Assembly (NCBI RefSeq): GCF_015694725.1
Contig: NZ_JADQDQ010000005.1
Location: forward strand, 310,001-374,000
DNA length: 64,000 nucleotides
DNA from: Hymenobacter jeongseonensis
GTDB lineage: Bacteria > Bacteroidota > Bacteroidia > Cytophagales > Hymenobacteraceae
Reading direction: 5' to 3'
A model generated the notes under the pieces. It was not told where the DNA came from. It worked only from the letters and a program-made list of their open reading frames with translations, and did not search any database. The position numbers were made by a program, and so were the translations under genes. The first letter of the stretch is position 1, and each line of letters opens with the position of its first letter. This document shows positions 1-64,000 of this stretch, one piece after another.

Positions 1-41
1 GGCGGGGCTTTTTGTTTGAAGCCTCAAAGCAGCAGAATGGG

Positions 42-749
42 CTACTCAATCTTGGTCATACGGTCTTTTACGGCCTCCAGCGCTACGCGCATGTTGACAA
101 TGTCGCCGCGAGCAGATTCTTGCTCTTTCAGGTTGGCGTCGATGAGGTTGTTGAACTGCTGCAGTTCTGCGGCATTAGCGGCCAGCATCTGCTGGATTTC
201 GATTTTGCGGGCCTTGTTCTTGTCAATGTCCTTCTTGATTGTGTTGGACTTCTCAATCACGGCCATGTGGTTGTTTTGCGAGGCCACCAGCGCACGCTCG
301 GCCTCGGCAATCTGCGACACCAAGTCTTCGCGGTACATCATGCGGGCGAAGTCTTTCAGATACTTCTCGGCCGACTTCCACTGCACGGGGGTTTTGTCTT
401 TTGCCAAGTAGGCGTTGCCCAAGTCAATGCTCCACCACACGGTGGTACCGGTAGGCGTAGCGTCCACCTTACTGATAACACGGATGGGCGTGGGTGCAAT
501 TTCTTCTACAATGACGCCGTCCATGGTCAGCACGCCTTTGTTGTTCTTCAACTTGCTGCCAAACTTCTCGCTGAGCTGCTTCAGCCAGGCAGCTTCCACG
601 CGCTTGTTGTCCAGCTGAATGCTGACGCGCTGGCCCGTCCGTGGCACGTTGTTAATTGACATATCGTACTCGTCCACAACGGATTTCTGAGCATAGCCGC
701 TCAGCGTAGCCAAGCATAGTACGAACAAGATGAGTAGGCTTTTTTTCAT
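42..749 (-). CDS. Exported coiled-coil protein of unknown function
   Basis: I do not recognise a family. The 235-residue product opens with a signal peptide (hydrophobic residues 4-19, likely cleavage after SGYAQ near residue 21), so it should be exported to the periplasm or cell surface. Residues about 30-135 look globular, with a Trp pair in TTVWWS near residue 105. From about residue 140 to the end the sequence is charged, rich in Ala, Glu, Lys, Asn and Gln, and has heptad-like spacing, which suggests a long alpha-helical coiled coil. It has no catalytic motif or membrane segment after the signal. The ATG at 749 immediately precedes the Lys-Lys-hydrophobic signal start and is the obvious choice. 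It stands alone: the next gene is 266 bp away on the other strand, and that gap is AT-rich with no further gene visible. Product function is unknown; existence of the gene is well supported. Confidence 0.8.
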   Translation of the reverse strand: MKKSLLILFVLCLATLSGYAQKSVVDEYDMSINNVPRTGQRVSIQLDNKRVEAAWLKQLSEKFGSKLKNNKGVLTMDGVIVEEIAPTPIRVISKVDATPTGTTVWWSIDLGNAYLAKDKTPVQWKSAEKYLKDFARMMYREDLVSQIAEAERALVASQNNHMAVIEKSNTIKKDIDKNKARKIEIQQMLAANAAELQQFNNLIDANLKEQESARGDIVNMRVALEAVKDRMTKIE

Positions 750-1015
750 GGAGATAATAACTTATGAGGGCTTTAAAATTGGGCGAGGGAAAAGACTTTT
801 GGCAATGGTGCCGTTGTCTGGCATTTCAAATTTAAGGTCTTTCTTCGATGCAAATTCTTTCCTGCCTGACTTTTTTGGGAATAATCCGCTTTTTATTTCT
901 TTAATCATATTATTGCTTTTTTAATTTACAATAATACCAAGAGAGGCCCGCATTCATCTATTTCCTTCTGCTACCTGGCGCAACAAAGCTCGGCTGACCT
1001 GGGTTGTAGGCTCCT

Positions 1016-1423
1016 ATGCAAGTTACCATTTGCCGGGCCGAGCATTTTAACGCCGCCCACCGCCTGCACAACGCCGCCTGGGATGCCGAGCGCAACCAAC
1101 AGGTATTTGGGAAATGCAACAACCCCAACTACCACGGCCACAACTACAACCTCATTGTGCGCCTGACGGGCCCGGTCGAGCCCGAGACCGGCTACGTATA
1201 CGACACCAAGCGCCTGAGTACCCTCATCAAGCGCGAAGTGCTGGAGCGGTACGACCACAAAAACCTGAATTTGGACACGGAAGAATTCCGTACCTTAAAC
1301 CCCACGGCCGAAAACATCGCCGTAGTAATTTGGCAGCGCCTGCGCCCCCATTTGGATGCTGGCCTTGCCCTTTCGGTCACGCTTTATGAGACGGACCGCA
1401 ACTTTGTAGAATACCATGGATAA
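1016..1423 (+). CDS. 6-pyruvoyl-tetrahydropterin synthase / 6-carboxytetrahydropterin synthase family
   Basis: Zinc enzyme of the PTPS/QueD family, which acts on 7,8-dihydroneopterin triphosphate, the product of GTP cyclohydrolase I. Visible features: zinc ligands His15 (FNAAH) and His40/His42 (HGHNY), catalytic Cys34 in FGKCNNPN, the Asp80-His81 pair in YDHKNLN, the PTAEN motif at 97-101 and the substrate Glu in YETDRN near 125. Length (135 aa) is normal. The strings FGKCNN..HGHNY and YETD.N are closer to what I remember of animal 6-pyruvoyl-tetrahydropterin synthases than to E. coli QueD, so a role in tetrahydrobiopterin-like pterin synthesis is possible as well as queuosine synthesis. The stop overlaps the start of folE by 8 bases, so the two are translationally coupled and almost certainly act in sequence. 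Cytoplasmic. Confidence 0.92.
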
Positions 1424-2075
1424 CCCTTCGGGACTGGCCCCGGCAACCGACGCGCACTTGCCCACGGGCCTGCGCACCCCTCTCCGCGACGACGCGTTTG
1501 ACCAAGACGACGAAGCGAAAATCACGGCCATCAGCGGCCATTTCGAGGCTATTATGCGCGAACTGGGCCTCGACCTGACCGACGACAGCCTGGCGGGCAC
1601 GCCCCGCCGAGTAGCCAAGATGTACGTGCAGGAATGGTTCAAAGGGCTGGACCCCAAAAACCGCCCTGAAGTGCGCATGTTCCACAATCGGTACAATTAT
1701 CACCAGTTGCTGGTGGAGCGCGACATCACGTTGTTTTCCTGCTGCGAGCACCATTTTGTGCCCATCATTGGCAAGGCTCACGTGGCCTACCTGCCCGGTG
1801 CCAATGTGGTGGGCCTGAGCAAACTCAACCGCGTGGTGCAGTACTATGCCCGCCGCCCGCAAGTGCAGGAGCGCCTTACCCGGCAAATTGCCGAAGAGCT
1901 CAAGCAAAGCCTCGGCACTGATGATGTGGCCGTGCTCATCGAAGCGGACCACCTCTGTGTGATGAGCCGCGGCGTGAACGACACCAGCAGTTCGACCCTC
2001 ACCAGCGAGTACGGCGGCCGGTTTGCCACGGATGAAGCCCTGCGGCGGGAGTTTTTGCGCCAGATTGGGAAATAG
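1416..2075 (+). CDS. folE: GTP cyclohydrolase I
   Basis: Converts GTP to 7,8-dihydroneopterin triphosphate, the first step towards folate, queuosine and other pterins; cytoplasmic homodecamer in known members. The zinc and catalytic residues are all present: Cys110 and His113 in SCCEHHF, Cys181 in LCVMSRG; the GTP-binding region [15 protein letters not shown] (residues 125-139) is intact. At 219 aa it is full length, with a poorly conserved first 30 residues. The ATG at 1416 lies inside the last codons of the upstream PTPS gene (ATGGATAA), so expression should depend on translation of that gene. The pairing with a PTPS-family enzyme directly links production of the pterin triphosphate to its next conversion. 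Confidence 0.97.
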
Positions 2076-2157
2076 GCAGTTCCGTTGCAGTGGTTACTTT
2101 TCGGGATGACTGCGTAGCGCTACGGGCCAACAAAACAGCAGGGCCCGCTGCGCGTTC

Positions 2158-2165
2158 TACCTTTG
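2158..2165 (+). promoter_or_regulatory. Bacteroidota -7 box (TACCTTTG) for the epimerase gene
   Basis: Exact match to TAnnTTTG. Transcription would begin near 2170, which leaves about 20 bases before the ATG at 2191 and only about 3 before a possible TTG at 2173, so it supports the ATG as start. I see no good -33 TTG at the usual distance. Confidence 0.5.
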
Positions 2166-2190
2166 CTAGCTTTTGTTTGCATTACCCATC

Positions 2191-3123
2191 ATGACCGAGA
2201 ATTCTCCCCGCAAAGTCCTCATCACCGGCGGCACCGGCCTCGTTGGCACCCGCCTTGCTGAAATGCTGATTGACAGCGGCTACGAAGTGGCGCTTCTCAC
2301 CCGCGAGCCCACCAAGAGCAGCCACTACCGCAGCTTTCGCTGGGACCCACGCAGCGGAACCATTGACGACGCGGCCATTCCCTACGCCGACTACATCGTG
2401 AACCTGGCCGGTGCCAGCGTCTCGGACGGAAAATGGACCGATGAGCGCAAGCGCGACATCATGACCAGCCGGCTGGGCGGCCTAGCCCTGCTCCACCGCG
2501 AGCTTGCCAATCGGAAGCACCACGTAAAGGCCTTTGTCTCGGCTTCGGCCATTGGCGTGTATGGCGACACCGCCGAAACGGTGCTCACCGAAGAAACGCC
2601 TCCCGGCCTGCCTACCCACGATTTCCTGGCCGACGTTGCCCACCAGTGGGAGCTGGCGGCGGAACCCGTGGCGGCGCTGGGAATCCGCACGGTTATCCCC
2701 CGCATTGGCATCGTATTGAGTACCGAAGGCGGCGCCCTGCCACAAATGGCCCGCCCTATGAAGCTGGGCGCCGGCGCCGCGCTGGGCAGCGGCAAGCAGT
2801 ACATGTCGTGGATTCATCTCGACGACCTCTGCCGCCTCATCATGGCCATGATAGACGACGACTCGTGGCGCGGCACCTACAACGCCGTGGCACCGACGCC
2901 GGTCACAAACCAACAGTTCACCGAAACCCTGGCGCATGTGCTCCACCGCCGCCTAGTGCTGCCCAAAGTTCCTGCGTTCGGCCTGAAACTAGCCCTTGGG
3001 GAAATGAGCGACATTGTGCTCGCCTCGCAGCGCGTGAGCGCGCAAAAAGTGCTGGCCCAAGGCTTCACGTATGAATACCCGGATTTACGCGGCGCGCTGG
3101 AAGCGCTGTATGATGGGGAGTAG
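2191..3123 (+). CDS. TIGR01777-type NAD(P)-binding epimerase (SDR family)
   Basis: Extended short-chain dehydrogenase/reductase fold protein of 310 aa. The N-terminal Rossmann motif GGTGLVG lies near residue 13, ASAIGVYGD gives the Tyr-containing catalytic region, and the C-terminal DUF1731-like tail (LPKVPAFGLKLALGEMSDI onward) completes the TIGR01777 architecture. Members resemble nucleotide-sugar epimerases, but their substrates are largely unknown. Known relatives include E. coli YfcH; I cannot assign a substrate. A frame-extended TTG at 2173 exists, but the ATG at 2191 is preferred because of the promoter box at 2158 and the typical start just before KVLITGG. It is probably monocistronic: 97 bp separate the folE stop from the epimerase TTG, and the next gene starts 111 bp downstream with different composition. 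Confidence 0.9.
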   Translation: MTENSPRKVLITGGTGLVGTRLAEMLIDSGYEVALLTREPTKSSHYRSFRWDPRSGTIDDAAIPYADYIVNLAGASVSDGKWTDERKRDIMTSRLGGLALLHRELANRKHHVKAFVSASAIGVYGDTAETVLTEETPPGLPTHDFLADVAHQWELAAEPVAALGIRTVIPRIGIVLSTEGGALPQMARPMKLGAGAALGSGKQYMSWIHLDDLCRLIMAMIDDDSWRGTYNAVAPTPVTNQQFTETLAHVLHRRLVLPKVPAFGLKLALGEMSDIVLASQRVSAQKVLAQGFTYEYPDLRGALEALYDGE

Positions 3124-3234
3124 TTCCTAATCCTCTTTTTCCAAAGTTGTGGTCCCGTCGGTGTTTCCTCTTCAGCACGGCCATTAACCACAGGAGTCAA
3201 TCCTCATTTATAGCGCATCAACTCGCACAAGAGA

Positions 3235-3690
3235 ATGTCAAATGTGGAGGAAGCCCCAACGTCCCAGATTAGTATTGAGGACGGGTTTATTGTTTTGACC
3301 AACGCTGGTCAAATAGTTGCTCAAATCCCAATTAAGGACTTAAAGCTAATAGGCGAATACACCACCGCAAATGGGCCTTTTGTTGATGATTGGTTCATCG
3401 TTTTCATGACCTCTGCAAAAGACTGGAAGCAGATTTCCGAATATACACCAGGAATGGCAGAGGTATTGCTGGCGCTTGGTTCTCATTTAGAAGCCGATAT
3501 TATCGGCTCACTGGCTTGGTCTACTAGTTGGAAAACCAACATTATTTGGCCCAAAAATGTAGAAGGCCAGGAAATGTGGGATTTACTCACCGAACACCCC
3601 ACTACCCTATTGGGAAGGCTCAAAAAGGCAATGGGAATTGTTAATAAGCAGTTGGTCTTGACAGAAGCCGCTGCTTCTGTTTTCCGCTAG
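3235..3690 (+). CDS. Hypothetical cytoplasmic protein, AT-rich
   Basis: No family recognised. The 151-residue product has no signal peptide or membrane span. It begins with an acidic segment and includes two Trp-rich stretches (DDWFIVF near 44 and WSTSWKTNIIW near 99). Its codon use is visibly more AT-rich than the flanking genes, which suggests acquisition by transfer or weak selection. The layout MSNVEE followed by alternating beta-like segments is reminiscent of small immunity-like or orphan proteins, but that is only an impression. Its last bases overlap the 3' end of the convergent penicillin-binding protein gene by 4 bp, with no terminator between them, so the two messages may overlap. 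Confidence 0.7.
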   Translation: MSNVEEAPTSQISIEDGFIVLTNAGQIVAQIPIKDLKLIGEYTTANGPFVDDWFIVFMTSAKDWKQISEYTPGMAEVLLALGSHLEADIIGSLAWSTSWKTNIIWPKNVEGQEMWDLLTEHPTTLLGRLKKAMGIVNKQLVLTEAAASVFR

Positions 3691-6083
3691 CGCCGCGGCA
3701 AGCTATCCGGCACTCCTCCCACGGCGTTCATTTGCTCTAGCAGGTTGTCGGCGGCAATGGTATCCACAGCTTCGGCGCGGCGGCGGGGCTCGCTGGGCGA
3801 TACACAGTTGTATTTCTTGCTGATTTTAACCGAGGGTTTGGGAAATTCACCGGGGGTGTAGCCGAGTTCCTTGTCCTCGTAAATCTTCTCCATGAACTTG
3901 CCGAAGATGGGCAGGGCTGTGCGGCCACCTTCGCCCTGCTGCGAGCCAGTGAAGTGAATGCTGCGGTCTTCGCCACCCACCCACACGCCGGTCATCAGGT
4001 CTTTGGTCATGCCCATGTACCAACCGTCGGAATAGTTGGAAGTGGTACCGGTCTTGCCACCGATTTGGTTGTTGTTGCGCCACAGTTCGAAGTCCCACAG
4101 GCCCTGGGAAGTACCGCCGGGCTCCTCCATCCCACCGCGCAGCATGTAAGTCATCAGCCACGCGGTTTCGGCCGAGATGGCGCGTTTCTGCACGGGGTCG
4201 AACTGCTTTATGACGTTGCCGTTGCGGTCTTCGATGCGCGTAACTAGGCGCGGCTCGCTGCGGAAACCGTTGTTCATGAACGTGCTGTAGGCATTCACCA
4301 TCTCATACACGCTCACGTCGCCCCCCGAGCCGAGGCCGATGCTGGGCACCGGCAGCAGTGGGCTGGTAATACCCACTTTGTGGGCGTATTTGGCCACGTT
4401 GTCCCAGCCTACTTTCTCGGTTAGCTGGGCCGTGATGGAGTTGACGGAGCGGGCCATGGCGTGCCGCAGCGTCATGTTGATGCCGGTGTACTCGCGGGTC
4501 ACGTTGTCGGGCTTCCACTCCATAGGCTGGCCGTTTTCCACGTAGTTGATGGTCACCCGCTCGTCCCGAATCCGGTCGCAGGGCGAGTAGCCGTTGTCGA
4601 GGGCCGTGAGGTACACAAACGGTTTGAAGGTAGAGCCGGCCTGGCGGCGGCCTTGCTTCACGTGGTCGTACTGGAAAAAGCGGTAGTCGAGCCCGCCCAC
4701 CCACGCCTTGATGTGGCCGGTGAAAGGGTCCATGCTCATCATGCCGGCCCGCAGGAAGCGCTTGTAATAGGCCAGCGAATCGAGCGGCGACATCACCAGC
4801 GTGGTATCGCCGTCGTCCTTCTTCCAGGTAAACACCTTCATGGGGCGCTTGGCATTCAGGGCCGAATCCAGGCGGGCGGGCTGGTTTTTGTAGCGGTTGG
4901 CGAGGGTTTTGTAACCTTCCGTGCGCTTCATCTGGGTCAGAATAAAGTCAGGGATTTCGTTGCCCTTGTCGTCAACCCAGGGGTTTTTGTCGCGGTTGCG
5001 CCAGAAGTTATCGAAGTTGCGCTGCAGGGATTTCATGCGCTCGTGCAGGGCTTCCTCGGCGTGGGCCTGCATGCGCGAATCGATGGTGGTGTAGATTTTC
5101 AGGCCGTCGCGGTACATGTCGTAGCCGGTGCTGTCGCACCACTGGCCCACAAACTGGCTGATGGCACTGCGGAAGTACGTATCGGGCCCGTCGATGTGCC
5201 GCTCCACGTGGTAATCCAGCACAATGGGCTTGGCTTTGAGGGCGGCAATTTCGGCGGCGGGCAACACGCCGGATTGGCCCATGCGGTCGAGCACCACGTT
5301 GCGGCGGCGCAAGGCGGCCACGGGATGAAACCGGGGATTATAGGCCGTGGGATTGTTGAGCACGCCCACTAGCATGGCTGCTTCTTCGGGCTTGAGGCTG
5401 TCGGGCGAGGTATTGAAGAAGGTTTTGGCCGCCACTTTGATGCCGAAGGCGCTGGAGCCGTACTCCACGGTGTTGAGGTACATGCGCAGGATTTCGCGCT
5501 TGGTGTAGCGCTGCTCCAGGTCCACGGCGGTGAGCCATTCCTTGGTTTTGGCCACAATGGTGCTCACCACCGGAATGTAGCCCAGGGCGCCCCGGCTTTG
5601 CTGGCGGCGGATTTTGTAGAGGTTTTTGGCCAGCTGCTGGGTGATGGTGGAGCCGCCCCGCTTCTCGCCGCGCAACGACGAGTAGAAACCGCCGATTACC
5701 GCCGTGAGGTCGATGCCCGAATGCTCGTAGTAGCGCACGTCTTCGGTGGCAACCAAGGCCTTCACCAAAAGAGGCGACATTTTGCTCAGCGGTATAGGCG
5801 AGCGATTTTCGCGGAAGTACTTGCCAATCAGCACCCCATCGGATGTGTAAAGCTCGGAGGCGCGTTCTACCTTGGGGTTTTCCAAATCAGCAAGGCTGGG
5901 CGACTTCCCGAACAGGAACATGAAATTGGTGCTCACCAGTACCGGATACACCAAAAACAGAATCACGACCAAGCCAAACAGTATCCAGGCAAAATGGGTG
6001 ACACGCAGGGGCCAACGCCGACGCGCTGCTTTGGATTTGGAACCGGTGGGTCGGGAAGAAAGTGGCGGTTTGAGGTCAGCCAT
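3687..6083 (-). CDS. Penicillin-binding protein 1A (bifunctional transglycosylase/transpeptidase)
   Basis: Inner-membrane peptidoglycan polymerase that polymerises lipid II and cross-links the stem peptides. One membrane segment lies at about residues 30-52. The GT51 glycosyltransferase domain follows (catalytic Glu in EDVRYYEH near 115, and GGSTITQQLAKNLY), then the penicillin-binding domain with the SxxK serine in GSTFKP near 481, SVN in ARSVNSITAQ near 545, and KTG in GGKTGTTSNYSDGW near 676. The product is 798 aa from the ATG at 6083; a TTG three codons upstream (6092) is less likely. The C-terminal tail is short and basic. It is single in the window with its own promoter box (6149-6156), as usual for class A PBPs. 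Confidence 0.95.
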   Translation of the reverse strand: MADLKPPLSSRPTGSKSKAARRRWPLRVTHFAWILFGLVVILFLVYPVLVSTNFMFLFGKSPSLADLENPKVERASELYTSDGVLIGKYFRENRSPIPLSKMSPLLVKALVATEDVRYYEHSGIDLTAVIGGFYSSLRGEKRGGSTITQQLAKNLYKIRRQQSRGALGYIPVVSTIVAKTKEWLTAVDLEQRYTKREILRMYLNTVEYGSSAFGIKVAAKTFFNTSPDSLKPEEAAMLVGVLNNPTAYNPRFHPVAALRRRNVVLDRMGQSGVLPAAEIAALKAKPIVLDYHVERHIDGPDTYFRSAISQFVGQWCDSTGYDMYRDGLKIYTTIDSRMQAHAEEALHERMKSLQRNFDNFWRNRDKNPWVDDKGNEIPDFILTQMKRTEGYKTLANRYKNQPARLDSALNAKRPMKVFTWKKDDGDTTLVMSPLDSLAYYKRFLRAGMMSMDPFTGHIKAWVGGLDYRFFQYDHVKQGRRQAGSTFKPFVYLTALDNGYSPCDRIRDERVTINYVENGQPMEWKPDNVTREYTGINMTLRHAMARSVNSITAQLTEKVGWDNVAKYAHKVGITSPLLPVPSIGLGSGGDVSVYEMVNAYSTFMNNGFRSEPRLVTRIEDRNGNVIKQFDPVQKRAISAETAWLMTYMLRGGMEEPGGTSQGLWDFELWRNNNQIGGKTGTTSNYSDGWYMGMTKDLMTGVWVGGEDRSIHFTGSQQGEGGRTALPIFGKFMEKIYEDKELGYTPGEFPKPSVKISKKYNCVSPSEPRRRAEAVDTIAADNLLEQMNAVGGVPDSLPRR

Positions 6084-6148
6084 GCGAGGCAACTAGTTGA
6101 AAAACGGGGCCCGGCCCCTACCGGGCACGCCCCCGCGGCGAGGAAGAA

Positions 6149-6156
6149 CAAATATA
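6149..6156 (-). promoter_or_regulatory. Bacteroidota -7 box (TATATTTG) for PBP1A
   Basis: Exact TAnnTTTG on the minus strand, 65 bases upstream of the ATG at 6083. Transcription should start near 6143, giving a leader of about 60 nt rich in GC hairpin-forming sequence (the GGGCCCGGCCCC / GGGGGC region at about 6107-6135). Confidence 0.5.
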
Positions 6157-6526
6157 CCAGGCAGTGGCACCAATACGTCAGCAGTCGGCCTTTAGGCGCC
6201 TAGGTTTCGCCAAAGCCGGTGCATCGCCGGGAATAGTTGCGGGCTTTATGCGCTGACCAGTTTGTTGTCGATGTACCGCTTGGTGGTGCGGGCGCCCGCG
6301 ACATGGCCGGCCGCACCGCTAGCCATACCCTGAAAATGTTGGATGGGAGAAACATGGAAGGCCTCGCAAGCGCCGCTTCTTCCGCTGGCAACGCGCATGT
6401 TCATGATGCCCCTGGTGGAACGGCTAACTGACACATCTTACGCCAGCAAATTGCCCCACGCCCCAGCCAAGCATTTTTAGTCCCCTGTCTTCGCCGCTAC
6501 TATCTGGCCCAAAGCTGCCGCAAGAG
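6157..6526. other. Intergenic stretch with no supported gene
   Basis: About 370 bp between the PBP1A promoter and the next gene. Short open frames of about 60 codons exist on both strands, but they overlap one another, have atypical codon use and no recognisable start context or motif. I see no hairpin terminator, tRNA or repeat. It may be decayed coding sequence. Confidence 0.4.
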
Positions 6527-6985
6527 CTATTGCCGCGACCGAGCCGACAAAATGGCTTGGTGGTAAACGTTGCGACGCGACTTTGCCCTGCGGCGCTGCC
6601 AGCGCCAGCCCAACTCCCCCAAAGCCAGCAAAATGAATCCCAGCCCCAGGAAGTAGCTCCAGTGCAACATGCGGATTTGGGCGCGGGTGGGCGAATCCAA
6701 TTCCTGGAACAGCAACAGCCCCCACAGTTCATCGAGTAAGGTAAAGCCCCATACCACAGCGGCAAAAGCGCGTCCGACCCGCCCCAGCGCCAAATGCCAA
6801 TGCAACAAGTAGAGCACCACCCCGGGCAGCGCCGAGAGCAACACCAGCGGTGCTGCTTTCACCAGCGGCAGTCCCAAAAACACCATGCTGAGCGTCTCCT
6901 TTAGCACTTGGGCACCGGCCAGCACCCGACCGAGGCGCGAGAGGGTGGGAACGGGAGGCAACGGGTGTACGTGAGAAGTGGGCAT
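6527..6985 (-). CDS. Small integral membrane protein, unknown function
   Basis: No family recognised. From the ATG at 6985 the product has 152 residues with about four hydrophobic segments: residues about 28-50 (LSMVFLGLPLVKAAPLVLL), 52-70, 77-100 (AAVVWGFTLLDELWGLLLF) and 112-132 (WSYFLGLGFILLALGELGW). It ends in a basic tail (RRRAKSRR), which suggests a cytoplasmic C terminus. A TTG four codons upstream (6997) extends the frame but is unlikely. It is oriented with the membrane-protein module to its right, but 541 bp separate it from the next confident gene, so co-transcription is uncertain. Confidence 0.7.
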   Translation of the reverse strand: MPTSHVHPLPPVPTLSRLGRVLAGAQVLKETLSMVFLGLPLVKAAPLVLLSALPGVVLYLLHWHLALGRVGRAFAAVVWGFTLLDELWGLLLFQELDSPTRAQIRMLHWSYFLGLGFILLALGELGWRWQRRRAKSRRNVYHQAILSARSRQ

Positions 6986-7117
6986 AGCGCGGGCCAACGA
7001 TTAAACCATTCTGCCGACAAGATACTGATTAACCGCTAGTAACGGCGCGTCATCGTTCGCGTGGCTTGGTAGCGCTAAATAGGTGGCATCAATCGGCGTA
7101 GCTGGGCCGGCGCGGAC

Positions 7118-7270
7118 TCACTTGGCCTGATATCCTGCCATGGCCAATGATACCAACAGCAACAATACGCTTAATATGTAGGCCCAAAAATGACTTGTGG
7201 TTCTTATTTCACACTGAACTGCGCCAGTAAAAAGGCGCTGCAGCGGAAAATCTACCCATGCCAGCGTCAC
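7118..7270 (-). CDS. Possible 50-residue membrane peptide or gene remnant
   Basis: Low-confidence reading. A minus-strand frame starting at a GTG (7270) and closing with TGA at 7118 encodes about 50 residues and contains a clear hydrophobic run (AYILSVLLLLVSLAMAG) near its end. It lies 20 bp downstream of a membrane-protein gene in the same direction, so it could be a last small gene of that operon or the surviving 3' part of one. A competing ATG frame in the same place is very short. Apart from this, the gap 6986-7290 shows nothing I can name. Confidence 0.22.
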   Translation of the reverse strand: MTLAWVDFPLQRLFTGAVQCEIRTTSHFWAYILSVLLLLVSLAMAGYQAK

Positions 7271-7290
7271 CCAACTTTAGCCGTCGCTGC

Positions 7291-7641
7291 TCATAGCGAA
7301 GTAAGGCCAATGATGACGAGAGCCACGCAGAAGAGAAGTGCCAATCCAACGCACCCAGCTATCATTGGAATGGTAACCAGATGCAATAATAGTCTGGCCC
7401 ACGTAGGCCCGGCGTAATTGCTAACCCAGCCGTGCAACACCCACACCAGTTGCACGCAGGCATCTATCACCGTGCCCAACAACACCAGTAGCATAACGGA
7501 TTCTGCTACCGGCGTATTGGGCCATATTTCCCCCAGGAAAATCAAATTGGCTACGGCAAAGGCCCCAAGGCCAACCATGAGCCATAACCGGAGCGGCGCC
7601 ACCGGCCACCCCGGCCATAAAAATTTTGGGCTGCTATACAT
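7291..7641 (-). CDS. Small membrane protein in the DUF4173 operon
   Basis: No family recognised. The 116-residue product (start ATG at 7641, chosen because the longer frame upstream overlaps the preceding gene and reads through its coding sequence) has three to four hydrophobic segments: about residues 15-35 (LRLWLMVGLGAFAVANLIFL), 44-65 (VMLLVLLGTVIDACVQLVWVL) and 82-112 (LLLHLVTIPMIAGCVGLALL), with few charged residues. It follows the 73-residue membrane protein by 17 bp and sits third in a minus-strand operon headed by the DUF4173 gene. Likely an inner-membrane partner of that protein; function unknown. Confidence 0.72.
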   Translation of the reverse strand: MYSSPKFLWPGWPVAPLRLWLMVGLGAFAVANLIFLGEIWPNTPVAESVMLLVLLGTVIDACVQLVWVLHGWVSNYAGPTWARLLLHLVTIPMIAGCVGLALLFCVALVIIGLTSL

Positions 7642-7658
7642 GACGCAAAACGGCAAGG

Positions 7659-7880
7659 CTATTGAGCCGACCACAGAAGCATAATTTGCACGAAAGCCAA
7701 CAGCAGCAAGGCCACCAGCACCACTGCGGCCGGCAGCACAAAGCGCAGAAAGCGGTGGCGACGAGAACTGGGCGTAGGTGCGCGTTCCTGCCACGTAAGC
7801 AGAACACCGAGGATGGCCACATCGCCCGCACAGAAAAGCAGGCCTAGAAACGTCAGGAAGAGTTGAGGAAGTCCAGTCAT
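7659..7880 (-). CDS. Small two-span membrane protein in the DUF4173 operon
   Basis: A 73-residue protein (ATG at 7880) with two membrane segments: residues about 5-27 (PQLFLTFLGLLFCAGDVAILG) and about 45-68 (FLRFVLPAAVVLVALLLLAF), separated by a basic loop (SSRRHRF). The longer frame starting at 8021 would overlap the DUF4173 gene and is rejected. The spacing is 37 bp from the DUF4173 stop and 17 bp to the next small membrane gene, so these should be one message. No family is recognised. Confidence 0.7.
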   Translation of the reverse strand: MTGLPQLFLTFLGLLFCAGDVAILGVLLTWQERAPTPSSRRHRFLRFVLPAAVVLVALLLLAFVQIMLLWSAQ

Positions 7881-7917
7881 GACAAGGGAAGTGAAATTAA
7901 AAATCAGGAAAGGGGAT

Positions 7918-9573
7918 TTATTGCACTTGTAGGAATTGGGCGGTGCGCCAGTCGGCGTAAGTGCGGCCCTGCCAGTCAGGATGGGTTTGGAAGCGGCTTT
8001 TCCAGTTGGCCACGGCGGCATCGAGGCGGCGCTGGGCTTCGGCGGCCGTGATGACTTCGGCGCCCCCGTATTCAGTTGCGGCCGTTAGTTTGGGGGTCCT
8101 ACTTATGACTTCGCGGCGGGCGACCAGCGTGGGCAGCACGCGGCCGGGCATGTTGAGCAAAAAGCCGATGTCGATGCTGCGGAACCGGCTTTGCAGGTTG
8201 TAATTGGCAATCCAGACCTCCCAGTTGCCGGCAGCTAACAGCAGCAGCACGGCATATACCGCTACCGAATTCAGGCGAATCAGGCTGTAGGCCGAGCGCC
8301 GCTGCCATATTTTGAGCAGCACTGTGCCCAGCCCAAAAAACACCAGTATCAGAAAGAAGCACACCCCAATGCGCTTGTAAGCCAAGCCGCAGTTCTGGAT
8401 GTAGTAGTAATTGCGTAGCCCTACCGACACGGCAAGCACCGCGTTTTGCAGCACCCACACCGTGGCGCCCCAGCGCAGCCACGGCAGGCCCGGCGCATAG
8501 AAGTTAAGGTTGCGCCGGAAAAACCACAGCACGATACCCATGGCAAGCAGAATACTGAAAATGAGCACATAAGTGCCTTCATGCACAAACTGCGTGAGGT
8601 CGAACCCCGGCTTGGGCACGAAGCCAAACCACAGCCAGTTGATGTCGATGGCGTTCACAACCAGGAGCAGCACGTTCACGAGGGCAAAGAGGGCCACTGC
8701 TGCCACAAACTCCTTGCGCAAATCGAGCACTCGGTGGGTGTTGAGCTGAAAATTGGGCCGGCGCACGGCAAACGACGCCACCCGGTCGCGCTGCCGCCGA
8801 ATGAACTCCCCGAAGCGGGATTCGTGGTCGGCATACAGATACACTGGTACCACTACCACTACCCCGGCGGTCACAAGCAAGCCCAGCATGAGGAATACCA
8901 CGTGCACCACCGACAGCTCCGGCAGCAGCCACACCAGCCACTCGCCCAGCGCATCCATCACCCGCCCAAACAAGGCCAGGTACCGCGGATTGGCGATGGC
9001 AAACAGGATATGGAAAGCAGCCAGCACCCCCAGCGGCATCAGCAGCATGCGGGCATAGTACCAGCTGCGGCGCACGCCCTCACCGCCATAGCGCGGCGCT
9101 CTCAGCCCCAGCAGCACCCGCAGCCCGGCTTGCACCACGCTGCCCACGGCCGTAAGCAAGGCATACTGCACCAATTTGAGGTGAGGCTGATTGACGTAGC
9201 CCAGCAGCATGAGCACCGAGGCCACGCAAGCCAGCGCCGCCACCGCCGAGCCGTACACGGCCATCATGGCCCCGCTGAATAGGCTGCCGCCTACCATGAG
9301 CCAGAAATAGCCCGAGCGCCGCACCGCGGCCACTTTGGGCAGGAGCACCAGCTGCGCCGCCACCACAAAAACGGTGAACACGAACATGTTTGGCCCGCCC
9401 TCCTGCAGGCAAAACAGCCAGTCGAACAGCACAGCCCCCAGCGGCAACAGCAATTTCTGGACGAAAGTGAGCGGAACAGCGGCGGGCACCGAAGCCGCAA
9501 TGGCCGCCGGTGACACCGGGCGGGGACCCTGGCCAGCCGGCCACGAAGCGGACGCTTGAGCGGAATCAATCAT
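7918..9573 (-). CDS. DUF4173-type polytopic membrane protein
   Basis: 551-residue inner-membrane protein with about 12 hydrophobic segments and a hydrophilic C-terminal tail (about residues 480-551) rich in Ala, Arg and Glu. Its layout and Bacteroidota context fit the DUF4173/DUF4153-like family, whose biochemical role is not established. Family assignment is from the pattern of spans and the region VNAIDINWLWFGF..FDLTQFVHEGTY, and was not tested by search. The ATG at 9573 follows a 17-bp perfect palindrome (9595-9611) by 21 bases. Downstream are two small membrane proteins; upstream, in the same orientation, are the winged-helix regulator and another membrane protein. The arrangement suggests a regulated membrane complex. 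Confidence 0.82.
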   Translation of the reverse strand: MIDSAQASASWPAGQGPRPVSPAAIAASVPAAVPLTFVQKLLLPLGAVLFDWLFCLQEGGPNMFVFTVFVVAAQLVLLPKVAAVRRSGYFWLMVGGSLFSGAMMAVYGSAVAALACVASVLMLLGYVNQPHLKLVQYALLTAVGSVVQAGLRVLLGLRAPRYGGEGVRRSWYYARMLLMPLGVLAAFHILFAIANPRYLALFGRVMDALGEWLVWLLPELSVVHVVFLMLGLLVTAGVVVVVPVYLYADHESRFGEFIRRQRDRVASFAVRRPNFQLNTHRVLDLRKEFVAAVALFALVNVLLLVVNAIDINWLWFGFVPKPGFDLTQFVHEGTYVLIFSILLAMGIVLWFFRRNLNFYAPGLPWLRWGATVWVLQNAVLAVSVGLRNYYYIQNCGLAYKRIGVCFFLILVFFGLGTVLLKIWQRRSAYSLIRLNSVAVYAVLLLLAAGNWEVWIANYNLQSRFRSIDIGFLLNMPGRVLPTLVARREVISRTPKLTAATEYGGAEVITAAEAQRRLDAAVANWKSRFQTHPDWQGRTYADWRTAQFLQVQ

Positions 9574-9594
9574 GAGGTATTTTATTTAAAAAGA

Positions 9595-9611
9595 ACTTTG
9601 TATTACAAAGT
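9595..9611. promoter_or_regulatory. 17-bp palindrome, candidate operator upstream of the DUF4173 operon
   Basis: ACTTTGTA-T-TACAAAGT is a perfect inverted repeat 21 bases before the DUF4173 start. Its core CTTTG-N5-CAAAG recurs at 10636-10650 in front of the regulator operon. It overlaps an ACTTTG that could be part of a -7 element, so a bound protein would block transcription. Assignment as operator is inference. Confidence 0.5.
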
Positions 9612-9654
9612 AAAAGGTCAAAAAAAAAGCACTGGAGTTGCTTCTGTCTTTATT

Positions 9655-9948
9655 TCAGGGGCGCAACAGCTTCTCCAAAGCGGCCAAATGCTCCTGAAAA
9701 GCGGTTTTGCCGGCCACGGTGGCCGAGTAAGTTGTGTTCGGCTTTTTGCCAACGAACTGCTTGCTCACCAGCACGTATTCGGCCTTTTCGAGGGCGGCCA
9801 CGTGGCTGGCGAGGTTGCCATCGGTGAGGTCGAGCACTTCCTTGAGGTCGTTGAAACTCACCGATTCGTTGGCCATCAGCACGGCCATTACCCCCAGCCG
9901 CACGCGGTGGTCAAAGGCCTTGTTGAGGGTATGGATGAGGTGCTTCAC
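9655..9948 (-). CDS. Winged-helix transcriptional regulator
   Basis: A 97-residue DNA-binding protein of the small winged-helix type found in Bacteroidota (PF13601/MarR-ArsR-like fold). The helix-turn-helix is visible at about residues 28-60 (VSFNDLKEVLDLTDGNLASHVAALEKAEY), followed by the beta-wing (VSKQFVGKKPNTTYSAT). It has no ligand domain and no Cys cluster, so the signal may be protein-protein or the membrane partner. The start at 9948 overlaps the stop of the upstream membrane gene by 4 bp (ATGA type), which couples their translation. Proteins of this kind usually repress their own operon; the repeated CTTTG-N5-CAAAG site in front of this operon and of the DUF4173 operon is the natural target candidate. 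Confidence 0.88.
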   Translation of the reverse strand: MKHLIHTLNKAFDHRVRLGVMAVLMANESVSFNDLKEVLDLTDGNLASHVAALEKAEYVLVSKQFVGKKPNTTYSATVAGKTAFQEHLAALEKLLRP

Positions 9949-10628
9949 CGGGCCACTACGGATTTAGACGCCGCGCCGGCCGCACCCGGCCGCTCGTAGC
10001 GGTTGTACATCACCAGCCCGTAGCCAATGTGGCCCAGTCCAAAACCCAGCGCAAAAAACACCAGCCCTAAGCCCGGAATCAGCATGTTTACCAGCCCCAG
10101 CCCAATTTGGGTGTAGCCCAGCCAACGAATTTCGTCCAGGGTGAACTTGCTGGCATTGAGCAGCGCCAGGCCGTAAAACACCAGCAGCCCCGGCATCACC
10201 ATGCCGGCATCGCGGCCCAGGTACAGCCCAAGGCAAAACAGTCCGCCCGTAACCAGCGGCACGGCCAGCGCCAGCGCCAGGCGCCGGGCGGGCCCGCCCC
10301 ACAGTTGCTGCCCATCGTGCTTGGTGCGCCGCTGCGTGAAGAAAAACGCCACCAGCAGAGCCACGCCTATCATCACACCTGTGAGCAGCAAAAGAAACGG
10401 CAGCGCCGCCCGCCGTCCCTCAATCGGGCCCTGGATAAGCTCTGGAAAGCCGCCCGAATAGTGGCTTTGCAAATAGAAATGTCCCACTGCCGCCCCCGCC
10501 AGCGCCACCACGCCCGCTCCTACCCCGCTCAGGCCGGACAACGACAAAAAGCGCGAACTGCGCTCCATGATGGCGCGGATTTCGGTAAGTTGGGCGAGTG
10601 GGTCGGCGTTGGCGGGCTTCATATTCAT
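9945..10628 (-). CDS. Membrane protein translationally coupled to the winged-helix regulator
   Basis: 227-residue inner-membrane protein with about six hydrophobic segments after a soluble N-terminal 40 residues that includes PLAQLTEIRAIMERSSRF. It ends in a basic tail (NRYERPGAAGAA). No family is named with confidence; similar proteins commonly accompany PF13601 regulators in Bacteroidota as far as I recall. I chose the ATG at 10628 (MNMKPAN) rather than the frame start at 10700, because the candidate operator and promoter-like ACTTTG at 10636-10650 would otherwise lie inside the gene. Stop and next start overlap by 4 bp, so regulator and membrane protein are made together, perhaps as a membrane-tethered sensing pair. 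Confidence 0.82.
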   Translation of the reverse strand: MNMKPANADPLAQLTEIRAIMERSSRFLSLSGLSGVGAGVVALAGAAVGHFYLQSHYSGGFPELIQGPIEGRRAALPFLLLLTGVMIGVALLVAFFFTQRRTKHDGQQLWGGPARRLALALAVPLVTGGLFCLGLYLGRDAGMVMPGLLVFYGLALLNASKFTLDEIRWLGYTQIGLGLVNMLIPGLGLVFFALGFGLGHIGYGLVMYNRYERPGAAGAASKSVVAR

Positions 10629-10635
10629 CGAAGTG

Positions 10636-10650
10636 CTTTGTGCTGCAAAG
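10636..10650. promoter_or_regulatory. CTTTG-N5-CAAAG site, candidate operator of the regulator operon
   Basis: CTTTG-TGCTG-CAAAG lies 7 bases upstream of the ATG at 10628. It has the same half-sites and spacing as the palindrome at 9595-9611. This makes it a candidate autoregulatory site for the winged-helix protein. The five-base spacer differs, which argues that the shared arms rather than the whole stretch are conserved. Confidence 0.45.
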
Positions 10651-10838
10651 TTGCAGCAAAGAATTGATAGATTTGCTACGTCATTCCCCTTTTCTTTCAT
10701 GCTTCCAGCCGGAATTTCGAATTATAGTACTCTCGGCAGGGCCGGCTTCCATTGGTTGCTCACCAACGTTATTGGCAGTGTAATCTGGTGGCCGGGCAGC
10801 AGAGAAATCCTGAAGATTCATTCTCTTCTGACAGTATT

Positions 10839-11187
10839 ATGAGTGGTTTGCTGAGCACATACATTTCCTTCGCCTCGTTACTATTGGTGCCGATGATGCT
10901 GCTTTTGATGCACGAGTTGCTTCATATTTGACAGCCGATTCCGCCGTCTTCTACTCACCGGTACCGCATTAATCCTTTCTTATTTAGCCATTTGTGCAGG
11001 GCTTATCGTATTTTTTGCATTAGATAGGCCACGGCCTTTTATATGGGCTGTAATCGACGAAACCCGCCTATATCTTAACGGCTGGACTTATTTGTTGGCG
11101 CTACTCTTAGCAACGGCACTTGTCTACAAACGCCCGCTTTTCCGTGGCGATTCTATTACAACCCGTACTCTACGTGGCTCAACTTAG
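10839..11187 (+). pseudogene. Frame-broken small membrane protein gene
   Basis: An ATG at 10839 opens 30 codons of hydrophobic sequence (MSGLLSTYISFASLLLVPM...) that stop at a TGA at 10929. The +1 frame from 10927 runs on without interruption to a TAG at 11185-11187 and encodes further membrane-like sequence (LLLTGTALILSYLAICAGL, WTYLLALLLATALVY). Joined, the two frames would give about 116 residues with three membrane spans. The break is at ATT-TGA-C, the same UGA-C context as prfB-type +1 recoding, but no upstream Shine-Dalgarno-like stimulator is visible. The simplest reading is a frameshift mutation or sequence error. Composition is more AT-rich than the neighbours. The rest of 10651-11368 shows no further gene. 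Confidence 0.45.
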
Positions 11188-11368
11188 GCTCGCGTTTTCG
11201 CTGAGTAATCAGAGCCTGCTCTCTTTTCTACTCAGCAGCGAATTTTATACCGCTCACCAAGGAACCAGGCAATTCATCGAGTAGTGCTGACTGTAGGAGT
11301 AGTTACGGCCGCGGTTTAAGAATTTTGATAACCCAGCGGATTGCGACCATTTTGCGTATCCTTAGGCC

Positions 11369-12154
11369 ATGCGCTTACGCCTACGCTTGTTCGAATTTGA
11401 AGACCTTCCCTGGTTTCCGGCCGTTATCCGGGCGGGGATGATGGACTACTTGCGGTTCATGATTTCCACGCTGGGCACCTACCGGCCCATTGCGCCGCTA
11501 CTGGCCGAAGGCTTGCGGCATACCAACCAAACCACCGTGCTAGAACTGGGCGCTGGGGCTGGTGGCGGCACCGAAACCGTCTTGCGCGCCCTGGAAGCGC
11601 AGGGCCTGAACGACGTTCGCATCGTCCTCACCGACCTCTACCCCCAGCCTGCGGCTTGGGCCGACATCGCCCAGCGCACCCAAGGCCGCATAAGCCACGA
11701 AGCCGCTGCTGTGAATGCCTTGGCCGTGCCCGCGCATTTGCTAGGGTTTCGAACGCTTTTTTCAGCCTTTCACCATTTCCCGCCTGATGCGGCAAAAGCT
11801 ATGCTGCAGGACGCCGTGCGCGCCGGTACGGGCATTGGGGTTTTTGAAGGTGCGGGCAAGCATTGGGTAGAATTGCTGCTGGCCTGGACGGTGCTGCCCG
11901 TCGCGCAGCTGCTGCTCACGCCGTTTTTCCGGCCGTTCCGGCTCAGCCGGCTGGTGTTTACCTACCTCATTCCTATTATCCCGCTTTGCACCATTTGGGA
12001 TGGGTCGGTGTCGCTGCTCCGCATGTACTCCACCGACGAACTGCTGGCCCTGGCCCATTCCGCCGACCCAGCGGGGCGGTTTGAGTGGCAGGCGGGCAAG
12101 AAGCAGCACTCCTGGGGACCCGAAGTCACGTACCTCATCGGCTGGCCGAAGTAG
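11369..12154 (+). CDS. Class I SAM-dependent methyltransferase
   Basis: 261-residue methyltransferase with the AdoMet-binding motif I ELGAGAGGGTETVL near residue 57, an acidic motif II (VLTDLYPQP near 89) and motif III-like FRTLFSAFHHFPP near 127. A hydrophobic stretch at about 175-210 (LLLAWTVLPVAQLLLTPF) suggests membrane association, which would fit a lipid or quinone-like substrate. The first 40 residues are basic and hydrophobic. The UbiA prenyltransferase follows after 107 bp on the same strand, so a shared isoprenoid or polyketide-lipid pathway is plausible, but no other pathway gene is present here. Substrate unknown. Confidence 0.85.
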   Translation: MRLRLRLFEFEDLPWFPAVIRAGMMDYLRFMISTLGTYRPIAPLLAEGLRHTNQTTVLELGAGAGGGTETVLRALEAQGLNDVRIVLTDLYPQPAAWADIAQRTQGRISHEAAAVNALAVPAHLLGFRTLFSAFHHFPPDAAKAMLQDAVRAGTGIGVFEGAGKHWVELLLAWTVLPVAQLLLTPFFRPFRLSRLVFTYLIPIIPLCTIWDGSVSLLRMYSTDELLALAHSADPAGRFEWQAGKKQHSWGPEVTYLIGWPK

Positions 12155-12230
12155 CGCGGCCATGCCCGGCAGAGACTGTGTAGTCTGAGTTCACGCGCCG
12201 TGTGGTCGTTGTTCAGGTATCCTTCGGAGA

Positions 12231-12253
12231 CGCGGACTAAAAGTCCGCGCTAC
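12231..12253. repeat. Short GC-rich inverted repeat (AGTCCGCGCTAC family)
   Basis: CGCGGACT-AAA-AGTCCGCG followed by CTAC forms an 8-bp hairpin just before the UbiA gene start at 12262. The same AGTCCGCGCTAC string ends the larger repeat at 52628-52695, so the two belong to one dispersed family. Confidence 0.6.
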
Positions 12254-12261
12254 ATTCGTGC

Positions 12262-13137
12262 ATGTCCCTTGCTGCTTATCAACGGGCGCTGCCTCTGCTG
12301 CGCATCCCGTTTTCTATTTACCTGATGCCGGTGTTTTGGTTTGGGCTGAGTGCCCTGCAGGGGCCCTGGAGCGGGTGGCGGGGCGTGGGCGTATTCGTGG
12401 TGCTGCACCTGCTGGCTTACCCCGCTTCCAACGGCTACAATTCCTATTACGACCGGGACGAGGGCAGCATTGGCGGCCTCAAAGCGCCTCCCAAGGTCAC
12501 GGCCGAGCTGCTGCACCTCGTGTGGCTCTTCGATGCGCTAGCCGTAGCGGGAGCAGCGCTGCTTTCGCTGCCTTTTGCGGCGCTGGTGGTGGTGTATCTG
12601 CTGGTATCGAAAGCCTACAGCTACGAGGGCATTCGCTTGAAAAAATACCCGCTGCTGAGCACGCTGGTGGTGGTGGTCTTTCAGGGAGCCTTCACTTTTT
12701 TGATGACACAGGTAGGCGTGGGCGGCGGTGCTGCGCACATTTTTGAGAAAACCAATCTGCTATTGGCATTGGTCAGCACGCTGTTTTTGTGCGGTTCATA
12801 TCCACTCACGCAGGTGTACCAGCACGAGGAAGACGCCCGGCGCGGCGACCGCACCCTGAGCTTGCGTCTGGGCATTCGGGGCACGTTTGTGTTTGCGGCG
12901 GTGGGGCTACTGGCGGGGGCGGCCACCTTGGGGCTGGCTTATTGGTTGCGTCAGGAAATCCGTCCTCTATTGCTGTTTTTGGTGGCTACCGGGCCTGTGG
13001 TGTTCCTGTTTGGCCGGTGGGCTTGGTTGGTGTGGCACGACGAGAAAGCTGCCAATTTTGAGCACACCATGCGCATGAACCAGGTATCGTCGTTGTGCCT
13101 GAGTGCGGCTTTTGTGGCCATGCTCTTCTGGCGCTAG
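12262..13137 (+). CDS. UbiA-family prenyltransferase
   Basis: Integral membrane enzyme that moves a prenyl chain from a polyprenyl diphosphate to an acceptor. Both Asp-rich motifs are recognisable: NGYNSYYDRDEGSIGG (about residues 58-73) and YQHEEDARRGDRTLSLRLG (about 187-205); the remainder is eight to nine membrane spans. At 291 aa it is full length. Known relatives include MenA, UbiA and chlorophyll/heme prenyltransferases; the acceptor cannot be read from sequence. It follows a methyltransferase, an association that would suit quinone or alkyl-resorcinol-type lipids. The ATG at 12262 is only 8 bases from the inverted repeat 12231-12253, which may therefore affect its translation. Confidence 0.88.
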   Translation: MSLAAYQRALPLLRIPFSIYLMPVFWFGLSALQGPWSGWRGVGVFVVLHLLAYPASNGYNSYYDRDEGSIGGLKAPPKVTAELLHLVWLFDALAVAGAALLSLPFAALVVVYLLVSKAYSYEGIRLKKYPLLSTLVVVVFQGAFTFLMTQVGVGGGAAHIFEKTNLLLALVSTLFLCGSYPLTQVYQHEEDARRGDRTLSLRLGIRGTFVFAAVGLLAGAATLGLAYWLRQEIRPLLLFLVATGPVVFLFGRWAWLVWHDEKAANFEHTMRMNQVSSLCLSAAFVAMLFWR

Positions 13138-13219
13138 GCGCGCACGGCGCAAAAAAGGGAAACTAGCACCCGTCACGACTGCGTAGAAGCAGTTGCTCCA
13201 CTTCCACTTATCTGGTTCT

Positions 13220-13849
13220 ATGCGTTTCGCCTGGTTCGCCCTGTTGCCGCTGCTGGCGGCCTGCAACTCCACTCCTTCGGCCGTGAACGAAGGCACCATT
13301 TCACGCGTCGCCGACAAACCCGCACAGGATTCCACGGCCCTGCCCCCACCCGATACATCCCGCACCAAAGCCGTATCGGCCCTGAGCGACACCCTGCGCG
13401 TGGTGCGGGAACGGCGCAATTTCAGCAACCCCCAGGGCTCGCCCGACAAATTCCAGTTGGTATTCCGAGGACCATCAATGCTCGAAGGCACGGGCGAGTT
13501 CACCATCACCAACGCCGACGGCCAGGTCATTTTCCGGGAAATGCTCACCGAGCCCGACCTCGAAGCCGCGCTGGTGTACGAAATGAAGACGCCTACCGCC
13601 ACTCCTGCCGAGCGCGAAGCCTTTGTGCGGCGGCGTATCGACCGCTTTTTCCTGCCTTCGCAGTTCCGTGCACCCGCTGTCGCCGCCAATTCCGCGTTCC
13701 CAACCGGAATCGAAAACCTGGACCGCGCGGCTTGGAACGACCTGAAGCAGCGGCCCGACGCTATTCGGTTCGAGTATCTGAAGGGCAAGGAAGACCGGCA
13801 GCAAATTGCGTGGTCGCCGTTAAAGAAACAGGTTATCCGGGTTCAGTAA
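13220..13849 (+). CDS. Lipoprotein of unknown function
   Basis: 209-residue protein with a lipoprotein signal: residues 1-16 end in the lipobox LLAAC, so the mature protein is anchored by a lipidated Cys near residue 15. The body is hydrophilic and has no motif I can name; a beta-rich central part (KFQLVFRGPSMLEGTGEFTIT) is followed by a helical region with many charges. The start at 13220 is chosen because it places the signal directly at the N terminus; the longer frame from 13193 would add nine residues in front. It converges with the DsbA-like gene, with only 9 bp between their ends and no terminator seen. Confidence 0.78.
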   Translation: MRFAWFALLPLLAACNSTPSAVNEGTISRVADKPAQDSTALPPPDTSRTKAVSALSDTLRVVRERRNFSNPQGSPDKFQLVFRGPSMLEGTGEFTITNADGQVIFREMLTEPDLEAALVYEMKTPTATPAEREAFVRRRIDRFFLPSQFRAPAVAANSAFPTGIENLDRAAWNDLKQRPDAIRFEYLKGKEDRQQIAWSPLKKQVIRVQ

Positions 13850-13858
13850 CGTGGCTCG

Positions 13859-14527
13859 CTACAGCGCGCCGTTTTCCCGCAACAGCTGTTCTAGCTCCTG
13901 CCGCACTTGCTCGTAGGGCTGATAGCCGCGGGCCAGCACGTAGCCCTGCTCTGCCAGCCGCACCACGCTCGTCGGGAAGCCCTGCACCCCGATGCGGGCC
14001 ACGGCAGCAAATTCCTGCTGGGTAGCCCGTACTGTTTCGGGCGCCGCAAACCGCCGGTGGAACTCCGTCACCTCCACACCGAAAGGCGCTAGCAGGGCGT
14101 TGTAAGTGGTGGGGTCGTTCAAATCCAGCCCGTCCCGGAACAGCGCCAGCTGCACGGCGTGAGCAAAAGCCACGGCCCGGGCGGGGTCCTGCGTAATTTG
14201 GCGGAAGGCCACAATGGCTCGGCTTGGCGGCTCAGAGTCGTACACGTACGTGCCTTCTTGGGCCAAAGCTCTGAATGCGATGCTTGTTTCCACGCCCGTC
14301 GCCATTGCTACATTGGCAAGCTCTTTTTGAAGGTCGCTCCACGTTTCTGCGATGGGAGCAGCTCCCTCGCCGGTCAACATGCCGCCGCACAACACCGACA
14401 CGTCGAGCCGGCCGGCAAATTCGGCCTGCACGCGGCTGATAACCGGGCTCATGCCGTAGCACCAGCCGCACAGCGGGTCGTGGATGTAGAGTAACTCGGG
14501 CAGCGAAACGGGTGCAGCAGTAGCCAT
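13859..14527 (-). CDS. DsbA-family thiol-disulfide oxidoreductase-like protein
   Basis: 222-residue thioredoxin-fold protein of the DsbA/FrnE-like group. The active site is C20-G-W-C23 in DPLCGWCYG, directly after the first beta strand, and the cis-proline loop is likely GVQGFPTSVV near 177. There is no signal peptide from the chosen ATG (14527), so unlike classical DsbA it should be cytoplasmic; such proteins are often annotated as predicted DsbA-family dithiol-disulfide isomerases. The longer frame to 14581 adds a hydrophobic-looking leader (WAVFLPLQSL), but it would overlap the promoter box at 14549-14556, so I prefer the shorter start. The gene stands alone. Confidence 0.87.
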   Translation of the reverse strand: MATAAPVSLPELLYIHDPLCGWCYGMSPVISRVQAEFAGRLDVSVLCGGMLTGEGAAPIAETWSDLQKELANVAMATGVETSIAFRALAQEGTYVYDSEPPSRAIVAFRQITQDPARAVAFAHAVQLALFRDGLDLNDPTTYNALLAPFGVEVTEFHRRFAAPETVRATQQEFAAVARIGVQGFPTSVVRLAEQGYVLARGYQPYEQVRQELEQLLRENGAL

Positions 14528-14548
14528 TGAATCTAATGATTGAAGGGG

Positions 14549-14556
14549 CAAAAATA
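14549..14556 (-). promoter_or_regulatory. Bacteroidota -7 box (TATTTTTG) for the DsbA-like gene
   Basis: Exact TAnnTTTG, 21 bases upstream of the ATG at 14527, with a TTG (14574-14576) 17 bp further upstream, slightly closer than the usual 19-21. It supports the 14527 start. Confidence 0.5.
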
Positions 14557-14701
14557 CCGCCCAACCCAGCGAACAAGGCAACTCCTGAAATTGAAAATGG
14601 TCTTTTCGGCAATCATATGTGAATTATTGAATTTAAATCCGGGGCCGTGGGTTTTACCAGTGCTATATTATTGAATCGATAGGCCCCGATTATTATTTAT
14701 C

Positions 14702-14739
14702 AAAAAAAGCCCGCTGCATTGCTGCAGCGGGCTTTTTTG
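14702..14739 (-). terminator. Intrinsic terminator of rho
   Basis: A 10-bp GC stem (GCCCGCTGCA / TGCAGCGGGC) with a 4-nt loop is flanked by A7 and T6 tracts, so it works in both directions. It lies 19 bp past the rho stop codon. Confidence 0.85.
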
Positions 14740-14757
14740 TGTGAAGCTGGCTTGGGT

Positions 14758-17046
14758 TTAGCCGTTCATGGAAATGAGGAATTCCTCGTTGTCCTTGGTG
14801 CCTTTGATGCGGTCCTTCAGGAATTCCATGGCCTCGGTGGCGGTCATGTCCGACATGAACTTGCGGAGCACCCACACGCGGCTCAGCTCGTCCTTGCTCA
14901 TGAGCAGGTCTTCGCGGCGGGTGCCGGAAGCCGGGATGTCGATGGCCGGGAACACGCGCTTGTTGGCCAGCTTGCGGTCCAGCTGCAGTTCCATGTTGCC
15001 GGTGCCTTTGAATTCCTCGAAAATAACCTCATCCATTTTGGAGCCGGTTTCGATGAGGGCGGTGGCAATGATGGTGAGTGAACCGCCGCCTTCCACGTTG
15101 CGGGCCGCGCCGAAGAAGCGCTTGGGCTTTTGCAAAGCGCCCGCGTCGATACCACCCGAAAGGATGCGCGACGAGCTGGGCTGCACCGTGTTGTAGGCCC
15201 GCGCCAGGCGGGTGATGGAGTCGAGCAGAATCACCACGTCGTGGCCGCACTCTACGAGGCGGCGGGCCTTATCGAGCGCCATTTCGGCGATTTTCACGTG
15301 GCGGTCGGCCGTTTCGTCAAAGGTCGAGCTAAGCACTTCGGCCTTAACGGTGCGGGCCATGTCGGTTACTTCCTCGGGGCGTTCGTCGATGAGCAAAATC
15401 ATCAGGTACACCTCGGGGTGATTTTCCGAAATGGCGTTGGCCACTTCCTGCAACAGTACGGTTTTACCGGTTTTGGGCTGGGCCACAATCAGGCCGCGCT
15501 GGCCCTTGCCGATGGGGGCGAACAGGTCGAGTACGCGGGTACTGATTTGGCTGGACTTCGTGCTCAGCTTCATGCGCTGGTCGGCAAACAGCGGGGTAAG
15601 GTGGCTGAATGGCACCCGGTCGCGGACTTCTTCCACGGTGCGGCCGTTCATGCTGTCCACCCCTACCAAGGCGAAATATTTCTCGCCTTCGCGCGGCGGC
15701 CGGATGGTGCAAATCACCGTGTCGCCGGGCTTCATGGCGAACTGCTTCACCTGCTGCGGCGACACGTAAATGTCGTCGGGCGAGGACAGGTAGTTGTAGT
15801 AGGGCGAGCGCAGGAAGCCGTAGCCGCCGTCGGGCATCAGCTCAAACGTGCCACCGCCGGGCACCACCAGGTCGAGGTCCTGGCGGGCGGGGCGCTGGGG
15901 CTCACGCTGCTGTTGGGGTTCGCGAGGTTCGCGCTGGGGCTGGTCGGTGCGGGGCGTGCCGTCGGGGTTGAGGGCGCGCTGTTGGCGCTGCAGGTCGCGC
16001 TGAGCGTAACGCTCTTCGCGGGTCAGGTTGCGGTTGTCGCCACGGTCCTGACGCTCCTGGCCGTTGCGGGGCTGGTCGTTGCGGGGCTCGCGGGGTTGGT
16101 CATTGCGTGGTTCGCGCGGCTGGCCTTCCCGGTTTTCACGCGGCTGGTCGTTGCGCGGCTCGCGCTGCTCCCGTGGCTGGTCGTTCCTAGGTTCGCGGGG
16201 CTCGCGGTTTTCCCGGGGTTGGTCATTGCGGGGGAAGCGCTGCTCGCGGCTGTCCCGGGGTTCGCGGTTATCGCGCTCGAAGCGGTCGGCGCGGTTTTCG
16301 CGACGGTCGGCAAAGCCGTTGCCCCCAAATTCGCGGCGGTTTTCGCGGGTGTCGGTGCCAATTTCGGCGGTAGGATTAGCAGCTTCGGCGGCCGCGGCGG
16401 CTTCGGCAGCGGCTTTTTCGGCGGCAATCTCGGCGGCGCGCTGCTCCGTGATGGGGCGGCCGGCGCGGTCTACCCGCTCGCGGCGCTCACGGCGCTCGGG
16501 GCGGCCGTTGTTGGCGTTGTTGTTTTGCTCAACTTGCTCCACGCCGTTAATCTGTTGGTCGGCGCTGGGGCCGGCTTCTCCGTTGAGTTGCGGGGCTACC
16601 ACGGGCACGGGCTCGTTGGCCAGCGAAGCGCCGGTGGCTTCCGAAGCGGGCACCAGGGCCAGGCCTTCGATGGGGTCGAGGATTTCGACAGTGGCCGCCG
16701 GGGCTGGTTGGGCTTCGCGGCGGGGCTCACGCGGGGCTCGGCCGGCGGCCTTGGCCGCCGGCGGCGCAACGTCCGAAAACGGCTGCTCGGCGGTGCTGGG
16801 GGCCGGGCGGCGGGCTTTAGCCACGCGCGGCGCGGCGGCGAGGGCCACGGGGGCTTCAGCCACGGCAGCGGGGGCTGCTGCGGGAGCGGCTTGGTCGGCG
16901 GGACCCGGAATCAGGGCTTGCTGGTCGAGGATTTTGTAAATCAAATCCTGCTTGCTGAGCCGTTTGAAGTTGCCGACGTTCATTTGTTCGGCAATTTCTT
17001 TGAGGTCGGACAGCAGCCGGTCCTTCAACTCGTTAATGGTGTGCAT
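14758..17046 (-). CDS. rho: Transcription termination factor Rho
   Basis: Hexameric RNA-dependent ATPase that ends transcription. At 762 aa it is almost twice the E. coli length. The Rho N-terminal helix domain is at about residues 1-40 ([18 protein letters not shown]). It is followed by a long low-complexity insert (about 42-390): an Ala/Pro part, then Arg/Asn/Asp/Gln/Pro/Glu-rich sequence in which RNDQPR occurs five times between about 270 and 340. The RNA-binding cold-shock-like domain begins at about 393 (GGYGFLRSP), Walker A is AQPKTGKT near 525, Walker B is [12 protein letters not shown], and the Q/R-loop region is intact. The ATG at 17046 starts the family N terminus; the frame extends 25 codons upstream without family similarity. 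Long disordered inserts are usual in Bacteroidota Rho and have been linked to condensate formation in Bacteroides. Confidence 0.97.
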
Positions 17047-17493
17047 AAAGGGAATAAGGGGAGAAACATCGGCGTGAATCGAGGGGCTGGCGACCCAATA
17101 GGCCCGCGGGAGGCTCAACAAGCCAGCTACGGCACGAAAGCGGCCAAGCCGCGATAAAGCATTGGCAGGAAACGCGGGCTATTGCGAGAATAGCAGCGCG
17201 CGACGCGCAATGGAATAAGCAAGAAAATTAGGTGCGAAAGGGGCCGCGAGGGAGTTCAGCAAAAGACGGGCCGGAAGCAGACGCGAAGGCCTGGTTTCTC
17301 AGCCACAGCGGCCGGTTGCTAGCGCAATGTTAGGGCATTACGGGCAAACCGCCAAATCGGATGCCGGCCGGCGAGGGTTTAACATGCACGGCCGCAAAAT
17401 AAGTTGCGCGCCCGCGGCAAGGCCCACAGCAGCAGCGTTGTGGTTCCACCCGGTTTTACTTCCGACATTTGCTCCTATTCCACTTCGACCCTT
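17047..17493. other. Divergent intergenic region between rho and serS
   Basis: 447 bp without a supported gene. On the serS side GACATTTG (17464-17471) resembles a -7 box and would give a short leader. On the rho side the only near match is TTATTTTG (17395-17402), which would leave a leader of about 340 nt; a long leader would suit Rho autoregulation as known in other bacteria, but this is inference. No strong hairpin or conserved RNA was recognised. Confidence 0.4.
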
Positions 17494-18768
17494 ATGCTGC
17501 AGATTTCCGTTCTCCGCGACCAGACCGAACTTGTCCTTGCTGGCCTCGCCAAAAAACATTACGCCACCGGCCCCGCCGACGTCGCCGCCATCCTCGACCT
17601 GGACCAGCGCCGCCGCTCCCTCCAAACCAGCCACGACGCTGCCCAGGCCGAAGCCAACGAGCTGGCACGCCAAATCGGTGGCCTGATGAAATCCGGCGAC
17701 AAAGCCGGCGCCGAAACCCTCAAAGCCCGCACCGCCGAGCTCAAGCTGCACACCCAAGCCGCCGCCACCGAGCTGGCGCAGGTGGAGAAAGAGCAGCAAC
17801 AGTTCTTATATAAGCTGCCCAACCTGCCCCACGTGAGCGTGCCCGAAGGCCGCGCCGCCCAAGACAACGAGGTGGTGCGCGAGCACGGCTCCAAGCCCAC
17901 GCTCGGCGCCGACGCCCAGCCGCACTGGGAGCTGATTAAAAAGTACGACATCATTGATTTCGAGCTGGGCAACAAAATCACGGGCGCGGGCTTTCCGGTG
18001 TACAAAAACCAGGGCGCACGGCTTCAGCGGGCGCTTATCAACTTCTTTTTGGACGAGGCGCGCGATGCCGGCTACAGCGAAATGCAGCCGCCGATTCTAG
18101 TGAACGAGGCCAGCGGCTACGGCACTGGCCAGCTGCCCGATAAGGAAGGCCAGATGTACCACGACGCCAAGGACGACCTCTACCTCATTCCCACGGCGGA
18201 GGTGCCCCTGACCAATATTTACCGCGACGAAATCATTCCCTTGGACAAGCTGCCCGTGCGCATGGCTGGCCACACGCCCTGCTTCCGCCGCGAAGCCGGC
18301 TCGTGGGGCGCCGATGTGCGCGGCCTCAACCGCCTGCACCAGTTCGACAAGGTTGAAATCGTGCAAATCACAGAACCCGACCAGAGCTACGATGCCTTGG
18401 AAGCCATGCTCGCCCATGTGGAAGGCCTGTTGCAACAGCTCAACCTCCCCTACCGCGTGCTGCGCCTCTGCGGCGGCGACATGGGCTTCACCTCGGCCCT
18501 CACCTACGACCTGGAGGTGTGGAGCGCTGCCCAGGGCCGCTGGCTGGAAGTAAGCTCGGTGTCGAACTTCGAAACTTACCAGGCCAACCGCCTCAAGTGC
18601 CGCTACCGCGCCGATGGAGGCAAAACCCAGCTCCTGCACACGCTGAACGGGTCGGCCCTGGCCCTGCCCCGCATCGTAGCCGCGCTGCTGGAAAACAACC
18701 AGACTAGCACGGGAATTGAATTGCCGCTGGTGCTGCACAGCTACTGCGGATTCGAGCGGATTGGGTAA
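17494..18768 (+). CDS. serS: Seryl-tRNA synthetase
   Basis: Class II aminoacyl-tRNA synthetase that charges tRNA-Ser (and tRNA-Sec where present). The N-terminal antiparallel coiled-coil arm that grips the tRNA is clear at about residues 28-105, and the catalytic domain follows. Motif 2 is FRREAGSWG..RLHQF near 265-285, and motif 3 is NGSALALPRIVAALLEN near 385. The Ser-binding region PTAEVPLTN near 232 is intact. At 424 aa from the ATG at 17494 it matches the usual length; 30 extra in-frame codons upstream lack family character. It is followed by an exceptionally strong hairpin that also closes the convergent gene. Confidence 0.97.
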   Translation: MLQISVLRDQTELVLAGLAKKHYATGPADVAAILDLDQRRRSLQTSHDAAQAEANELARQIGGLMKSGDKAGAETLKARTAELKLHTQAAATELAQVEKEQQQFLYKLPNLPHVSVPEGRAAQDNEVVREHGSKPTLGADAQPHWELIKKYDIIDFELGNKITGAGFPVYKNQGARLQRALINFFLDEARDAGYSEMQPPILVNEASGYGTGQLPDKEGQMYHDAKDDLYLIPTAEVPLTNIYRDEIIPLDKLPVRMAGHTPCFRREAGSWGADVRGLNRLHQFDKVEIVQITEPDQSYDALEAMLAHVEGLLQQLNLPYRVLRLCGGDMGFTSALTYDLEVWSAAQGRWLEVSSVSNFETYQANRLKCRYRADGGKTQLLHTLNGSALALPRIVAALLENNQTSTGIELPLVLHSYCGFERIG

Positions 18769-18786
18769 TCGCCCGCTTTTAGGACC

Positions 18787-18837
18787 TTAATACCAGACGG
18801 CCCCGCCATTTATAATGGCGGGGCCGTCTGGTATTAA
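18787..18837. terminator. Bidirectional terminator with a perfect 24-bp stem
   Basis: Two 24-base arms (18787-18810 and 18814-18837) are perfectly complementary around a 3-nt loop. The core is GACGGCCCCGCCAT, with AT-rich ends giving a short U run in both directions. It ends serS and the convergent lipoprotein gene, whose stop codon (18834-18836) lies inside the right arm. Confidence 0.85.
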
Positions 18838-19430
18838 ATCTGAATCTCGCGACAAGGCTTGCGCCTCTTCTTAACCGGTGTTTGATACACCTTAATTGTT
18901 TGTGTAACCTGATTTATTCGTTTTCTTAACAATGGAGTGTCCACTCCCCGAAAATGAAATTCAACCCATTCATCTCCTTGGATTATTAGTTTGTATCTAA
19001 AGAAAAACGGTGGTTTGTTATCGTAGAATTTGCCAGTAAAATCAACAGTCAAACTGTTCTCACCCTTATTGAGAATAGTGGAAATAATTTTAGGGCCTCG
19101 ACTTTTTACCTTTATTTCTTCTAGTTTTTTGGCAAAAATGTTTTCTATTAATTCCGGTGGTTTTCTTCTCATGACCACAGAGAAACCATTGATAAACACT
19201 CCTGCTATTCCGATTTCAGTATCATTTCCCGCACCGAAATACGCTTCTCCAATATTGTCGCAACTACTGAATACGATGCTCCGCTCAGTCCAATCATGAG
19301 GAATTTTTAGTGCTACAGACTTTTCAATTATTTGAACCGAAGTAAAACTATTGGATTCATCAGTACATGACATTACAAGCAGTAAAGCCCAAATACAGCA
19401 TATTTTAATTTGTGCAATACCTACTCTCAT
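18834..19430 (-). CDS. Lipoprotein of unknown function, AT-rich
   Basis: 198 residues with a lipoprotein signal (LLLVMSC, lipidated Cys near residue 22). The body has mixed alpha-beta character with an aromatic cluster (PPFFFRYKLIIQGDEWVEFHF near 140-160; read as separate motifs FFFRYKL and DEWVEFHF) and a basic C-terminal tail (KKRRKPCREIQI). I recognise no family. Its base composition is clearly more AT-rich than neighbouring genes and its codons differ accordingly, which suggests transfer from another genome. The stop codon is inside the shared terminator with serS. No partner gene is apparent. Confidence 0.72.
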   Translation of the reverse strand: MRVGIAQIKICCIWALLLVMSCTDESNSFTSVQIIEKSVALKIPHDWTERSIVFSSCDNIGEAYFGAGNDTEIGIAGVFINGFSVVMRRKPPELIENIFAKKLEEIKVKSRGPKIISTILNKGENSLTVDFTGKFYDNKPPFFFRYKLIIQGDEWVEFHFRGVDTPLLRKRINQVTQTIKVYQTPVKKRRKPCREIQI

Positions 19431-19452
19431 ATGGTCATCAATGGCGCATCTT

Positions 19453-20436
19453 TCAATATGTATCTTTGATTAGAGGAAACTCTAAATCCAGCACTTGGTC
19501 ACGCATGCACTTGAAATGGCCTTGGGGACACTTAGCGTAGCCGATTTTGGAGCAGGGCCGACAGCTTAGGCCCTTCACCTCCAAAGCCCAGAATTCGGTG
19601 CGGTAGGGATACATGCCAAACTCCGGCACGGTGTTGCCCCAGATGCTGATAATTTCTTTTTGGAAGGCGGCGGCAATGTGCATCAGGCCGGTGTCGTGGC
19701 TCACCACCAGCTGGGCCTGCCGCAGTAGCGAGGCCGATTGGTGGAGGGAATAGCGCCCGCAGCCGTTGTGGATGAAGAATTCGGTTTCGGAATTGAAGGC
19801 GGCGATGATGGATTGGCCCATTTCCTGGTCTTCGGGCCCGCCTAGCAGGATAATCGGTTGGGCCAGTTTGGCGCACAACTCAATGAGCTTTTCGAGGGGC
19901 AGCCGCTTGGTGGCGTGCTGGGCGCCAATGGCCACCGCCACGTAGCCCTGCTGGAATGCGGCCGGCAAGGTCTTGAGGTCAATTTCCTGGTCTTCGGGAA
20001 TGAAGTAATCCAAGCCCTTGCCATCATCTTTAACACCCAAAGGCGCGGCGGTTTCAAGGTAGCGCTGCACGATGTGGACGCGCGGCAATTTGTCGACCTT
20101 AAAGTTGACCAGCAGCCATTTCTGCCAGTTCAGCTTATCAAAGCTGTAGGCTTTCACGCCCAGGCGCAGCTTAATGAGACGGGTGCGCAGGTTGTTGTGC
20201 AGGTCGATGATGCAATCGAATTGCTCGGCTTTTAGCTCCTGCACCAGTTCGCCTAAGCTGCCGGTGAGGCAGTGGACTTTGGTGACGTAGGGGTTGGGTT
20301 CCAGCAAACTGCGATAGCTGGGCTTGGTGGCAACATGAACTTCCGCGCCCAGCACCTGCTGCGCCAGCGCCCGCAGCACGGGCGTGGCCAGGACGATGTC
20401 GCCGATGGAGGAAAAGCGGAGAACTAGGATTTTCAT
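19453..20436 (-). CDS. Glycosyltransferase family 9 (heptosyltransferase-like)
   Basis: 327-residue GT-B fold enzyme of family GT9, which in Gram-negative bacteria adds heptose or related sugars to the inner core of lipopolysaccharide on the cytoplasmic face of the inner membrane. The typical N terminus KILVLRFSSIGDIVLATP is intact, and the donor-binding C-terminal domain shows VSHDTGLMHIAAA near 238 and a WGNTVPEFGMYPY motif. A Cys-rich tail (CRPCSKIGYAKCPQGHFKC) is shared with the second GT9 protein at 45081 and is common in Bacteroidota members. It is preceded by a complex inverted repeat (20456-20618), so its promoter is either inside that repeat or supplied by polX read-through. Confidence 0.93.
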   Translation of the reverse strand: MKILVLRFSSIGDIVLATPVLRALAQQVLGAEVHVATKPSYRSLLEPNPYVTKVHCLTGSLGELVQELKAEQFDCIIDLHNNLRTRLIKLRLGVKAYSFDKLNWQKWLLVNFKVDKLPRVHIVQRYLETAAPLGVKDDGKGLDYFIPEDQEIDLKTLPAAFQQGYVAVAIGAQHATKRLPLEKLIELCAKLAQPIILLGGPEDQEMGQSIIAAFNSETEFFIHNGCGRYSLHQSASLLRQAQLVVSHDTGLMHIAAAFQKEIISIWGNTVPEFGMYPYRTEFWALEVKGLSCRPCSKIGYAKCPQGHFKCMRDQVLDLEFPLIKDTY

Positions 20437-20455
20437 GGATTAATGGAACGGCCAA

Positions 20456-20618
20456 CTCCCCTCCTTACCAAGGAGGGGATGTTCGAACCGCAGGTTCGGA
20501 CGGGGGTGGTTGAATCGTTGAACGACTTGCGACTGCTTCGTTCAGGTGTCGTTCAACGAGTTCAACCACCCCAGCTTACGCTTTGCGTCAGCGTCCCCTC
20601 CTCATCTGAGGAGGGGAA
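20456..20618. repeat. Nested inverted-repeat element with CCCCTCCT ends
   Basis: 163-bp intergenic element. It has an outer hairpin at each end built on CCCCTCCT/AGGAGGGG (20458-20478 and 20595-20616), a CGAACCGCAGGTTCG hairpin at 20484-20498, and a longer pairing of GGGGTGGTTGAA (about 20503-20514) with TTCAACCACCCC (20560-20571). It fills the space between the GT9 and polX genes. The mosaic, terminally symmetric layout looks like a small non-autonomous mobile or REP-type element; no coding capacity. Confidence 0.65.
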
Positions 20619-20627
20619 TTTTGTTCT

Positions 20628-22382
20628 TTACTCGAAGAGGGACTTTTTGAACTCCAGCGGTGGGATGATGCCGGCTTTGCGCTTCTCGAAATAGGCGGCG
20701 GCTTCCTCCACCGATTTGGTGTTGAAGGTCATCTCCTTTGTGAGCAAGCCTTTGCGGCCCATCAGCACGCCATAGCGCATGTCGGCGTAGCCGTCGGTGT
20801 GGTGGGCGTCGGGGTTGATGCTGAGCATCACGCCTTGGTCGAGGGCGTAGCGCACCCAGCGCCAATCGAGGTCCAGGCGCCAAGGGTTGGCGTTGATTTC
20901 GATGATGACCTGGTTTTTGGCGCAGGCGTCGATGACGGCTTTATAATCGATGGGGTAGCCTTGGCGGCGCAGCAACAGGCGGCCGGTGGGGTGGCCCAGC
21001 ATGGTGGTGTAGGGGTTCTCGATGGCGCGCAGCAGGCGTTCGGTGGCTTTGCGCTCGTCCATTTTCAGGTTGGAATGCACGGAGGCCACAATAAAATCGA
21101 AGCTAGCCAGCACATCCGAAGGATAATCAAGCGAGCCATCGCTGAGGATATCACTCTCGATGCCTTTAAAGATGCGGAAGGGGGCCAGTTCGGCGTTGAG
21201 CTGGTCGATTTCCTGGTGCTGCTGGCGCACCCGCTCCACGCCGAGGCCGTTGGCGTAGTGCGCGGCTTGGCTATGGTCGCAGATGCCCAGGTACTCATAC
21301 TTATGGTCGCGCAGCCACGTGGCCATTTCGCGCAGGCTGTGGTTGCCGTCGGAGTAGGTGCTGTGGTTGTGCAGCGAGCCGCGCAGGTCGCCGTCTTCGA
21401 GCAGGCGGGGCAGCTTTTTCTCGGCAGCGAGGGCAATTTCGCCCAGGCCTTCGCGAAGCTCGGGCACAATAAATTGCAGACCGGCCTTCTCGTAGAGGGC
21501 TTCTTCCTGCTGGAATTTCTCGCGGCGCGCCCACTGGCGCAGGCTGGTGGTGGGGCCGTGGCTGTCGGCGCCGGGCAAGTCTTCGGTCAGGTGTTCTTCG
21601 GCGGCGGAATTCAGGAACAGCTCCGTTACAAAATTCTCAGCCGAAGTGAGCAGCACTTCCACTTGCACGCTGGAGGCCGTGGCCGTGCCGCGCCACGCAA
21701 AGGGCCCCGAGCGGCGCGGGTCGGCGGTGAGGCCCTCCATTTTATTGAGCAGTTCGTGCGCCTTTGCGGGTTTGTCGGTGGCCGCTATCACGCGCACTAC
21801 TTCCACGGTTTCGAGGCGGCGGCGGATTTCGCCGGCAACCGCCACTTTCTCAATCTTCAGGCCGTCGCGCAGTTGCTGGGTCAACTCTTCGGCCAAGGCT
21901 TCGGCTTGCGGGTACAGCAGTTTGCCCTTGCTCTGGCCAGCAAACTCCAAGGCCTCAAGAATGGATTCCTGGGTCTTTTTGCCGAAGCCTTTCAGCTTGC
22001 TTACCTGGTCGCTTTCGGCGGCTTCGCGCAGTTGCTCGGTGCTTTCGATGCCCAGCTCGCGCCACAGGCTGCGGATTTTCTTGGGGCCGATGCCTTTAAT
22101 GCCGAGCATCTCGACCACCCCGGGTGGGGTGGCTTCCAGCAGGCGCTGCAGTTCGGAAAAAGTACCCGTGTCGAGCAGCTCGGCCACTTTAGCGGCAGCG
22201 GTTTTGCTCAGGCCGGTGCGGTCGGGCAGGCCGGAGCGCTCAATTTCCGAGACCGGAAAGCTCAGGGCATCGAGGGCATTGGCCGTGCCTTCAATGGCCC
22301 GGATTTTAAAAGGGTTTTCGTCGTGCAGCTCCATGAGCTGGGCGGCCAGCTTGAAGGCGCGGGTCAGGGCGCGATTATCCAC
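20628..22382 (-). CDS. polX: PolX-type helix-hairpin-helix/PHP protein with degenerate polymerase domain
   Basis: 584-residue protein with bacterial PolX architecture. The N-terminal HhH domain includes MLGIKGIGPKKIRSLW (about residues 93-108), the middle carries a pol-beta-like region (about 150-300), and the C-terminal PHP phosphoesterase domain starts SLHNHSTYSDG near 337 and contains ICDHSQAAHY, ASVHSN, HPTGR and INPDAHH, so the metal-binding histidines look intact. In the polymerase part the usual GS..R and D-x-D pattern is not present: VAGEIRRRLETVEVVRVIA replaces it, and the third Asp position reads VQVEVLL. DNA synthesis is therefore doubtful while exonuclease/phosphoesterase activity is likely. 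The start is taken at the GTG at 22382 (VDNRALTRAF); the frame extends to a TTG at 22463 through sequence that looks non-coding. Confidence 0.9.
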   Translation of the reverse strand: MDNRALTRAFKLAAQLMELHDENPFKIRAIEGTANALDALSFPVSEIERSGLPDRTGLSKTAAAKVAELLDTGTFSELQRLLEATPPGVVEMLGIKGIGPKKIRSLWRELGIESTEQLREAAESDQVSKLKGFGKKTQESILEALEFAGQSKGKLLYPQAEALAEELTQQLRDGLKIEKVAVAGEIRRRLETVEVVRVIAATDKPAKAHELLNKMEGLTADPRRSGPFAWRGTATASSVQVEVLLTSAENFVTELFLNSAAEEHLTEDLPGADSHGPTTSLRQWARREKFQQEEALYEKAGLQFIVPELREGLGEIALAAEKKLPRLLEDGDLRGSLHNHSTYSDGNHSLREMATWLRDHKYEYLGICDHSQAAHYANGLGVERVRQQHQEIDQLNAELAPFRIFKGIESDILSDGSLDYPSDVLASFDFIVASVHSNLKMDERKATERLLRAIENPYTTMLGHPTGRLLLRRQGYPIDYKAVIDACAKNQVIIEINANPWRLDLDWRWVRYALDQGVMLSINPDAHHTDGYADMRYGVLMGRKGLLTKEMTFNTKSVEEAAAYFEKRKAGIIPPLEFKKSLFE

Positions 22383-22520
22383 GGGGAAGGGGGGTTTGGG
22401 GGAACGAATGTAGCGTACACCAGGGATTACGGGGGAAGGCCGAAGTCGGCTGGACAGCTTCAAAACCCGTAGCTGGCTGATTAGGCCTACCTTTCAGCTC
22501 ATTCTTTTCGTCGAAAATCC

Positions 22521-22937
22521 ATGCGTGCGTTGCATTCTTACACCTGGCTGCTGTTGACCGTGCTGGCGCTGGCTACTGCCTGCAAGAAAACCCGTACCAC
22601 CGCCGACCTCACCATCGCGAAACTCGAAGGAATCTGGCTCATCTCGCACGAGGAAAACAAGGGCGACACGCTGGTTTACCGGCCCCAAACGTATCCGTTT
22701 CCGCCCGCCCGTGGCCGCACGGGCTTTGCGATTAAATCGTATGGCCGTTTCGAGCAGTTCGATATTGCGCCCACCGACGGCCTCATCGGCCGCCCCGGTG
22801 CCTGGACCCTGGACCGCAAAATTTACTTGCACATTCGCCTCACCCAGGGCCAGGACCCGAGCTACACGCTGCAAATACTCGAGCTTGATTCCGTGAATCA
22901 GATATTGAAAGTGCGCCGATTGCCCGAGAACGAATAA
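22521..22937 (+). CDS. Small lipoprotein, lipocalin-like
   Basis: 138 residues with a lipoprotein signal ending LALATAC (lipidated Cys near residue 21). The mature part (KLEGIWLISHEENKGDTLVY, then alternating beta-like segments) resembles the lipocalin-like domain proteins common in Bacteroidota, where a GxW motif near the start of the barrel is typical; here EGIWLI fits. This is a weak family call. Monocistronic, 48 bp downstream of the polX frame on the opposite strand, with about 110 bp to the next gene. Confidence 0.72.
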   Translation: MRALHSYTWLLLTVLALATACKKTRTTADLTIAKLEGIWLISHEENKGDTLVYRPQTYPFPPARGRTGFAIKSYGRFEQFDIAPTDGLIGRPGAWTLDRKIYLHIRLTQGQDPSYTLQILELDSVNQILKVRRLPENE

Positions 22938-23048
22938 CCCCGCGGGGCTGGTCGCCGGTCAGAAGCAACGGGGGTTTCGCACTTTAATCAGAACCGGCCG
23001 CCCTGCTGCGGCGTTGTCGTGACAACTTAGGTTTTTCCTTCTTCTCTT

Positions 23049-23672
23049 ATGACGCTGTTAATTGTGAAACGCCCACTGTTGGCCATTGCTCTGGGGTTTG
23101 TGCTGGTGGGCATTGCGCCCGCCTTCGGGCAGCAAACCGTCGTTAAAGTGAAAACCAAAACGCAGGGGGAAACGGGAGTGCCCGATGGCAAAAGCAAAAG
23201 CAAAGCGGTGACAACAGCGCCCCAGCCGACGTCGCCCCTCGTATCGCCGCCGCAGGTGCTGGCAGATGGCCCTGCTGCAACCACCGCCGCCTGGCTGAGC
23301 GACCTGGGCGCTGCCCAAGCGCAGGCCAAAGCCACCAACCGGCCTGTTTTGGCCGTTTTTTCGGGCTCCGACTGGTGCAAGCCGTGCATCATGTACGAGC
23401 AGGAAGTTTTTTCCCAGCCGGCTTTTGCCGCCTACGCCAAAGACCGGTTGGTGCTGGCCCATTTCGATTTTCCGCGCCAGAAGCGCAACCAGCCCACCGC
23501 GGCCCAGTTGAAGCTAAACGAAGCCGCTGCCGCGCAGCTCAACCGGGCGGGCGATTTCCCGCTGGCCGTCCTCCTCTCGCCCGAAGGCACGGTGCTGGCC
23601 AAGACTGGCTACATTGCCGGCGGCCCCGCCGCGTTTGAGGCCTACTTGAAAAAGATAGTGCCCACGCTGTAG
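23049..23672 (+). CDS. Exported thioredoxin-fold protein of the ApbE-DUF4266-DUF3570 module
   Basis: 207 residues: a signal peptide (about residues 1-26, cleavage near AFGQ), a Lys/Thr/Pro-rich linker, then a thioredoxin-like domain whose active site is WCKPC in FSGSDWCKPCIMYEQEVF near residue 115. The WCxxC site with a bulky, early-binding loop is typical of thioredoxin_7/DsbD-gamma-like proteins that reduce disulfides in the periplasm. A Pro-containing strand (GDFPLAVLLSPEGTVL near 172) supplies the cis-Pro. It is the first gene of a four-gene plus-strand set (thioredoxin, ApbE, DUF4266, DUF3570) with short gaps, so it probably reduces or protects a partner in that exported system. Confidence 0.88.
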   Translation: MTLLIVKRPLLAIALGFVLVGIAPAFGQQTVVKVKTKTQGETGVPDGKSKSKAVTTAPQPTSPLVSPPQVLADGPAATTAAWLSDLGAAQAQAKATNRPVLAVFSGSDWCKPCIMYEQEVFSQPAFAAYAKDRLVLAHFDFPRQKRNQPTAAQLKLNEAAAAQLNRAGDFPLAVLLSPEGTVLAKTGYIAGGPAAFEAYLKKIVPTL

Positions 23673-23733
23673 CACTTGCCTGCACGAATCTACTATCCAT
23701 CGAGCCCTGCCGGCTCCGGGCCTTATACTGTTG

Positions 23734-24780
23734 ATGAAAGCAAAATTGAGACCTGGGCTGTGGGTTGGAGCCTTGCTGGGCTTGTTGCTGCTGGGGCAGC
23801 CGGGCGGGGCTCAAAGCCTTGTGGCGCGCCACACGTTTACCCGGAGCGCGCACGTGATGGGGTCGCGGTTCACGTTCACGGTGGTTGCCGAAAACGACTC
23901 GGCCGGGCAACGGGCCCTGCGCGCGGGCTTGGGCGAAGTGAAGCGCATCGACCACCTCATGTCGTTTTGGGATTCTACCTCCGAGGTGGTGCACATCAAC
24001 CGCATGGCCGGAATACAGCCGGTGGCGGTTTCGGCCGAAACGTTTGACCTGATAAACCGGACGTTGCGGCTCTCGCAACTCAGCGGCGGCGCGTTTGATA
24101 TCTCCTTTGCCAGTGCCGATAAGCTCTACAAATTCGACCGCCAGGCTCATTCCAGCCTGCCGGACTCGGCGCAGGTGCGGGCGTCGGTGCGGCGCATCGG
24201 CTGGCAGAAAATCAAGCTCAATGCTGCCCAGCACACCGTGTATTTGCCCGAAAAAGGCATGCGCATCAACTTAGCGGGTATTTTGCAGGGCTATGGCATC
24301 CGTCGGGCCAAACAGGTGCTGACGCAACTAGGAATCCGGGGCGGGCTGCTGAATGGCTCGGGCGACATTTACTGCTGGGGCCGCCAAGCCGACGGCTCGC
24401 TGTGGCGCGTGGCCATCGGCGACCCCGACCACCCGCACAGCGTGGCGGCCTGGGTCGACGTGACCGATGTGGCCGTGGTAACGGCCGGCAACTACGAGCA
24501 GTATTTCACGGTGGGCGGGCAGGTGTACGGGCACATCATCAACCCGCACACCGGCTACCCGTCGGTGGGGCTGCGCTCGGTGACCATTGTGTGCGCTGAT
24601 GTGGAACTGGCCGACGGCCTGGACGAAGTGGTGTTTGTGAAAGGCCCCACCGACGGTCTGGCTTTTATCAACAGCCTAAAAGGAGTAGATTGTACATTGA
24701 TTACGGACGACAACCGCACGTTGGTGTCGCACGGCATGAAACTGAATTATTACCACGGCACTTCCAGCGCCAAGCCTTAA
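23734..24780 (+). CDS. apbE: ApbE-family FAD:protein FMN transferase, divergent
   Basis: 348 residues with a signal peptide (to about residue 28, GGAQS). Known ApbE proteins take FMN from FAD and attach it to a Thr or Ser of exported redox proteins. Family landmarks are present: GSRFTFTV near 45, SFWDSTSEVVHINR near 75, LSGGAFDISF near 115, NGSGDIYCWG near 206, YGHIINPHTGYP near 265. However, positions that are usually acidic or basic in the family are changed: INLAGILQGYG where DLG.I.KGYA is usual, IINPHTGYP where IIDP.TG.P is usual, and ADGLDEVV where AD...T is usual. The enzyme may be a special subtype or have altered activity. Start: ATG at 23734, one codon after a TTG. The next gene begins 12 bp downstream. 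Confidence 0.9.
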   Translation: MKAKLRPGLWVGALLGLLLLGQPGGAQSLVARHTFTRSAHVMGSRFTFTVVAENDSAGQRALRAGLGEVKRIDHLMSFWDSTSEVVHINRMAGIQPVAVSAETFDLINRTLRLSQLSGGAFDISFASADKLYKFDRQAHSSLPDSAQVRASVRRIGWQKIKLNAAQHTVYLPEKGMRINLAGILQGYGIRRAKQVLTQLGIRGGLLNGSGDIYCWGRQADGSLWRVAIGDPDHPHSVAAWVDVTDVAVVTAGNYEQYFTVGGQVYGHIINPHTGYPSVGLRSVTIVCADVELADGLDEVVFVKGPTDGLAFINSLKGVDCTLITDDNRTLVSHGMKLNYYHGTSSAKP

Positions 24781-24792
24781 CCTCACCGACCC

Positions 24793-25041
24793 ATGGCCCT
24801 GCGCAAAAACCAGTTTCTTTTCCGTGCCCGCTGGCTGCTGGGGCTGCTGGCATTCGTGTTGGGAGCAGCGCTGCCTGGCTGCGTATCCGTGGCGGCTTAC
24901 CAGAAAGCCTACCTCAACGACGAGGACATGAAGCTGAGCAGCAAGGTAGTGGAAACCCCAGAAACCAACTTCGAAAGCTACCGCGAGGGCGCCGGCGGCG
25001 CCAACGGCGGCAAAGTAGGTGGCGGCTGCGGCTGCAATTGA
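24793..25041 (+). CDS. DUF4266 lipoprotein
   Basis: 82-residue lipoprotein with lipobox LPGC (Cys30), then a short helical body (VAAYQKAYLNDEDM) and a Gly-rich C terminus ending in CGC-Asn (Cys79 and Cys81). Both the conserved early segment and the terminal Cys motif are typical of DUF4266 proteins, which occur next to ApbE and DUF3570 genes in many Gram-negative bacteria. Twelve bases from apbE and 110 bp before the DUF3570 gene. Function is unknown; the clustered terminal cysteines suggest a redox or metal ligand, or a modification site. Confidence 0.88.
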   Translation: MALRKNQFLFRARWLLGLLAFVLGAALPGCVSVAAYQKAYLNDEDMKLSSKVVETPETNFESYREGAGGANGGKVGGGCGCN

Positions 25042-25151
25042 GCCGGCCGCGCCAGCCAAAACATAAACTCCAACCCGAAAGCGCGGAGACTTGGCAAGAG
25101 TAGGGCCGACCTCCAGTGGCCTGGCATTATCAATACAGAAAGCAAGGAATC

Positions 25152-26465
25152 GTGAACAAATTTTTATTTCAATTGCTGGCCGTCCTTGTGCTGGTAATGC
25201 CCGCGCTGGCCCAAACCCAGCCGGGCGGCACCCCCTTGCTCCCGAACCGAGTGGACGGCTTCGGCGCGCCGGCAGCGGCCGCCGTGCCCGTGAACCGGGC
25301 CCCGGATGAAACCACCATTGACATCTTGGGCAGCTACTACCAGCAAGACGGCACCCACGGGGCGGTAGAAGGTGGCCGCGGCACCGAGCAACTGACCGAC
25401 GTGACGCCCACCATCATCGTTAATATCCCATTGGATACGGTGAGCCGGCTTTCCGTCAACATCGGGGCAGACTTTTACGCTTCCGCGTCCACCGACCGGA
25501 TTGATTTTGCCCTTTCCTCGCCTTCCAGCCGCGACGTCCGCATTCACGCCGACTTCGGCTACACCCGCGAGCAGAAAGCCCGGGGCACCCAGTGGGGCGC
25601 GGGCGCGGGCTTCTCGCAAGAATACGACTATTTATCGTTCAACGGGGTGGGCTCTTTTGCCAAGACCTCGGCCGATGGCAACCGCCAGTTGGGCCTCACC
25701 GGCCAGGTTTTCATCGACCAAGCCACCCTGATTCGGCCCATTGAGCTGCGCGATGGCCAGCCCTCGGGCCAGGGTGCCCGCCAGAGCTACAACGTGTCGG
25801 CCTCGTTTTCACAAGTGCTCACCAAGCGCCTGCAAGTGGCCGTTAGCACGGAGCTGGTGCAGCAAAACGGGTTGCTGAGCACGCCGTTTCACCGGGTATA
25901 TTTTTTCGATAATCCCGACAAAAACCCCGTTCCTGCGGCCGACAACCACTACGCGCCCTTGGCGCCGTCGGCCCCGCGGTCCGAAAAGCTGCCCGATTCC
26001 CGCTTCAAATATCCGGTGGGGCTGCGGCTGAACTACTACGCGTCGGATTTGGTCCAAATCCGTTCCTACTACCGTTTTTACAACGACAATTTTGGCATCC
26101 AGGCCCACACGTTTGAGCTGGAGCTGCCGGTGAAGGTGACTCCGTTTTTCGTGTTGTACCCGTTCTACCGCTTTCATCAGCAAACGGCTTCCAAGTATTT
26201 TGCCCCCTACCTGGCTCATTCCATTGCCGAGGCGTATTACACCTCCGACTACGATTTGTCGGACTTTACGGCCCATAAAACGGGCCTGGGCCTGCGCTAC
26301 TCGCCGGTGTACGGCATTGGCCGGTTCCACGTGCCGGGCCACGACCGGGCGGGTCGGCCGCGCGTTATGCGGTTTCGGGCGGTGGACTTGCGCTACGCAC
26401 ACTACCAACGCAGCACCGACCTCACCGCCGATATCCTCAGTTTCGACCTGGGCTTTGCGCTGTAG
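25152..26465 (+). CDS. DUF3570 outer-membrane beta-barrel-like protein
   Basis: 437 residues from the GTG at 25152, which directly precedes a signal peptide (NKFLFQLLAVLVLVMPALAQ). The remainder consists of alternating beta-strand sequence rich in Tyr, Ser, Gly and Asp, with TTIDILGSYYQQDGTHG and VRIHADFGYTREQKA near the N terminus and an aromatic last strand (SFDLGFAL), consistent with an outer-membrane beta-barrel. The domain fits DUF3570, the usual partner of DUF4266, ApbE and thioredoxin. The frame extends 12 codons upstream to 25116 without a signal-like start. Its role is unknown; together with the other three it probably forms an exported redox or assembly system. Confidence 0.85.
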   Translation: MNKFLFQLLAVLVLVMPALAQTQPGGTPLLPNRVDGFGAPAAAAVPVNRAPDETTIDILGSYYQQDGTHGAVEGGRGTEQLTDVTPTIIVNIPLDTVSRLSVNIGADFYASASTDRIDFALSSPSSRDVRIHADFGYTREQKARGTQWGAGAGFSQEYDYLSFNGVGSFAKTSADGNRQLGLTGQVFIDQATLIRPIELRDGQPSGQGARQSYNVSASFSQVLTKRLQVAVSTELVQQNGLLSTPFHRVYFFDNPDKNPVPAADNHYAPLAPSAPRSEKLPDSRFKYPVGLRLNYYASDLVQIRSYYRFYNDNFGIQAHTFELELPVKVTPFFVLYPFYRFHQQTASKYFAPYLAHSIAEAYYTSDYDLSDFTAHKTGLGLRYSPVYGIGRFHVPGHDRAGRPRVMRFRAVDLRYAHYQRSTDLTADILSFDLGFAL

Positions 26466-26569
26466 GCCGGTGGCTGGGAAAGAGCAGATAAATTTGCGGC
26501 GTGCCCCCGTCCGTTTGTGCATTCCGCACTGAACCGGCATCCTCACATTACGCCCCCGTTATTTACTCT

Positions 26570-26980
26570 ATGAAGCATTGGCTTGTTAAATCGGAACCCG
26601 AAGCATATTCCTGGACCACGTTTGTGCAAGAAGACGGCACCGCCTGGACTGGGGTGCGCAACTATCAGGCTCGCAACAACTTAAATTTGATGCAGCCCGG
26701 CGACTTGGTTCTGTTTTACCACAGCGTCAGCGAAAAAGCCGTGGTGGGTATTGCCGAAGTAGCCGCCCTGGCCGCACCCGATGCCACCGCCGAAACCGGC
26801 TCGCCGTGGGTAGCCGTGGCCTTGCGGCCGGTGCAGCCCCTGCCCTTGCCCGTGAGCCTGGCCCAGATCAAGGCCGATGCCCGTCTCAGCGAATTGGCCC
26901 TGCTGCGCCAGTCGCGGCTCTCGGTGCTGCCCGTGCGGCCCGAAGAATTTGATGCGGTGCTGGCGCTGGGCACGAAATAA
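26570..26980 (+). CDS. EVE-domain protein
   Basis: 136-residue cytoplasmic protein that is essentially one EVE domain, a PUA-like fold related to YTH domains. The signature N terminus HWLVKSEPEAYSW is intact, followed by WTGVRNYQARNNL near 26-38 and LVLFYHS near 50, which line the pocket that accepts a modified base in characterised relatives. Known EVE domains have been linked to recognition of modified cytosine or adenine in DNA or RNA and to defence or RNA-modification contexts; here no neighbour points to a target. The start at 26570 gives the canonical MKHWLVKSEP; the frame continues upstream to 26501 over non-coding-looking sequence. Confidence 0.92.
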   Translation: MKHWLVKSEPEAYSWTTFVQEDGTAWTGVRNYQARNNLNLMQPGDLVLFYHSVSEKAVVGIAEVAALAAPDATAETGSPWVAVALRPVQPLPLPVSLAQIKADARLSELALLRQSRLSVLPVRPEEFDAVLALGTK

Positions 26981-27084
26981 AGCGCACTTTCGCAGGACAG
27001 AAACCCTGGGTTTGCTCGTATCTTTAAAGTAGCCCCGCTTGCGGAGGCGCTTATTTTTAAATTCTTTTTTAACGGCGCAAGGAC

Positions 27085-28671
27085 ATGAAAATCCGCTACT
27101 TCTCCCTGCTGCTCTTATTGTGCGTGCTCACAGGCACGTTCTCGTTGCGCGCCCAAAAGCGCCCCCTGCTGCCCCCGCCCAACGCCCCGGCCCAAACCGC
27201 CCGCACCGAACTGCCACTGACCGCCACGGAGAGCGAAGTCCACGTGCAAGCCCTGCCCGCCGATAGCACGGTGGTGCTGCTGGTGGGCCGCATCCGTTCG
27301 CTCTCCAACGAGTCCTCGTTTTCCTTTCAGCAATACGACCACGCCCTGCACCTGCGCCAGGAAACGCCCCTGGAAGTGCCCGATGAGTTTGAATTCAACC
27401 GCATGTGCGCGGAAGGCAACACGGTGTACGCGCTGTTTTCGTCGCGCAGCAAAACCGGCCGGCTGTGGGTGGCCGCCTACAACGGCCAGTTGGGCCAAAC
27501 GCGTACCCAGCAGTACGAAACCCGCCTGAGCCGCGAAATTGTGGAGCTTAAAGCCCTCGATGGCCGACTGCTGGCCACGGTGCTGCTCAACGACCAGCAG
27601 CACGTCACGGTGCTGCTTCTGGACGTGGCCAACGGCCAGATGCAGTACCTATCTTCCATCTACGAGCCCATGCCCACGCAGCTTACCTCCGTGGCCGATG
27701 CGGCCAGCCGGCGCGCCGAATACGTGCTGACGCAAACCAATGGCCGTAAATCCCGGCTCCTGCTCAAGCAGCTCACCGAGCAGGGCCAACTTGTCAGCTC
27801 CGAGTTTGTGCAGACCGAGAGCGAGCGCAGCCTCATCACCGCTCAGATTACGCCGCCGCAGGATACCACCGCTCGTCTGCTGATGGGCACCTATTCGCTC
27901 CGCGACCCCAACTACGCCCAAGGCTTATTTGCCACCGACCTGCGGGCATCGGCAAATTCGGGCACGAAGCCCCCGTTGCGATTTTATGATTTCCTGCGTC
28001 TCAAGCACTTTTTTGATTACCTAAAACCCTCCCGCCAGGCCCGCTTGCGCGAGCGCACCGAGCGCCGCATGGCCCGTTCAGTACCGCCGCTGCGGTGGCG
28101 CTACCGCGTGCTGCTGCACGAACTCCGGCCCCAGCCCGATGGCGGCTACGTGCTGGTGGCCGAGGTGTATTACCCGCATTACCGCTACAACAGCTACGGC
28201 AATGTACCGGGCAATTTCAACACCGGCTACAGCCCCTACGGGTCCGGCTATGCCAACTCTCGGGTTTTCGACGGTTACCAGACTACTCACGCGCTGGTTT
28301 GCGGCTTCGACCGCTCCGGCACGCTGCTTTGGGACAATACGTTTGTGGTCAACAACCTGCGCCGCTACAGCCTCGAAGAAGCCGTGCGGCTGCAAAACCT
28401 GCCCGATGGCCGCCTCGTGCTGGCGTACCTCGACGACGATAAAATCCGCTACAAGCTGATAAACCGGGCCGAAACGTCACCCAACGACCACGCGGTACCC
28501 ATTCTCACCGGCACCGGCACCGATGGCGGCAAGGAAAACGCCCGCGACACCTCCCAGTCCGACCTTATGCCGTGGTTTGGCAGCCGGTTTATTGCCACAG
28601 GCTATCAGCGTGTGCGCTCCGAACGTGGCCCCGACCGGGAGGTATTCTTTCTCAACTCGGTGGTTTTTTAG
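27085..28671 (+). CDS. Exported protein of unknown function
   Basis: 528 residues with a signal peptide (KIRYFSLLLLLCVLTGTFS, cleavage near LRAQ at about residue 24). A long beta-rich body follows with no motif that I recognise; there are repeated segments of the type VLLDVANGQ and VLVAEVYYPHYRY, an Asn/Gly/Tyr-rich loop near residues 370-390 (YNSYGNVPGNFNTGYSPYG) and a short aromatic C-terminal end (VFFLNSVVF). It is not a TonB receptor and lacks a lipobox. A TATCTTTA near 27020 could be its -7 box. It is likely periplasmic or outer-membrane associated. The next lipoprotein gene begins 123 bp downstream. Confidence 0.8.
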   Translation: MKIRYFSLLLLLCVLTGTFSLRAQKRPLLPPPNAPAQTARTELPLTATESEVHVQALPADSTVVLLVGRIRSLSNESSFSFQQYDHALHLRQETPLEVPDEFEFNRMCAEGNTVYALFSSRSKTGRLWVAAYNGQLGQTRTQQYETRLSREIVELKALDGRLLATVLLNDQQHVTVLLLDVANGQMQYLSSIYEPMPTQLTSVADAASRRAEYVLTQTNGRKSRLLLKQLTEQGQLVSSEFVQTESERSLITAQITPPQDTTARLLMGTYSLRDPNYAQGLFATDLRASANSGTKPPLRFYDFLRLKHFFDYLKPSRQARLRERTERRMARSVPPLRWRYRVLLHELRPQPDGGYVLVAEVYYPHYRYNSYGNVPGNFNTGYSPYGSGYANSRVFDGYQTTHALVCGFDRSGTLLWDNTFVVNNLRRYSLEEAVRLQNLPDGRLVLAYLDDDKIRYKLINRAETSPNDHAVPILTGTGTDGGKENARDTSQSDLMPWFGSRFIATGYQRVRSERGPDREVFFLNSVVF

Positions 28672-28794
28672 CGAAGCGCGGGGGCGGCGCATTCAGGCCA
28701 GGGCCAATTTCCCCTTCCCTTGGTGGAGAGTAGGCGCAACCGTGGCCGGGGCCGCGTGCGTACAACGCACTTATCTTCTCGCCACCTTTGCTTC

Positions 28795-29349
28795 ATGATT
28801 CAAAAATTTCGTTTACCCGTTCTCTTTCTGATTTTGCTAATGGTGGGCTGTCGCACGGCCGGCCCCGGCACACCGGCTACCACCGTAGCGTCGTTTTTCT
28901 CGAAGTACCAGGGCCGCTCCGGCTTCAAAACCATGGATTGGTCGGCGGATTTGCTCGAACGCCTGGCGTTGGTGAAAGCAGCCAAGCTGCTCGGCGGTTC
29001 GGAACTCACCAACGCCATCACGGGCATTCGCGAGGCGCGCGTTATCAGCTTTGCCCCCGTCACGGGCTCGGCCGAGAACCTGGCGCAGCAGGGCCTGTTG
29101 CAGGAAGCCACCGGCATTCTGCAAGGCAATAAATACGAGCCCCTCTCAACCGGTACCACGCTGGGTAGCGACTACCAGGTAGCGGTGCGGGCCAACGGCG
29201 ACCGGGTTTCGGAGTTTGCCGCCACCGGCAAGCTGCCCGATGTGGCCGATTCGTTTGTGCTGGTTGCGGTTGAGGGCAATTTCACTCGTTCGCAGGTGCA
29301 GGCCCTGAGCAAGTACCTGCCGCAGCTGGTCCAGGCCACGGCCCGCTAA
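28795..29349 (+). CDS. DUF4252-type lipoprotein
   Basis: 184-residue lipoprotein (lipobox LMVGC, Cys near 19). The body begins FFSKYQGRSGFKTMDWS and ends in a predicted helical tail; this pattern matches DUF4252 proteins of Bacteroidota, which often occur with sigma factors or alone; function is unknown. The start at 28795 is preferred over the frame start at 28720 because it is the only one followed by a signal. A CACCTTTG box (28783-28790, one base off TAnnTTTG) lies only four bases upstream, which would make the message almost leaderless. It ends at a strong terminator. Confidence 0.8.
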   Translation: MIQKFRLPVLFLILLMVGCRTAGPGTPATTVASFFSKYQGRSGFKTMDWSADLLERLALVKAAKLLGGSELTNAITGIREARVISFAPVTGSAENLAQQGLLQEATGILQGNKYEPLSTGTTLGSDYQVAVRANGDRVSEFAATGKLPDVADSFVLVAVEGNFTRSQVQALSKYLPQLVQATAR

Positions 29350-29372
29350 TCTTTCAACCAGAACAACACAAA

Positions 29373-29405
29373 AAAGCCCTTCAGGCACTGTCTGAAGGGC
29401 TTTCT
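29373..29405. terminator. Terminator between DUF4252 lipoprotein and pepP
   Basis: Stem AAAGCCCTTCAG / CTGAAGGGCTTT (12 bp, 7-nt loop) flanked by A and T runs, so it acts for both convergent genes. Confidence 0.85.
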
Positions 29406-29424
29406 TATGCGCAATTCGCACGCG

Positions 29425-30717
29425 TTATTTCTGGCTCATCAGGGCCTCAATGTCGGCGGCTTGCAAGGGAATATTGGCCATCAAATCCTCATTGCCATTG
29501 GCAGTGAGCAGAATATCGTTCTCTAACCGAATGCCTAGGCCTTCTTCTGGAATGTAGATGCCGGGCTCGACGGTGTACACCATGCCGGCTTCGAAGGTGC
29601 GGTATTTGTAGCCCACGTCGTGCACGTCGAGGCCCAAATAATGGCTGGTGCCGTGCATGAAGTACTTTTTGTAAAGCGGCGAAGCCGGGTCTTGGTTTTT
29701 GACATCGGCCGCGTTGAGCAGGTCGAGTTTGATGAGTTCTTGCTCCATGCACTCGCCCACGGCCTGGTGGTAGGCTTCAATTTCGCCGCCGGGCACGAGG
29801 CGGGTTTTGGCGAAGTCCATCACGGTGAGCACGGAGTCGTAGACCTGGCGCTGGCGTGGGGTGAACTTGCCGTTGACGGGGATGCTGCGCGAGAGGTCGG
29901 CCGCGTAGTTGGCGTATTCGGCACCAAAATCAAGCAGAATTACGTCGCCGTCTTGGCACTGGTTGTCGTTGGTGGTATAGTGCAGCACACAGGCGTTCTT
30001 GCCGCTGGCCACAATGCTGCCGTAGGCCGGGCCGCGGCTGCGGTTACGCATGAACTCGTGCACGATTTCCGCCTCAATCTCAAACTCCCACACGCCGGGT
30101 TTCACAAAGCCCAGCAGGCGCCGAAAACCCTTTTCGGTGATGCGGCAAGCCTCGCGCATGGCCTTGATTTCCTCGGGGCTTTTGATGGCGCGCTGGCGGT
30201 GCAGCAGCGGCGCGGCGCGGCGGTAAGTATGCAGCGGGTATTGGCTTTGGATGGCTTTGATGAAGCGCGCATCGCGCGTTTCCACCTCTACCACGGCCCG
30301 AATATGCTCGTTGGAGTTCAGGTACACGTTTTCGGCCTCGTTCATCAGCGCGGGCAACACCGTCTTGAAGCTATCGAGCCACATGATGGTGCGGATGCCG
30401 GAGTTGGCTTTGGCTTCGTCCTTGGTGAGTTTGTAGCCTTCCCAGATGAGGATGTGCTCGGAGGTTTCCTTCAAGAACAGGATTTCGCGGTGCTGGGGCA
30501 GCCGCGCATCGGGGAAGATGACGAGAATGCTTTCCTCTTGGTCAACGCCGGCGAGGTACAACAGGTCGTTGTTTTGCCGAAAAGCCAACGTGCCATCGGC
30601 GTTGGTCGGCATGATGTCGTTGGATTGAAAAATGGCCAGCGAGGCCGGCGGCAGCTGCTCGCGGAAGCGGCGGCGGTTCTCAACGTAATGCTCGGAAGCG
30701 AGGGGCGTGTAGCGCAT
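29425..30717 (-). CDS. pepP: Xaa-Pro aminopeptidase (M24B)
   Basis: 430-residue metallopeptidase that removes an N-terminal residue preceding proline; cytoplasmic, creatinase fold, two metals. The N-terminal domain (about 1-165) is followed by the pita-bread catalytic domain with metal ligands in LLDFGAEYANYAADLSR (two Asp), HGTSHYLGLDVHDVG (His) and EPGIYI / GIRLENDIL (two Glu). The ATG at 30717 gives the usual MRYTPLAS start; the frame runs 43 codons further upstream through sequence lacking family similarity. It is separate from its neighbours and shares an AT-rich divergent region with a small secreted protein gene. Confidence 0.95.
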   Translation of the reverse strand: MRYTPLASEHYVENRRRFREQLPPASLAIFQSNDIMPTNADGTLAFRQNNDLLYLAGVDQEESILVIFPDARLPQHREILFLKETSEHILIWEGYKLTKDEAKANSGIRTIMWLDSFKTVLPALMNEAENVYLNSNEHIRAVVEVETRDARFIKAIQSQYPLHTYRRAAPLLHRQRAIKSPEEIKAMREACRITEKGFRRLLGFVKPGVWEFEIEAEIVHEFMRNRSRGPAYGSIVASGKNACVLHYTTNDNQCQDGDVILLDFGAEYANYAADLSRSIPVNGKFTPRQRQVYDSVLTVMDFAKTRLVPGGEIEAYHQAVGECMEQELIKLDLLNAADVKNQDPASPLYKKYFMHGTSHYLGLDVHDVGYKYRTFEAGMVYTVEPGIYIPEEGLGIRLENDILLTANGNEDLMANIPLQAADIEALMSQK

Positions 30718-31203
30718 GCGGTTAGTTGGTTGGGAATGGAGGCGCAAGTTAGGCAGGCGGCTGTTGGGGCCAGAAAAGCGCAGAATCAGGGGATTGACCT
30801 GAGGTGGCGGAATTGTTGTGGCGTAGGCCACAAACCGGCTCCGCATCTCACCAGCAAGGAGTTTGCGCAGCCGCCGTTGTGCTTTTCACCCAGCCATGCA
30901 GAAAAATAGCGGACAGCTTAAGTACACCCTGCCAAAGCACGTCTTCGTCACCTAGATTTTTTCAATAAAATAAATCTGACTAGTCTTATATAAAAAACAC
31001 GTCACTGCATTGGAAAAGACATTGTGGTTCAACTCGATAAATGTAAAAATAATCGATTTTATGAACGCCCATTTATATTATACATTTTTATAAATTAATA
31101 TTAATTATAATTAATATGTTGTATTATATCTTTATGTTATATTACTTTGCCACGCAACCTGTAATAAGGTGCTGAAGTTACTGCTCCACTCCAATCTATT
31201 AAA
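30718..31203. other. AT-rich divergent intergenic island
   Basis: 486 bp. The first third is normal GC; from about 30955 to 31160 the sequence is very AT-rich, including runs such as TTAATATTAATTATAATTAA that are locally self-complementary. I see no DnaA box cluster or gene. It carries the promoter of the small secreted protein (see 31119-31149) and may supply pepP transcription from its GC-richer end (TAACTTGC near 30755). Confidence 0.45.
31119..31149 (+). promoter_or_regulatory. Promoter of the small secreted protein gene
   Basis: TTG (31119-31121), 20 bp, then TTACTTTG (31142-31149), one base off the Bacteroidota consensus TTG-N19-21-TAnnTTTG. The ATG at 31204 is about 50 nt downstream of the expected start. 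Confidence 0.45.
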
Positions 31204-31491
31204 ATGAAAACAACTTTTTACGTCCTGTGCGCATTGGGAGCCCTGTCGGCCGTCACAATGACCCCAGCTGAGGCTGCCAGCACTCCCAAAACCGTTTTGA
31301 TTCAAAACACGGCGGCCAGTAATACCAGCGCACCTAAAACGCTTTCCGCCTTGCTGGGTCGGCCCAAAAAGAAGCGCGCTTCTTCTGCGCCGGCCAGACT
31401 TAACAAACAGCTGCACCAGCGCCAAGTCGAGCTTAAAGCCAAAGCCTGGCGCGAATCGCAAAGCAAATGGAAGCGCTGCCAACGCGGCTAA
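31204..31491 (+). CDS. Small basic secreted protein
   Basis: 95 residues with a signal peptide (KTTFYVLCALGALSAVTMT, cleavage near AEAAS at about residue 24). The mature part starts with a Thr/Ser/Ala-rich stretch and then becomes strongly basic (GRPKKKRASSAPARLNKQ and LKAKAWRESQSKWKRCQRG). I recognise no family. The basic, unstructured body could bind nucleic acid, anionic polymers or the cell envelope. It sits behind an AT-rich promoter island and before a strong bidirectional terminator, so it is a one-gene unit. Confidence 0.7.
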   Translation: MKTTFYVLCALGALSAVTMTPAEAASTPKTVLIQNTAASNTSAPKTLSALLGRPKKKRASSAPARLNKQLHQRQVELKAKAWRESQSKWKRCQRG

Positions 31492-31530
31492 CCCTACTTT
31501 CAGAGCGACTACGCTTCCCAGTAGCAACAC

Positions 31531-31566
31531 AAAAAGCCCCTTGCCAAACCGGCAAGGGGCTTTTTA
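31531..31566. terminator. Bidirectional terminator between the small secreted protein gene and trxA
   Basis: A 10-bp stem GCCCCTTGCC / GGCAAGGGGC with a 5-nt loop, flanked by A5 and T5. It lies 19 bp past the trxA stop on the minus strand. Confidence 0.85.
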
Positions 31567-31584
31567 GTAAAAAGGGAAACGGAA

Positions 31585-31914
31585 TTAAGCCGTTACCTGA
31601 GCTTCGAGTTTTTGAGCCAATACGTGCTTGGGCACGGCGCCCACTTGCTTGTCAACGATTTGGCCGTTCTTGAACACCAGCAGCGTCGGGATGCTGCGGA
31701 TGCCGAACTTCATCGACGTTTGGGGGTTGGCGTCAACGTCAACTTTGCCCACGATGACTTTGCCTTCGTATTCGCCGGCAAGTTCCTCTACTACGGGGCC
31801 TACCATGCGGCAGGGGCCGCACCATTCGGCCCAAAAATCGACCAATACGGGCTTGTCGCCGCTGATGATTTCGTCAAAGTTGGCGTCGGTTATTTCAATT
31901 GCTTTGTGTCCCAT
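31585..31914 (-). CDS. trxA: Thioredoxin
   Basis: 109-residue cytoplasmic thioredoxin with the classical active site WCGPC at Cys32 and Cys35, the buried Asp in VLVDFWAEW, and the cis-Pro in RSIPTLLVF near 75. It reduces protein disulfides using thioredoxin reductase. There is no signal peptide, in contrast to the exported thioredoxin at 23049. The upstream 306 bp (to dnaE) hold an inverted repeat (32111-32199) and a possible -7 box (TACCTTGC near 31970). Confidence 0.97.
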
Positions 31915-32220
31915 TACGGTTTGGGTTGGGTTAAGATTATTCTGGCGTGTACGGCCAACGGGGTCGCAAGGTAGCAGATTGGATGGTTAAACAGAGTGTA
32001 CGGGGGAAAGTTCAGAAGGGTGGTCTGGCTGCGGGTAGCCGCCGGCAAATGGTCCTTCTGGCTATCTGAAAGCACTAAATAGCAGGATGAGTGAAACCGC
32101 TAAACATAATCTGTCAGGCTGAGCGCCGCGAAGCATTTTCTAATGTTAGAACGATTCATTCTGCGGTGAAAAGATGCTTCGCGGCGCTCAGCCCGACAGA
32201 CGATTTAGAGCACGAACGCC
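31915..32220. other. Intergenic region between dnaE and trxA
   Basis: 306 bp with no gene. The promoter side of trxA is GC-rich; the dnaE side holds the large inverted repeat at 32111-32199, which lies 21 bp past the dnaE stop and could serve as its terminator, although it lacks a U run. Confidence 0.5.
32111..32199. repeat. Dispersed inverted repeat, GCGCCGCGAAGCA family (copy 1)
   Basis: Two 26-base arms (32111-32136 and 32174-32199) match with one mismatch around a 37-base AT-richer spacer. The arm core AGCGCCGCGAAGCAT is closely related to the arms of the repeat at 51536-51633. Intergenic, no coding capacity. Confidence 0.7.
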
Positions 32221-35200
32221 TTAAATCAGCGTGCAGACTTCCATTTCCATTTCGTGCATCTTCTGGATGAAGGTTTTGGGCTCAATCTGGAAGCGGCGCG
32301 AGAACATGTCCACGGCCAGGTGCTCGTGGGGCTCCACGAATTGGATTTCGAGGCGCTTGCTGCCCGGTGCGTGGTCGATGGCGTCCTGCAGGCGGTCGAG
32401 CATGGGGCCGGTTACGGTGCGCAGGTCCAGCTTCACGCGCACGCCTTTGCTGCGTTTCTCGGCCACGTCGGCCAAGGGCTCCATGGTGAGGATGCGCAGG
32501 TCCCACTGGTCCTGGGTGTGGCGGCGCAATTCCTGCTTGAGCTTCACGTACATGGGCGGCACCTGCTCGTTGGGGTAGTTGCGCGGGTTGATAAGCGGGG
32601 CAAACTTGGTGTAGTCATCGCGGAACAGCGCCGGGTTGATGCTGGTCTCGTAGTCCTCCAAGGTGAAGGTGCAGAACGGCTGGCCGGTTTTCGTGGTCTT
32701 AAACAACACGTTATTAATCAGGCCCGCTACCGCAATTTCCTTGTTCTTGATTTCATCCACCTTGTCGAGGCCGCAGGTGCAATAGGCGTCTAGCTCCAGC
32801 TTATAGCTGTCCAGCGGGTGGCCGGAGAGGTAGAAGCCCACCACTTCCTTTTCGCGGCGGAGCTGCTCGGTTTTGCTCCAGGGCTCCATCTCGTGCATCT
32901 TAGGCAGCGGCGCGGCCACGGCCCCGAAGGCGCCGGCGCCGAACAGGCTGTGCTGCGCCGATTCCTTGGCGGCCTGGTGCTGCTGGCCCATTTTCATGGC
33001 CTTTTCAATCAGGCTTTGGTCGCCGGCGGGCGCGTCCAGGTACAGGCGGCGGTGCTTGTCGAAGCCATCAAACGCACCGGCCTGGGCCAGGCTTTCGAAG
33101 GTTTTCTTGTTCACGGTACGCAGGTTCACGCGCTTGGCAAAGTCGAAAATATCGGAGTAGTTGCCGGCGGCCTCCCGCTCCTGCACCATGCTCTCCACCG
33201 CGAGTTCGCCCGCGCCTTTCACGGCGCCCATGCCGAAACGGATAGCGCCTTCTTGGTTCACGTTGAATTTCAAGAGGCTTTCGTTCACGTCGGGCCCGAG
33301 CACGGGCACGCCCTGCTTGCGGGCTTCCTCAATGAAAAAGGTCACCTTCTTGATGTCGCCCATGTTGTTGGTAAGCACAGCGGCCATATACTCGGCGGGG
33401 TAGTTAGCCTTCAGATAACCAGTCTGGTACGCCACCACGGAGTAAGCAGCAGAGTGCGAGCGGTTGAAGCCGTATTCGGCGAATTTCTCCATCACGTCGA
33501 AGACGTCGTTGGCCTTTTTCGCGGGAATGTCGTGCAGCTTCTTGGCGCCTTCGATGAACTTCTCGCGCTCCAAGGCCATCTTTTTCATATCCTTCTTACC
33601 CATGGCGCGGCGCAGCAAGTCGGCGCCCCCAAGCGAGTAGCCGGCCAGAATCTGGGCCGTCTGCATAATCTGCTCCTGGTACACCATGATGCCCTGGCTG
33701 TACTCCAAAATGGGCTTCAATAGCTCGTGCGGGTATTCCACCACTTCGCGGCCGTGCTTGCGGTTGATGAAGTTCGGGATGAACTGCATCGGGCCCGGGC
33801 GGTACAGGGCGTTCATGGCAATCAAGTCCTCGATATTGGTGGGCTTCAAGTCCTTGAGGTACTGCCGCATGCCTTCCGATTCAAACTGGAAGGTGCCAAT
33901 GGTATCGCCGCGCTGGTAGAGGGCGTAGGTCTTTTCGTCGTCGAGCGGGATGTCATCAATGTCGATTTTGACGCCGTGGTTGCGCTCAATCAGGTTCATG
34001 GCATCCACGATGACGGTCAGGGTTTTGAGGCCCAAAAAGTCCATCTTCAGCATGCCGGCACTCTCAATCACCTTGCCATCGAACTGCGTGATGAGCAGGT
34101 CCGAGTCCTTGGAGGTTGAAACCGGGATGTACTTCGTGATATCGTCGGGCGCGATGATGACGCCCGCCGCGTGAATGCCCGTGTTGCGCACCGAGCCTTC
34201 CAGCTGCGTGGCCAAGCGCAGAATGTGCCCCTTGAGGTTGTCCGGCGACTCGTCGCGCCGAATCATGTCCAGTTCCTGGTTCTCGGCAAAGGCGCCGGCC
34301 AGCGTGGTGCCGGGCTTCTCGGGCACCATCTTGGTGAGGTCGTTGGTTTGCGGCAAGGGCAGCTCCATGGCGCGGGCCACGTCCTTGATGGACGATTTGG
34401 CGGCCATGGTACCGAAGGTGATAATCTGGGCCACCTGGGTTTTGCCGTACTTTTCCACCACGTAGTCGATGACTTTCTGACGGTTCACGTCGTCGAAGTC
34501 GATGTCGATATCGGGCATGGACACGCGCTCCGGGTTCAGGAAACGCTCGAACAGCAGCGAGTACTTAATTGGGTCGATGTTGGTGATGCCCACGCAGTAC
34601 GCCACGGCCGAGCCCGCCGCCGAGCCTCTGCCCGGGCCCACGGCCACGCCGATGTTGCGGCCGTGATTGATGAAGTCCTGGGTGATGAGGAAGTAGCCCG
34701 CAAAGCCCATGGTTTGGATGATGCGCAACTCGTAGTCCAACCGCTCCTCGATTTCGGGAGTGCGTTCGGAGTAGCGCGGCGGCTTGCTCATCGTTACCGT
34801 GCCGTTGCCCGCGCCGGGCCCGAAAGCCCCCACGTAGGTAAGCTCGCGCAGGAATTCGTCGGCGTTGCCAAAGGGCGCTGGAATGGGAAAGTTGGGCAAC
34901 AAAATGTCGCGGGCCAGCTTCGGCGGCGTGATTTTGTCGACAATCTCATTGGTATTGTCCACGCTGTCGGGCCGGTCGATGAACAGCTCGTTCATCTGTG
35001 CCTGGCTCTTGAAGAAGAACTGGTCGTTGGCGAAGCCGAAGCGGGTGTGCGGCTTGGGCTTCTGCAGCTCCTCGTCGATGCGGCGCAACTGGCGCTGGGC
35101 GCGTTCGTCGCGTGGGTAGTCGCGGCGCAGGTTGTCGAGCAGGTCGTATTTCACCTCGCCCTTGGTGGTGAGCAGCGTGTAGTAATTCGTGCGAATGTCA

Positions 35201-35934
35201 CCGACCGGGATGCTGTGTTCCTCGCCCGTATTCACGCACAGCAGCAGGTCGTGAGCGGCGAAGTCGTTCTGGTCGACGTAGTGCGAGTCGTTGGTGCAAA
35301 TGACCTTGACGTTGTACTTCTTCGCGAAGCCCAGCAGCACCTGGTTCACGTCTTCCTGGCTTTTGCCGGTGCCGTCGAAATTCATCAGGCCGTGGCGCTG
35401 AATTTCGATGTAGAAATCCCCGCCGAACACGTCGAGCCACCACTTCAGCTTTTCCTCGGCCTCGGCTTCGGTCCCAAACAAAATGGTCTGCGGAATCTCA
35501 GCTCCGATGCAGCAGCTGGTGGCAATCAGGCCCTCGTGGTACTGCAGCAGCAGTTCCTTATCAATGCGCGGGAACTTGGAATACAAGCCCTCAATGAAGC
35601 TCATCGAACAGAGCTTGCTCAGGTTGTGGTAGCCGGCTTGGTCCTTGGCCAGCAGCAGCTGGTGGTGGCGGACGTCGCGCTCGCCCTTTTCCCGGCTGAA
35701 CGCCTTCTTGTGGCGGTCCTGCACCATGTAGAACTCGCAGCCCACGATGGGCTTCACGTTGTACTTATTGGCCTCGGCCACGAAGTTGAACGCCCCGAAC
35801 ATGTTGCCGTGGTCGGTGAGGGCCACGGCGGGCATCTCGTCCTTCTGCGCCTTCTTCATCAGGGCCGCAATGCTGGCCTGGCCGTCGAGCAGCGAGTATT
35901 GGGTGTGGCTGTGGAGGTGCGAGAAAACGGGCAT
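32221..35934 (-). CDS. dnaE: DNA polymerase III alpha subunit
   Basis: Replicative DNA polymerase catalytic subunit, C family, 1237 residues. The PHP domain opens HLHSHTQYSLLDG, the polymerase active site is PDIDIDFDD near residue 475, followed by the helix-hairpin-helix and OB-fold regions, and the C-terminal part is intact. No intein, frameshift or internal stop. The length and the order of domains are normal for Bacteroidota. A TATCTTTA about 30 bases upstream of the ATG resembles a -7 box. It is followed by the inverted repeat at 32111-32199. Confidence 0.98.
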   Translation of the reverse strand: MPVFSHLHSHTQYSLLDGQASIAALMKKAQKDEMPAVALTDHGNMFGAFNFVAEANKYNVKPIVGCEFYMVQDRHKKAFSREKGERDVRHHQLLLAKDQAGYHNLSKLCSMSFIEGLYSKFPRIDKELLLQYHEGLIATSCCIGAEIPQTILFGTEAEAEEKLKWWLDVFGGDFYIEIQRHGLMNFDGTGKSQEDVNQVLLGFAKKYNVKVICTNDSHYVDQNDFAAHDLLLCVNTGEEHSIPVGDIRTNYYTLLTTKGEVKYDLLDNLRRDYPRDERAQRQLRRIDEELQKPKPHTRFGFANDQFFFKSQAQMNELFIDRPDSVDNTNEIVDKITPPKLARDILLPNFPIPAPFGNADEFLRELTYVGAFGPGAGNGTVTMSKPPRYSERTPEIEERLDYELRIIQTMGFAGYFLITQDFINHGRNIGVAVGPGRGSAAGSAVAYCVGITNIDPIKYSLLFERFLNPERVSMPDIDIDFDDVNRQKVIDYVVEKYGKTQVAQIITFGTMAAKSSIKDVARAMELPLPQTNDLTKMVPEKPGTTLAGAFAENQELDMIRRDESPDNLKGHILRLATQLEGSVRNTGIHAAGVIIAPDDITKYIPVSTSKDSDLLITQFDGKVIESAGMLKMDFLGLKTLTVIVDAMNLIERNHGVKIDIDDIPLDDEKTYALYQRGDTIGTFQFESEGMRQYLKDLKPTNIEDLIAMNALYRPGPMQFIPNFINRKHGREVVEYPHELLKPILEYSQGIMVYQEQIMQTAQILAGYSLGGADLLRRAMGKKDMKKMALEREKFIEGAKKLHDIPAKKANDVFDVMEKFAEYGFNRSHSAAYSVVAYQTGYLKANYPAEYMAAVLTNNMGDIKKVTFFIEEARKQGVPVLGPDVNESLLKFNVNQEGAIRFGMGAVKGAGELAVESMVQEREAAGNYSDIFDFAKRVNLRTVNKKTFESLAQAGAFDGFDKHRRLYLDAPAGDQSLIEKAMKMGQQHQAAKESAQHSLFGAGAFGAVAAPLPKMHEMEPWSKTEQLRREKEVVGFYLSGHPLDSYKLELDAYCTCGLDKVDEIKNKEIAVAGLINNVLFKTTKTGQPFCTFTLEDYETSINPALFRDDYTKFAPLINPRNYPNEQVPPMYVKLKQELRRHTQDQWDLRILTMEPLADVAEKRSKGVRVKLDLRTVTGPMLDRLQDAIDHAPGSKRLEIQFVEPHEHLAVDMFSRRFQIEPKTFIQKMHEMEMEVCTLI

Positions 35935-36228
35935 AAGACAGGCGTTGGAAACGGGCTAATCGTAAAGATACCCCCAGCCGGCGGGCATTCCCAAACCCCA
36001 ATTCCCTGCTGCCTGATTCCCTGAGGCCTGTATTTTTCATGGCTTCGGCAGGGCCGCCCGCCACCGTCCTACGGTCGAGGCTGAACTTGTTAAGCTCAAC
36101 CGCGTTCTACACCAAACAACGCTCGGCTTTGTTGGCCTTTGGCTGTTTTTCGTGCTCCGCCGCCCCGGTAGCGAGCACCGCAAAGTCTGCTTCCTAGCCC
36201 CGGATAGCAAAAATTCCCTATCCCCGAT

Positions 36229-37296
36229 ATGAAAAGCTTTGTTGCCAGCACCGACCCGGTGTACCTCGCCCCCACGCAGCCCTCCGGCCCCGACCAGTTC
36301 TTTGGTCGCTACGTGCAGGACGTGCGCGACTTGCCGTTTATCTACCTCATTCTGAAAATCTCGGCCACGCTGTTGCCCTTGGCAGTTTTGCTGTTTGTGC
36401 CCGCGCTCACGGGCGGGTTGTGGTGGGCGGTGCTGGCGGTGTACCTGTTTTTGGGCAACCTGCGCTTCAAAGGACCTTTTGGACTGATGCTGCACTGCAC
36501 CAGCCACCGGGTGCTGTTCAAAAAGAAGTACGGGTTTCTCAACAGTTACATTCCGTGGGTGATAGGGCCACTGTTTGGGCAAACGCCGGAGACCTACTTC
36601 ACGCACCACCTAGGCATGCACCACCCGGAGAATAACCTGCCCGACGACGACAGCTCCACCATGTTTTACCAGCGCGACTCGCTGCGGGGGTTTCTGCATT
36701 ACCTAAGCAGCTTTTTCCTGCTCGGCATCCCGCGCCTGGTGCAGTATTTCACCCGGCGCAACAAACCCAAGCTACGCCACCGCCTGCTGCGCGGCGAGCT
36801 GGTGTACATTGTCGCCACCATCGGGCTAGCTTTTGTAAACCTGCCGGCCACGCTGGCCGTGCTGGTGCTGCCGGTCATCCTTTCGCGCGTGGTGATGATG
36901 CTGGGCAACTGGTCGCAGCATGCCTTCATCGACGCCACGGCCCCCGACAACTGCTACACCAACAGCATTACGTGCATCAACACGGCCTACAACCACAAGT
37001 GCTGGAACGACGGCTACCACATCAGCCACCATCTCAAACCGGCCCTGCACTGGACCGAGCACCCGCACCACTTCCGCCAAAATCTGGCCGAGTACACCCG
37101 GCAAGATGCCGTCGTGTTCGATGGAATTCACTTCCTCCACGTGTTCCTGTACCTGATGACCAAGCGCTACGACCGTTTGGCGCATCATTTCGTAAACCTC
37201 GGCGACCGGAACCGGAGTATGCAGGAAGTGGTGGCCCTGCTGCGCGCCCGCACCCAGCGCATTCCCCGTACTACCTACGCCACGCAATTGGCTTAG
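36229..37296 (+). CDS. Fatty acid desaturase
   Basis: 355-residue membrane-bound di-iron desaturase. Three His boxes are visible: HCTSH at residues 89-93, HHLGMHH at 126-132, and HISHH...HPHHF near 262-280, with four membrane spans (about 37-57, 63-80, 160-180 and 200-225). Such enzymes insert double bonds into acyl chains and adjust membrane fluidity; the electron donor and position are unknown. It is separated by 294 bp from dnaE on the other strand and converges with the LysM gene after 8 bp, with no terminator between. Confidence 0.9.
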   Translation: MKSFVASTDPVYLAPTQPSGPDQFFGRYVQDVRDLPFIYLILKISATLLPLAVLLFVPALTGGLWWAVLAVYLFLGNLRFKGPFGLMLHCTSHRVLFKKKYGFLNSYIPWVIGPLFGQTPETYFTHHLGMHHPENNLPDDDSSTMFYQRDSLRGFLHYLSSFFLLGIPRLVQYFTRRNKPKLRHRLLRGELVYIVATIGLAFVNLPATLAVLVLPVILSRVVMMLGNWSQHAFIDATAPDNCYTNSITCINTAYNHKCWNDGYHISHHLKPALHWTEHPHHFRQNLAEYTRQDAVVFDGIHFLHVFLYLMTKRYDRLAHHFVNLGDRNRSMQEVVALLRARTQRIPRTTYATQLA

Positions 37297-37304
37297 CAAC
37301 GACG

Positions 37305-39515
37305 CTATTTGCCTTTCACGGTGAGTACCTCTCCTATCCGGACAGTGCCGTCGGGCTTATTGTTCCAGGCCTGCAGGTCGGCTACCGGCACGCCGTAGCG
37401 GCGGGATATGCTGTACAAAGTTTCGCCCTTTACTACGGTGTGTTGCTGCGCAACCGGGCCACCCATGGCAGCCGGAGCCGGTGCAGTCGGCGTTTGGGGC
37501 GAGTAGATAGCGGCCGGATTAGTGCGTCCATTTTGTTGGGGCGCCGGGGCGGCCGTCAAGGGCTCGGGCGCGTTTAGCACCAACACCTGCCCCACGGCCA
37601 AGGTGGCGGGCAGCGTAAGGCGATTCATGGCCATCAGGGCCTTGGGGGCAATCTGGTAGCGGCGGCTGATGGAATACACGGTTTCGCCGGCTTCAACCCG
37701 GTGCGATGCTTCCGCTGCTGCAGCAGGTATTGCCATTGGGGCGGCAGCCGGAACTGGCACTGAAACCGCTGGACGGGGCGCTGGCACAACCACCACCGGC
37801 TTGGCCGGAGCTGGTATGGGCGCAGCTTCCGCTGTGGGTGCAGCCACAACTGGGCTGCTCTCAGCGGGCTCAGCTTCGCGGGGCTCATCGGCCAGCGGCG
37901 CCGGGGCCGGGGCCGAAGCCGCAGGCGGCAACTGAGCAACGGTTGGAATGGAAACCGCCGGACTCACCGGCACGGGAACCGGGGACATAACCGGTGCGGC
38001 AGGCGGGCTAGCCGGGGCGGGCACAGGCGCGGGCGCTGGGGCAGCAATCACCTGCCCATTACGGCTGGGCAATGCTTCGCCCCAACCCTCCTGCGCTTCT
38101 GCTTCCTGGCGCTGGTTCCTGGCGGAGCTTCTTTTGGGCTTTGCGGCAATGGCAACGGGCTGGTCAAACTCCACTGGCGCGGCGGCGGGCCGGGCCACGG
38201 GGCGCGAGCGTTCCAGGCCGGCGCCCTCTGGCAGGCTGCGGTATTCCACGGCTACCTCGCGGGGCCGCGTGTGCTGAAGCCAGAGCAGCCGGCCGGGCCG
38301 CAGTTCTTCATTACGAGCCATTCGGTTTTTAGCCAAAACGGCCTTTTTACGCATGCCGTATTTCTGCGCCACGTCGAACACAGTTTCGCTGGGCTGCAAT
38401 ACGTGGTACTCCACGGCACCGGCATCGCGCTTGCTTTCCAGGTAATAGGGCCGGCCGGTCACGGCAACGTCGAAGGCCGTTAATTCATTTTCACGCAGAA
38501 ACTCGCCCATGCGCTTGTTGCCGCGGCGGGCCAAGTCGGCGATGGTTTCGCCCGGCAATGCGATAATGGCGCGCAGATTATTGAGGTGCACCTCGGCCGC
38601 ATTCGTCGAGCTGACGGCCGGCACTGCCAGAAGTTCCTGACGGCTCTGCAGGCGCTGGTTAGCAATTATTCCGGCGGCCTGCGACACGTCGCCGATAGGC
38701 ACAATCAGAGAATAAGGCCGGCCAGCGGGCACGGCAGCGGCCAGCAGCCAGCGGTTGTGCACGGCCAGGTTGGCGACCTCCGTGTGCAAGGTCAGGGCCT
38801 GGGCTTCGAGCGTTTGGCCGGCCACGGCGGGGAACTCCTGCAGGCGCAACGGCGGGTGCGGATTCAGACCGCAATTGGGCTCAAACGCCAGCTTGTGCGC
38901 CAAAAAAGCCAATACATAGGGCGAAGTAGCGCCGGTAATGGCCATTTCGGTGGCCCCGGCATCGGTGGGCAGCGTGTAAGGTTTCACGCCGGTCAGGCCG
39001 GTGTTGTAGCTGAGCAGGGCATTCAGCCAGTTGCGCAGCGAGGCATTGTTGCGCGCCAGGTAGCGGGCCGCGGCCCGGGTGCTGGCCGTGAGGTGCTTGC
39101 GCTCGTCTACTTCGTCGTTTATTACCAGCCCGAGCCCGGTGGCGGTTTCACGCTTGAACTGCCAGTAGCCCACGGCTTCGTGCACGCTTTGGGCATCGCC
39201 GAGCAATGCGCTTTCCTGCAGGGCGAGGTACCGAAAATCCAGCGGCACGCCCTCTTCTCGCAGCACGCGGTCGATAATGGGAAACGCGGCATCGGCCAAG
39301 TCTACCCGGGCCTGAAAAGAGGGCTGGTGGCGCATCAGGCCATCGGCTTTTTGCTGCACTAGGCGCTGGGCTTCTTCGTTCAGCACCAGGCGCAGGCCCA
39401 GCACATCGAACGAAGCCGGCACGGGCGGAGCCGGCTGAAAAGGGGCTGCATAAGCCGCCAACGGCCCTCCCAAGGCCAGCATCAACAACAGGAAAAAAGT
39501 AACTGGATTTCGCAT
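37305..39515 (-). CDS. MltD-like lytic transglycosylase with LysM repeats
   Basis: 736-residue exported murein hydrolase. Signal peptide at residues 1-26 (LAAYA); an SLT domain follows with the catalytic Glu in LALQESAL near residue 103 and later SYNTGLTG. Three LysM-type segments are visible: a divergent one (LQPSETVFDVAQKYGMRKKA near 380) and two typical ones near the C terminus (EAGETVYSISRRYQIAPKAL and VKGETLYSISRRYGVP). A long Pro/Ala/Val-rich linker (about 445-600) separates them. It should cleave peptidoglycan at the cell wall. The start is the ATG at 39515; an upstream in-frame TTG (39521) is less likely. Confidence 0.9.
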   Translation of the reverse strand: MRNPVTFFLLLMLALGGPLAAYAAPFQPAPPVPASFDVLGLRLVLNEEAQRLVQQKADGLMRHQPSFQARVDLADAAFPIIDRVLREEGVPLDFRYLALQESALLGDAQSVHEAVGYWQFKRETATGLGLVINDEVDERKHLTASTRAAARYLARNNASLRNWLNALLSYNTGLTGVKPYTLPTDAGATEMAITGATSPYVLAFLAHKLAFEPNCGLNPHPPLRLQEFPAVAGQTLEAQALTLHTEVANLAVHNRWLLAAAVPAGRPYSLIVPIGDVSQAAGIIANQRLQSRQELLAVPAVSSTNAAEVHLNNLRAIIALPGETIADLARRGNKRMGEFLRENELTAFDVAVTGRPYYLESKRDAGAVEYHVLQPSETVFDVAQKYGMRKKAVLAKNRMARNEELRPGRLLWLQHTRPREVAVEYRSLPEGAGLERSRPVARPAAAPVEFDQPVAIAAKPKRSSARNQRQEAEAQEGWGEALPSRNGQVIAAPAPAPVPAPASPPAAPVMSPVPVPVSPAVSIPTVAQLPPAASAPAPAPLADEPREAEPAESSPVVAAPTAEAAPIPAPAKPVVVVPAPRPAVSVPVPAAAPMAIPAAAAEASHRVEAGETVYSISRRYQIAPKALMAMNRLTLPATLAVGQVLVLNAPEPLTAAPAPQQNGRTNPAAIYSPQTPTAPAPAAMGGPVAQQHTVVKGETLYSISRRYGVPVADLQAWNNKPDGTVRIGEVLTVKGK

Positions 39516-39607
39516 AAACAAGGCGGGCGGGAGGCAGCCACCGTGGCCACCCCCCCGCCCGGAAGTTGCAAAGAACCTGAATTTTGGCCAAAAAGCCCAA
39601 GGATGCC

Positions 39608-42472
39608 TTACCGAGGGCCGCCGGTTGGGGCTCCGCCCCCGCCGTCGCGCCGGCCGCCCCCGTCGCCGCGGCCTTCACGCGGGCCGTCGGTGGCCTCGGC
39701 CGGGGCCACCACGTTGCCGCTGCGGATGTTGTAGGTGAACATCAGCATCAGGTAGCGCTGCAGAATGGTGGTTTGCACGTCTTCCACGTAGGCATCGGTC
39801 ACGTTGCGCTGGATGGATTGGTTCTGGCCCAGCAAGTCGAAGGCGTAGAGCCGGATTTCGCCGCGCTGGCCGGGAAATATTTTCTTACCCACGCTGGCGT
39901 TCCAAAGCAGGTACTGCTGGTTGTAGCCGGCCGACAGGCCGGAATAAGCCTGGTGCACGAGGTCGGTTTGAATATTGATGCCCGGCCCCAGAATCCAGCC
40001 CAGCCGAAAGCGCGTCACCTGCGAGAAATAATTGCTATTGAGCCGCGCCTGCAGGGTGTTGCGCACAAAATTCTGGTTCGCAGTGGTCGAAGCCGTGAAG
40101 TCCAGATTGGGGCTGATGTTGGAGCTGAGCGTGAGGCCCGCGCCGAACGACGGCACCCGGGCGAAGTTCAGTCCGCCGTTCACGATGCCCGGCGTCTGCG
40201 TGTAGTTGGCGTTCAAACTCAGGTTTACGTTGGTTTTGATGGCCTTAATCGGCCGGCCGTAACTCACGAGGGACCGCAGGGTGTACTGCTGGTTCAGGTT
40301 GGTGGGCTGGGTGAGCTGGCTGCCGGCTGGCAGGGTCACGGCGGGCGCGCCCTCGGGCACTACCGCCGTGTCGCGGGCCGCCACCAGGGTGCGATTGGAA
40401 ATGGGGTTCTGGGTGTAGGAGCCCGAGAGCAGCGCGAAAAAGTTGCTGGCCACCTCGGGGCTCGAGGCCGTGTAGCGGAAATTGACGGAGTGCTGGAATT
40501 CCTGCCGTAGCGCGGGGTTGCCGATGGTGAGCTGCTGCGGGTTGGCATTGTTCACCACGGCCTGCAGCTGCGTCACACTGGGGGCGCTGGTGTTGGTGCG
40601 GTAGTTGAAGCGCAGGGTTTTCTGCTTCGTGAAGCGGTAGTTCACGTTGGCGTTGGGCAGCACGTTCACGAAGTAGTACCGCCCGATGCTGGGCCGCGGG
40701 TACTGAGCATCGCTGTAGAGTTCCGAATACTGCCCCGAGAGCCCCACGCTGGCCTGATATTTTGGGGCAATGTGCCGGTAGGTAAGGCCCCCCGACTGGT
40801 TCAGGTAGTAGTTATCGAACACGTTGCTCAGGCCTTCGTTCAGCTGCCGTGTGTCGCCGGTCAGCCGGTCGTAGGTGTATTTGTTGGAGCTATTGGGCGC
40901 GTAGCTGATGGTGTAGTTGCCTTGCAGCACGTCGGTTTTGGTCAATGCTTCGGTCAGGGCCAGGTTGGCGTTCATGCTGCCGCCGTTTTGCGTCAGCGTG
41001 CTGGTTTGGTTGAGGTTGTTGAGGGCCGAGCCCGTGTCCTCGGTGCGCAGAACGGTATTGCCCTCGCGCTGGGTGTAGGTGCCGCCCAAAGTCAGGCTGG
41101 CGGTGCGGCCGGCCTTGGCAAAGCGGTGGCGCAGCAGCAGGTCGCCCCCGGCATTCAGGCCGTTGTTGTCGGCGTTGTAGTTGGTGTTGAGGTTGCCCAG
41201 CGTGGTATCGGCGCGACTGGTGCGGCCGGCCAGCACGCTGGCGGCATCGTTCATCTGGTAGCTGATGCGCGGCCGAAACAGCAGGGACGTGGCCGAGTCA
41301 ATCTTGTGCTCCAGGCGCAGGTTGAAGCGCTGGTTGGTGTTGAGGCTGCTGCTATTGGCGCTTTGGGTGTAGTTGGTGCGGCCAGCGTCGGCGTATTGGC
41401 GTTGCGTGTTGCTGAGCAGCGCATTATTGGCCCGGTTGAAGAAATAGCTGGCCGACAGGTCGGTTTTCTTGTTCCAAGAGTTCGAATAGTTCAGGCCCAC
41501 CGCGTTAGTCCTCGTGATGCCGCCATTCTGGTTCACCAGGAAGTCGCCGGCGTTGCCCCCATTGCCGCCGCCCCTGCCACCGCGGCCCCCGCCGCCTTGG
41601 TTGGAATTACCCACCACGCCCAGCAAGTCTTCGGTGCCGAAATTCTGCTCGTTTACATTGTTTGACTGCGCCAGCAGCGACACGCGCCGGTCACCCTTAA
41701 ACGTGTTCACGTTGCCGCTCACCTTGTAGCGCTCCGTGCCCGCGCCGGCCACCACCCGCCCAAAGGTGCCGTTGCGGAATTCTACCTTGGTCACGATGTT
41801 AATGGTCTTGGTGGTGTTGCCGTCGTCGAAGCCCGAAAAGCGGCTCTGCTCGCTACGTTGGTCAAAAACCTCCACCTTATCCACCATTTCGGCGGGCAGG
41901 TTGCGGAGCACGGCGTCGGGGTCGTTGCCGAAAAACTCCTTGCCATCGACCAGCACGCGCTGCACGTTTTCGCCCTGGGCCTGCACCTTGCCGTCGGTGC
42001 CCACGGTCACGCCCGGCATCTTCGTAATCAGGTCCTGGGCGTTGGCGTCGGGGTTGGTTTTGAAGGCCTTGGCGTTGAACTGGGTGGTATCGCCTTTCTG
42101 CACCGACTGCGCGGCCTGCCCCGTCACCACCACGCCCTTGAGCTGAATGCCGCCGGTTTGCAGCGCAATGAGGCCCACTTGCACCGGCGAGCCGCTCACG
42201 GTCAGGGTCTGGCGCTGCTTTTGGTAGCCCACAAACGAGGCATCGAGCACGTAGCGCCCCGCGGCCACGTTATCGAATTGAAACTTGCCTTCCGTGTCGA
42301 CTGCGGTGCCGGTTTTCACTGAATCCGGCAAGCGGATAAGCAGCACATTGGCCCCGATAAGCGGCGACTGGTCTTTGCCATCGGCCACGCGCCCGCTCAC
42401 CGAAGTGGGGGCTTGGGCACGGGCAGCAGTCACCCCAAGAAACAAGAAAAACAGGAAGGATAAGAGCCGCAT
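39608..42472 (-). CDS. TonB-dependent receptor-like outer-membrane beta-barrel protein
   Basis: 954 residues. Signal peptide (about 1-19, AARAQ), then a carboxypeptidase-regulatory-like domain (about 25-105: GANVLLIRLPDSVKTGTAV, YVLDASFVGYQ), a plug region (GVVVTGQAAQSVQKGDTTQFN near 115, DPDAVLRNLP near 180) and a long beta-barrel. This matches the outer-membrane beta-barrel family of TonB-linked receptors of Bacteroidota. Two Gly-rich stretches are striking: GGGGRGGRGGGNGG near residue 290 in a loop and GDGGGRRDGGGG at the C terminus, where a receptor would normally end in an aromatic strand. No SusD partner is adjacent, so it is not a classical polysaccharide system; substrate unknown. Confidence 0.9.
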   Translation of the reverse strand: MRLLSFLFFLFLGVTAARAQAPTSVSGRVADGKDQSPLIGANVLLIRLPDSVKTGTAVDTEGKFQFDNVAAGRYVLDASFVGYQKQRQTLTVSGSPVQVGLIALQTGGIQLKGVVVTGQAAQSVQKGDTTQFNAKAFKTNPDANAQDLITKMPGVTVGTDGKVQAQGENVQRVLVDGKEFFGNDPDAVLRNLPAEMVDKVEVFDQRSEQSRFSGFDDGNTTKTINIVTKVEFRNGTFGRVVAGAGTERYKVSGNVNTFKGDRRVSLLAQSNNVNEQNFGTEDLLGVVGNSNQGGGGRGGRGGGNGGNAGDFLVNQNGGITRTNAVGLNYSNSWNKKTDLSASYFFNRANNALLSNTQRQYADAGRTNYTQSANSSSLNTNQRFNLRLEHKIDSATSLLFRPRISYQMNDAASVLAGRTSRADTTLGNLNTNYNADNNGLNAGGDLLLRHRFAKAGRTASLTLGGTYTQREGNTVLRTEDTGSALNNLNQTSTLTQNGGSMNANLALTEALTKTDVLQGNYTISYAPNSSNKYTYDRLTGDTRQLNEGLSNVFDNYYLNQSGGLTYRHIAPKYQASVGLSGQYSELYSDAQYPRPSIGRYYFVNVLPNANVNYRFTKQKTLRFNYRTNTSAPSVTQLQAVVNNANPQQLTIGNPALRQEFQHSVNFRYTASSPEVASNFFALLSGSYTQNPISNRTLVAARDTAVVPEGAPAVTLPAGSQLTQPTNLNQQYTLRSLVSYGRPIKAIKTNVNLSLNANYTQTPGIVNGGLNFARVPSFGAGLTLSSNISPNLDFTASTTANQNFVRNTLQARLNSNYFSQVTRFRLGWILGPGINIQTDLVHQAYSGLSAGYNQQYLLWNASVGKKIFPGQRGEIRLYAFDLLGQNQSIQRNVTDAYVEDVQTTILQRYLMLMFTYNIRSGNVVAPAEATDGPREGRGDGGGRRDGGGGAPTGGPR

Positions 42473-42554
42473 AGAACTGGAAAAAGCAACGGAAACTCGT
42501 CTGACGGCAGAACACCTGCCAGGGTTTACTCAACAGTTGGGCGGGTGCCACGTG

Positions 42555-43202
42555 CTACTTTTTGCGCAATAGCAGCAGCCCATCTCGCAGGGGCAGAAAA
42601 ACCGGCTCCACCCGCGCATCCTGAGCCATTTTGTCGTTGAAAGCGCGCACGAAAGGCGTGTCCTTGTCGCCGCTTTTCAATTCGTGCGTGGGCAGCACCT
42701 TGCCGCTCCACAGCACATTGTCGACGATGAGCAACCCGCCCGGGCGCACCTGCCCGATGACTGCCTCAAAATAAGCGTCATTGCTTCGCTTGTCTGCGTC
42801 AATAAAGACCAAGTCCCAGTCTTCATCGACCAATTCCGGCAAAACGTCGAGGGCCGCGCCAATGTGCAGGCGCACTTGGTCTGCCACGCCGGCCGCTGCC
42901 ACGTAGCGCCGGATGCGCGCCTCCTTCTCCGGGTCAATTTCAATGGTGTGCAAGCGCCCGTCCGGGGCCAAGCCCTCGGCGAGGCAGAGCGTGGCATAGC
43001 CGCAAAATGTGCCTATTTCCAGCACCCGGCGCGGCCGCATGAGGTGGCTCAGCATGCTCAGGAAACGGCCCTGCACGTGCCCGCTGCTCATGCGCGCCGT
43101 CATGGTTTGCAAGTGCGTTTCGCGGGTAAGTTGGGCCAGCAGTGGCGGCTCGGGTGCGGTGTGCAGTTCGGCGTAGGCTTGGATGGAGTCTTGATTGGTC
43201 AT
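42555..43202 (-). CDS. O-methyltransferase family 3
   Basis: 215-residue SAM-dependent O-methyltransferase of the catechol-OMT-like group. Motif I is VLEIGTFCGYATLCLAEGL near 59-77, the metal-binding region is WDLVFIDADKRSNDAYFE near 130-147 and a second Asp-Asn pair (LLIVDNVLWSGKV) lies near 160. It needs a divalent metal and acts on catechol-like or thiol substrates in known relatives. Cytoplasmic. Alone on its strand, 82 bp from the receptor and about 95 bp from the SRA gene; the interval with the latter contains an inverted repeat. Confidence 0.93.
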   Translation of the reverse strand: MTNQDSIQAYAELHTAPEPPLLAQLTRETHLQTMTARMSSGHVQGRFLSMLSHLMRPRRVLEIGTFCGYATLCLAEGLAPDGRLHTIEIDPEKEARIRRYVAAAGVADQVRLHIGAALDVLPELVDEDWDLVFIDADKRSNDAYFEAVIGQVRPGGLLIVDNVLWSGKVLPTHELKSGDKDTPFVRAFNDKMAQDARVEPVFLPLRDGLLLLRKK

Positions 43203-43227
43203 TAAAAAAGCTATGATTGGCTAGTCT

Positions 43228-43285
43228 CCCCAATTGCCTGTCCTCACTGCTGTCGTGCTAACGAAGTGAGGACAGGCGATTGGGG
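43228..43285. repeat. Inverted repeat between the SRA gene and the O-methyltransferase gene
   Basis: Two 21-base arms (43228-43248 and 43265-43285), CCCCAAT..CTCACT with one mismatch, around a 16-base spacer. It may act as a terminator-like structure for the SRA message, although no U run follows. It is not obviously related to the other repeats in the window. Confidence 0.6.
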
Positions 43286-43295
43286 CTGACAGGCT

Positions 43296-43745
43296 TCAAA
43301 TTATGGGCCGCAACCGAAAGACAAACACCTGAAAGCCCGACTTGCCCGGCCCGAAGCTGGAGTCCACGATTTGATAAAGCCCCTCGTATCGGTACACATC
43401 AGGACCATCGTCCTCAGCGGGCACTTTGCGTAGCACACGAATGGGCAGGCCCGTTTCCTGACTTTTCAGCAGGGCCAAGTTGGTGCCGCTCGCCACTTGG
43501 TCGGTAATCTGGTGGCCCGACTTGGCATCGCGGCCTCCATTTCCAGCGTAGCAAATTTCCTCCTCCCCGAACTCATCATCTTCGTACTGGCCGGCCAGCA
43601 CGATGCTTTCCGCTCCCATCTGCTGGGTGCCGCAGACACCTGCCCGGCGCGGGCGGTGCAAGCCGCTGAATGCAAGCGCAATTCGATTACGAAACGTGTC
43701 GCCGGGGCGGTAGCTGCCTACGTGCCCGAACACCGGCTGACTCAT
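43296..43745 (-). CDS. Stand-alone SRA (YDG/SAD) domain protein
   Basis: 149 residues that consist of one SRA domain, a beta-rich PUA-like fold that recognises modified cytosine in DNA. The family pattern is strong: GSYRPGDTF near 10-18, SGLHRPRRAGV near 27-37, SIVLAGQYEDD near 47-57, YAGNGGRD near 66-73, TDQVASGTNLAL near 81-92, the strand GLPIRVLRK near 99-107, and the YEGLYQIV version of the YDG motif near 120-127. In bacteria such domains are mostly fused to a nuclease (HNH or PD-(D/E)XK); here there is none, and no methyltransferase is nearby. The start overlaps the stop of the upstream M16 peptidase gene by 4 bp (ATGA), so it is translated from the same message. Its function is unknown; a reader of modified DNA or a decoy is plausible. 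Confidence 0.85.
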   Translation of the reverse strand: MSQPVFGHVGSYRPGDTFRNRIALAFSGLHRPRRAGVCGTQQMGAESIVLAGQYEDDEFGEEEICYAGNGGRDAKSGHQITDQVASGTNLALLKSQETGLPIRVLRKVPAEDDGPDVYRYEGLYQIVDSSFGPGKSGFQVFVFRLRPII

Positions 43746-44980
43746 TTGGCCTCCGGCACGTACTGCAGCACGCTCAGGTGGTCATCGGTTAGCACTTCGT
43801 TGGCCATCTCGCGCAGTTCGGCGGCTGAAATCCGCTCGATTTTTTCGAAAATTTCGCTCAGCGGCTCCACGCGGCCCAGGTCGAGGGTGCTCTTACCGAG
43901 GAGCTGCATCATGCCGCCGTTGCTTTCCTCGCTCATGGCGAGCTGACCCATAAGCTGGTGCTTGGCCACGTGCAGCTGGTTGGTGGTTAAGGTTTTTTCG
44001 CGCAGCAGCTTCAGTTCCTTTTGCACCAGGCCCAGCGTGCGCTTCACCTGCTTGCCCTCGGTGCCGAAGTAGATGCCGAACAGGCCCGTGTCGGTGTAAG
44101 GCGAATACGTGCTGTCGATGGTGTATACGAGGCCGTATTTCTCCCGCACCGCCAGGTTGAGCCGTGAGTTCATGCCGGGCCCGCCGAGGATGTTGTTCAG
44201 CATGAAAAAGGGAATGCGGCGCGGGTCGTTCAGCGAATAGGCCGGGCCGCCCACCAGGCAGTGGGCCTGGGTAATGGGCCGGGTTTCGACCTGCGACTTG
44301 CGCTGGTAGCTGCCCACCGGGCGGCGCACCCGCGGCCCGAGCTTGGCAGGCAGCGGCGCCAAGAATTTATCGGCCAGCCGCTTCACTTCCTTAAAAGGCA
44401 GGTTGCTCACCGAACTGAACACCAGCCGGTCGGTGCGCATCTGCTCCTGCAAAAACGCATGAAAATCGGCACTCTGGAATCGACTCACGCTTTCGCGGGT
44501 GCCCAGAATATTGACACCCAGCGGATGGTCGCCGAACACCACCGTATCAAAGTCGTCGATGATGGCATCTTCCGGGGCGTCCTGGTACATGCTCATTTCT
44601 TCCAGAATCACGCCCCGCTCCTTCTCCACCTCGCGGCCCGGAAAAACGGAATGAAACGTCAGGTCGGTGAGCAGTTCAAACGCGCGCTCGAAGTGCGTGC
44701 TGAGCAGCGCGGCGTAAAAGCAGATTTTTTCTTTGGTTGTGTAGGCGTTCAGCTCGCCGCCCACGGTTTCGAGGCGGTTGAGGATGTGAAACGACTTGCG
44801 CTTTTCAGTGCCTTTGAAGGCCATGTGCTCCCAGAAGTGGGCCAGCCCCTGCTGGTGGGGGGCCTCATCGCGCGAGCCAATATCGAGCAGGAAGCCGCAA
44901 TGCGCAATTTTGGTATGCAACACCTGCTTGTGCAGCAGGCGGATACCGTTGGGGTATTCGTGAATTTCGTAGTCAGGCAT
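43742..44980 (-). CDS. M16-family zinc peptidase
   Basis: 412-residue pitrilysin/processing-peptidase-like enzyme with the inverted zinc motif HFWEH (His48, Glu51, His52) and the third ligand Glu in VILEEMS near residue 127. The first half has the active domain; the second half (about 215-410) is the paired inactive domain with R/Y substrate residues (GPGMNSRLNLAVREKYGLVY). There is no signal peptide, so a cytoplasmic role in peptide degradation is likely. A TACCTTTG box (44989-44996) lies 8 bases upstream of the ATG. It is the first gene of an operon with the SRA protein. Confidence 0.93.
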   Translation of the reverse strand: MPDYEIHEYPNGIRLLHKQVLHTKIAHCGFLLDIGSRDEAPHQQGLAHFWEHMAFKGTEKRKSFHILNRLETVGGELNAYTTKEKICFYAALLSTHFERAFELLTDLTFHSVFPGREVEKERGVILEEMSMYQDAPEDAIIDDFDTVVFGDHPLGVNILGTRESVSRFQSADFHAFLQEQMRTDRLVFSSVSNLPFKEVKRLADKFLAPLPAKLGPRVRRPVGSYQRKSQVETRPITQAHCLVGGPAYSLNDPRRIPFFMLNNILGGPGMNSRLNLAVREKYGLVYTIDSTYSPYTDTGLFGIYFGTEGKQVKRTLGLVQKELKLLREKTLTTNQLHVAKHQLMGQLAMSEESNGGMMQLLGKSTLDLGRVEPLSEIFEKIERISAAELREMANEVLTDDHLSVLQYVPEAK

Positions 44981-44988
44981 AGGAAGTA

Positions 44989-44996
44989 CAAAGGTA
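44989..44996 (-). promoter_or_regulatory. Bacteroidota -7 box (TACCTTTG) for the M16-SRA operon
   Basis: Exact TAnnTTTG only 8 bases before the ATG at 44980, so the leader would be only a few nucleotides long. A TTG lies 24 bp upstream, a little too far for the usual -33. Confidence 0.5.
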
Positions 44997-45080
44997 CTTG
45001 CGTCGGTGAGGAGTGCGCAGCAAACAATGAACAGTTATCCGGGGGCAATTGTCGCCGCAAAGCCTCTATGCTGCCGGATA

Positions 45081-46097
45081 TTATCCGCCCACGGTGGCAA
45101 GGAGTTGCGTAACCTCAATGGTGTGGGCGCAGCGAAAGTGCCCCAGCGGGCACGCGCCGTGCCCGTGCAGCCCACAGGGCTTGCACGGCAGCGCTTCTTT
45201 GGTTTGCACCACAAACGACACCGGCGCCAGCGGGCCAAAGCCAAATTCGGGGACCGTGCTGCAAAATATGGCCGTGACCGGCGCTCCCACCGCCGAGCAT
45301 AAGTGCATGGGCGCCGAGTCGTTCACGTAGTTCATCACCGCCCCGCGCATCAGGGCCGCCGAGGCCAGCAAACTCAGCTTCCCAGCCAAGTTGGTCACTC
45401 CCTCGCGGCTACTGGCGGCCGCCAGCCGCTCGCAGGCCGCTACATCGGGTGGGCCGCCCAGCAGGTAAATGCGCAAGTGGGCGGGCAGCACGGCAAGCAA
45501 CTCCAGCCACTTTTCTTCTGGATACTGCTTGGTAAACCACACCGATGTGGGCGCGAGGCACATGTAATGGCCCGCAGCGACAAACGGCGCAGCCGCCGCC
45601 TCGTCGGCAGCCGAAGGATAAAGCCGCGGCAGTTCCGTAGGCTCAGCCTTGCTGCCTGTTAGCGCTGGCGCTAACAGGCGCAGGTTGCGGGTTACCTCGT
45701 GGGTGCCATCGCCGATGGTGTGCGGCTCGCGGCGCGTGAAAAACCGACTCAATGGATTCTTGGCGAACCCAATCCGCTCCGGCGCCCGTGAAAAAGCCGT
45801 GAGAAAGCCGGTGCTGGCAAAGCGCTGCAGCGTGACGACCCGCCCATATCGGGTGGCCCGAATCTGCAGCAGCAATTCCCACAAGGCAGCATACTTCCGG
45901 TGCTTTTTATCCCAAATGAGGACGTTCCGCACGTGCGGGTGACCAGCCAGCAGGCCTTCGTTGCCGCGCCGCACCAGCACATCCACCGGCGTTGCGGGCT
46001 CGGCGCGGTGCAGGTATTCCAGCAGCGCCGTCATCAGGATGACATCGCCGATGAAAGCAGTTTGAATGAGCAGCGTGGCGGGCGAGGAAATAGGCAT
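45081..46097 (-). CDS. Glycosyltransferase family 9 (heptosyltransferase-like), second copy
   Basis: 338-residue GT-B enzyme of family GT9. N terminus: SSPATLLIQTAFIGDVIL, with donor-domain motifs APTSVWFTKQYPEEKW near 198, and NDSAPMHLCSAVGAPVTAIF near 274. Like the protein at 19453 it ends with a Cys-rich segment (CKPCGLHGHGACPLGHFRC). The two share family but little sequence, so they probably add different sugars to an LPS core. The ATG at 46097 follows a TACTTTCG box-like sequence; 28 upstream codons in the frame (from 46181) are not family-like. Confidence 0.92.
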   Translation of the reverse strand: MPISSPATLLIQTAFIGDVILMTALLEYLHRAEPATPVDVLVRRGNEGLLAGHPHVRNVLIWDKKHRKYAALWELLLQIRATRYGRVVTLQRFASTGFLTAFSRAPERIGFAKNPLSRFFTRREPHTIGDGTHEVTRNLRLLAPALTGSKAEPTELPRLYPSAADEAAAAPFVAAGHYMCLAPTSVWFTKQYPEEKWLELLAVLPAHLRIYLLGGPPDVAACERLAAASSREGVTNLAGKLSLLASAALMRGAVMNYVNDSAPMHLCSAVGAPVTAIFCSTVPEFGFGPLAPVSFVVQTKEALPCKPCGLHGHGACPLGHFRCAHTIEVTQLLATVGG

Positions 46098-46215
46098 AAT
46101 TCGAGTACGAAAGTAAGCCGTGGCGCCACGTTCCGCGAATTCTTGCGTGGTGGGCATTGCCAAAGAAAGCCGAGCAGCCAACTCGTTCAGCCCCGTAGCA
46201 GGCCCCTTAGCAAAT

Positions 46216-46254
46216 CAGGCCGCAGAAGCGTATAAATTACGCTTCTGCGGCCTG
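46216..46254 (-). terminator. Terminator of the Lrp-family regulator gene
   Basis: A perfect 17-bp stem (46216-46232 with 46238-46254) built on CAGGCCGCAGAAGCGTA and a 5-nt loop. On the minus strand it lies 27 bp past the regulator stop. The U run is weak. Confidence 0.75.
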
Positions 46255-46281
46255 TTAAGACATACAATCCGGGCCAGTGAG

Positions 46282-46749
46282 CTAGTGCGTGAGCTGCGCC
46301 GGGCGGTTGATTACTTCTTCCAAAGAAATCAGGGTTTCGGTGCGCTCGATTCCATCAATGGGCTGAATCCGGTCGTGCAGCACGTCGCGCAGGTGCTGCG
46401 TATCGCGGCACACCAGCCGGGCAAATACCCCGTAGGCCCCGGTAGTAAAATGAATGCTCACCACCTCCGGAATCTCGCGCAGTTGCTGCACAACGCTGGT
46501 ATACACCGAACTTTTCAGCAAGTAAATGCCGAGAAAAGCATTAACCCCGTATCCAAGCTTTTGGTAATCAATGCGAAGCGTGGCTCCCTGCACGATGCCT
46601 AGCTCTTCGAGCCGGGCCATGCGCACGTGCACGGTACCACCCGACACGTTGACCTTGCGGGCAATTTCCGTGTAAGGCATTTTCGCATCCTGAATGAGCA
46701 GGTTAAGGATACTGCGGTCAGTATCATCAAGTTCGTAATTTCTAGGCAT
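46282..46749 (-). CDS. Lrp/AsnC-family transcriptional regulator
   Basis: 155-residue regulator. The N-terminal helix-turn-helix is clear (LNLLIQDAKMPYTEIARKVNVSGGTVHVRMARLEELGIV, about 14-53; read as two motifs, IARKVNVSGGTVHVR and EELGIVQG), and the C-terminal RAM domain (about 75-150) contains GYGVNAFLGIYLLKS and VSIHFTTGAYGVFARLV. Such proteins sense an amino acid or other small ligand as a dimer or octamer and control a few to many genes. It is divergent from the short transcription unit at 46872-47105, from which it is separated by 120 bp containing both promoters. It may regulate that unit. Confidence 0.95.
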   Translation of the reverse strand: MPRNYELDDTDRSILNLLIQDAKMPYTEIARKVNVSGGTVHVRMARLEELGIVQGATLRIDYQKLGYGVNAFLGIYLLKSSVYTSVVQQLREIPEVVSIHFTTGAYGVFARLVCRDTQHLRDVLHDRIQPIDGIERTETLISLEEVINRPAQLTH

Positions 46750-46777
46750 ATTTTGCAGAAAAGAATTATAGTAAACG

Positions 46778-46785
46778 CAAAATTA
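46778..46785 (-). promoter_or_regulatory. Bacteroidota -7 box (TAATTTTG) for the Lrp-family gene
   Basis: Exact TAnnTTTG, 28 bases upstream of the ATG at 46749, within an AT-rich divergent region. Confidence 0.5.
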
Positions 46786-46836
46786 ACGGCAACAAATTAA
46801 ATTTATTGTAAATTCTTTCAACAGGAAGCTTGATAT

Positions 46837-46867
46837 TTGCATTATCTAGCTTATACTGTTACATTTG
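46837..46867 (+). promoter_or_regulatory. Consensus Bacteroidota promoter of the short structured transcript
   Basis: TTG (46837-46839), 20 bp, TACATTTG (46860-46867): an exact match to TTG-N19-21-TAnnTTTG and the best promoter in the window. Transcription should start near 46872, with no confident protein gene immediately downstream on this strand. Confidence 0.7.
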
Positions 46868-46871
46868 TCGT

Positions 46872-47105
46872 AATCCAAGGCAGATGGCCGAGGCACTTAG
46901 TAGACTGAAAAGCAAAGTCGCAATCAACGCCGATTATTTGGCATTATTGCAAGTCAACTTCTTTCCGAAGAGTTGGTTCTTTTCACTACGGCCGCGGTTG
47001 GATACAGAGGAGAAGAGGGGAAAACGGGGTAGCGCATCTGGGTGGATGTCTGCCTCACATTTGTAGGAGGCGACCTCTGGGTGGGGGTCGCCTCTTCGTG
47101 CTTTA
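46872..47105 (+). ncRNA. Candidate unclassified structured RNA of about 230 nt
   Basis: The unit is bounded by a consensus promoter (46837-46867) and a terminator-like hairpin (AGGAGGCGACC at 47065-47075 pairs with GGTCGCCTCTT at 47086-47096). Between them I can draw a folded RNA. The closing stem is GGCAGA (46879-46884) with TCTGCC (47049-47054). A long helix pairs GTAG-AC-TGAAAAG (46900-46912) with CTTTTCACTAC (46979-46989), extended by GGCC (46886-46889) with GGCC (46990-46993). Inside it lie two hairpins: GCAAT..ATTGC (46920-46950, with an inner GCC/GGC) and CAACT-CTT/AAG-AGTTG (46955-46975, UCCG loop). The 3' segment 46994-47048 is purine-rich and largely unpaired. A 60-codon frame (46884-47066) runs through it, but its codon use (AGT, AGA, CTT, TTA, CTA) is unlike local genes. 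It does not match tRNA, tmRNA, RNase P or SRP RNA as I know them; 6S-like RNA cannot be excluded. Confidence 0.5.
47065..47105 (+). terminator. Terminator hairpin of the structured transcript
   Basis: 11-bp stem AGGAGGCGACC / GGTCGCCTCTT with a 10-nt loop, followed by a weak U-run (CTTT at 47101-47104). GAAGAGG at 47012-47018 could pair with CCTCTTC (47091-47097) in the right arm as an alternative fold. Confidence 0.55.
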
Positions 47106-47159
47106 AATCGATTGCGGAAATAACTATGCGGTGTTACGACTGGATTGTCAAGCGGTTGT

Positions 47160-49379
47160 CTACCGTGCGGCCACCGGAGCCCGCTGGCCCTGGAACTGCT
47201 TCAGCCCGGCGTCCAGAAACGCCCGGAACTGCGCCACGTCGGGTTCGTAGGCAATGGGAGCAACCAAGGGCTTGCTGGTTGCGTCGTCGGGGTCGAGAAT
47301 TACATAATAGGGTTGGGCATTGAAGCCAAAACGAGTCACCTGCAAATCGGCATTTTGCTTACCCAGCGTGGTTTTGAGCTGCTTGTCCCGGGGCGACGTG
47401 TACCACTCCTTTTCGGGTAGTTCGGTTTTGTCGTCCACGTACAAAGCTACCACCACATAGTCGTTGCGCAGGCGCGCCAGCACCTGCGGGTCGCTCCAAA
47501 CCGTGGCTTCCATCTTCCGGCAGTTAACGCAAGCGTGCCCCGTGAAGTCAATAAAAATGGGCTTGTTCTGCTCGCGGGCGCAACGTTTGGCCTGCTCCAA
47601 ATCGAAATAGCCGTCCAGATTATGCGGTAGTTCCAGAAACTCGCCAAAGCGGGGCGTTTCGCACAGGGCACTGGCTACTTGGCGTGAGGGCGAATTACTT
47701 GCCTGAGCAGCCGTAGCCAACGAAAAATCGTTCTTGCTCTGGGGCGGCAAATAGCCAGCCAGCAGCGGCAGCGGGGCCCCAAATAGGCCCGGCACCAAAT
47801 ACACGGTGAAAGCAAAGGCCATGACGGCCATCATCAGGCGCGCAACGCTGAGGTGGTCGAGGGGCGAGTCGTGCGAAAGGCGAAATTTGCCCAGCAGGTA
47901 AAACCCCAACAGCGCCGACAGCACAATCCACAGCACGATGTACACGTCGCGGTCGAGCAAATGCCAGTGGTAAGCCAGGTCGGCGGTGCTCAGGAACTTG
48001 AGCGCCAGCATGAGTTCAATAAAGCCCAGGGTCACCTTCACGGTATTGAGCCAGCCGCCGGAGCGGGGCAGGCTTTTTAGCCACGAGGGAAAGATGGCAA
48101 ACAGCGTAAACGGCAAAGCAAACGCCAGCGAGAAACCTAGCATGCCCACAATGGGCGTAATCCGCTCGCCCCGGGCCGCCAGACTCAGGATACTGCCCAC
48201 AATGGGCGCGGTGCACGAAAACGACACCACCACCAGCGTCAGCGCCATGAAGAAAATGCCCGCCCAGCCGCCTTTATCGGCCTGCGTGTCCACGGTATTC
48301 ACGAGCTGATGCGGCAGCGTGATTTCGAACAACCCCAAAAACGAGAGGCCAAATACTACGAAAACGGCGAAGAAAATCACGTTGGGCAACCAGTGGGTGC
48401 TGATGAGGTTGGGCCCGTCTTCCCCCAAGAGGGCCGAGACCAGCACCCCCACCAACACGTAAATGCCAATGATGCTGGCGCCGTACACCAACGCTTTGAA
48501 GATGCCGCGCTGGCGGCTATCGGAACCGCTGGTGAAGAGCGAAACCGTCATCGGCACCATCGGAAAAACGCAGGGCGTCACCAACGCCGCTAAGCCAAAC
48601 GTGAACGCCAGAAAAGCAAAGCTCCACAGGCCACCGGCCTTGCCCACGGGGTCTTCGGCCGCCGCGGGCGCCACAGTTGCCACGGGAGCGGCGCTGGCCG
48701 CGCTTGGCACGTCATCACCCGGCAGGGCCGGGGCGGAGGCCACGGCAGGCTGCGCGGCCGAATCGATACCGGGTGCAACCGAATTGGCCGTCGGCGGCGC
48801 GGGCACTGAAGCAGCGGGTGCCGCAGTAGTGGGAGAAGTTGTGGAAGCAGTGGAACCGGGCTTGGTCGCGGAGGAAGTGGCGGGGTTCGGCACCGCGCCA
48901 GCCACCGTTATCGGGCCGAAACTGAGCGTTTCGTTGCCGGGCACGCAACGGCCATCCACGGTGGTGCAGCTCTGGTAGTCGGCCGCGGCGGTGATGGTGA
49001 GCGAGCCCGGCTTCAACACCCGGATGCGCTGGCGCAACTGGCCGGTTTTTTCCCAGAAAGCGACCTCGCCTTTAAAAACTTCGTCCTGCTCGTGGTGCGA
49101 CTTAACGGATTGCAGCTTGCCCACCAAGGCGTAAGCTGGGCTGGGTTTGAAGGCGAGCGTAAAAACTACCGGCCCGACTTCGTCGCTAAAATCCGACGCA
49201 TACAGGTGCCATTTATCGTCGATGCGCGCGTTCACCACCAACTCCAGTTCCTCTCCTACTTTGGCACTGGGCTGGCTCAGCGCCGTGCTCAGGTGCGTGG
49301 GCGTGAGAATCTGGGCCGCAGCCGGAACAGCTACGCACAGCCAGATTAACAATAACTTAACCATCAAAAAAATCTTCAT
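47160..49379 (-). CDS. dsbD: Thiol:disulfide interchange protein DsbD
   Basis: 739-residue inner-membrane reductant conduit that carries electrons from cytoplasmic thioredoxin to periplasmic thiol proteins. Signal peptide (about 1-23) and periplasmic alpha-like domain (about 30-150, with a Cys pair in SCTTVDGRC), a Pro/Ala/Thr-rich linker, the eight-span CcdA-like membrane domain with the active Cys pair (TPCVFP near 261 and SFSCTAP near 390), and a C-terminal thioredoxin-like domain with CVNC near 616-619. The architecture is complete. It probably serves the exported thioredoxin and DsbA-like systems, though none is adjacent. Single gene, next to the structured RNA unit. Confidence 0.95.
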   Translation of the reverse strand: MKIFLMVKLLLIWLCVAVPAAAQILTPTHLSTALSQPSAKVGEELELVVNARIDDKWHLYASDFSDEVGPVVFTLAFKPSPAYALVGKLQSVKSHHEQDEVFKGEVAFWEKTGQLRQRIRVLKPGSLTITAAADYQSCTTVDGRCVPGNETLSFGPITVAGAVPNPATSSATKPGSTASTTSPTTAAPAASVPAPPTANSVAPGIDSAAQPAVASAPALPGDDVPSAASAAPVATVAPAAAEDPVGKAGGLWSFAFLAFTFGLAALVTPCVFPMVPMTVSLFTSGSDSRQRGIFKALVYGASIIGIYVLVGVLVSALLGEDGPNLISTHWLPNVIFFAVFVVFGLSFLGLFEITLPHQLVNTVDTQADKGGWAGIFFMALTLVVVSFSCTAPIVGSILSLAARGERITPIVGMLGFSLAFALPFTLFAIFPSWLKSLPRSGGWLNTVKVTLGFIELMLALKFLSTADLAYHWHLLDRDVYIVLWIVLSALLGFYLLGKFRLSHDSPLDHLSVARLMMAVMAFAFTVYLVPGLFGAPLPLLAGYLPPQSKNDFSLATAAQASNSPSRQVASALCETPRFGEFLELPHNLDGYFDLEQAKRCAREQNKPIFIDFTGHACVNCRKMEATVWSDPQVLARLRNDYVVVALYVDDKTELPEKEWYTSPRDKQLKTTLGKQNADLQVTRFGFNAQPYYVILDPDDATSKPLVAPIAYEPDVAQFRAFLDAGLKQFQGQRAPVAAR

Positions 49380-49587
49380 AATTTCAAACCAGAAGCCTAT
49401 TGTCCTGTGTTGCGCTTTTGTTCTGAAATAAGGCGCTGACGGCAGAATCCGTTCCCACCGTCTGTTCAGGCAAGTTGCGGCCTTTTGCCACTGCTTCCGC
49501 GCACTTTCCTCGACAAAATTAAGGCTGCGCCTACCACAAACTGGCGGTCGAAAAGTTCAGCAGTCCAACAAGACGCGCTAATCTCCG

Positions 49588-49595
49588 TACTTTTG
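49588..49595 (+). promoter_or_regulatory. Bacteroidota -7 box (TACTTTTG) for the HlyC/CorC-like gene
   Basis: Exact TAnnTTTG giving a start near 49600 and a leader of about 40 nt before the ATG at 49641. No convincing -33 TTG at the usual spacing. Confidence 0.5.
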
Positions 49596-49640
49596 AATAA
49601 CTAAGGCCCCCAGACCGACCGTGTCGCGGGAGCCATTCAC

Positions 49641-50975
49641 ATGGGTTTAAAAATATTATTTACCGTTTTACTAGTCTTGGTAAACGGATTTTTCGTGGCC
49701 GCCGAATTCGCGCTGGTCAAGGTGCGCATTTCGCAGATAGAGTTGCGCGCCAAAGAAGGAAACCGCCTGGCTAAGCTTACGCTCAGCATGTTGCAGGACC
49801 TGGAGGCTTACCTTTCGGCTTCGCAATTGGGCATTACGCTGGCCTCTCTGGGCCTGGGTTGGATAGGCGAAAGCGTGGTGGCCTCCATCATTTTGGCTGC
49901 CGTGCACGCCCTGGACCTGAATGTGACGCCTGAGTTAGCGCACCAGATTGCCCTGCCCGTTTCGTTTGCCACCATCACGGTATTGCACATCGTAATTGGT
50001 GAGCAGGCTCCTAAAATGCTGGCCATTCAGCGGCCCGAAGCTCTGAGCATTGCCATTGCCCTGCCGCTGCGGCTGTTCTACATCATCAGCTTCCCTGCCA
50101 TCTGGATTCTGAACAAGCTGTCGGGTCTTACCCTGCGGTTGTTCGGGGTGGCGTCGGGGCACGGCAGTGAAGCCCATACCTCCGACGAGCTGCGCATGCT
50201 GCTGGACCAAAGCAAGGAAAGCGGCGAAATCCAGGACTCGGAGCACGAACTGATTGAGAACGTGTTCCAGTTCAACGACCGGATGGTGAAGCAGATTATG
50301 GTGCCCCGCACCAAGCTCTCGGCGTTGGACGTGAACGCCCCCGCCGACCAGATTCTCGACGTTGTTTTTAACGAGGGCTACTCGCGCATGCCGGTGTACG
50401 AAGGCAACATCGACAACATTGTGGGCGTGCTCAACGTGAAAGACCTGCTGCCCATCATCCGGCGCCAAGAGCCGGTAGAGCTGGCCCGCATCATGCGGCC
50501 GCCCTACTTCGTGCCCGAAACCAAGAAAATCAACCGCCTGCTGCGTCAGTTTCAGCGCAAGCACATCGTGATGGCCATTGTGAGCGACGAGTTTGGCGGC
50601 GTTTCGGGCATCGTCACCATCGAGGACATCATGGAGGAACTGGTGGGCGAAATCCAGGACGAGTACGATAACGAAGTGCCCGTGGTGGAGAAAGTGACCG
50701 AGGACGAGTACCGCGTGAACCCCGCCACGCCCATTTCCGATGCCAACGAATACCTCCCCTTCCCGCTGCCCGAGGGCGAAGACTATGAAACAGTGGGCGG
50801 CCTGCTGAACGTCATCTACGGCAGCATCCCGGAAGTAGGCGACGTCGCCGTGCTCGACCCTTATGAGTTCCGCGTGCTGCAACGCTCGCGCCGCGCCGTG
50901 GAGCTGGTGCAGCTGCGCATCACCACCGTGGAAGAGCGCGCCGAGCCGCGCGGTACGCTGGGCGACGAACTATAA
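49641..50975 (+). CDS. Hemolysin/CorC-family CBS-domain membrane protein
   Basis: 444-residue protein with the domain order CNNM/DUF21 (about 1-190, with four membrane segments beginning GLKILFTVLLVLVNGFFV), two CBS domains (about 205-330, containing VPRTKLSALDVNAPADQIL) and the C-terminal transporter-associated CorC_HlyC domain (about 350-430). Such proteins are linked to Mg2+/Co2+ transport or membrane-ion homeostasis; the name hemolysin is historical. Members vary in function, so transport of a particular metal is not claimed. Monocistronic; convergent with the carbonic anhydrase gene after 21 bp. Confidence 0.93.
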   Translation: MGLKILFTVLLVLVNGFFVAAEFALVKVRISQIELRAKEGNRLAKLTLSMLQDLEAYLSASQLGITLASLGLGWIGESVVASIILAAVHALDLNVTPELAHQIALPVSFATITVLHIVIGEQAPKMLAIQRPEALSIAIALPLRLFYIISFPAIWILNKLSGLTLRLFGVASGHGSEAHTSDELRMLLDQSKESGEIQDSEHELIENVFQFNDRMVKQIMVPRTKLSALDVNAPADQILDVVFNEGYSRMPVYEGNIDNIVGVLNVKDLLPIIRRQEPVELARIMRPPYFVPETKKINRLLRQFQRKHIVMAIVSDEFGGVSGIVTIEDIMEELVGEIQDEYDNEVPVVEKVTEDEYRVNPATPISDANEYLPFPLPEGEDYETVGGLLNVIYGSIPEVGDVAVLDPYEFRVLQRSRRAVELVQLRITTVEERAEPRGTLGDEL

Positions 50976-50996
50976 AACCCCGCCGCATTTCAGTTT

Positions 50997-51509
50997 TTAC
51001 TTAAACCAGCTGGCGTAGGTCTGGTAGTTGGCGGCGGTGCGCTTCAGCCCTTCGCGCTGCTCTGCGGTCACGGGTTTGATTTTGCGGGCGGGCACGCCGG
51101 CGTACAAAAATCCAGGCTCGCACACGAAATTTTCCAGCACCACGGCCCCGGCCGCAATGATGCAGCCCGTGCCCACCACGGCGTGGTCCATCACAATGGC
51201 GCCCATGCCGATGAGCACGTCATCTTCCACGGTGCAGCCGTGCACAAGGGCCCGGTGCCCGATGCTCACGCTGCTTCCGATGGTGAGCGGCGCTTTCTGG
51301 TAGGTGCAATGCAGTACCGCCCCGTCCTGGATATTGGTCTCCTCTCCGATGCGGATGCGGTGGACATCGCCGCGAATCACGGCCGTGAACCAGACGGTGC
51401 AGCCCCGGCCCAGCACCACGTCACCCACAATGGTGGCATTATCGGCAATGAAGCAATCAGCCGGAATTTCGGGATAGATGCCGTGAACGGGCAGGATGAG
51501 AGCGGGCAT
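50997..51509 (-). CDS. Gamma-class carbonic anhydrase-like protein
   Basis: 170-residue left-handed beta-helix protein (hexapeptide repeats such as IRGDVHRIRIGEETNIQDGA). The metal-binding His set is visible: one His in GAVLHCTY (near 70) and a pair in GHRALVHGC (near 87 and 92). Many bacterial homologues (PaaY/YrdA/CaiE group) bind metal without proven anhydrase activity, so the activity is not certain. Start at the ATG at 51509: the longer frame (51542) extends into the inverted repeat at 51536-51633, which supports the shorter start. Cytoplasmic. Confidence 0.92.
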   Translation of the reverse strand: MPALILPVHGIYPEIPADCFIADNATIVGDVVLGRGCTVWFTAVIRGDVHRIRIGEETNIQDGAVLHCTYQKAPLTIGSSVSIGHRALVHGCTVEDDVLIGMGAIVMDHAVVGTGCIIAAGAVVLENFVCEPGFLYAGVPARKIKPVTAEQREGLKRTAANYQTYASWFK

Positions 51510-51535
51510 AATTTCAGTGAGTAGTGAGCAAAAAT

Positions 51536-51633
51536 CCGTCATGCAGCGCGCCGCGAAACACCTCGCGTGCTACCACTAATCCAGCTGATTGAGTCACTAC
51601 TCGCAAGATACTTCGCGGCGCGCTGCATGACGG
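51536..51633. repeat. Dispersed inverted repeat, GCGCGCCGCGAA family (copy 2)
   Basis: Arms of 22 bases (51536-51557 and 51612-51633) match perfectly, with further degenerate pairing inward, around a spacer of about 54 bases. They share GCGCCGCGAA-type sequence with the repeat at 32111-32199. It fills the space between the carbonic anhydrase and radical SAM genes and may end the radical SAM message. Confidence 0.7.
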
Positions 51634-51638
51634 GCTTT

Positions 51639-52622
51639 TTACACCCCAATCAGCCGCTTCCACGTTCCTTTTTCCCAGTTATACTTCAGCGTGCTGGGCA
51701 GCGCCTGCCAGAAGTATTTGCTGGTTTCTACCGCGAAGCTGGGCTGCATGTAGCAGTTGATGGTGCAGCCCTCGCACGCGGGCAAACGGCCTTCCAGCGC
51801 GGCGAGGCGCTGAGTTTCGGGCGCATTGTATAAATCAAACAGCTTGCCTTCGATGGTAAATTTCTGTTCGCCCAGGTGGTAGCAGGGCAGCACCAACTCG
51901 TTGCTGGGTGAGATGACCAGCGTGGTGCTGGCGGCTCGGCACACCGGCGCGGCCACGTGGTTGCCGCCGTCGCGCCGCAGCTGGATAAAGGCTTCGTTCA
52001 AATACACGCCCTTGCGCTTGCCGAAGGCGGAGAGGTAATCCAGCTCCTCGGTACTCAGCTGCTCGCCGGTTTCTACGTCGCCGTATTCGAAAGCAGGATT
52101 GAGAATCAGTACCAAGCCGTTGGGCTGGGCAATGTCGCGGTAAACGGCTTCCAAGTCCGCCAGGTTTTTACGGAAGACGGTAAACAGGATATCCGGCCTT
52201 TCGCCTAGCTCCTTGGCCACCCGAATGCTTTCGAGCACGAAATCGTAGCAGGCCACGCCGCGGCCCAGGTCGTGGGTATCGCGGTCGGCCGAGTCGAGCG
52301 AAAAATGCAGCATGTCCACCAAGCCGCGCAGCTTTTCTGCGTTTTTGGGGTAGAGCAGGCCGTTGGTGGTGACGGTGGTGATGAACCCCATTTCGCGGGC
52401 CAGTGCCAGAAAATCGGGCAGCTGGCGGTGTAGCAGTGGCTCGCCGCCCGTGAAGTCAATCACCGACACGCCCAGACGCTTGAGGTCGCGCAGGTTTTGC
52501 GTCACGTCTTCCAGCGTGATGTAGGGCGAAGGTTTCTCCCAGATGTCGCAAAACGCGCACTTCGCATTGCAGCGGTACGTGACGTAGTAATTGCAGAGGA
52601 CGGGGTGCTTAACGAGGCGCAT
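51639..52622 (-). CDS. Radical SAM/SPASM-like protein
   Basis: 327-residue radical SAM protein with the [4Fe-4S]-binding C18-x3-C22-x2-C25 (RCNAKCAFCDIW). A TIM-barrel-like body follows, including SVIDFTGGEPLL near 62 and LHFSLDSAD near 105. The C-terminal part has a second Cys cluster (PVCRAA, LPCYH, CEGCTINC) that resembles a SPASM or twitch domain for extra iron-sulfur clusters. The substrate cannot be read; members modify peptides, lipids or cofactors. The ATG at 52622 is preferred over 52655 because the longer frame begins inside the repeat 52628-52695. No obvious substrate gene (peptide, lipid carrier) is adjacent; endonuclease III is upstream. Confidence 0.9.
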   Translation of the reverse strand: MRLVKHPVLCNYYVTYRCNAKCAFCDIWEKPSPYITLEDVTQNLRDLKRLGVSVIDFTGGEPLLHRQLPDFLALAREMGFITTVTTNGLLYPKNAEKLRGLVDMLHFSLDSADRDTHDLGRGVACYDFVLESIRVAKELGERPDILFTVFRKNLADLEAVYRDIAQPNGLVLILNPAFEYGDVETGEQLSTEELDYLSAFGKRKGVYLNEAFIQLRRDGGNHVAAPVCRAASTTLVISPSNELVLPCYHLGEQKFTIEGKLFDLYNAPETQRLAALEGRLPACEGCTINCYMQPSFAVETSKYFWQALPSTLKYNWEKGTWKRLIGV

Positions 52623-52627
52623 GAGCG

Positions 52628-52695
52628 GTAGCGCGGACTCTGGGAGTTCGCGCATAAAGGGCGGGCAACACGCGGACTCGCAGAGTCCGCGCTAC
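52628..52695. repeat. Inverted repeat of the AGTCCGCGCTAC family (paired hairpins)
   Basis: Perfect 15-bp outer arms (52628-52642 and 52681-52695) built on GTAGCGCGGACTCTG. Inside lie two further hairpins, GCGCGGACTC..GTTCGCGC and CGCGGACTC..GAGTCCGCG. The ends match the 23-bp repeat at 12231-12253. It lies directly upstream of the radical SAM gene start. Confidence 0.7.
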
Positions 52696-52699
52696 AAAG

Positions 52700-53464
52700 C
52701 TAGTGCGGCAGCTTGCCCCAGGCGGCGGGGTCCCACTGCGTAGGCGTGGCGGCGAGGGCCTCGGCCGTGGCGGCGCCGTAGTGCTCCTGGTAATAATTGC
52801 AGAAGCCTTTGAGCGGGCAGCGCGGGCAGTTGGGCCGCAGGAAAAAGCAAATTTGCTGCCCGTGCCAGTAGTTGTGCTTGTGGAAGTTAAACAGTGCCTC
52901 GGCGTCGGCGGGCAGCAAGGCCAGCAGCACGGCGTGGGCCTTTTCGACTGACACTTTCGGTCCCAGAAAGCCCACCCGCTGGGCCACGCGGTGCACATGC
53001 GTATCGACGGGCAGCACGGGCTTACGATAATTAAAAAGCAACAGCAGCGACGCCGTTTTCAGGCCAATGCCGGGCATATCGGTCAGCCACGCCATGGCGC
53101 GGTCCAGTGGCCAGTCGGCCAAGAAATTCAAATCGAACGACCCGCCGGTTTCGGTCTGGATTCGCCGCAGAATTTCCTGGATGCGCGGTGCCTGGGTATC
53201 GGGCCAGCGCGTGGTGCGAATGGCGTGGGCTAAGTCCGCCGTGGGGGCGGCCAGCACGCCGGGCCAATCGCCGAAGGCTTCCAGCATGCGGTCGTAGGCC
53301 AGCTCCTCGTCGGCGTGGGTGGTGCGGTGCGAGAGAACGGTGGAAATCAGCTCCCGCATGGGCGTGCGGCGGGGCGCCTTGGGCACGGGCCCGTAGAATT
53401 CATTAAGGATTTCGTGGTCGGCCCGGGCTTTTTCGGCGGCAGATGAGGCGTAGGTAGCAAGCAT
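52700..53464 (-). CDS. nth: Endonuclease III-like DNA glycosylase
   Basis: 254-residue HhH-GPD protein. The helix-hairpin-helix reads PGIGLKTASLLLLF near 131 with the catalytic Lys136; the catalytic Asp154 is in PVDTHVHRVAQR; and four Cys (206, 213, 216, 222; spacing C-x6-C-x2-C-x5-C) bind the [4Fe-4S] cluster. It removes oxidised pyrimidines and nicks abasic sites in base-excision repair. From the ATG at 53464 it has the usual length; six more codons in frame (53482) are unlikely. The stop lies 4 bp from the repeat 52628-52695. Confidence 0.95.
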   Translation of the reverse strand: MLATYASSAAEKARADHEILNEFYGPVPKAPRRTPMRELISTVLSHRTTHADEELAYDRMLEAFGDWPGVLAAPTADLAHAIRTTRWPDTQAPRIQEILRRIQTETGGSFDLNFLADWPLDRAMAWLTDMPGIGLKTASLLLLFNYRKPVLPVDTHVHRVAQRVGFLGPKVSVEKAHAVLLALLPADAEALFNFHKHNYWHGQQICFFLRPNCPRCPLKGFCNYYQEHYGAATAEALAATPTQWDPAAWGKLPH

Positions 53465-53497
53465 AACCGTTGTACCGCCCAATCCGCGCTGGGGTTG

Positions 53498-54877
53498 TCA
53501 CTTCAGCTCGGCCGCTTTGATGGTGCGCTCCCAAAGCTGCTGGCCGGCCTTGTTCATCACCGAAATGCGCAGCTGGCGGGTAGCCAGCGGGCCGCTCACT
53601 TTCACCACGGCAAAGTTGCGTTCCATCACCAGGGTGCCGTCCACGCGGCCGGTATTGGCTTCGTTGCGGGCGCCAGTGGCCGCGCCACTGGTGAGGGGCG
53701 AACAAGTGAAATCGTAAAGCGGGTAGGTGCCGGGGCGCTCCAGCTTGGTGAGTTCGGTGTGGTGGCGGTCGCCGTCGAGGAACACCACGCCGCTGATGTT
53801 GCGAGCGGCAATGCCTTGCAGCAAGGCAGCACGCTCCTGCTCGTAGTTGCTATAATTCTCAAATACTTTGGCCGGATTGAGCACCTGCCCGCCCACGGCG
53901 ATGAGCTTGAAAGTGGCCTGGCTGGTAGTTAGAGCATCGAGCAGCCAAGTCAGCTGGGCCTGCCCTAGGTAGGCGCTTTCCTTTTGATTGTAGCGGTTGG
54001 GCGCCCGAAACCACCGGTCATCCAGTAGAAATACCTGCACGTCGTTCCATTCAAACGTGCCGCTGATGCCCTGGCCTGCCCCCTGGCCATAATTCGGGTT
54101 GGCCCAGAAATCTTTGAACGCCTCCAGCGTAGTAGACTTGGTCACGTAGCTGCGGTCCGAGTCGTTGGGTCCGAAATCGTGGTCATCCCAGATGGCGTAA
54201 TTGTGCGTGCGGGCCAGCAGGGGCTGCATTTCGGGCACCGCCCGAGTGTGCGAGTAGCGGTGGTAGATGCCGGTGCGGGTGTTCCAGTCGGCGGGGCGCA
54301 GGTAGGTATTGTCGCCCATCCAAAGCATAAAGTCTGGCTTTTGGGCATTGATGCTGGTGAAGATGCCGTAATCGCCGCCGTACTCGGGGCCCGACCGGTC
54401 GTAGGGTGCTTCGTTCACATACACGCACGAGCCCATGGCAAAGCTGAAGTCAGGCGGGTCTTGCTGCCACTGCCACTGGGTCTGGCTTTGAAATTCCAAC
54501 GGGTAGGGCCGGGCCACGCGCTGGCCGTTCAGGTACAGGGCGTAGGCATAGCGCCGGCCGGGCAGCACCTGGTCGGCCAGCAGATGGGCCGTGTGGGCGC
54601 GGGCGGCCTTGGTGGCCACGGGGGCCGTGCGCCACTTCACCTCCGGTTTTTCTTTGTCCCAATACTCAATCTGCGCGGTAGCGGGGGCCATGGTTTGCAC
54701 CCACAGCGCCACTTCCCGCATTTCCGAGTAGCCCACCATCGGCCCCGACCGTAGCAGTGCCGACGCTGCTACCACGGGTTTGGGCCGGGCCGGGGCTGCT
54801 TTGCGGGGCTGGGCCAGCAGGGTGCCGGGCACAAGCACGGCCGCCAGCGCATACCTAATGATGAGGAGTAGTTTCAT
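53498..54877 (-). CDS. PhoD-like alkaline phosphatase-family protein
   Basis: 459-residue exported metallophosphoesterase-like protein. Signal peptide KLLLIIRYALAAVLV.. (cleavage near LLAQP at about residue 22). The PhoD-type domain shows FMLWMGDNTYLRPADW near 190, AIWDDHDFGPNDSD near 233 and VVFLDGDRHHTEL near 385, which include metal ligands. Such enzymes are usually outer-membrane or periplasmic Ca2+/Fe3+-dependent phosphodiesterases or alkaline phosphatases; the substrate is unknown. The ATG at 54877 is chosen because the extra upstream codons (to 54985) would overlap the -7 box and terminator. Nearby OmpA genes are unrelated in function. Confidence 0.9.
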   Translation of the reverse strand: MKLLLIIRYALAAVLVPGTLLAQPRKAAPARPKPVVAASALLRSGPMVGYSEMREVALWVQTMAPATAQIEYWDKEKPEVKWRTAPVATKAARAHTAHLLADQVLPGRRYAYALYLNGQRVARPYPLEFQSQTQWQWQQDPPDFSFAMGSCVYVNEAPYDRSGPEYGGDYGIFTSINAQKPDFMLWMGDNTYLRPADWNTRTGIYHRYSHTRAVPEMQPLLARTHNYAIWDDHDFGPNDSDRSYVTKSTTLEAFKDFWANPNYGQGAGQGISGTFEWNDVQVFLLDDRWFRAPNRYNQKESAYLGQAQLTWLLDALTTSQATFKLIAVGGQVLNPAKVFENYSNYEQERAALLQGIAARNISGVVFLDGDRHHTELTKLERPGTYPLYDFTCSPLTSGAATGARNEANTGRVDGTLVMERNFAVVKVSGPLATRQLRISVMNKAGQQLWERTIKAAELK

Positions 54878-54880
54878 GCC

Positions 54881-54888
54881 CAAATCTA
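54881..54888 (-). promoter_or_regulatory. Bacteroidota -7 box (TAGATTTG) for the PhoD-like gene
   Basis: Exact TAnnTTTG only three bases upstream of the ATG, so transcription would start at or very near the initiation codon (leaderless). No good -33 element. Confidence 0.45.
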
Positions 54889-54925
54889 CTCTTGGTTGCG
54901 CGGACCACGGCTCGGCGCAGCCCAC

Positions 54926-54962
54926 AAAAAAACCGGCGGCCCAAAGCTGGACCGCCGGTTTT
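54926..54962 (-). terminator. Terminator of the first OmpA-glycine-zipper gene
   Basis: Stem AACCGGCGG / CCGCCGGTT (9 bp) with a 12-nt partly paired loop, flanked by A7 and T4, 36 bp past the OmpA stop. Confidence 0.8.
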
Positions 54963-54998
54963 GCTATTGCCACGGTGACAAGCACCGCGGTTAGATTC

Positions 54999-55718
54999 TT
55001 ACAATTGGCCGCGCTTGGCCGCTTTCTGCATTTTCTCGTTGGCGAAAATGGCTACTTCTACGCGACGGTTAGCGGCTTTGCCGGATACCGAGGTGTTATC
55101 GGCCACGGGCATCGTCGAACCGTAGCCGGTGGAAGTGATGCGGGCGTTGTCAACACCCTGGGCCGTGATTTCGTTGGCCACGGCCTGGGCCCGGCGCTCC
55201 GACAACGGCTGGTTGATGGCGTTCGAGCCCGAGCTGTCGGTGTGGCCTTCAATCACGACGTTGGTGTCAGCGTATTTTTTCAGGGTGGCGGCCAACTGGT
55301 CGATGTTGGCAGCTGCCGCGCCGGTCAGGCTCGACGAGTTGGTGGCGAACAGGATGCCCGAAGCGAAGGTGATTTTAATGCCTTCGCCCACGCGCTCCAC
55401 GGTAGCGCCTTCTAGGTCGCGGCGCAGCTCAGCAGCCTGCTTGTCCATGCGGCGGCCAATCAGCGCGCCACCGGCACCGCCCACGGCTGCTCCGATGATG
55501 GCGCCTTTGGCCGTGCCCGACTTGCCGCCAATCAGACGGCCTGCTACCCCACCGGCTACCGCGCCACCCAAGCCGCCAATCAGGCCGCCTTTGAGGGTTT
55601 TGCTCATGGTGCCCTTGGGGCGGGCAGTGCCTACGGTGGAAGTTTGGGCTTGGGCGAAGGTGTTTACCAGCAGCAACAGCGCCAACAAGAAGGTGAGGGA
55701 CGAACGAAAGAATTTCAT
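54999..55718 (-). CDS. OmpA-family protein with glycine-zipper segment
   Basis: 239 residues: signal peptide (KFFRSSLTFLLALLLLVNTF, cleavage near AQAQ), a Gly/Ala-rich zipper (GGLIGGLGGAVAGGVAGRLIGG and AIIGAAVGGAGGALIGRRM, read as two GxxxG-type runs), then a C-terminal OmpA/MotB-like peptidoglycan-binding domain with ATNSSSLTGAAAA, NVVIEGHTDSSGS, NQPLSERRAQAV and GKAANRRVEV. It should anchor the outer membrane to the cell wall, with the zipper possibly inserted in a membrane. It is closely related to the gene at 56422 (same domain order and motifs), so they arose by duplication. Terminated separately. Confidence 0.92.
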   Translation of the reverse strand: MKFFRSSLTFLLALLLLVNTFAQAQTSTVGTARPKGTMSKTLKGGLIGGLGGAVAGGVAGRLIGGKSGTAKGAIIGAAVGGAGGALIGRRMDKQAAELRRDLEGATVERVGEGIKITFASGILFATNSSSLTGAAAANIDQLAATLKKYADTNVVIEGHTDSSGSNAINQPLSERRAQAVANEITAQGVDNARITSTGYGSTMPVADNTSVSGKAANRRVEVAIFANEKMQKAAKRGQL

Positions 55719-55870
55719 AAGCGAGAAAGTGTTTGTAAAAGGTGATTGGCCAGCAGTCTTCCGCTGCAGGTGCAACGGGCCGGCAAGTACGCCATTTGCA
55801 ACCACCTTGCCAAACTATTCAGGCTCGACACTACCACTCGCAAACTGAAGCGTAAACCGTTACTCGATAG

Positions 55871-55913
55871 CTCAAAAAAAGGCCCTGTCGCGCAGACAGG
55901 GCCTTTTTTTGAG
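55871..55913 (-). terminator. Terminator of the small glycine-zipper gene
   Basis: 9-bp stem GGCCCTGTC / GACAGGGCC, 5-nt loop, flanked by CTCAAAAAAA and its complement TTTTTTTGAG; works on both strands. Confidence 0.85.
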
Positions 55914-55940
55914 CCAGATAATTAAAACATCCTTCCCTGG

Positions 55941-56222
55941 CTACTTCCGCTTCTTGCGGTATTCATTGTAGCGGGCAGGGTCTTTCTTCTTGTCTTTTTT
56001 GCGGCCCAGCAGGCCACCGCCTACGGCCCCGGCCGCGCCACCGATTACCGCGCCTTTGCCCCCGCCAACAATGGCCCCGGTCACGGCCCCCGCGCCCGCG
56101 CCTACGGTAGCGCCTTTTGCTTTATTACTCCAGCCTTTTTTGGGTGTTTGGGCCTGCGCGGCCGAGCCGGCCAGGAGCATGAAGGAGCAGAACAGCAGGA
56201 AAAATAATTTGATGGTTTTCAT
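55941..56222 (-). CDS. Small glycine-zipper protein (YMGG-like)
   Basis: 93-residue exported protein: signal peptide (KTIKLFFLLFCSFMLLAGSA), then alternating Gly-Ala-Val runs (ATVGAGAGAVTGAIVGGG and AVIGGAAGAVGGGLLG) typical of glycine-zipper domains, and a strongly basic tail (RKKDKKKDPARYNEYRKKRK). The zipper probably forms a membrane-inserted or oligomerising helix. It lies between the two larger OmpA-zipper genes with its own terminator, so it may be a stripped-down relative lacking the OmpA domain. Confidence 0.85.
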   Translation of the reverse strand: MKTIKLFFLLFCSFMLLAGSAAQAQTPKKGWSNKAKGATVGAGAGAVTGAIVGGGKGAVIGGAAGAVGGGLLGRKKDKKKDPARYNEYRKKRK

Positions 56223-56331
56223 AACGACTCCAGATTAAGGTTGAGAAAACGACGCAGATTAAACGCGGGCATCTCGCCGGAGGTTCTATTTGAATGCGGT
56301 ATTTGCCAGCCAAAGCCAGCTGGCACTGCAC

Positions 56332-56367
56332 AAAAAAAGGCCGCCCAAATAGGCGGCCCTTTTTTTG
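56332..56367 (-). terminator. Terminator of the second OmpA-glycine-zipper gene
   Basis: GGCCGCC / GGCGGCC stem with a 6-nt loop, preceded by A7 and followed by T7; 54 bp past the stop at 56422. Confidence 0.8.
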
Positions 56368-56421
56368 TTGTAGGGAAGCTGCGCTGCAAAGCAGCGCGCT
56401 GGCCCGGCAACGAGTTGGTGC

Positions 56422-57168
56422 TTACAAACGGCCGTCTTCGGCAGCTTTCTTCATCTTTTCGTTGGCATAGATGGCAATTTCTACGCGGCGGTTGGCCTGC
56501 TTGCCTTCAGCCGTGGCGTTGTCGCCCACGGGCTGGCTCGAACCGTAGCCCTGGGTGGTGATGCGGCTCGAAGAAACGCCTTTGGCAATCGTAGAGCTGG
56601 CCACGGCCTGGGCCCGGCGCTCCGACAGGGGCTGGTTGATGGCGTCCGAACCGCTGTTGTCGGTGTGGCCTTCAATCAGCACGTTGGTGTCGGGGTATTT
56701 CTGGAGAATGGCCGCCATTTTGGTGATGTCCGATTCCGACGCAGCGCGCAGGTTAGCCGAGTTCGTGTCGAACAGAATGCCCGAATCGAAGGTGATTTTG
56801 ATGCCCTCGCCCACGCGCTCTACTTTGGCGTTTTGCATGTCGCGCTGAAGGTCTTCAGCAGCTTTGTCCATTTTGCGACCGATGATGGCACCGGTGGCAC
56901 CGCCCGCGGCAGCACCTACAATAGCGCCAATGGCCGTGCCACGGGCACCACCGCCGATTACGCGGCCCAGAATAGCGCCAGCGGCTGCGCCGCTGCCCGC
57001 GCCAATCAGGCCGCCTTTGGCCGTCTTGCTCATGCCGGTTTTGCGGGCGCCGGTACCGTTGTTGGTGGAGAGGTCGGGCTGCGTACTGGCTTGCTGCGAC
57101 GTGGCGCAGGAGCTGAACAACAGCACGAAGGACATCAGTACGGAAAGAAGGGATTTGGAGGTGTTCAT
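56422..57168 (-). CDS. OmpA-family lipoprotein with glycine-zipper segment
   Basis: 248 residues. It starts with a lipoprotein signal (LLFSSC, lipidated Cys near residue 21), a short Gln/Ser/Thr linker, a glycine zipper (GGLIGAGSGAAAGAILGRVI and AIVGAAAGGATGAIIGRKM) and an OmpA peptidoglycan-binding domain (FDTNSANLRAASES, NVLIEGHTDNSGS, NQPLSERRAQAV, GKQANRRVEI). It is a paralogue of 54999 but is lipid-anchored instead of having a free signal peptide, so the two may sit in different positions of the envelope. It is terminated separately. Confidence 0.92.
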   Translation of the reverse strand: MNTSKSLLSVLMSFVLLFSSCATSQQASTQPDLSTNNGTGARKTGMSKTAKGGLIGAGSGAAAGAILGRVIGGGARGTAIGAIVGAAAGGATGAIIGRKMDKAAEDLQRDMQNAKVERVGEGIKITFDSGILFDTNSANLRAASESDITKMAAILQKYPDTNVLIEGHTDNSGSDAINQPLSERRAQAVASSTIAKGVSSSRITTQGYGSSQPVGDNATAEGKQANRRVEIAIYANEKMKKAAEDGRL

Positions 57169-57213
57169 GTGAAAAAAGGAAATTGGGTGAGTATAATTTC
57201 GGGCTTATACGGG

Positions 57214-57246
57214 AAAAACCCGTTCCGGTAACGGAAACGGGTTTTT
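57214..57246 (-). terminator. Terminator of accD
   Basis: AAAAACCCGTT-CCG pairs with CGG-AAACGGGTTTTT around a short loop, ending in a T5 run, 40 bp past the accD stop. Confidence 0.8.
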
Positions 57247-57287
57247 CAAAAAGTGTGCCGAAAGTAAAAAGGGCTCAAAAAAGGCCA

Positions 57288-58190
57288 TTAATGCGCTTTG
57301 GAAGGAGTTCGGCGAGCTTCGCGGGGTTCCGGATTGGCCGCTGAAACGGGCTGCAACATGCCCAGCAAGTCGGCCAAGCGCTGCTTTAGCTCGCGGCGGT
57401 CCACAATGAAATCGAGAAAGCCGTGCTCTAGTACAAATTCGGCGCTCTGGAAGCCCTTGGGCAAGTCCTTGCCAATGGTTTCCTTGATAACGCGGGGTCC
57501 CGCGAAACCAATCAGGGCGCCGGGCTCGGCAATATTGAAGTCGCCCAGCATGGCAAACGAGGCCGTGACGCCGCCCGTGGTCGGGTCGGTGAGCAAGCTC
57601 ACGTAGGGCACGCCGGCTTCCGACAGCAGGGCCAGCTTGGCCGAGGTTTTGGCCATCTGCATCAGCGAGTAGCCGGCTTCCATCATGCGGGCGCCGCCGG
57701 AGCGCGAAATCATCAGAAACGGCGTGCGGGTTTGGCGGGCGTAGTCAATGGCCCGGGCAATTTTCTCGCCCACCACCGACCCCATCGAGCCGCCAATGAA
57801 TTTGAAATCCATGGCCGCCACCACCAGCGGCTGCCCGGCCGACAAGCCGTGGGCCGTGCGCACGGCATCTTTCAGGCCGGTGTTGCGCTCGGTAGCCACC
57901 AAGCGTTTGGGGTATTCTTTGGTGTCAACAAAGCGGAGCGGGTCGCCCGAGGTGAGCTCGGCATCAAGCTCCGTAAATCGGCCGCCGTCGAAGAGGAAGT
58001 CAAAGTAGTCGGCGGCGTCGATGCGGTCGTGGTGGCCGCAAGGCCCGCACACGTACAGCAAACGCTTGTGTTCGGCCATGGTAACCACCGACTTACACTC
58101 CTGGCACTTGTGCCAGAGGCCATCCGGCGTTTCCTTTTTCTGGTCGGTGGGGGTGACGATGCCCTTTTCTACGCGCTTAAACCAGGACAT
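57288..58190 (-). CDS. accD: Acetyl-CoA carboxylase carboxyltransferase beta subunit
   Basis: 300-residue enzyme subunit that transfers the carboxyl group from biotin to acetyl-CoA with AccA, the first step of fatty acid synthesis. The zinc ribbon is complete (Cys29, Cys32, Cys48, Cys51 in KCQEC and CGPC), and the crotonase-like domain shows [12 protein letters not shown] near 147, [19 protein letters not shown] near 170 and [15 protein letters not shown] near 230. Cytoplasmic. It has its own promoter (58245-58252) and terminator, so it is not in an operon with accA here. Confidence 0.97.
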
Positions 58191-58244
58191 ATATAAATGG
58201 GTGTTTGTAGCTGGAAGCTAGTAGTTAGAATAAAACTGTAGGGT

Positions 58245-58252
58245 CAAAAGTA
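58245..58252 (-). promoter_or_regulatory. Bacteroidota -7 box (TACTTTTG) for accD
   Basis: Exact TAnnTTTG, giving a start near 58240 and a leader of about 50 nt before the ATG at 58190. No -33 TTG at the normal distance is visible. Confidence 0.5.
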
Positions 58253-58328
58253 AGGGATTATCAGGGTTGTGTAGCGAAAACTTGCCCCACAACCAGCCAC
58301 CCTCGCTCGTGCCCGGTTCCGGAAGGCC

Positions 58329-59375
58329 CTACGCGAGGGTGATTTCGGGGTCGAGATACACGTCCTGAATGGCATTCAGCAAGGCCACGCCCTCGGCAAA
58401 AGGTCGCTGAAAAGCTTTCCGGCCCGAAATCAGACCTTGGCCGCCAGCGCGCTTGTTGATGATGGCCGTGCGCACCGCGGCTTCGAGGTCGCCGGCGCCG
58501 AGGCTTTCGCCGCCCGAGTTGATGAGGCCGATGCGGCCGGCGTAGCAGTTCAGCACCTGGTAGCGCGTCATGTCGATGGGGTGGTCGCCGCTGAGCGTGT
58601 CGTACATCGCGGGGATGGACTTGCCGAATTTCAAGGCGCTGAAGCCGCCGTTGTTTTCGGGTAGCTTTTGCTTGATGATGTCGGCCCCCATGGTCACGCC
58701 TAGGTGGTTGGCCTGGCCCGTGAGGTCGGCCGCCACGTGAAAATCTTTCTGCGCGGTTTTGAACGCGTTGTTGCGGGTGTAGCACCACAACACCGTGGCC
58801 ATGCCCAGCGCGTGGGCCTCCTCGAAAGCCCGCGCCACCTCCACCATTTCGCGGTTGCTGTCTTCTGAGCCGAAGTACACGGTGGCACCCACGGCAGTCG
58901 CGCCCATGTCCCAGGCCTGCCGCACCGACCCGAACATGATTTGGTCGAATTTATTGGGGTAGCTCAGCATCTCGTTGTGGTTTATTTTCACCAGAAACGG
59001 GATTTTGTGCGCGTATTTGCGGGCCACGGTGCCAAAAGTGCCGAAGGTGGTGGCCACGGCATTGCAGCCCCCTTCAATGGCCAGCCGGAGAATATTTTCC
59101 GGGTCAAAATACATCGGATTGGGGCCAAACGAGGCCCCGGCCGTGTGCTCAATGCCTTGGTCGACGGGCAGGATGCTTAGGTAGCCAGTACCGCCCAAGC
59201 GGCCATGGTTGTAGAGGGCACCGAGGCTGCGCAGCACTTGTGGCGGACGGCTGCCCGACAAAAAGCAGCGGTCCAGAAAATCAGGGCCGGGGGCGTGGAG
59301 CTGCTCTTTGCTCACCACGCATTGGTGGGCCAGCAGGGCTTCGTTTTCAGAACTCAAGGTGAGGGTGGAGACCAT
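58329..59375 (-). CDS. Class I fructose-bisphosphate aldolase
   Basis: 348-residue DhnA-type aldolase that cleaves fructose 1,6-bisphosphate in glycolysis and joins triose phosphates in gluconeogenesis through a Schiff-base Lys. Visible features: [14 protein letters not shown] near 68, [13 protein letters not shown] near 90, [11 protein letters not shown] near 135, [13 protein letters not shown] near 180 and [10 protein letters not shown] near 298. The start at 59375 is placed 57 nt after a TATATTTG box; the frame extends to 59468, but these extra residues would lie before the promoter. A single gene, convergent with none. Confidence 0.95.
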
Positions 59376-59431
59376 TCGGAAAGAGCAGTTTGAGTGAATT
59401 TCGGCGGGTAAAATGGCGGCTGGAAGGCGAA

Positions 59432-59439
59432 CAAATATA
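59432..59439 (-). promoter_or_regulatory. Bacteroidota -7 box (TATATTTG) for the aldolase gene
   Basis: Exact TAnnTTTG, with the expected start near 59427 and a leader of about 52 nt before the ATG at 59375. Confidence 0.5.
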
Positions 59440-59563
59440 GGCCGAAATACGCGGGCTAAATTGGGCATAATGGGCGCTGGCTGCGCGCTAAGCGCTACCT
59501 TGGTATTCCAATGCGGCCGGGTAGTCCGGCCGCCAATGGACTTGCCTGTTTCGCCTTTCGCTC

Positions 59564-60589
59564 GTGAAGAATATATCCCCCGCCCTATTGGCCCTTTCGC
59601 TGCTGGCCACTCCCCTGCTCAACAGCTGCGTTACTGCCAAAAAATACGACGACCTGAGCGCCCGCCAGAAGGCCGATGCCGACGGCAAAGCCGCGGCCGA
59701 GCGCCAGTACCGCGGCGCTACCGCCGAACTGCAAAAAGCCACCGACGAGCTAGCCCAACTGCGCCTCACCCAAAAGCGCCTTGTGAACGACTCGGCCGAA
59801 ACCGGTGCCGCCTACCGCAAAACCCGCGGCCTCTACAACGAGCTCAGCAACAGCTACGACAAGCTGCTCAAAAACAGCGACCGGGAACTGGCCAACAAAT
59901 CGTCCGACTACAACAAAGTGGCCCAAGACCTGGCCCGCCGCGAGGCCGAGCTTGGGGTGCTGGACACCAACCTGCAAAAAAGCAAAGCCGAAAACGACCG
60001 CCTCGCCGCCGACCTCAAAGGGCGCGAAGCCCGCCTGACGGAACTCACCAAGGCGCTGGCCGAGAAGGACAAGGCCGTGAACGACCTGAAGGCCCGCGTG
60101 AGCAAAGCCCTGCTCAGCTTCAACTCCAGCGACTTGCAGGTGAAGCTGAAAGACGGCAAGGTGTACGTGTCGCTGTCCGAGCAACTACTTTTCAAATCGG
60201 GCTCGACCAAAGTGGACGCCAAGGGCCAGGAAGCCCTGAAAAAGCTCGCCACCGTGCTGCAAGAGCAGAAAGACGTGAACGTGGTAGTGGAAGGCCACAC
60301 CGACTCGGTTCCCATTGCGCGCGGCACGGCCGGCCTCACCGACAACTGGGACCTGAGCGCCCTGCGCGCCACCGAAATTGCCCGCCTCCTCACCACCAGC
60401 GGCGTGCCAGCGGAACGGGTGACTGCTTCGGGCCGGGGCCAATACGTGCCCGTGGCGAGCAACGACACGCCCGCCAACAAGGCTCTGAACCGCCGCACCG
60501 AAATCATTCTCACCCCCAAACTCGACGACCTGTTTCAGATTCTGGACACCAACTCCAGCAGCGCACCAGCAGCGCCGGCAGCCAAGTAG
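59564..60589 (+). CDS. OmpA-family lipoprotein with coiled-coil
   Basis: 341 residues beginning at a GTG (59564). A lipoprotein signal ends LLNSC (Cys22), then comes a long coiled coil (about 28-190, heptad-rich Lys/Glu/Ala/Gln/Leu), then the OmpA-like peptidoglycan-binding domain with [19 protein letters not shown] near 193, [13 protein letters not shown] near 240 and [11 protein letters not shown] near 308. The lipid anchor plus coiled coil and wall-binding domain should tether the outer membrane to peptidoglycan. It is unlike the glycine-zipper OmpA genes to the left (no zipper). Terminated by a strong hairpin. Confidence 0.92.
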
Positions 60590-60611
60590 TTGCTGCCGCG
60601 AGCTGCCGATG

Positions 60612-60651
60612 AGCCCCAACCTGCATGGACCAGGTTGGGGCTTGTTTTTTT
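60612..60651 (+). terminator. Terminator of the coiled-coil OmpA lipoprotein gene
   Basis: Perfect 12-bp stem AGCCCCAACCTG / CAGGTTGGGGCT with a 7-nt loop and a T8 tract, 23 bp past the stop. Confidence 0.88.
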
Positions 60652-60785
60652 CACGCAATTATTCCGCAAGGCAATTTTTCGGCTATCAATGAAACTTATA
60701 TATTATTTTAAAGCACATTTACGTTAATTAACCATTATAAAAGCGCCAACTTGTAGTTCCATTCTCAATCATTTCTACCCTCGCC

Positions 60786-62243
60786 ATGCGTCCATCTTTA
60801 CTACTCAGCAGCCTGCTTATTATTTTAAGTTGGGTTGGAAGTATCACGCGGGCCAATGCCTCGCATGCTTTGGGCACAGAGCTCGTTTACGAATACATTG
60901 GGACGGCCGCAGCCCCCAACCGGTACCGCGTCTCCGTTTGGATGTTTCAAGACATCCAATCGCCAGTCCAGAGCAGAGAGTACACTTTAACCTGCGGCAA
61001 AAACGAATGCGGCAATACGCTACCGGGCAGCTTCACCACCGAACTCAGGATGACTCGTACAGTGCCGGCGCCCGTTGCCCTCTGTGCCGGGCCACCCTTT
61101 TCTTATGACTACCGGATTCATGTAATTGAAGGTGAAGTGGATTTGCCGCCGGCACGATGGACACTGAGTGTTAACGGCGATAATCGACGATTCGATGTTG
61201 CTAACCTTCCGGAGTCGCATTTACAATCCATCCACGTTACGGCCACACTCGATAACTCCACGGGTTTGGTAAATTCCTCGCCAACCTTCACTTCGCACTA
61301 CCTGATTCAGGTGGTCGGCAACCAGGTGCCACGCCATAGCTTGAGCACCTTCGACAGCGAAGGCGACTCGCTAACTTACGAATTGGTGCGCCCGATGTCA
61401 ATCCGTGACCCCTACCCTAACTCTAGCTGTGCGGAATTGGCAGTCGGCAGCACCGTAGCGCCGCACTTTGAGATAGACGCCACCACCGGCGAATTGACAA
61501 CGCGCGCAATGCCAGTGCAACAAGGCGCTTTTATCCTCGCAGTAGCTGTGAATGAGTACCGGCGGATAAATGGAACCTGGCAGCAAATAGGGCAAATCAA
61601 CCGCAACATGCTGTACCTCGCCGCTAACGGCAGCAATCAGGCGCCGGCGTTCACCCGGGTGGCGTTTAGCAACAACCCCACCGGCCAGCTGCTGGGCCAA
61701 ACCATTTCCGTGACGCAGGGCCAAACGGTGTCGCTCGACCTCACCGCTACCGACCCTGACGCCGGCCAAACCGTGCAGCTGATGAGCGAGGCGGCCGGAA
61801 AAGTACCGGGCGTCACGTTCCAAGCTCAGGGCAACGGGCAAGGCCAGCTTACTTGGCAGGTACCGGTGTTGCAAGCGCCCGGCCGCTACACCCTCACGGC
61901 CACCGCCGTTGACGATACTTGCCCTGGCAAGGGCGTCACTACCCAAACCATGCGGTTTCTGGTGACGCCTTTGCGGACGGCATTGGCAACCCGCACGCGC
62001 CAGCCGCTGGCCCAGCTTCCGTTCCCAACGCCGTTTCGCGAGGAAGTTTACTTCCAACTCACGGGCGCCGGCAGCCAGGCGGTGCTTATCGTCGATGGGC
62101 TCGGCCGGACGGTGCAGCAACTCACCACCGCGCCGGATGGCCGCGTGGTATGGCAGCCCGCGCCCAACGTGCCCGCTGGCATCTACCTCGCCCGCAACCT
62201 AGCCGGCACGCAAGTGGCCAGGTTGGCCTATAGCGGACGATAA
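60786..62243 (+). CDS. Type IX secretion-type surface protein
   Basis: 485 residues with a signal peptide (about 1-25, LSWVGSITRANA). Residues about 28-270 form a beta-rich domain that begins HALGTELVYEYIG, and there is a second Ig-like portion (about 290-400, SVTQGQTVSLDLTATDPDAGQT). The last 75 residues have the character of a type IX secretion C-terminal sorting domain: PFPTPFREEVYFQL, an inner strand AVLIVDGLGRTVQQL, and AGIYLARNLAGTQVARLAYS. It should be exported by the T9SS and attached to the cell surface; no T9SS machine gene is in this window. The gene is single with a terminator after it. Confidence 0.82.
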   Translation: MRPSLLLSSLLIILSWVGSITRANASHALGTELVYEYIGTAAAPNRYRVSVWMFQDIQSPVQSREYTLTCGKNECGNTLPGSFTTELRMTRTVPAPVALCAGPPFSYDYRIHVIEGEVDLPPARWTLSVNGDNRRFDVANLPESHLQSIHVTATLDNSTGLVNSSPTFTSHYLIQVVGNQVPRHSLSTFDSEGDSLTYELVRPMSIRDPYPNSSCAELAVGSTVAPHFEIDATTGELTTRAMPVQQGAFILAVAVNEYRRINGTWQQIGQINRNMLYLAANGSNQAPAFTRVAFSNNPTGQLLGQTISVTQGQTVSLDLTATDPDAGQTVQLMSEAAGKVPGVTFQAQGNGQGQLTWQVPVLQAPGRYTLTATAVDDTCPGKGVTTQTMRFLVTPLRTALATRTRQPLAQLPFPTPFREEVYFQLTGAGSQAVLIVDGLGRTVQQLTTAPDGRVVWQPAPNVPAGIYLARNLAGTQVARLAYSGR

Positions 62244-62338
62244 AGAGCTTCCAGGCAAATCATCATACATGCACTAATCTGTAAGGCTGTTGTTTAGAAT
62301 TGATACAGTACCTGCCCACTAACCAGGTTTGGTTTATC

Positions 62339-62380
62339 AAGAAAAAGCCTCAACGGAGTTTACCGATGGGGCTTTTTCTT
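62339..62380. terminator. Terminator between the T9SS-type protein gene and the next operon
   Basis: AAGAAAAAGCC..CA at 62339-62352 pairs with TG..GGCTTTTTCTT at 62367-62380 (one mismatch, 14-nt loop). It works in both directions, closing the plus-strand gene and the minus-strand gene ending at 62429. Confidence 0.75.
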
Positions 62381-62428
62381 GGCCATGCCATAGAGGCAAC
62401 GGCCGAACAAATGGTTCGTCTTGGAGAG

Positions 62429-63049
62429 TTATAAATCGGCCTTCACACCCAAAGCTAAAGTCAGCAACTGGCCCACGCCGATGCCACCGTTGCGGTTGTT
62501 GAGGTAGGTGGCGATGTATAGGTCGTTGCTGCCCAGCTCGTAATAGAGCGACAGCTTGCGGGGCAGCCCGGTGGCGGCCACCGGGGCGGCCAGGTAGGTG
62601 ACCCGGCCACCCACGAGCGCGCCGTAGCGGGTGTCGGTTGAAAACCAGTAGTAATCCTTCGAGTATTGGCCCTTCAGTTCGTCGTTGAGGGTGCCGTGGG
62701 TATAGCTGAAATAGCCGCCTATGGTGAACGGCACTACCTGTACTTGTTCAGCTACGCGCAGATGGAAGGGCGAGTACATCACCTTCAGGGAGGCCAGCGT
62801 CAAGGTGGAACCTGCGTAGCGCTCGGGCACGTAGCCGATGAGAATATCGGTTTCGAGGCGGTCTTTGAGGAAGGAATAGCCCGCCCCGCCGGCTACCATG
62901 CCCAGGCCGCCGCCGGTTTGCAGCACGAGGTGTTGGGGGCGGAACCACTGGCGCGCACCGGCGGGCGTCGTTGCGATGGTATCGGGCGGGGCGGCTGCGT
63001 GGGCCGCGAATGTGGCGAACAGCAGGCCAGCGAGTAGAAGCGTTTTCAT
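62429..63049 (-). CDS. Exported outer-membrane-like protein
   Basis: 206 residues with a signal peptide (KTLLLAGLLFATFAAHA, cleavage near residue 20). The body alternates hydrophobic and polar residues with aromatics (GGGLGMVAGGAGYSFLKDRL, YYWFSTDTRYGALVGGRVT; the final part ends in QLLTLALGVKADL), which suggests a small outer-membrane beta-barrel. No family is recognised. The start overlaps the stop of the upstream metallophosphoesterase gene by one base (TAATG), so they are translated together. It may be a surface partner of that enzyme. Confidence 0.75.
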   Translation of the reverse strand: MKTLLLAGLLFATFAAHAAAPPDTIATTPAGARQWFRPQHLVLQTGGGLGMVAGGAGYSFLKDRLETDILIGYVPERYAGSTLTLASLKVMYSPFHLRVAEQVQVVPFTIGGYFSYTHGTLNDELKGQYSKDYYWFSTDTRYGALVGGRVTYLAAPVAATGLPRKLSLYYELGSNDLYIATYLNNRNGGIGVGQLLTLALGVKADL

Positions 63050-63876
63050 TAGAAAGTGACCTGTTTAATGCGGAATTCCCGGTCGCCCCACACGGTAACC
63101 ACCATGTAGCGGCGCTCCGAAAAAGCATCGGAATTAACGTAGGTCACGCCGTCGTTGAAGGGCTGGCCGATGGTGGACTGGTGGTTGTGGCCGTTCATTT
63201 CGAACACCAAGCCCGGGGCCTCGCGCAGGGCCTGCACGTAGGGCATGCGCAAGGCCGGGTCAAAATCGTCGTTGGTGGGGGGCACGTGCGAGATAACCAC
63301 CTGCCGCCGGGCGCCGTCGAGGTTGGCGAGTTGGGGCCGCAGCCAATTGAGGTTGGGAATCTGACCGTTGAAGTTGTACTCGCGGCCGTTGGTATCGAGC
63401 AAGGTAAACTTGGTGTCGCCGTACACAAACGAGTAGTCGAGCGCGCCAAAGATGTGCTGGTAGGCCTCGCGGCCGTTGCCCACCAGGTCGTGGTTGCCAA
63501 TAACGGTGAGGTACGGCACGGTCAGTTTGCGCAGTTTCTCATCCACCCAGCGCATCTCGCGGGCCAGGCCAAAATCGGAAATGTCGCCGGCCACCAGCAT
63601 AAACGAGATGCCGGGCTGCTGATTTACACTGGTTACCAAGTCCTCGGCTTCGTCGTAGAACTGCTGCGAGTCGCCGGTGAACACAAAACGCAGGGTGTCG
63701 GTCGCTGCTAGAGGCTTGGCTTGCAGCTTGGCGATGTTTTTCTGGGTGAGATTGGTGAATTCCTCCGGTAAGCGGTAATCGTTGGGGCTGAACTCCAACA
63801 TATCACAGCCGGCCACCAACAAGGCGGCAGCCGGGGCAATACGGGTCCAGCGCCGCAGCGTAAATAATGATGACAT
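63049..63876 (-). CDS. Calcineurin-like metallophosphoesterase lipoprotein
   Basis: 275-residue lipoprotein (lipobox LLVAGC, Cys near 23) with the calcineurin-like phosphoesterase domain. The metal-site motifs are in the expected order: FTGDSQ near 66, VAGDISDFG near 94, VIGNHDLVG near 122, VISHVPP near 178 and NGHNH near 213. It should cleave phosphodiesters or phosphomonoesters in the periplasm; the substrate is unknown. Start at the ATG at 63876 (MSSLFTLRR). It is the first gene of a two-gene unit with the outer-membrane-like protein. From 63877 to the end of the window (124 bp) no gene is visible. Confidence 0.9.
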   Translation of the reverse strand: MSSLFTLRRWTRIAPAAALLVAGCDMLEFSPNDYRLPEEFTNLTQKNIAKLQAKPLAATDTLRFVFTGDSQQFYDEAEDLVTSVNQQPGISFMLVAGDISDFGLAREMRWVDEKLRKLTVPYLTVIGNHDLVGNGREAYQHIFGALDYSFVYGDTKFTLLDTNGREYNFNGQIPNLNWLRPQLANLDGARRQVVISHVPPTNDDFDPALRMPYVQALREAPGLVFEMNGHNHQSTIGQPFNDGVTYVNSDAFSERRYMVVTVWGDREFRIKQVTF

Positions 63877-64000
63877 AAATAAAAATGGCACCTGGCCAAT
63901 GCTAACAAAAAAACCTTAAACTCCTAATTGAGCCATCTGGTTGGCGGCGGCAGTCCTTTTTGGCCAGTGTTAATCTAATGTTAACATCGCCACTCGTCAT

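Follow-up and report, generated by a model that had tools for sequence, protein, structure and literature searches.

The window, the whole 64,000-nucleotide stretch of Hymenobacter jeongseonensis DNA analysed here, contains a short transcription unit whose product is, as supported by comparison with relatives, a real structured RNA and appears to be a decayed and fused derivative of a tRNA-like gene. The parent gene, here called the tRNA-like domain (TLD), is apparently undescribed and occurs in many sampled Bacteroidota and in some phages; in bacteria it often lies beside a regulator gene of the amino-acid type (Lrp).

The preliminary description had pointed to a promoter leading into a unit that ends in a terminator-like hairpin. 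These parts are all present: the promoter is kept in homologues and the unit, of about 235 nt, closes with a conserved 12-bp hairpin (47065-47096). The 5' end of the RNA was taken from the promoter and the 3' end was set at the terminator. The features of the locus are listed below.

46282-46749, minus strand: Lrp/AsnC-family regulator gene (Pfam PF13404 and PF01037), divergent from the RNA and its conserved partner in 94 of 94 copies.
46750-46867, no strand: divergent intergenic promoter region of near-constant length (Lrp-RNA gap 117-123 nt in 94 copies), probably containing an Lrp site.
46836-46867, plus strand: promoter TTTG-N20-TACATTTG, with TTTG at 46836-46839 and TACATTTG at 46860-46867, kept among homologues.
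46868-47102, plus strand: predicted RNA of about 235 nt, with homologues found by BLAST and covariance model R1.
46888-46894 with 46991-46997, plus strand: helix P1', which encloses the decayed tRNA-like middle; 92.9% of cells paired, both-sided change at 4 of 7 pairs.
46900-46989, plus strand: remnant of the tRNA-like domain, recognised by comparison with the full domain of relatives, helices 77-84% paired; its parts are the acceptor-stem core GUAG/CUAC (46900-46903/46986-46989), a hairpin (46929-46942) and a T-arm remnant (46967-46984), the anticodon arm being lost.
47007-47026, plus strand: purine-rich strand GAGGAGAAGAGGGGAAAACG, unpaired in the structure used and near-invariant in the 24 aligned window-clade sequences.
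47026-47056, plus strand: hairpin A with loop CUGGGUGG at 47038-47045, 98.3% paired, loop invariant.
47065-47096, plus strand: hairpin B, the terminator, with loop CUGGGUGG at 47077-47084, 99.7% paired.
47160-49379, minus strand: DsbD-like gene (Pfam PF02683), convergent neighbour, downstream in 88 of 94 copies.

Homologues in the genus were detected by BLAST. A covariance model built on the 3' 110 nt of the RNA (R1) gave strong copies in 94 of 120 genus genomes at E 2.5e-11 or below, and 107 genomes are reached at E 0.1. Outside the genus R1 scored no more than 33 bits, on sequences that resemble generic terminator hairpins, and these matches were left out of the count. The exact twin-loop pattern, searched for in one genome per species among 84,980 species, was found in 74 stretches, of which 73 are titled Hymenobacter and one Solirubrum. 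The Lrp/AsnC genes divergent to the 94 copies are 76-100% identical to that of the window. The distance from the start of Lrp to the start of the RNA is 117-119 nt in 92 copies and 123 nt in two, and the gap between the RNA and DsbD varies from 20 to 1544 nt in the 88 copies where DsbD was found. That the gap is near-constant on the Lrp side alone suggests a control region common to Lrp and the RNA. This synteny strengthens the presumed link to the divergent Lrp gene, and Lrp may control the RNA, as the synteny and the near-constant spacing suggest. All 94 copies have the motif TAnnTTTG; since it served as the anchor, this is in part built into the search.

At the window locus no match above the curated cut-off was found with Rfam 15. 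Matches below the cut-off in the loci (miRNA, Thr_leader, ohsC, OrzO-P and others) have positions outside the RNA, and an ftsZ-DE match over the twin hairpins of L006, which scores 25.1 bits (E 0.39) where the cut-off is 72.2, was treated as chance. BLAST of the window RNA against plasmids gave no match, and the literature retrieved by full-text search contained, as far as titles and the first lines of abstracts go, nothing recognised as this RNA. The 6S-Flavo, Flavo-1 and Bacteroidales-1 RNAs are structured RNAs of Bacteroidota (Rfam; PMC2864571, in part); unlike these, the window locus has no Rfam match.

Folding of the single sequence is only modestly better than that of shuffles (z -2.65, 2/200), and the case for a structure therefore had to rest on relatives. 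In 24 window-clade sequences, the window included, a structure of 43 pairs is formed in 92.4% of cells. Neither this figure nor the number of pairs with both-sided changes is reached by any of 500 shuffles, and slid controls give 45-54%. Alignment A6 comprised 24 of 25 sequences, L017 being omitted as a duplicate of L016; from the 32 stretches located, alignment A1 took 24, leaving aside five close relatives and three second sites that fall within the DsbD region. L016, L017 and L024 have another pair of GGGTGG sites in the DsbD gene region, some 300 nt downstream of the RNA, which is likely due to chance.

The preliminary description had proposed a non-coding RNA and a covariation test of its helices. 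The covariation, with both-sided changes at 17 of 43 pairs, supports an RNA, while the helices as drawn there mostly fail. The 11-bp helix 46900-46912/46979-46989 is paired column by column in 40.5% of cells, and only its GUAG/CUAC core recurs (77%), shifted by one column in the window's own row. Its GGCC/GGCC extension does pair in 82.3% but is beaten by the 7-bp helix P1', which uses the same bases in another register (92.9%) and has one mismatch in the window's own sequence. The closing stem 46879-46884/47049-47054, paired in 47.9%, is no better than slid controls (36-56%). Within the window clade GAAGAGG is able to pair with the terminator arm, as the suggested switch requires, but by eye no such complement is seen in the majority form.

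Conservation is unevenly distributed along the RNA. The middle varies freely across the window clade, and the 3' part is the most conserved, with a mean column identity of 84% over the 24 sequences, invariant loops and both-sided changes in the stems. In the majority form hairpin B is followed by a T run. That the window RNA is a mere leftover of a tRNA-like gene, whose terminator and trailer persist without function, would agree with the free variation of the middle and with the repeated decay of the TLD described below; the conservation of the 3' part speaks against it and makes it very improbable. Several hairpins presenting one loop motif are also a property of the CsrB/RsmZ sponges, whose GGA-bearing loops are bound by CsrA. 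The loops of the window RNA are CUGGGUGG, not GGA in the loop, which does not fit a sponge of this kind. Variants bearing an extra hairpin of the CUGGGUGG type are found in L064, L066, L068 and L139.

A small protein of about 60-78 residues encoded by the unit has next to no probability. An open frame (46830-47066) is present in the window, but it has an internal stop in 22 of 24 homologues; L014 and L024 are out of the window's frame over most of their length, and in L024 the start codon is replaced by a stop. Substitutions per codon position in the 24 homologues are 0.298, 0.383 and 0.321, with no excess in the third position. The stops, frame shifts and codon positions refute a protein, barring one private to a single species. 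They agree with the preliminary description, which saw no convincing protein gene; substitutions biased by codon position and preserving 60 residues, which it named as the sign of one, are not seen.

The middle of the RNA is in most Hymenobacter a tRNA cloverleaf, the TLD, with 7+5-bp acceptor/T arms, a Leu-type D loop, G73 and a long variable arm. A regular expression for the two halves of the acceptor stem and their spacing, with one substitution allowed, found it in 65 of 94 copies, of which at least five (L098, L105, L119, L136 and L139) are eroded internally by eye. The cloverleaf and the hairpins together are paired in 97.1% of cells, with both-sided changes at 19 of 51 pairs, in the 64 RNAs of alignment A2, eroded ones included (L026-L028 and 61 of 66 others; L060, L064, L066, L068 and L139, which lack the TLD or have extra hairpins, were omitted). 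With no structure supplied, RNAalifold recovered four arms of the TLD: acceptor, anticodon, variable and T. The trailer in most Hymenobacter is a second module, made up of the purine-rich strand and two or more hairpins showing CUGGGUGG. The remaining 29 copies, 25 from the window clade plus L059, L060, L086 and L092, have a decayed domain or none at all, and they retain the 3' module, most clearly L060. In one of two majority-form folds the linker GAGGAGGG pairs with CCCUCCUC in the anticodon arm of the TLD; as a general switch this pairing was dropped, since by eye L128, L129 and L138 do not keep it.

A simple form of the unit was found among the 26 genus genomes without a strong R1 match. 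An Lrp homologue (E 1e-40) is present in 17 of these, and 16 of the 17 genes face a promoter, leader, TLD and plain terminator, without the twin loops. With an identity of only 53-73% to that of the window, the Lrp homologue in the simple-form loci is a putative orthologue. In the seventeenth genome (G070) Lrp is 96% identical to the window's and no recognisable domain is found there. We infer that the simple form is the older one and that the twin-loop trailer was added later.

The window genome contains a second copy of the TLD at G000:C23:55338-55414, a version of 77 nt in which the variable arm is gone. A compact copy of the same size is found in 24 of 26 window-clade genomes and is absent from G059 and G063. 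In the two compact copies compared the anticodon stem is wholly replaced by CUAGC/GCUAG with the loop CUAUCUC kept, and both copies checked are called tRNA-Asp(atc) by ARAGORN. The TLD and the 3' module, a single unit in most of the genus, are thus two loci in the window clade. None of nine other Hymenobacter with a weak or missing domain shows a second copy. G016, G108, G064, G004, G085, G131 and G017, and in the window clade G059 and G063, have a decayed TLD or none and show no second copy, so that the TLD is dispensable there.

Beyond the genus, two covariance models of the TLD alone were used, R2, seeded with 30 hand-picked sequences (alignment A4), and R3, rebuilt from the order. Both separate the TLD from true tRNA-Leu. 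The R3 background reaches at most 54.7 bits in seven genomes, and all nine such loci checked by ARAGORN are tRNA-Leu; full-size copies score 88-137 bits among the matches listed, compact copies 67-70 and eroded copies down to 52. At E 1e-15 R3 matches 174 of 241 genomes and 78 of 103 genera of the order, where four of the 174 are window-clade genomes matched through the compact copy and G308 is borderline. In the phylum 40 of 395 genomes match, including three from outside the class. Within the order tandem copies are frequent, with a start-to-start distance of 133-229 bases in the arrays read. A divergent Lrp homologue lies in the stretch in 13 of 35 order loci and in 24 of 34 further loci (raw counts; the 34 include two compact copies and two stretches from one genome); no Lrp gene was found in the other 22 order stretches, many of them with a flank of only 1.5 kb. 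One order TLD compared by BLAST with phages and plasmids gave no match. Some TLD copies (L265, L254 and L258) have the short palindrome ATCCCGATAGCTATCGGGA, or a sequence close to it, inserted into the D arm or the variable arm, as if a small mobile palindrome lands in TLD arms.

Alignment A5 contained all 74 matches at E 1e-8 or better. The 70 distinct copies are paired in 98.2% of cells, with both-sided changes at 14 of 28 pairs, a figure that leans towards structure because the alignment was fitted to the model. The discriminator is G73 in 74 of 74 copies and is followed by C in all of them. All 70 distinct order copies have the pairs U1-A72, G2-C71 and U3-A70, from which some viral copies deviate. 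The T loop is of the UUCGAAU type and the D loop of the AAAYUGGCAGA type (70 distinct copies), and the variable arm has 36-88 nt. The anticodon loop of seven bases reads C-Y-N-U-C-U-C in 60 of 74 copies: base 34 is variable (G, C, U, A), bases 35-36 are UC and base 37 is U in 70 of 74 and C in four. ARAGORN reported no TLD at 41 genus loci (33 with TLD) and missed all 74 copies at the 35 order loci; the Rfam tRNA model found it in one of 30 TLD-bearing genus loci (L027, 31.7 bits) and in none of 20 order loci. Since both skip the TLD nearly everywhere tried, annotation pipelines probably miss it.

The 7-bp acceptor stem, the 5-bp T stem and the consensus T and D loops place the TLD among tRNA structures; the window copy itself has lost the anticodon arm. 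The TLD is probably not an ordinary decoding tRNA, as a consistent anticodon and a purine at position 37 are absent. The nearest canonical relative by score is tRNA-Leu of the same genomes (9/9 background loci), which shares the type of D loop, the 7/5 arms and the C after the discriminator (7/7 tRNA-Leu compared). The defining discriminator of tRNA-Leu is A73, which fits the seven genes compared; the TLD differs in having G, without a Leu anticodon, and in its loop (mostly CYNUCUC with U37) and variable arm, and tRNA-Leu was rejected. A tmRNA, with its tag-coding frame and tRNA-Ala-like ends, is not supported either: the first three acceptor pairs do not fit such ends, and ARAGORN called no tmRNA at genus and order loci. 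The E. coli 3'ETS-leuZ is a tRNA-derived spacer RNA and MALAT1/mascRNA an RNA flanked by a tRNA-like structure. Like these, the Hymenobacter RNA combines a tRNA-type domain and a regulatory RNA in one transcript; it differs from them in that its tRNA part is non-standard and its trailer has repeated identical hairpin loops. The allo-tRNAs (Mukai et al. 2017, reviewed in PMC7609411) are tRNA-like genes of bacteria that bear Ser-type identity marks, anticodons other than those for Ser (GUC among them) and a 12-bp acceptor domain of 8/4 or 9/3, some of them in polycistrons. The TLD, with 7/5 in the counted structures against the 8/4 or 9/3 required by that account, was not assigned to them; it also differs in its Leu-type D loop, its variable arm reaching 88 nt and its frequent Lrp neighbour.

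The exact TLD core pattern was also found on 30 IMG/VR contigs, some near-identical to each other. R3 confirms 29 of these at 72.8-126.6 bits; the remaining one is cut by the contig end and scores 56.2. Other tRNA genes, up to 25 calls, are present in 20 of 30 viral stretches, and in 12 of 30, some near-identical, the TLD adjoins tRNA-Ser. No Lrp gene was found in the 30 stretches. ARAGORN lists the neighbouring tRNAs and not the TLD in all 30, and the Rfam tRNA model gave no match at the TLD in nine stretches while finding 86 others. Of ten proteins compared with PHROGs, three were without a match; the matches include a terminase and a portal protein on L385 and, on L370 and L384, DNA polymerases. 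One array with a TLD (L394) contains 21 tRNAs and a tmRNA. Weak R3 matches of 33-49 bits lie in viral tRNA arrays (L368 6143-6262 and 7683-7831; L390 5065-5186 and 5270-5413; L370 7214-7351), some of them long and uncalled by ARAGORN, possibly other non-standard tRNAs or eroded copies.

The position among viral tRNAs, directly next to tRNA-Ser in the stretches mentioned, together with G73 in every copy, the UC of bases 35-36 and the frequent U37, would suit a specialised aminoacyl carrier outside ordinary decoding, regulated by Lrp within amino-acid supply, with the window RNA as a by-product keeping only the trailer. SerRS is suggested as the charging enzyme because of G73 and the long variable arm, and AspRS because of the Asp-like U35-C36-C38 with G73, which are identity elements of that enzyme. 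The variable base 34, also seen in the same copies, the lost variable arm of the compact copy and the losses of the TLD in several species count against a carrier, which is rather unlikely.

A bait or decoy for tRNA-cutting enzymes of phage, defence or toxin origin would explain the tandem copies, the losses and the carriage by phages. The tandem arrays, the repeated decay or loss of the TLD and the copies in viral tRNA arrays, in one of which (L381) a gene product matches a family of RNA ligase / tail-fibre attachment proteins, are in its favour. The Lrp neighbourhood recurs over families, however, and a pure decoy would not need Lrp; this role is improbable.

Comparison with relatives supports the window RNA as one end state of a gene lineage that includes the TLD. 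The explanation preferred here, held at slightly below an even chance, is that this RNA is now an Lrp-controlled trans-acting small RNA with a tRNA-like ancestor. The starting unit would be a TLD transcribed divergently from an Lrp/AsnC-family gene, with a leader and a plain terminator, an arrangement present at 16 Hymenobacter Lrp loci and also, frequently in tandem, in other families. Most Hymenobacter copies have as trailer the purine-rich strand and the CUGGGUGG hairpins. In the window clade the TLD at this locus has lost its anticodon arm, and the compact 77-nt TLD is found elsewhere in 24 of 26 genomes. The RNA made at the window locus would act in trans through the two CUGGGUGG loops and the purine-rich strand, and these may pair with mRNAs or hold an RNA-binding protein. 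Lrp would set its synthesis by amino-acid supply via the shared promoter region, and the ends of the TLD would be processed as in a tRNA without ordinary decoding. Against this explanation count the compact copy without a long variable arm, the losses of the TLD in several Hymenobacter, the viral and order stretches in which no Lrp gene was found and the low Lrp identity in the simple-form loci. An antisense target search in the 64-kb window gave five sites for CCACCCAG, two of which are the RNA's own loops, against 3.1 expected, which is chance level.

A broader account is possible, though clearly short of an even chance: the TLD would be an unrecognised tRNA-like RNA of Bacteroidota outside ordinary decoding, often paired with an Lrp/AsnC regulator of its own, tandemly multiplied in many genomes and carried by phages within tRNA arrays, that serves as an RNA of amino-acid status (charged or uncharged), fused in Hymenobacter with a twin-loop RNA and later split from it in the window lineage. 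The family, in 174 of 241 sampled order genomes and on viral contigs, is missed by ARAGORN and the Rfam tRNA model in nearly all loci tried. Were it charged, the TLD would supply one more amino-acid carrier, with an outlet still to be found; as a sensor or bait it would tie Lrp regulation to tRNA biology and phage conflict in a new way. Because the tRNA-like RNA and the small RNA have fused and split naturally, as the window locus shows, the two functions can be separated by experiment.

Two further elements were seen near the unit. An inverted repeat at 46215-46255, between the 3' ends of the Lrp and glycosyltransferase genes, is probably an ordinary terminator. A conserved leader at about 49585-49640, with the order GTACTTTTG...GGCC..CCGACCGTGTC..GGGAGCC..CACATGGG, precedes a CNNM/CorC-like gene (49641-50975); like leaders stand before a similar CNNM/CorC-like gene in several other Hymenobacter, and the leader is possibly structured.
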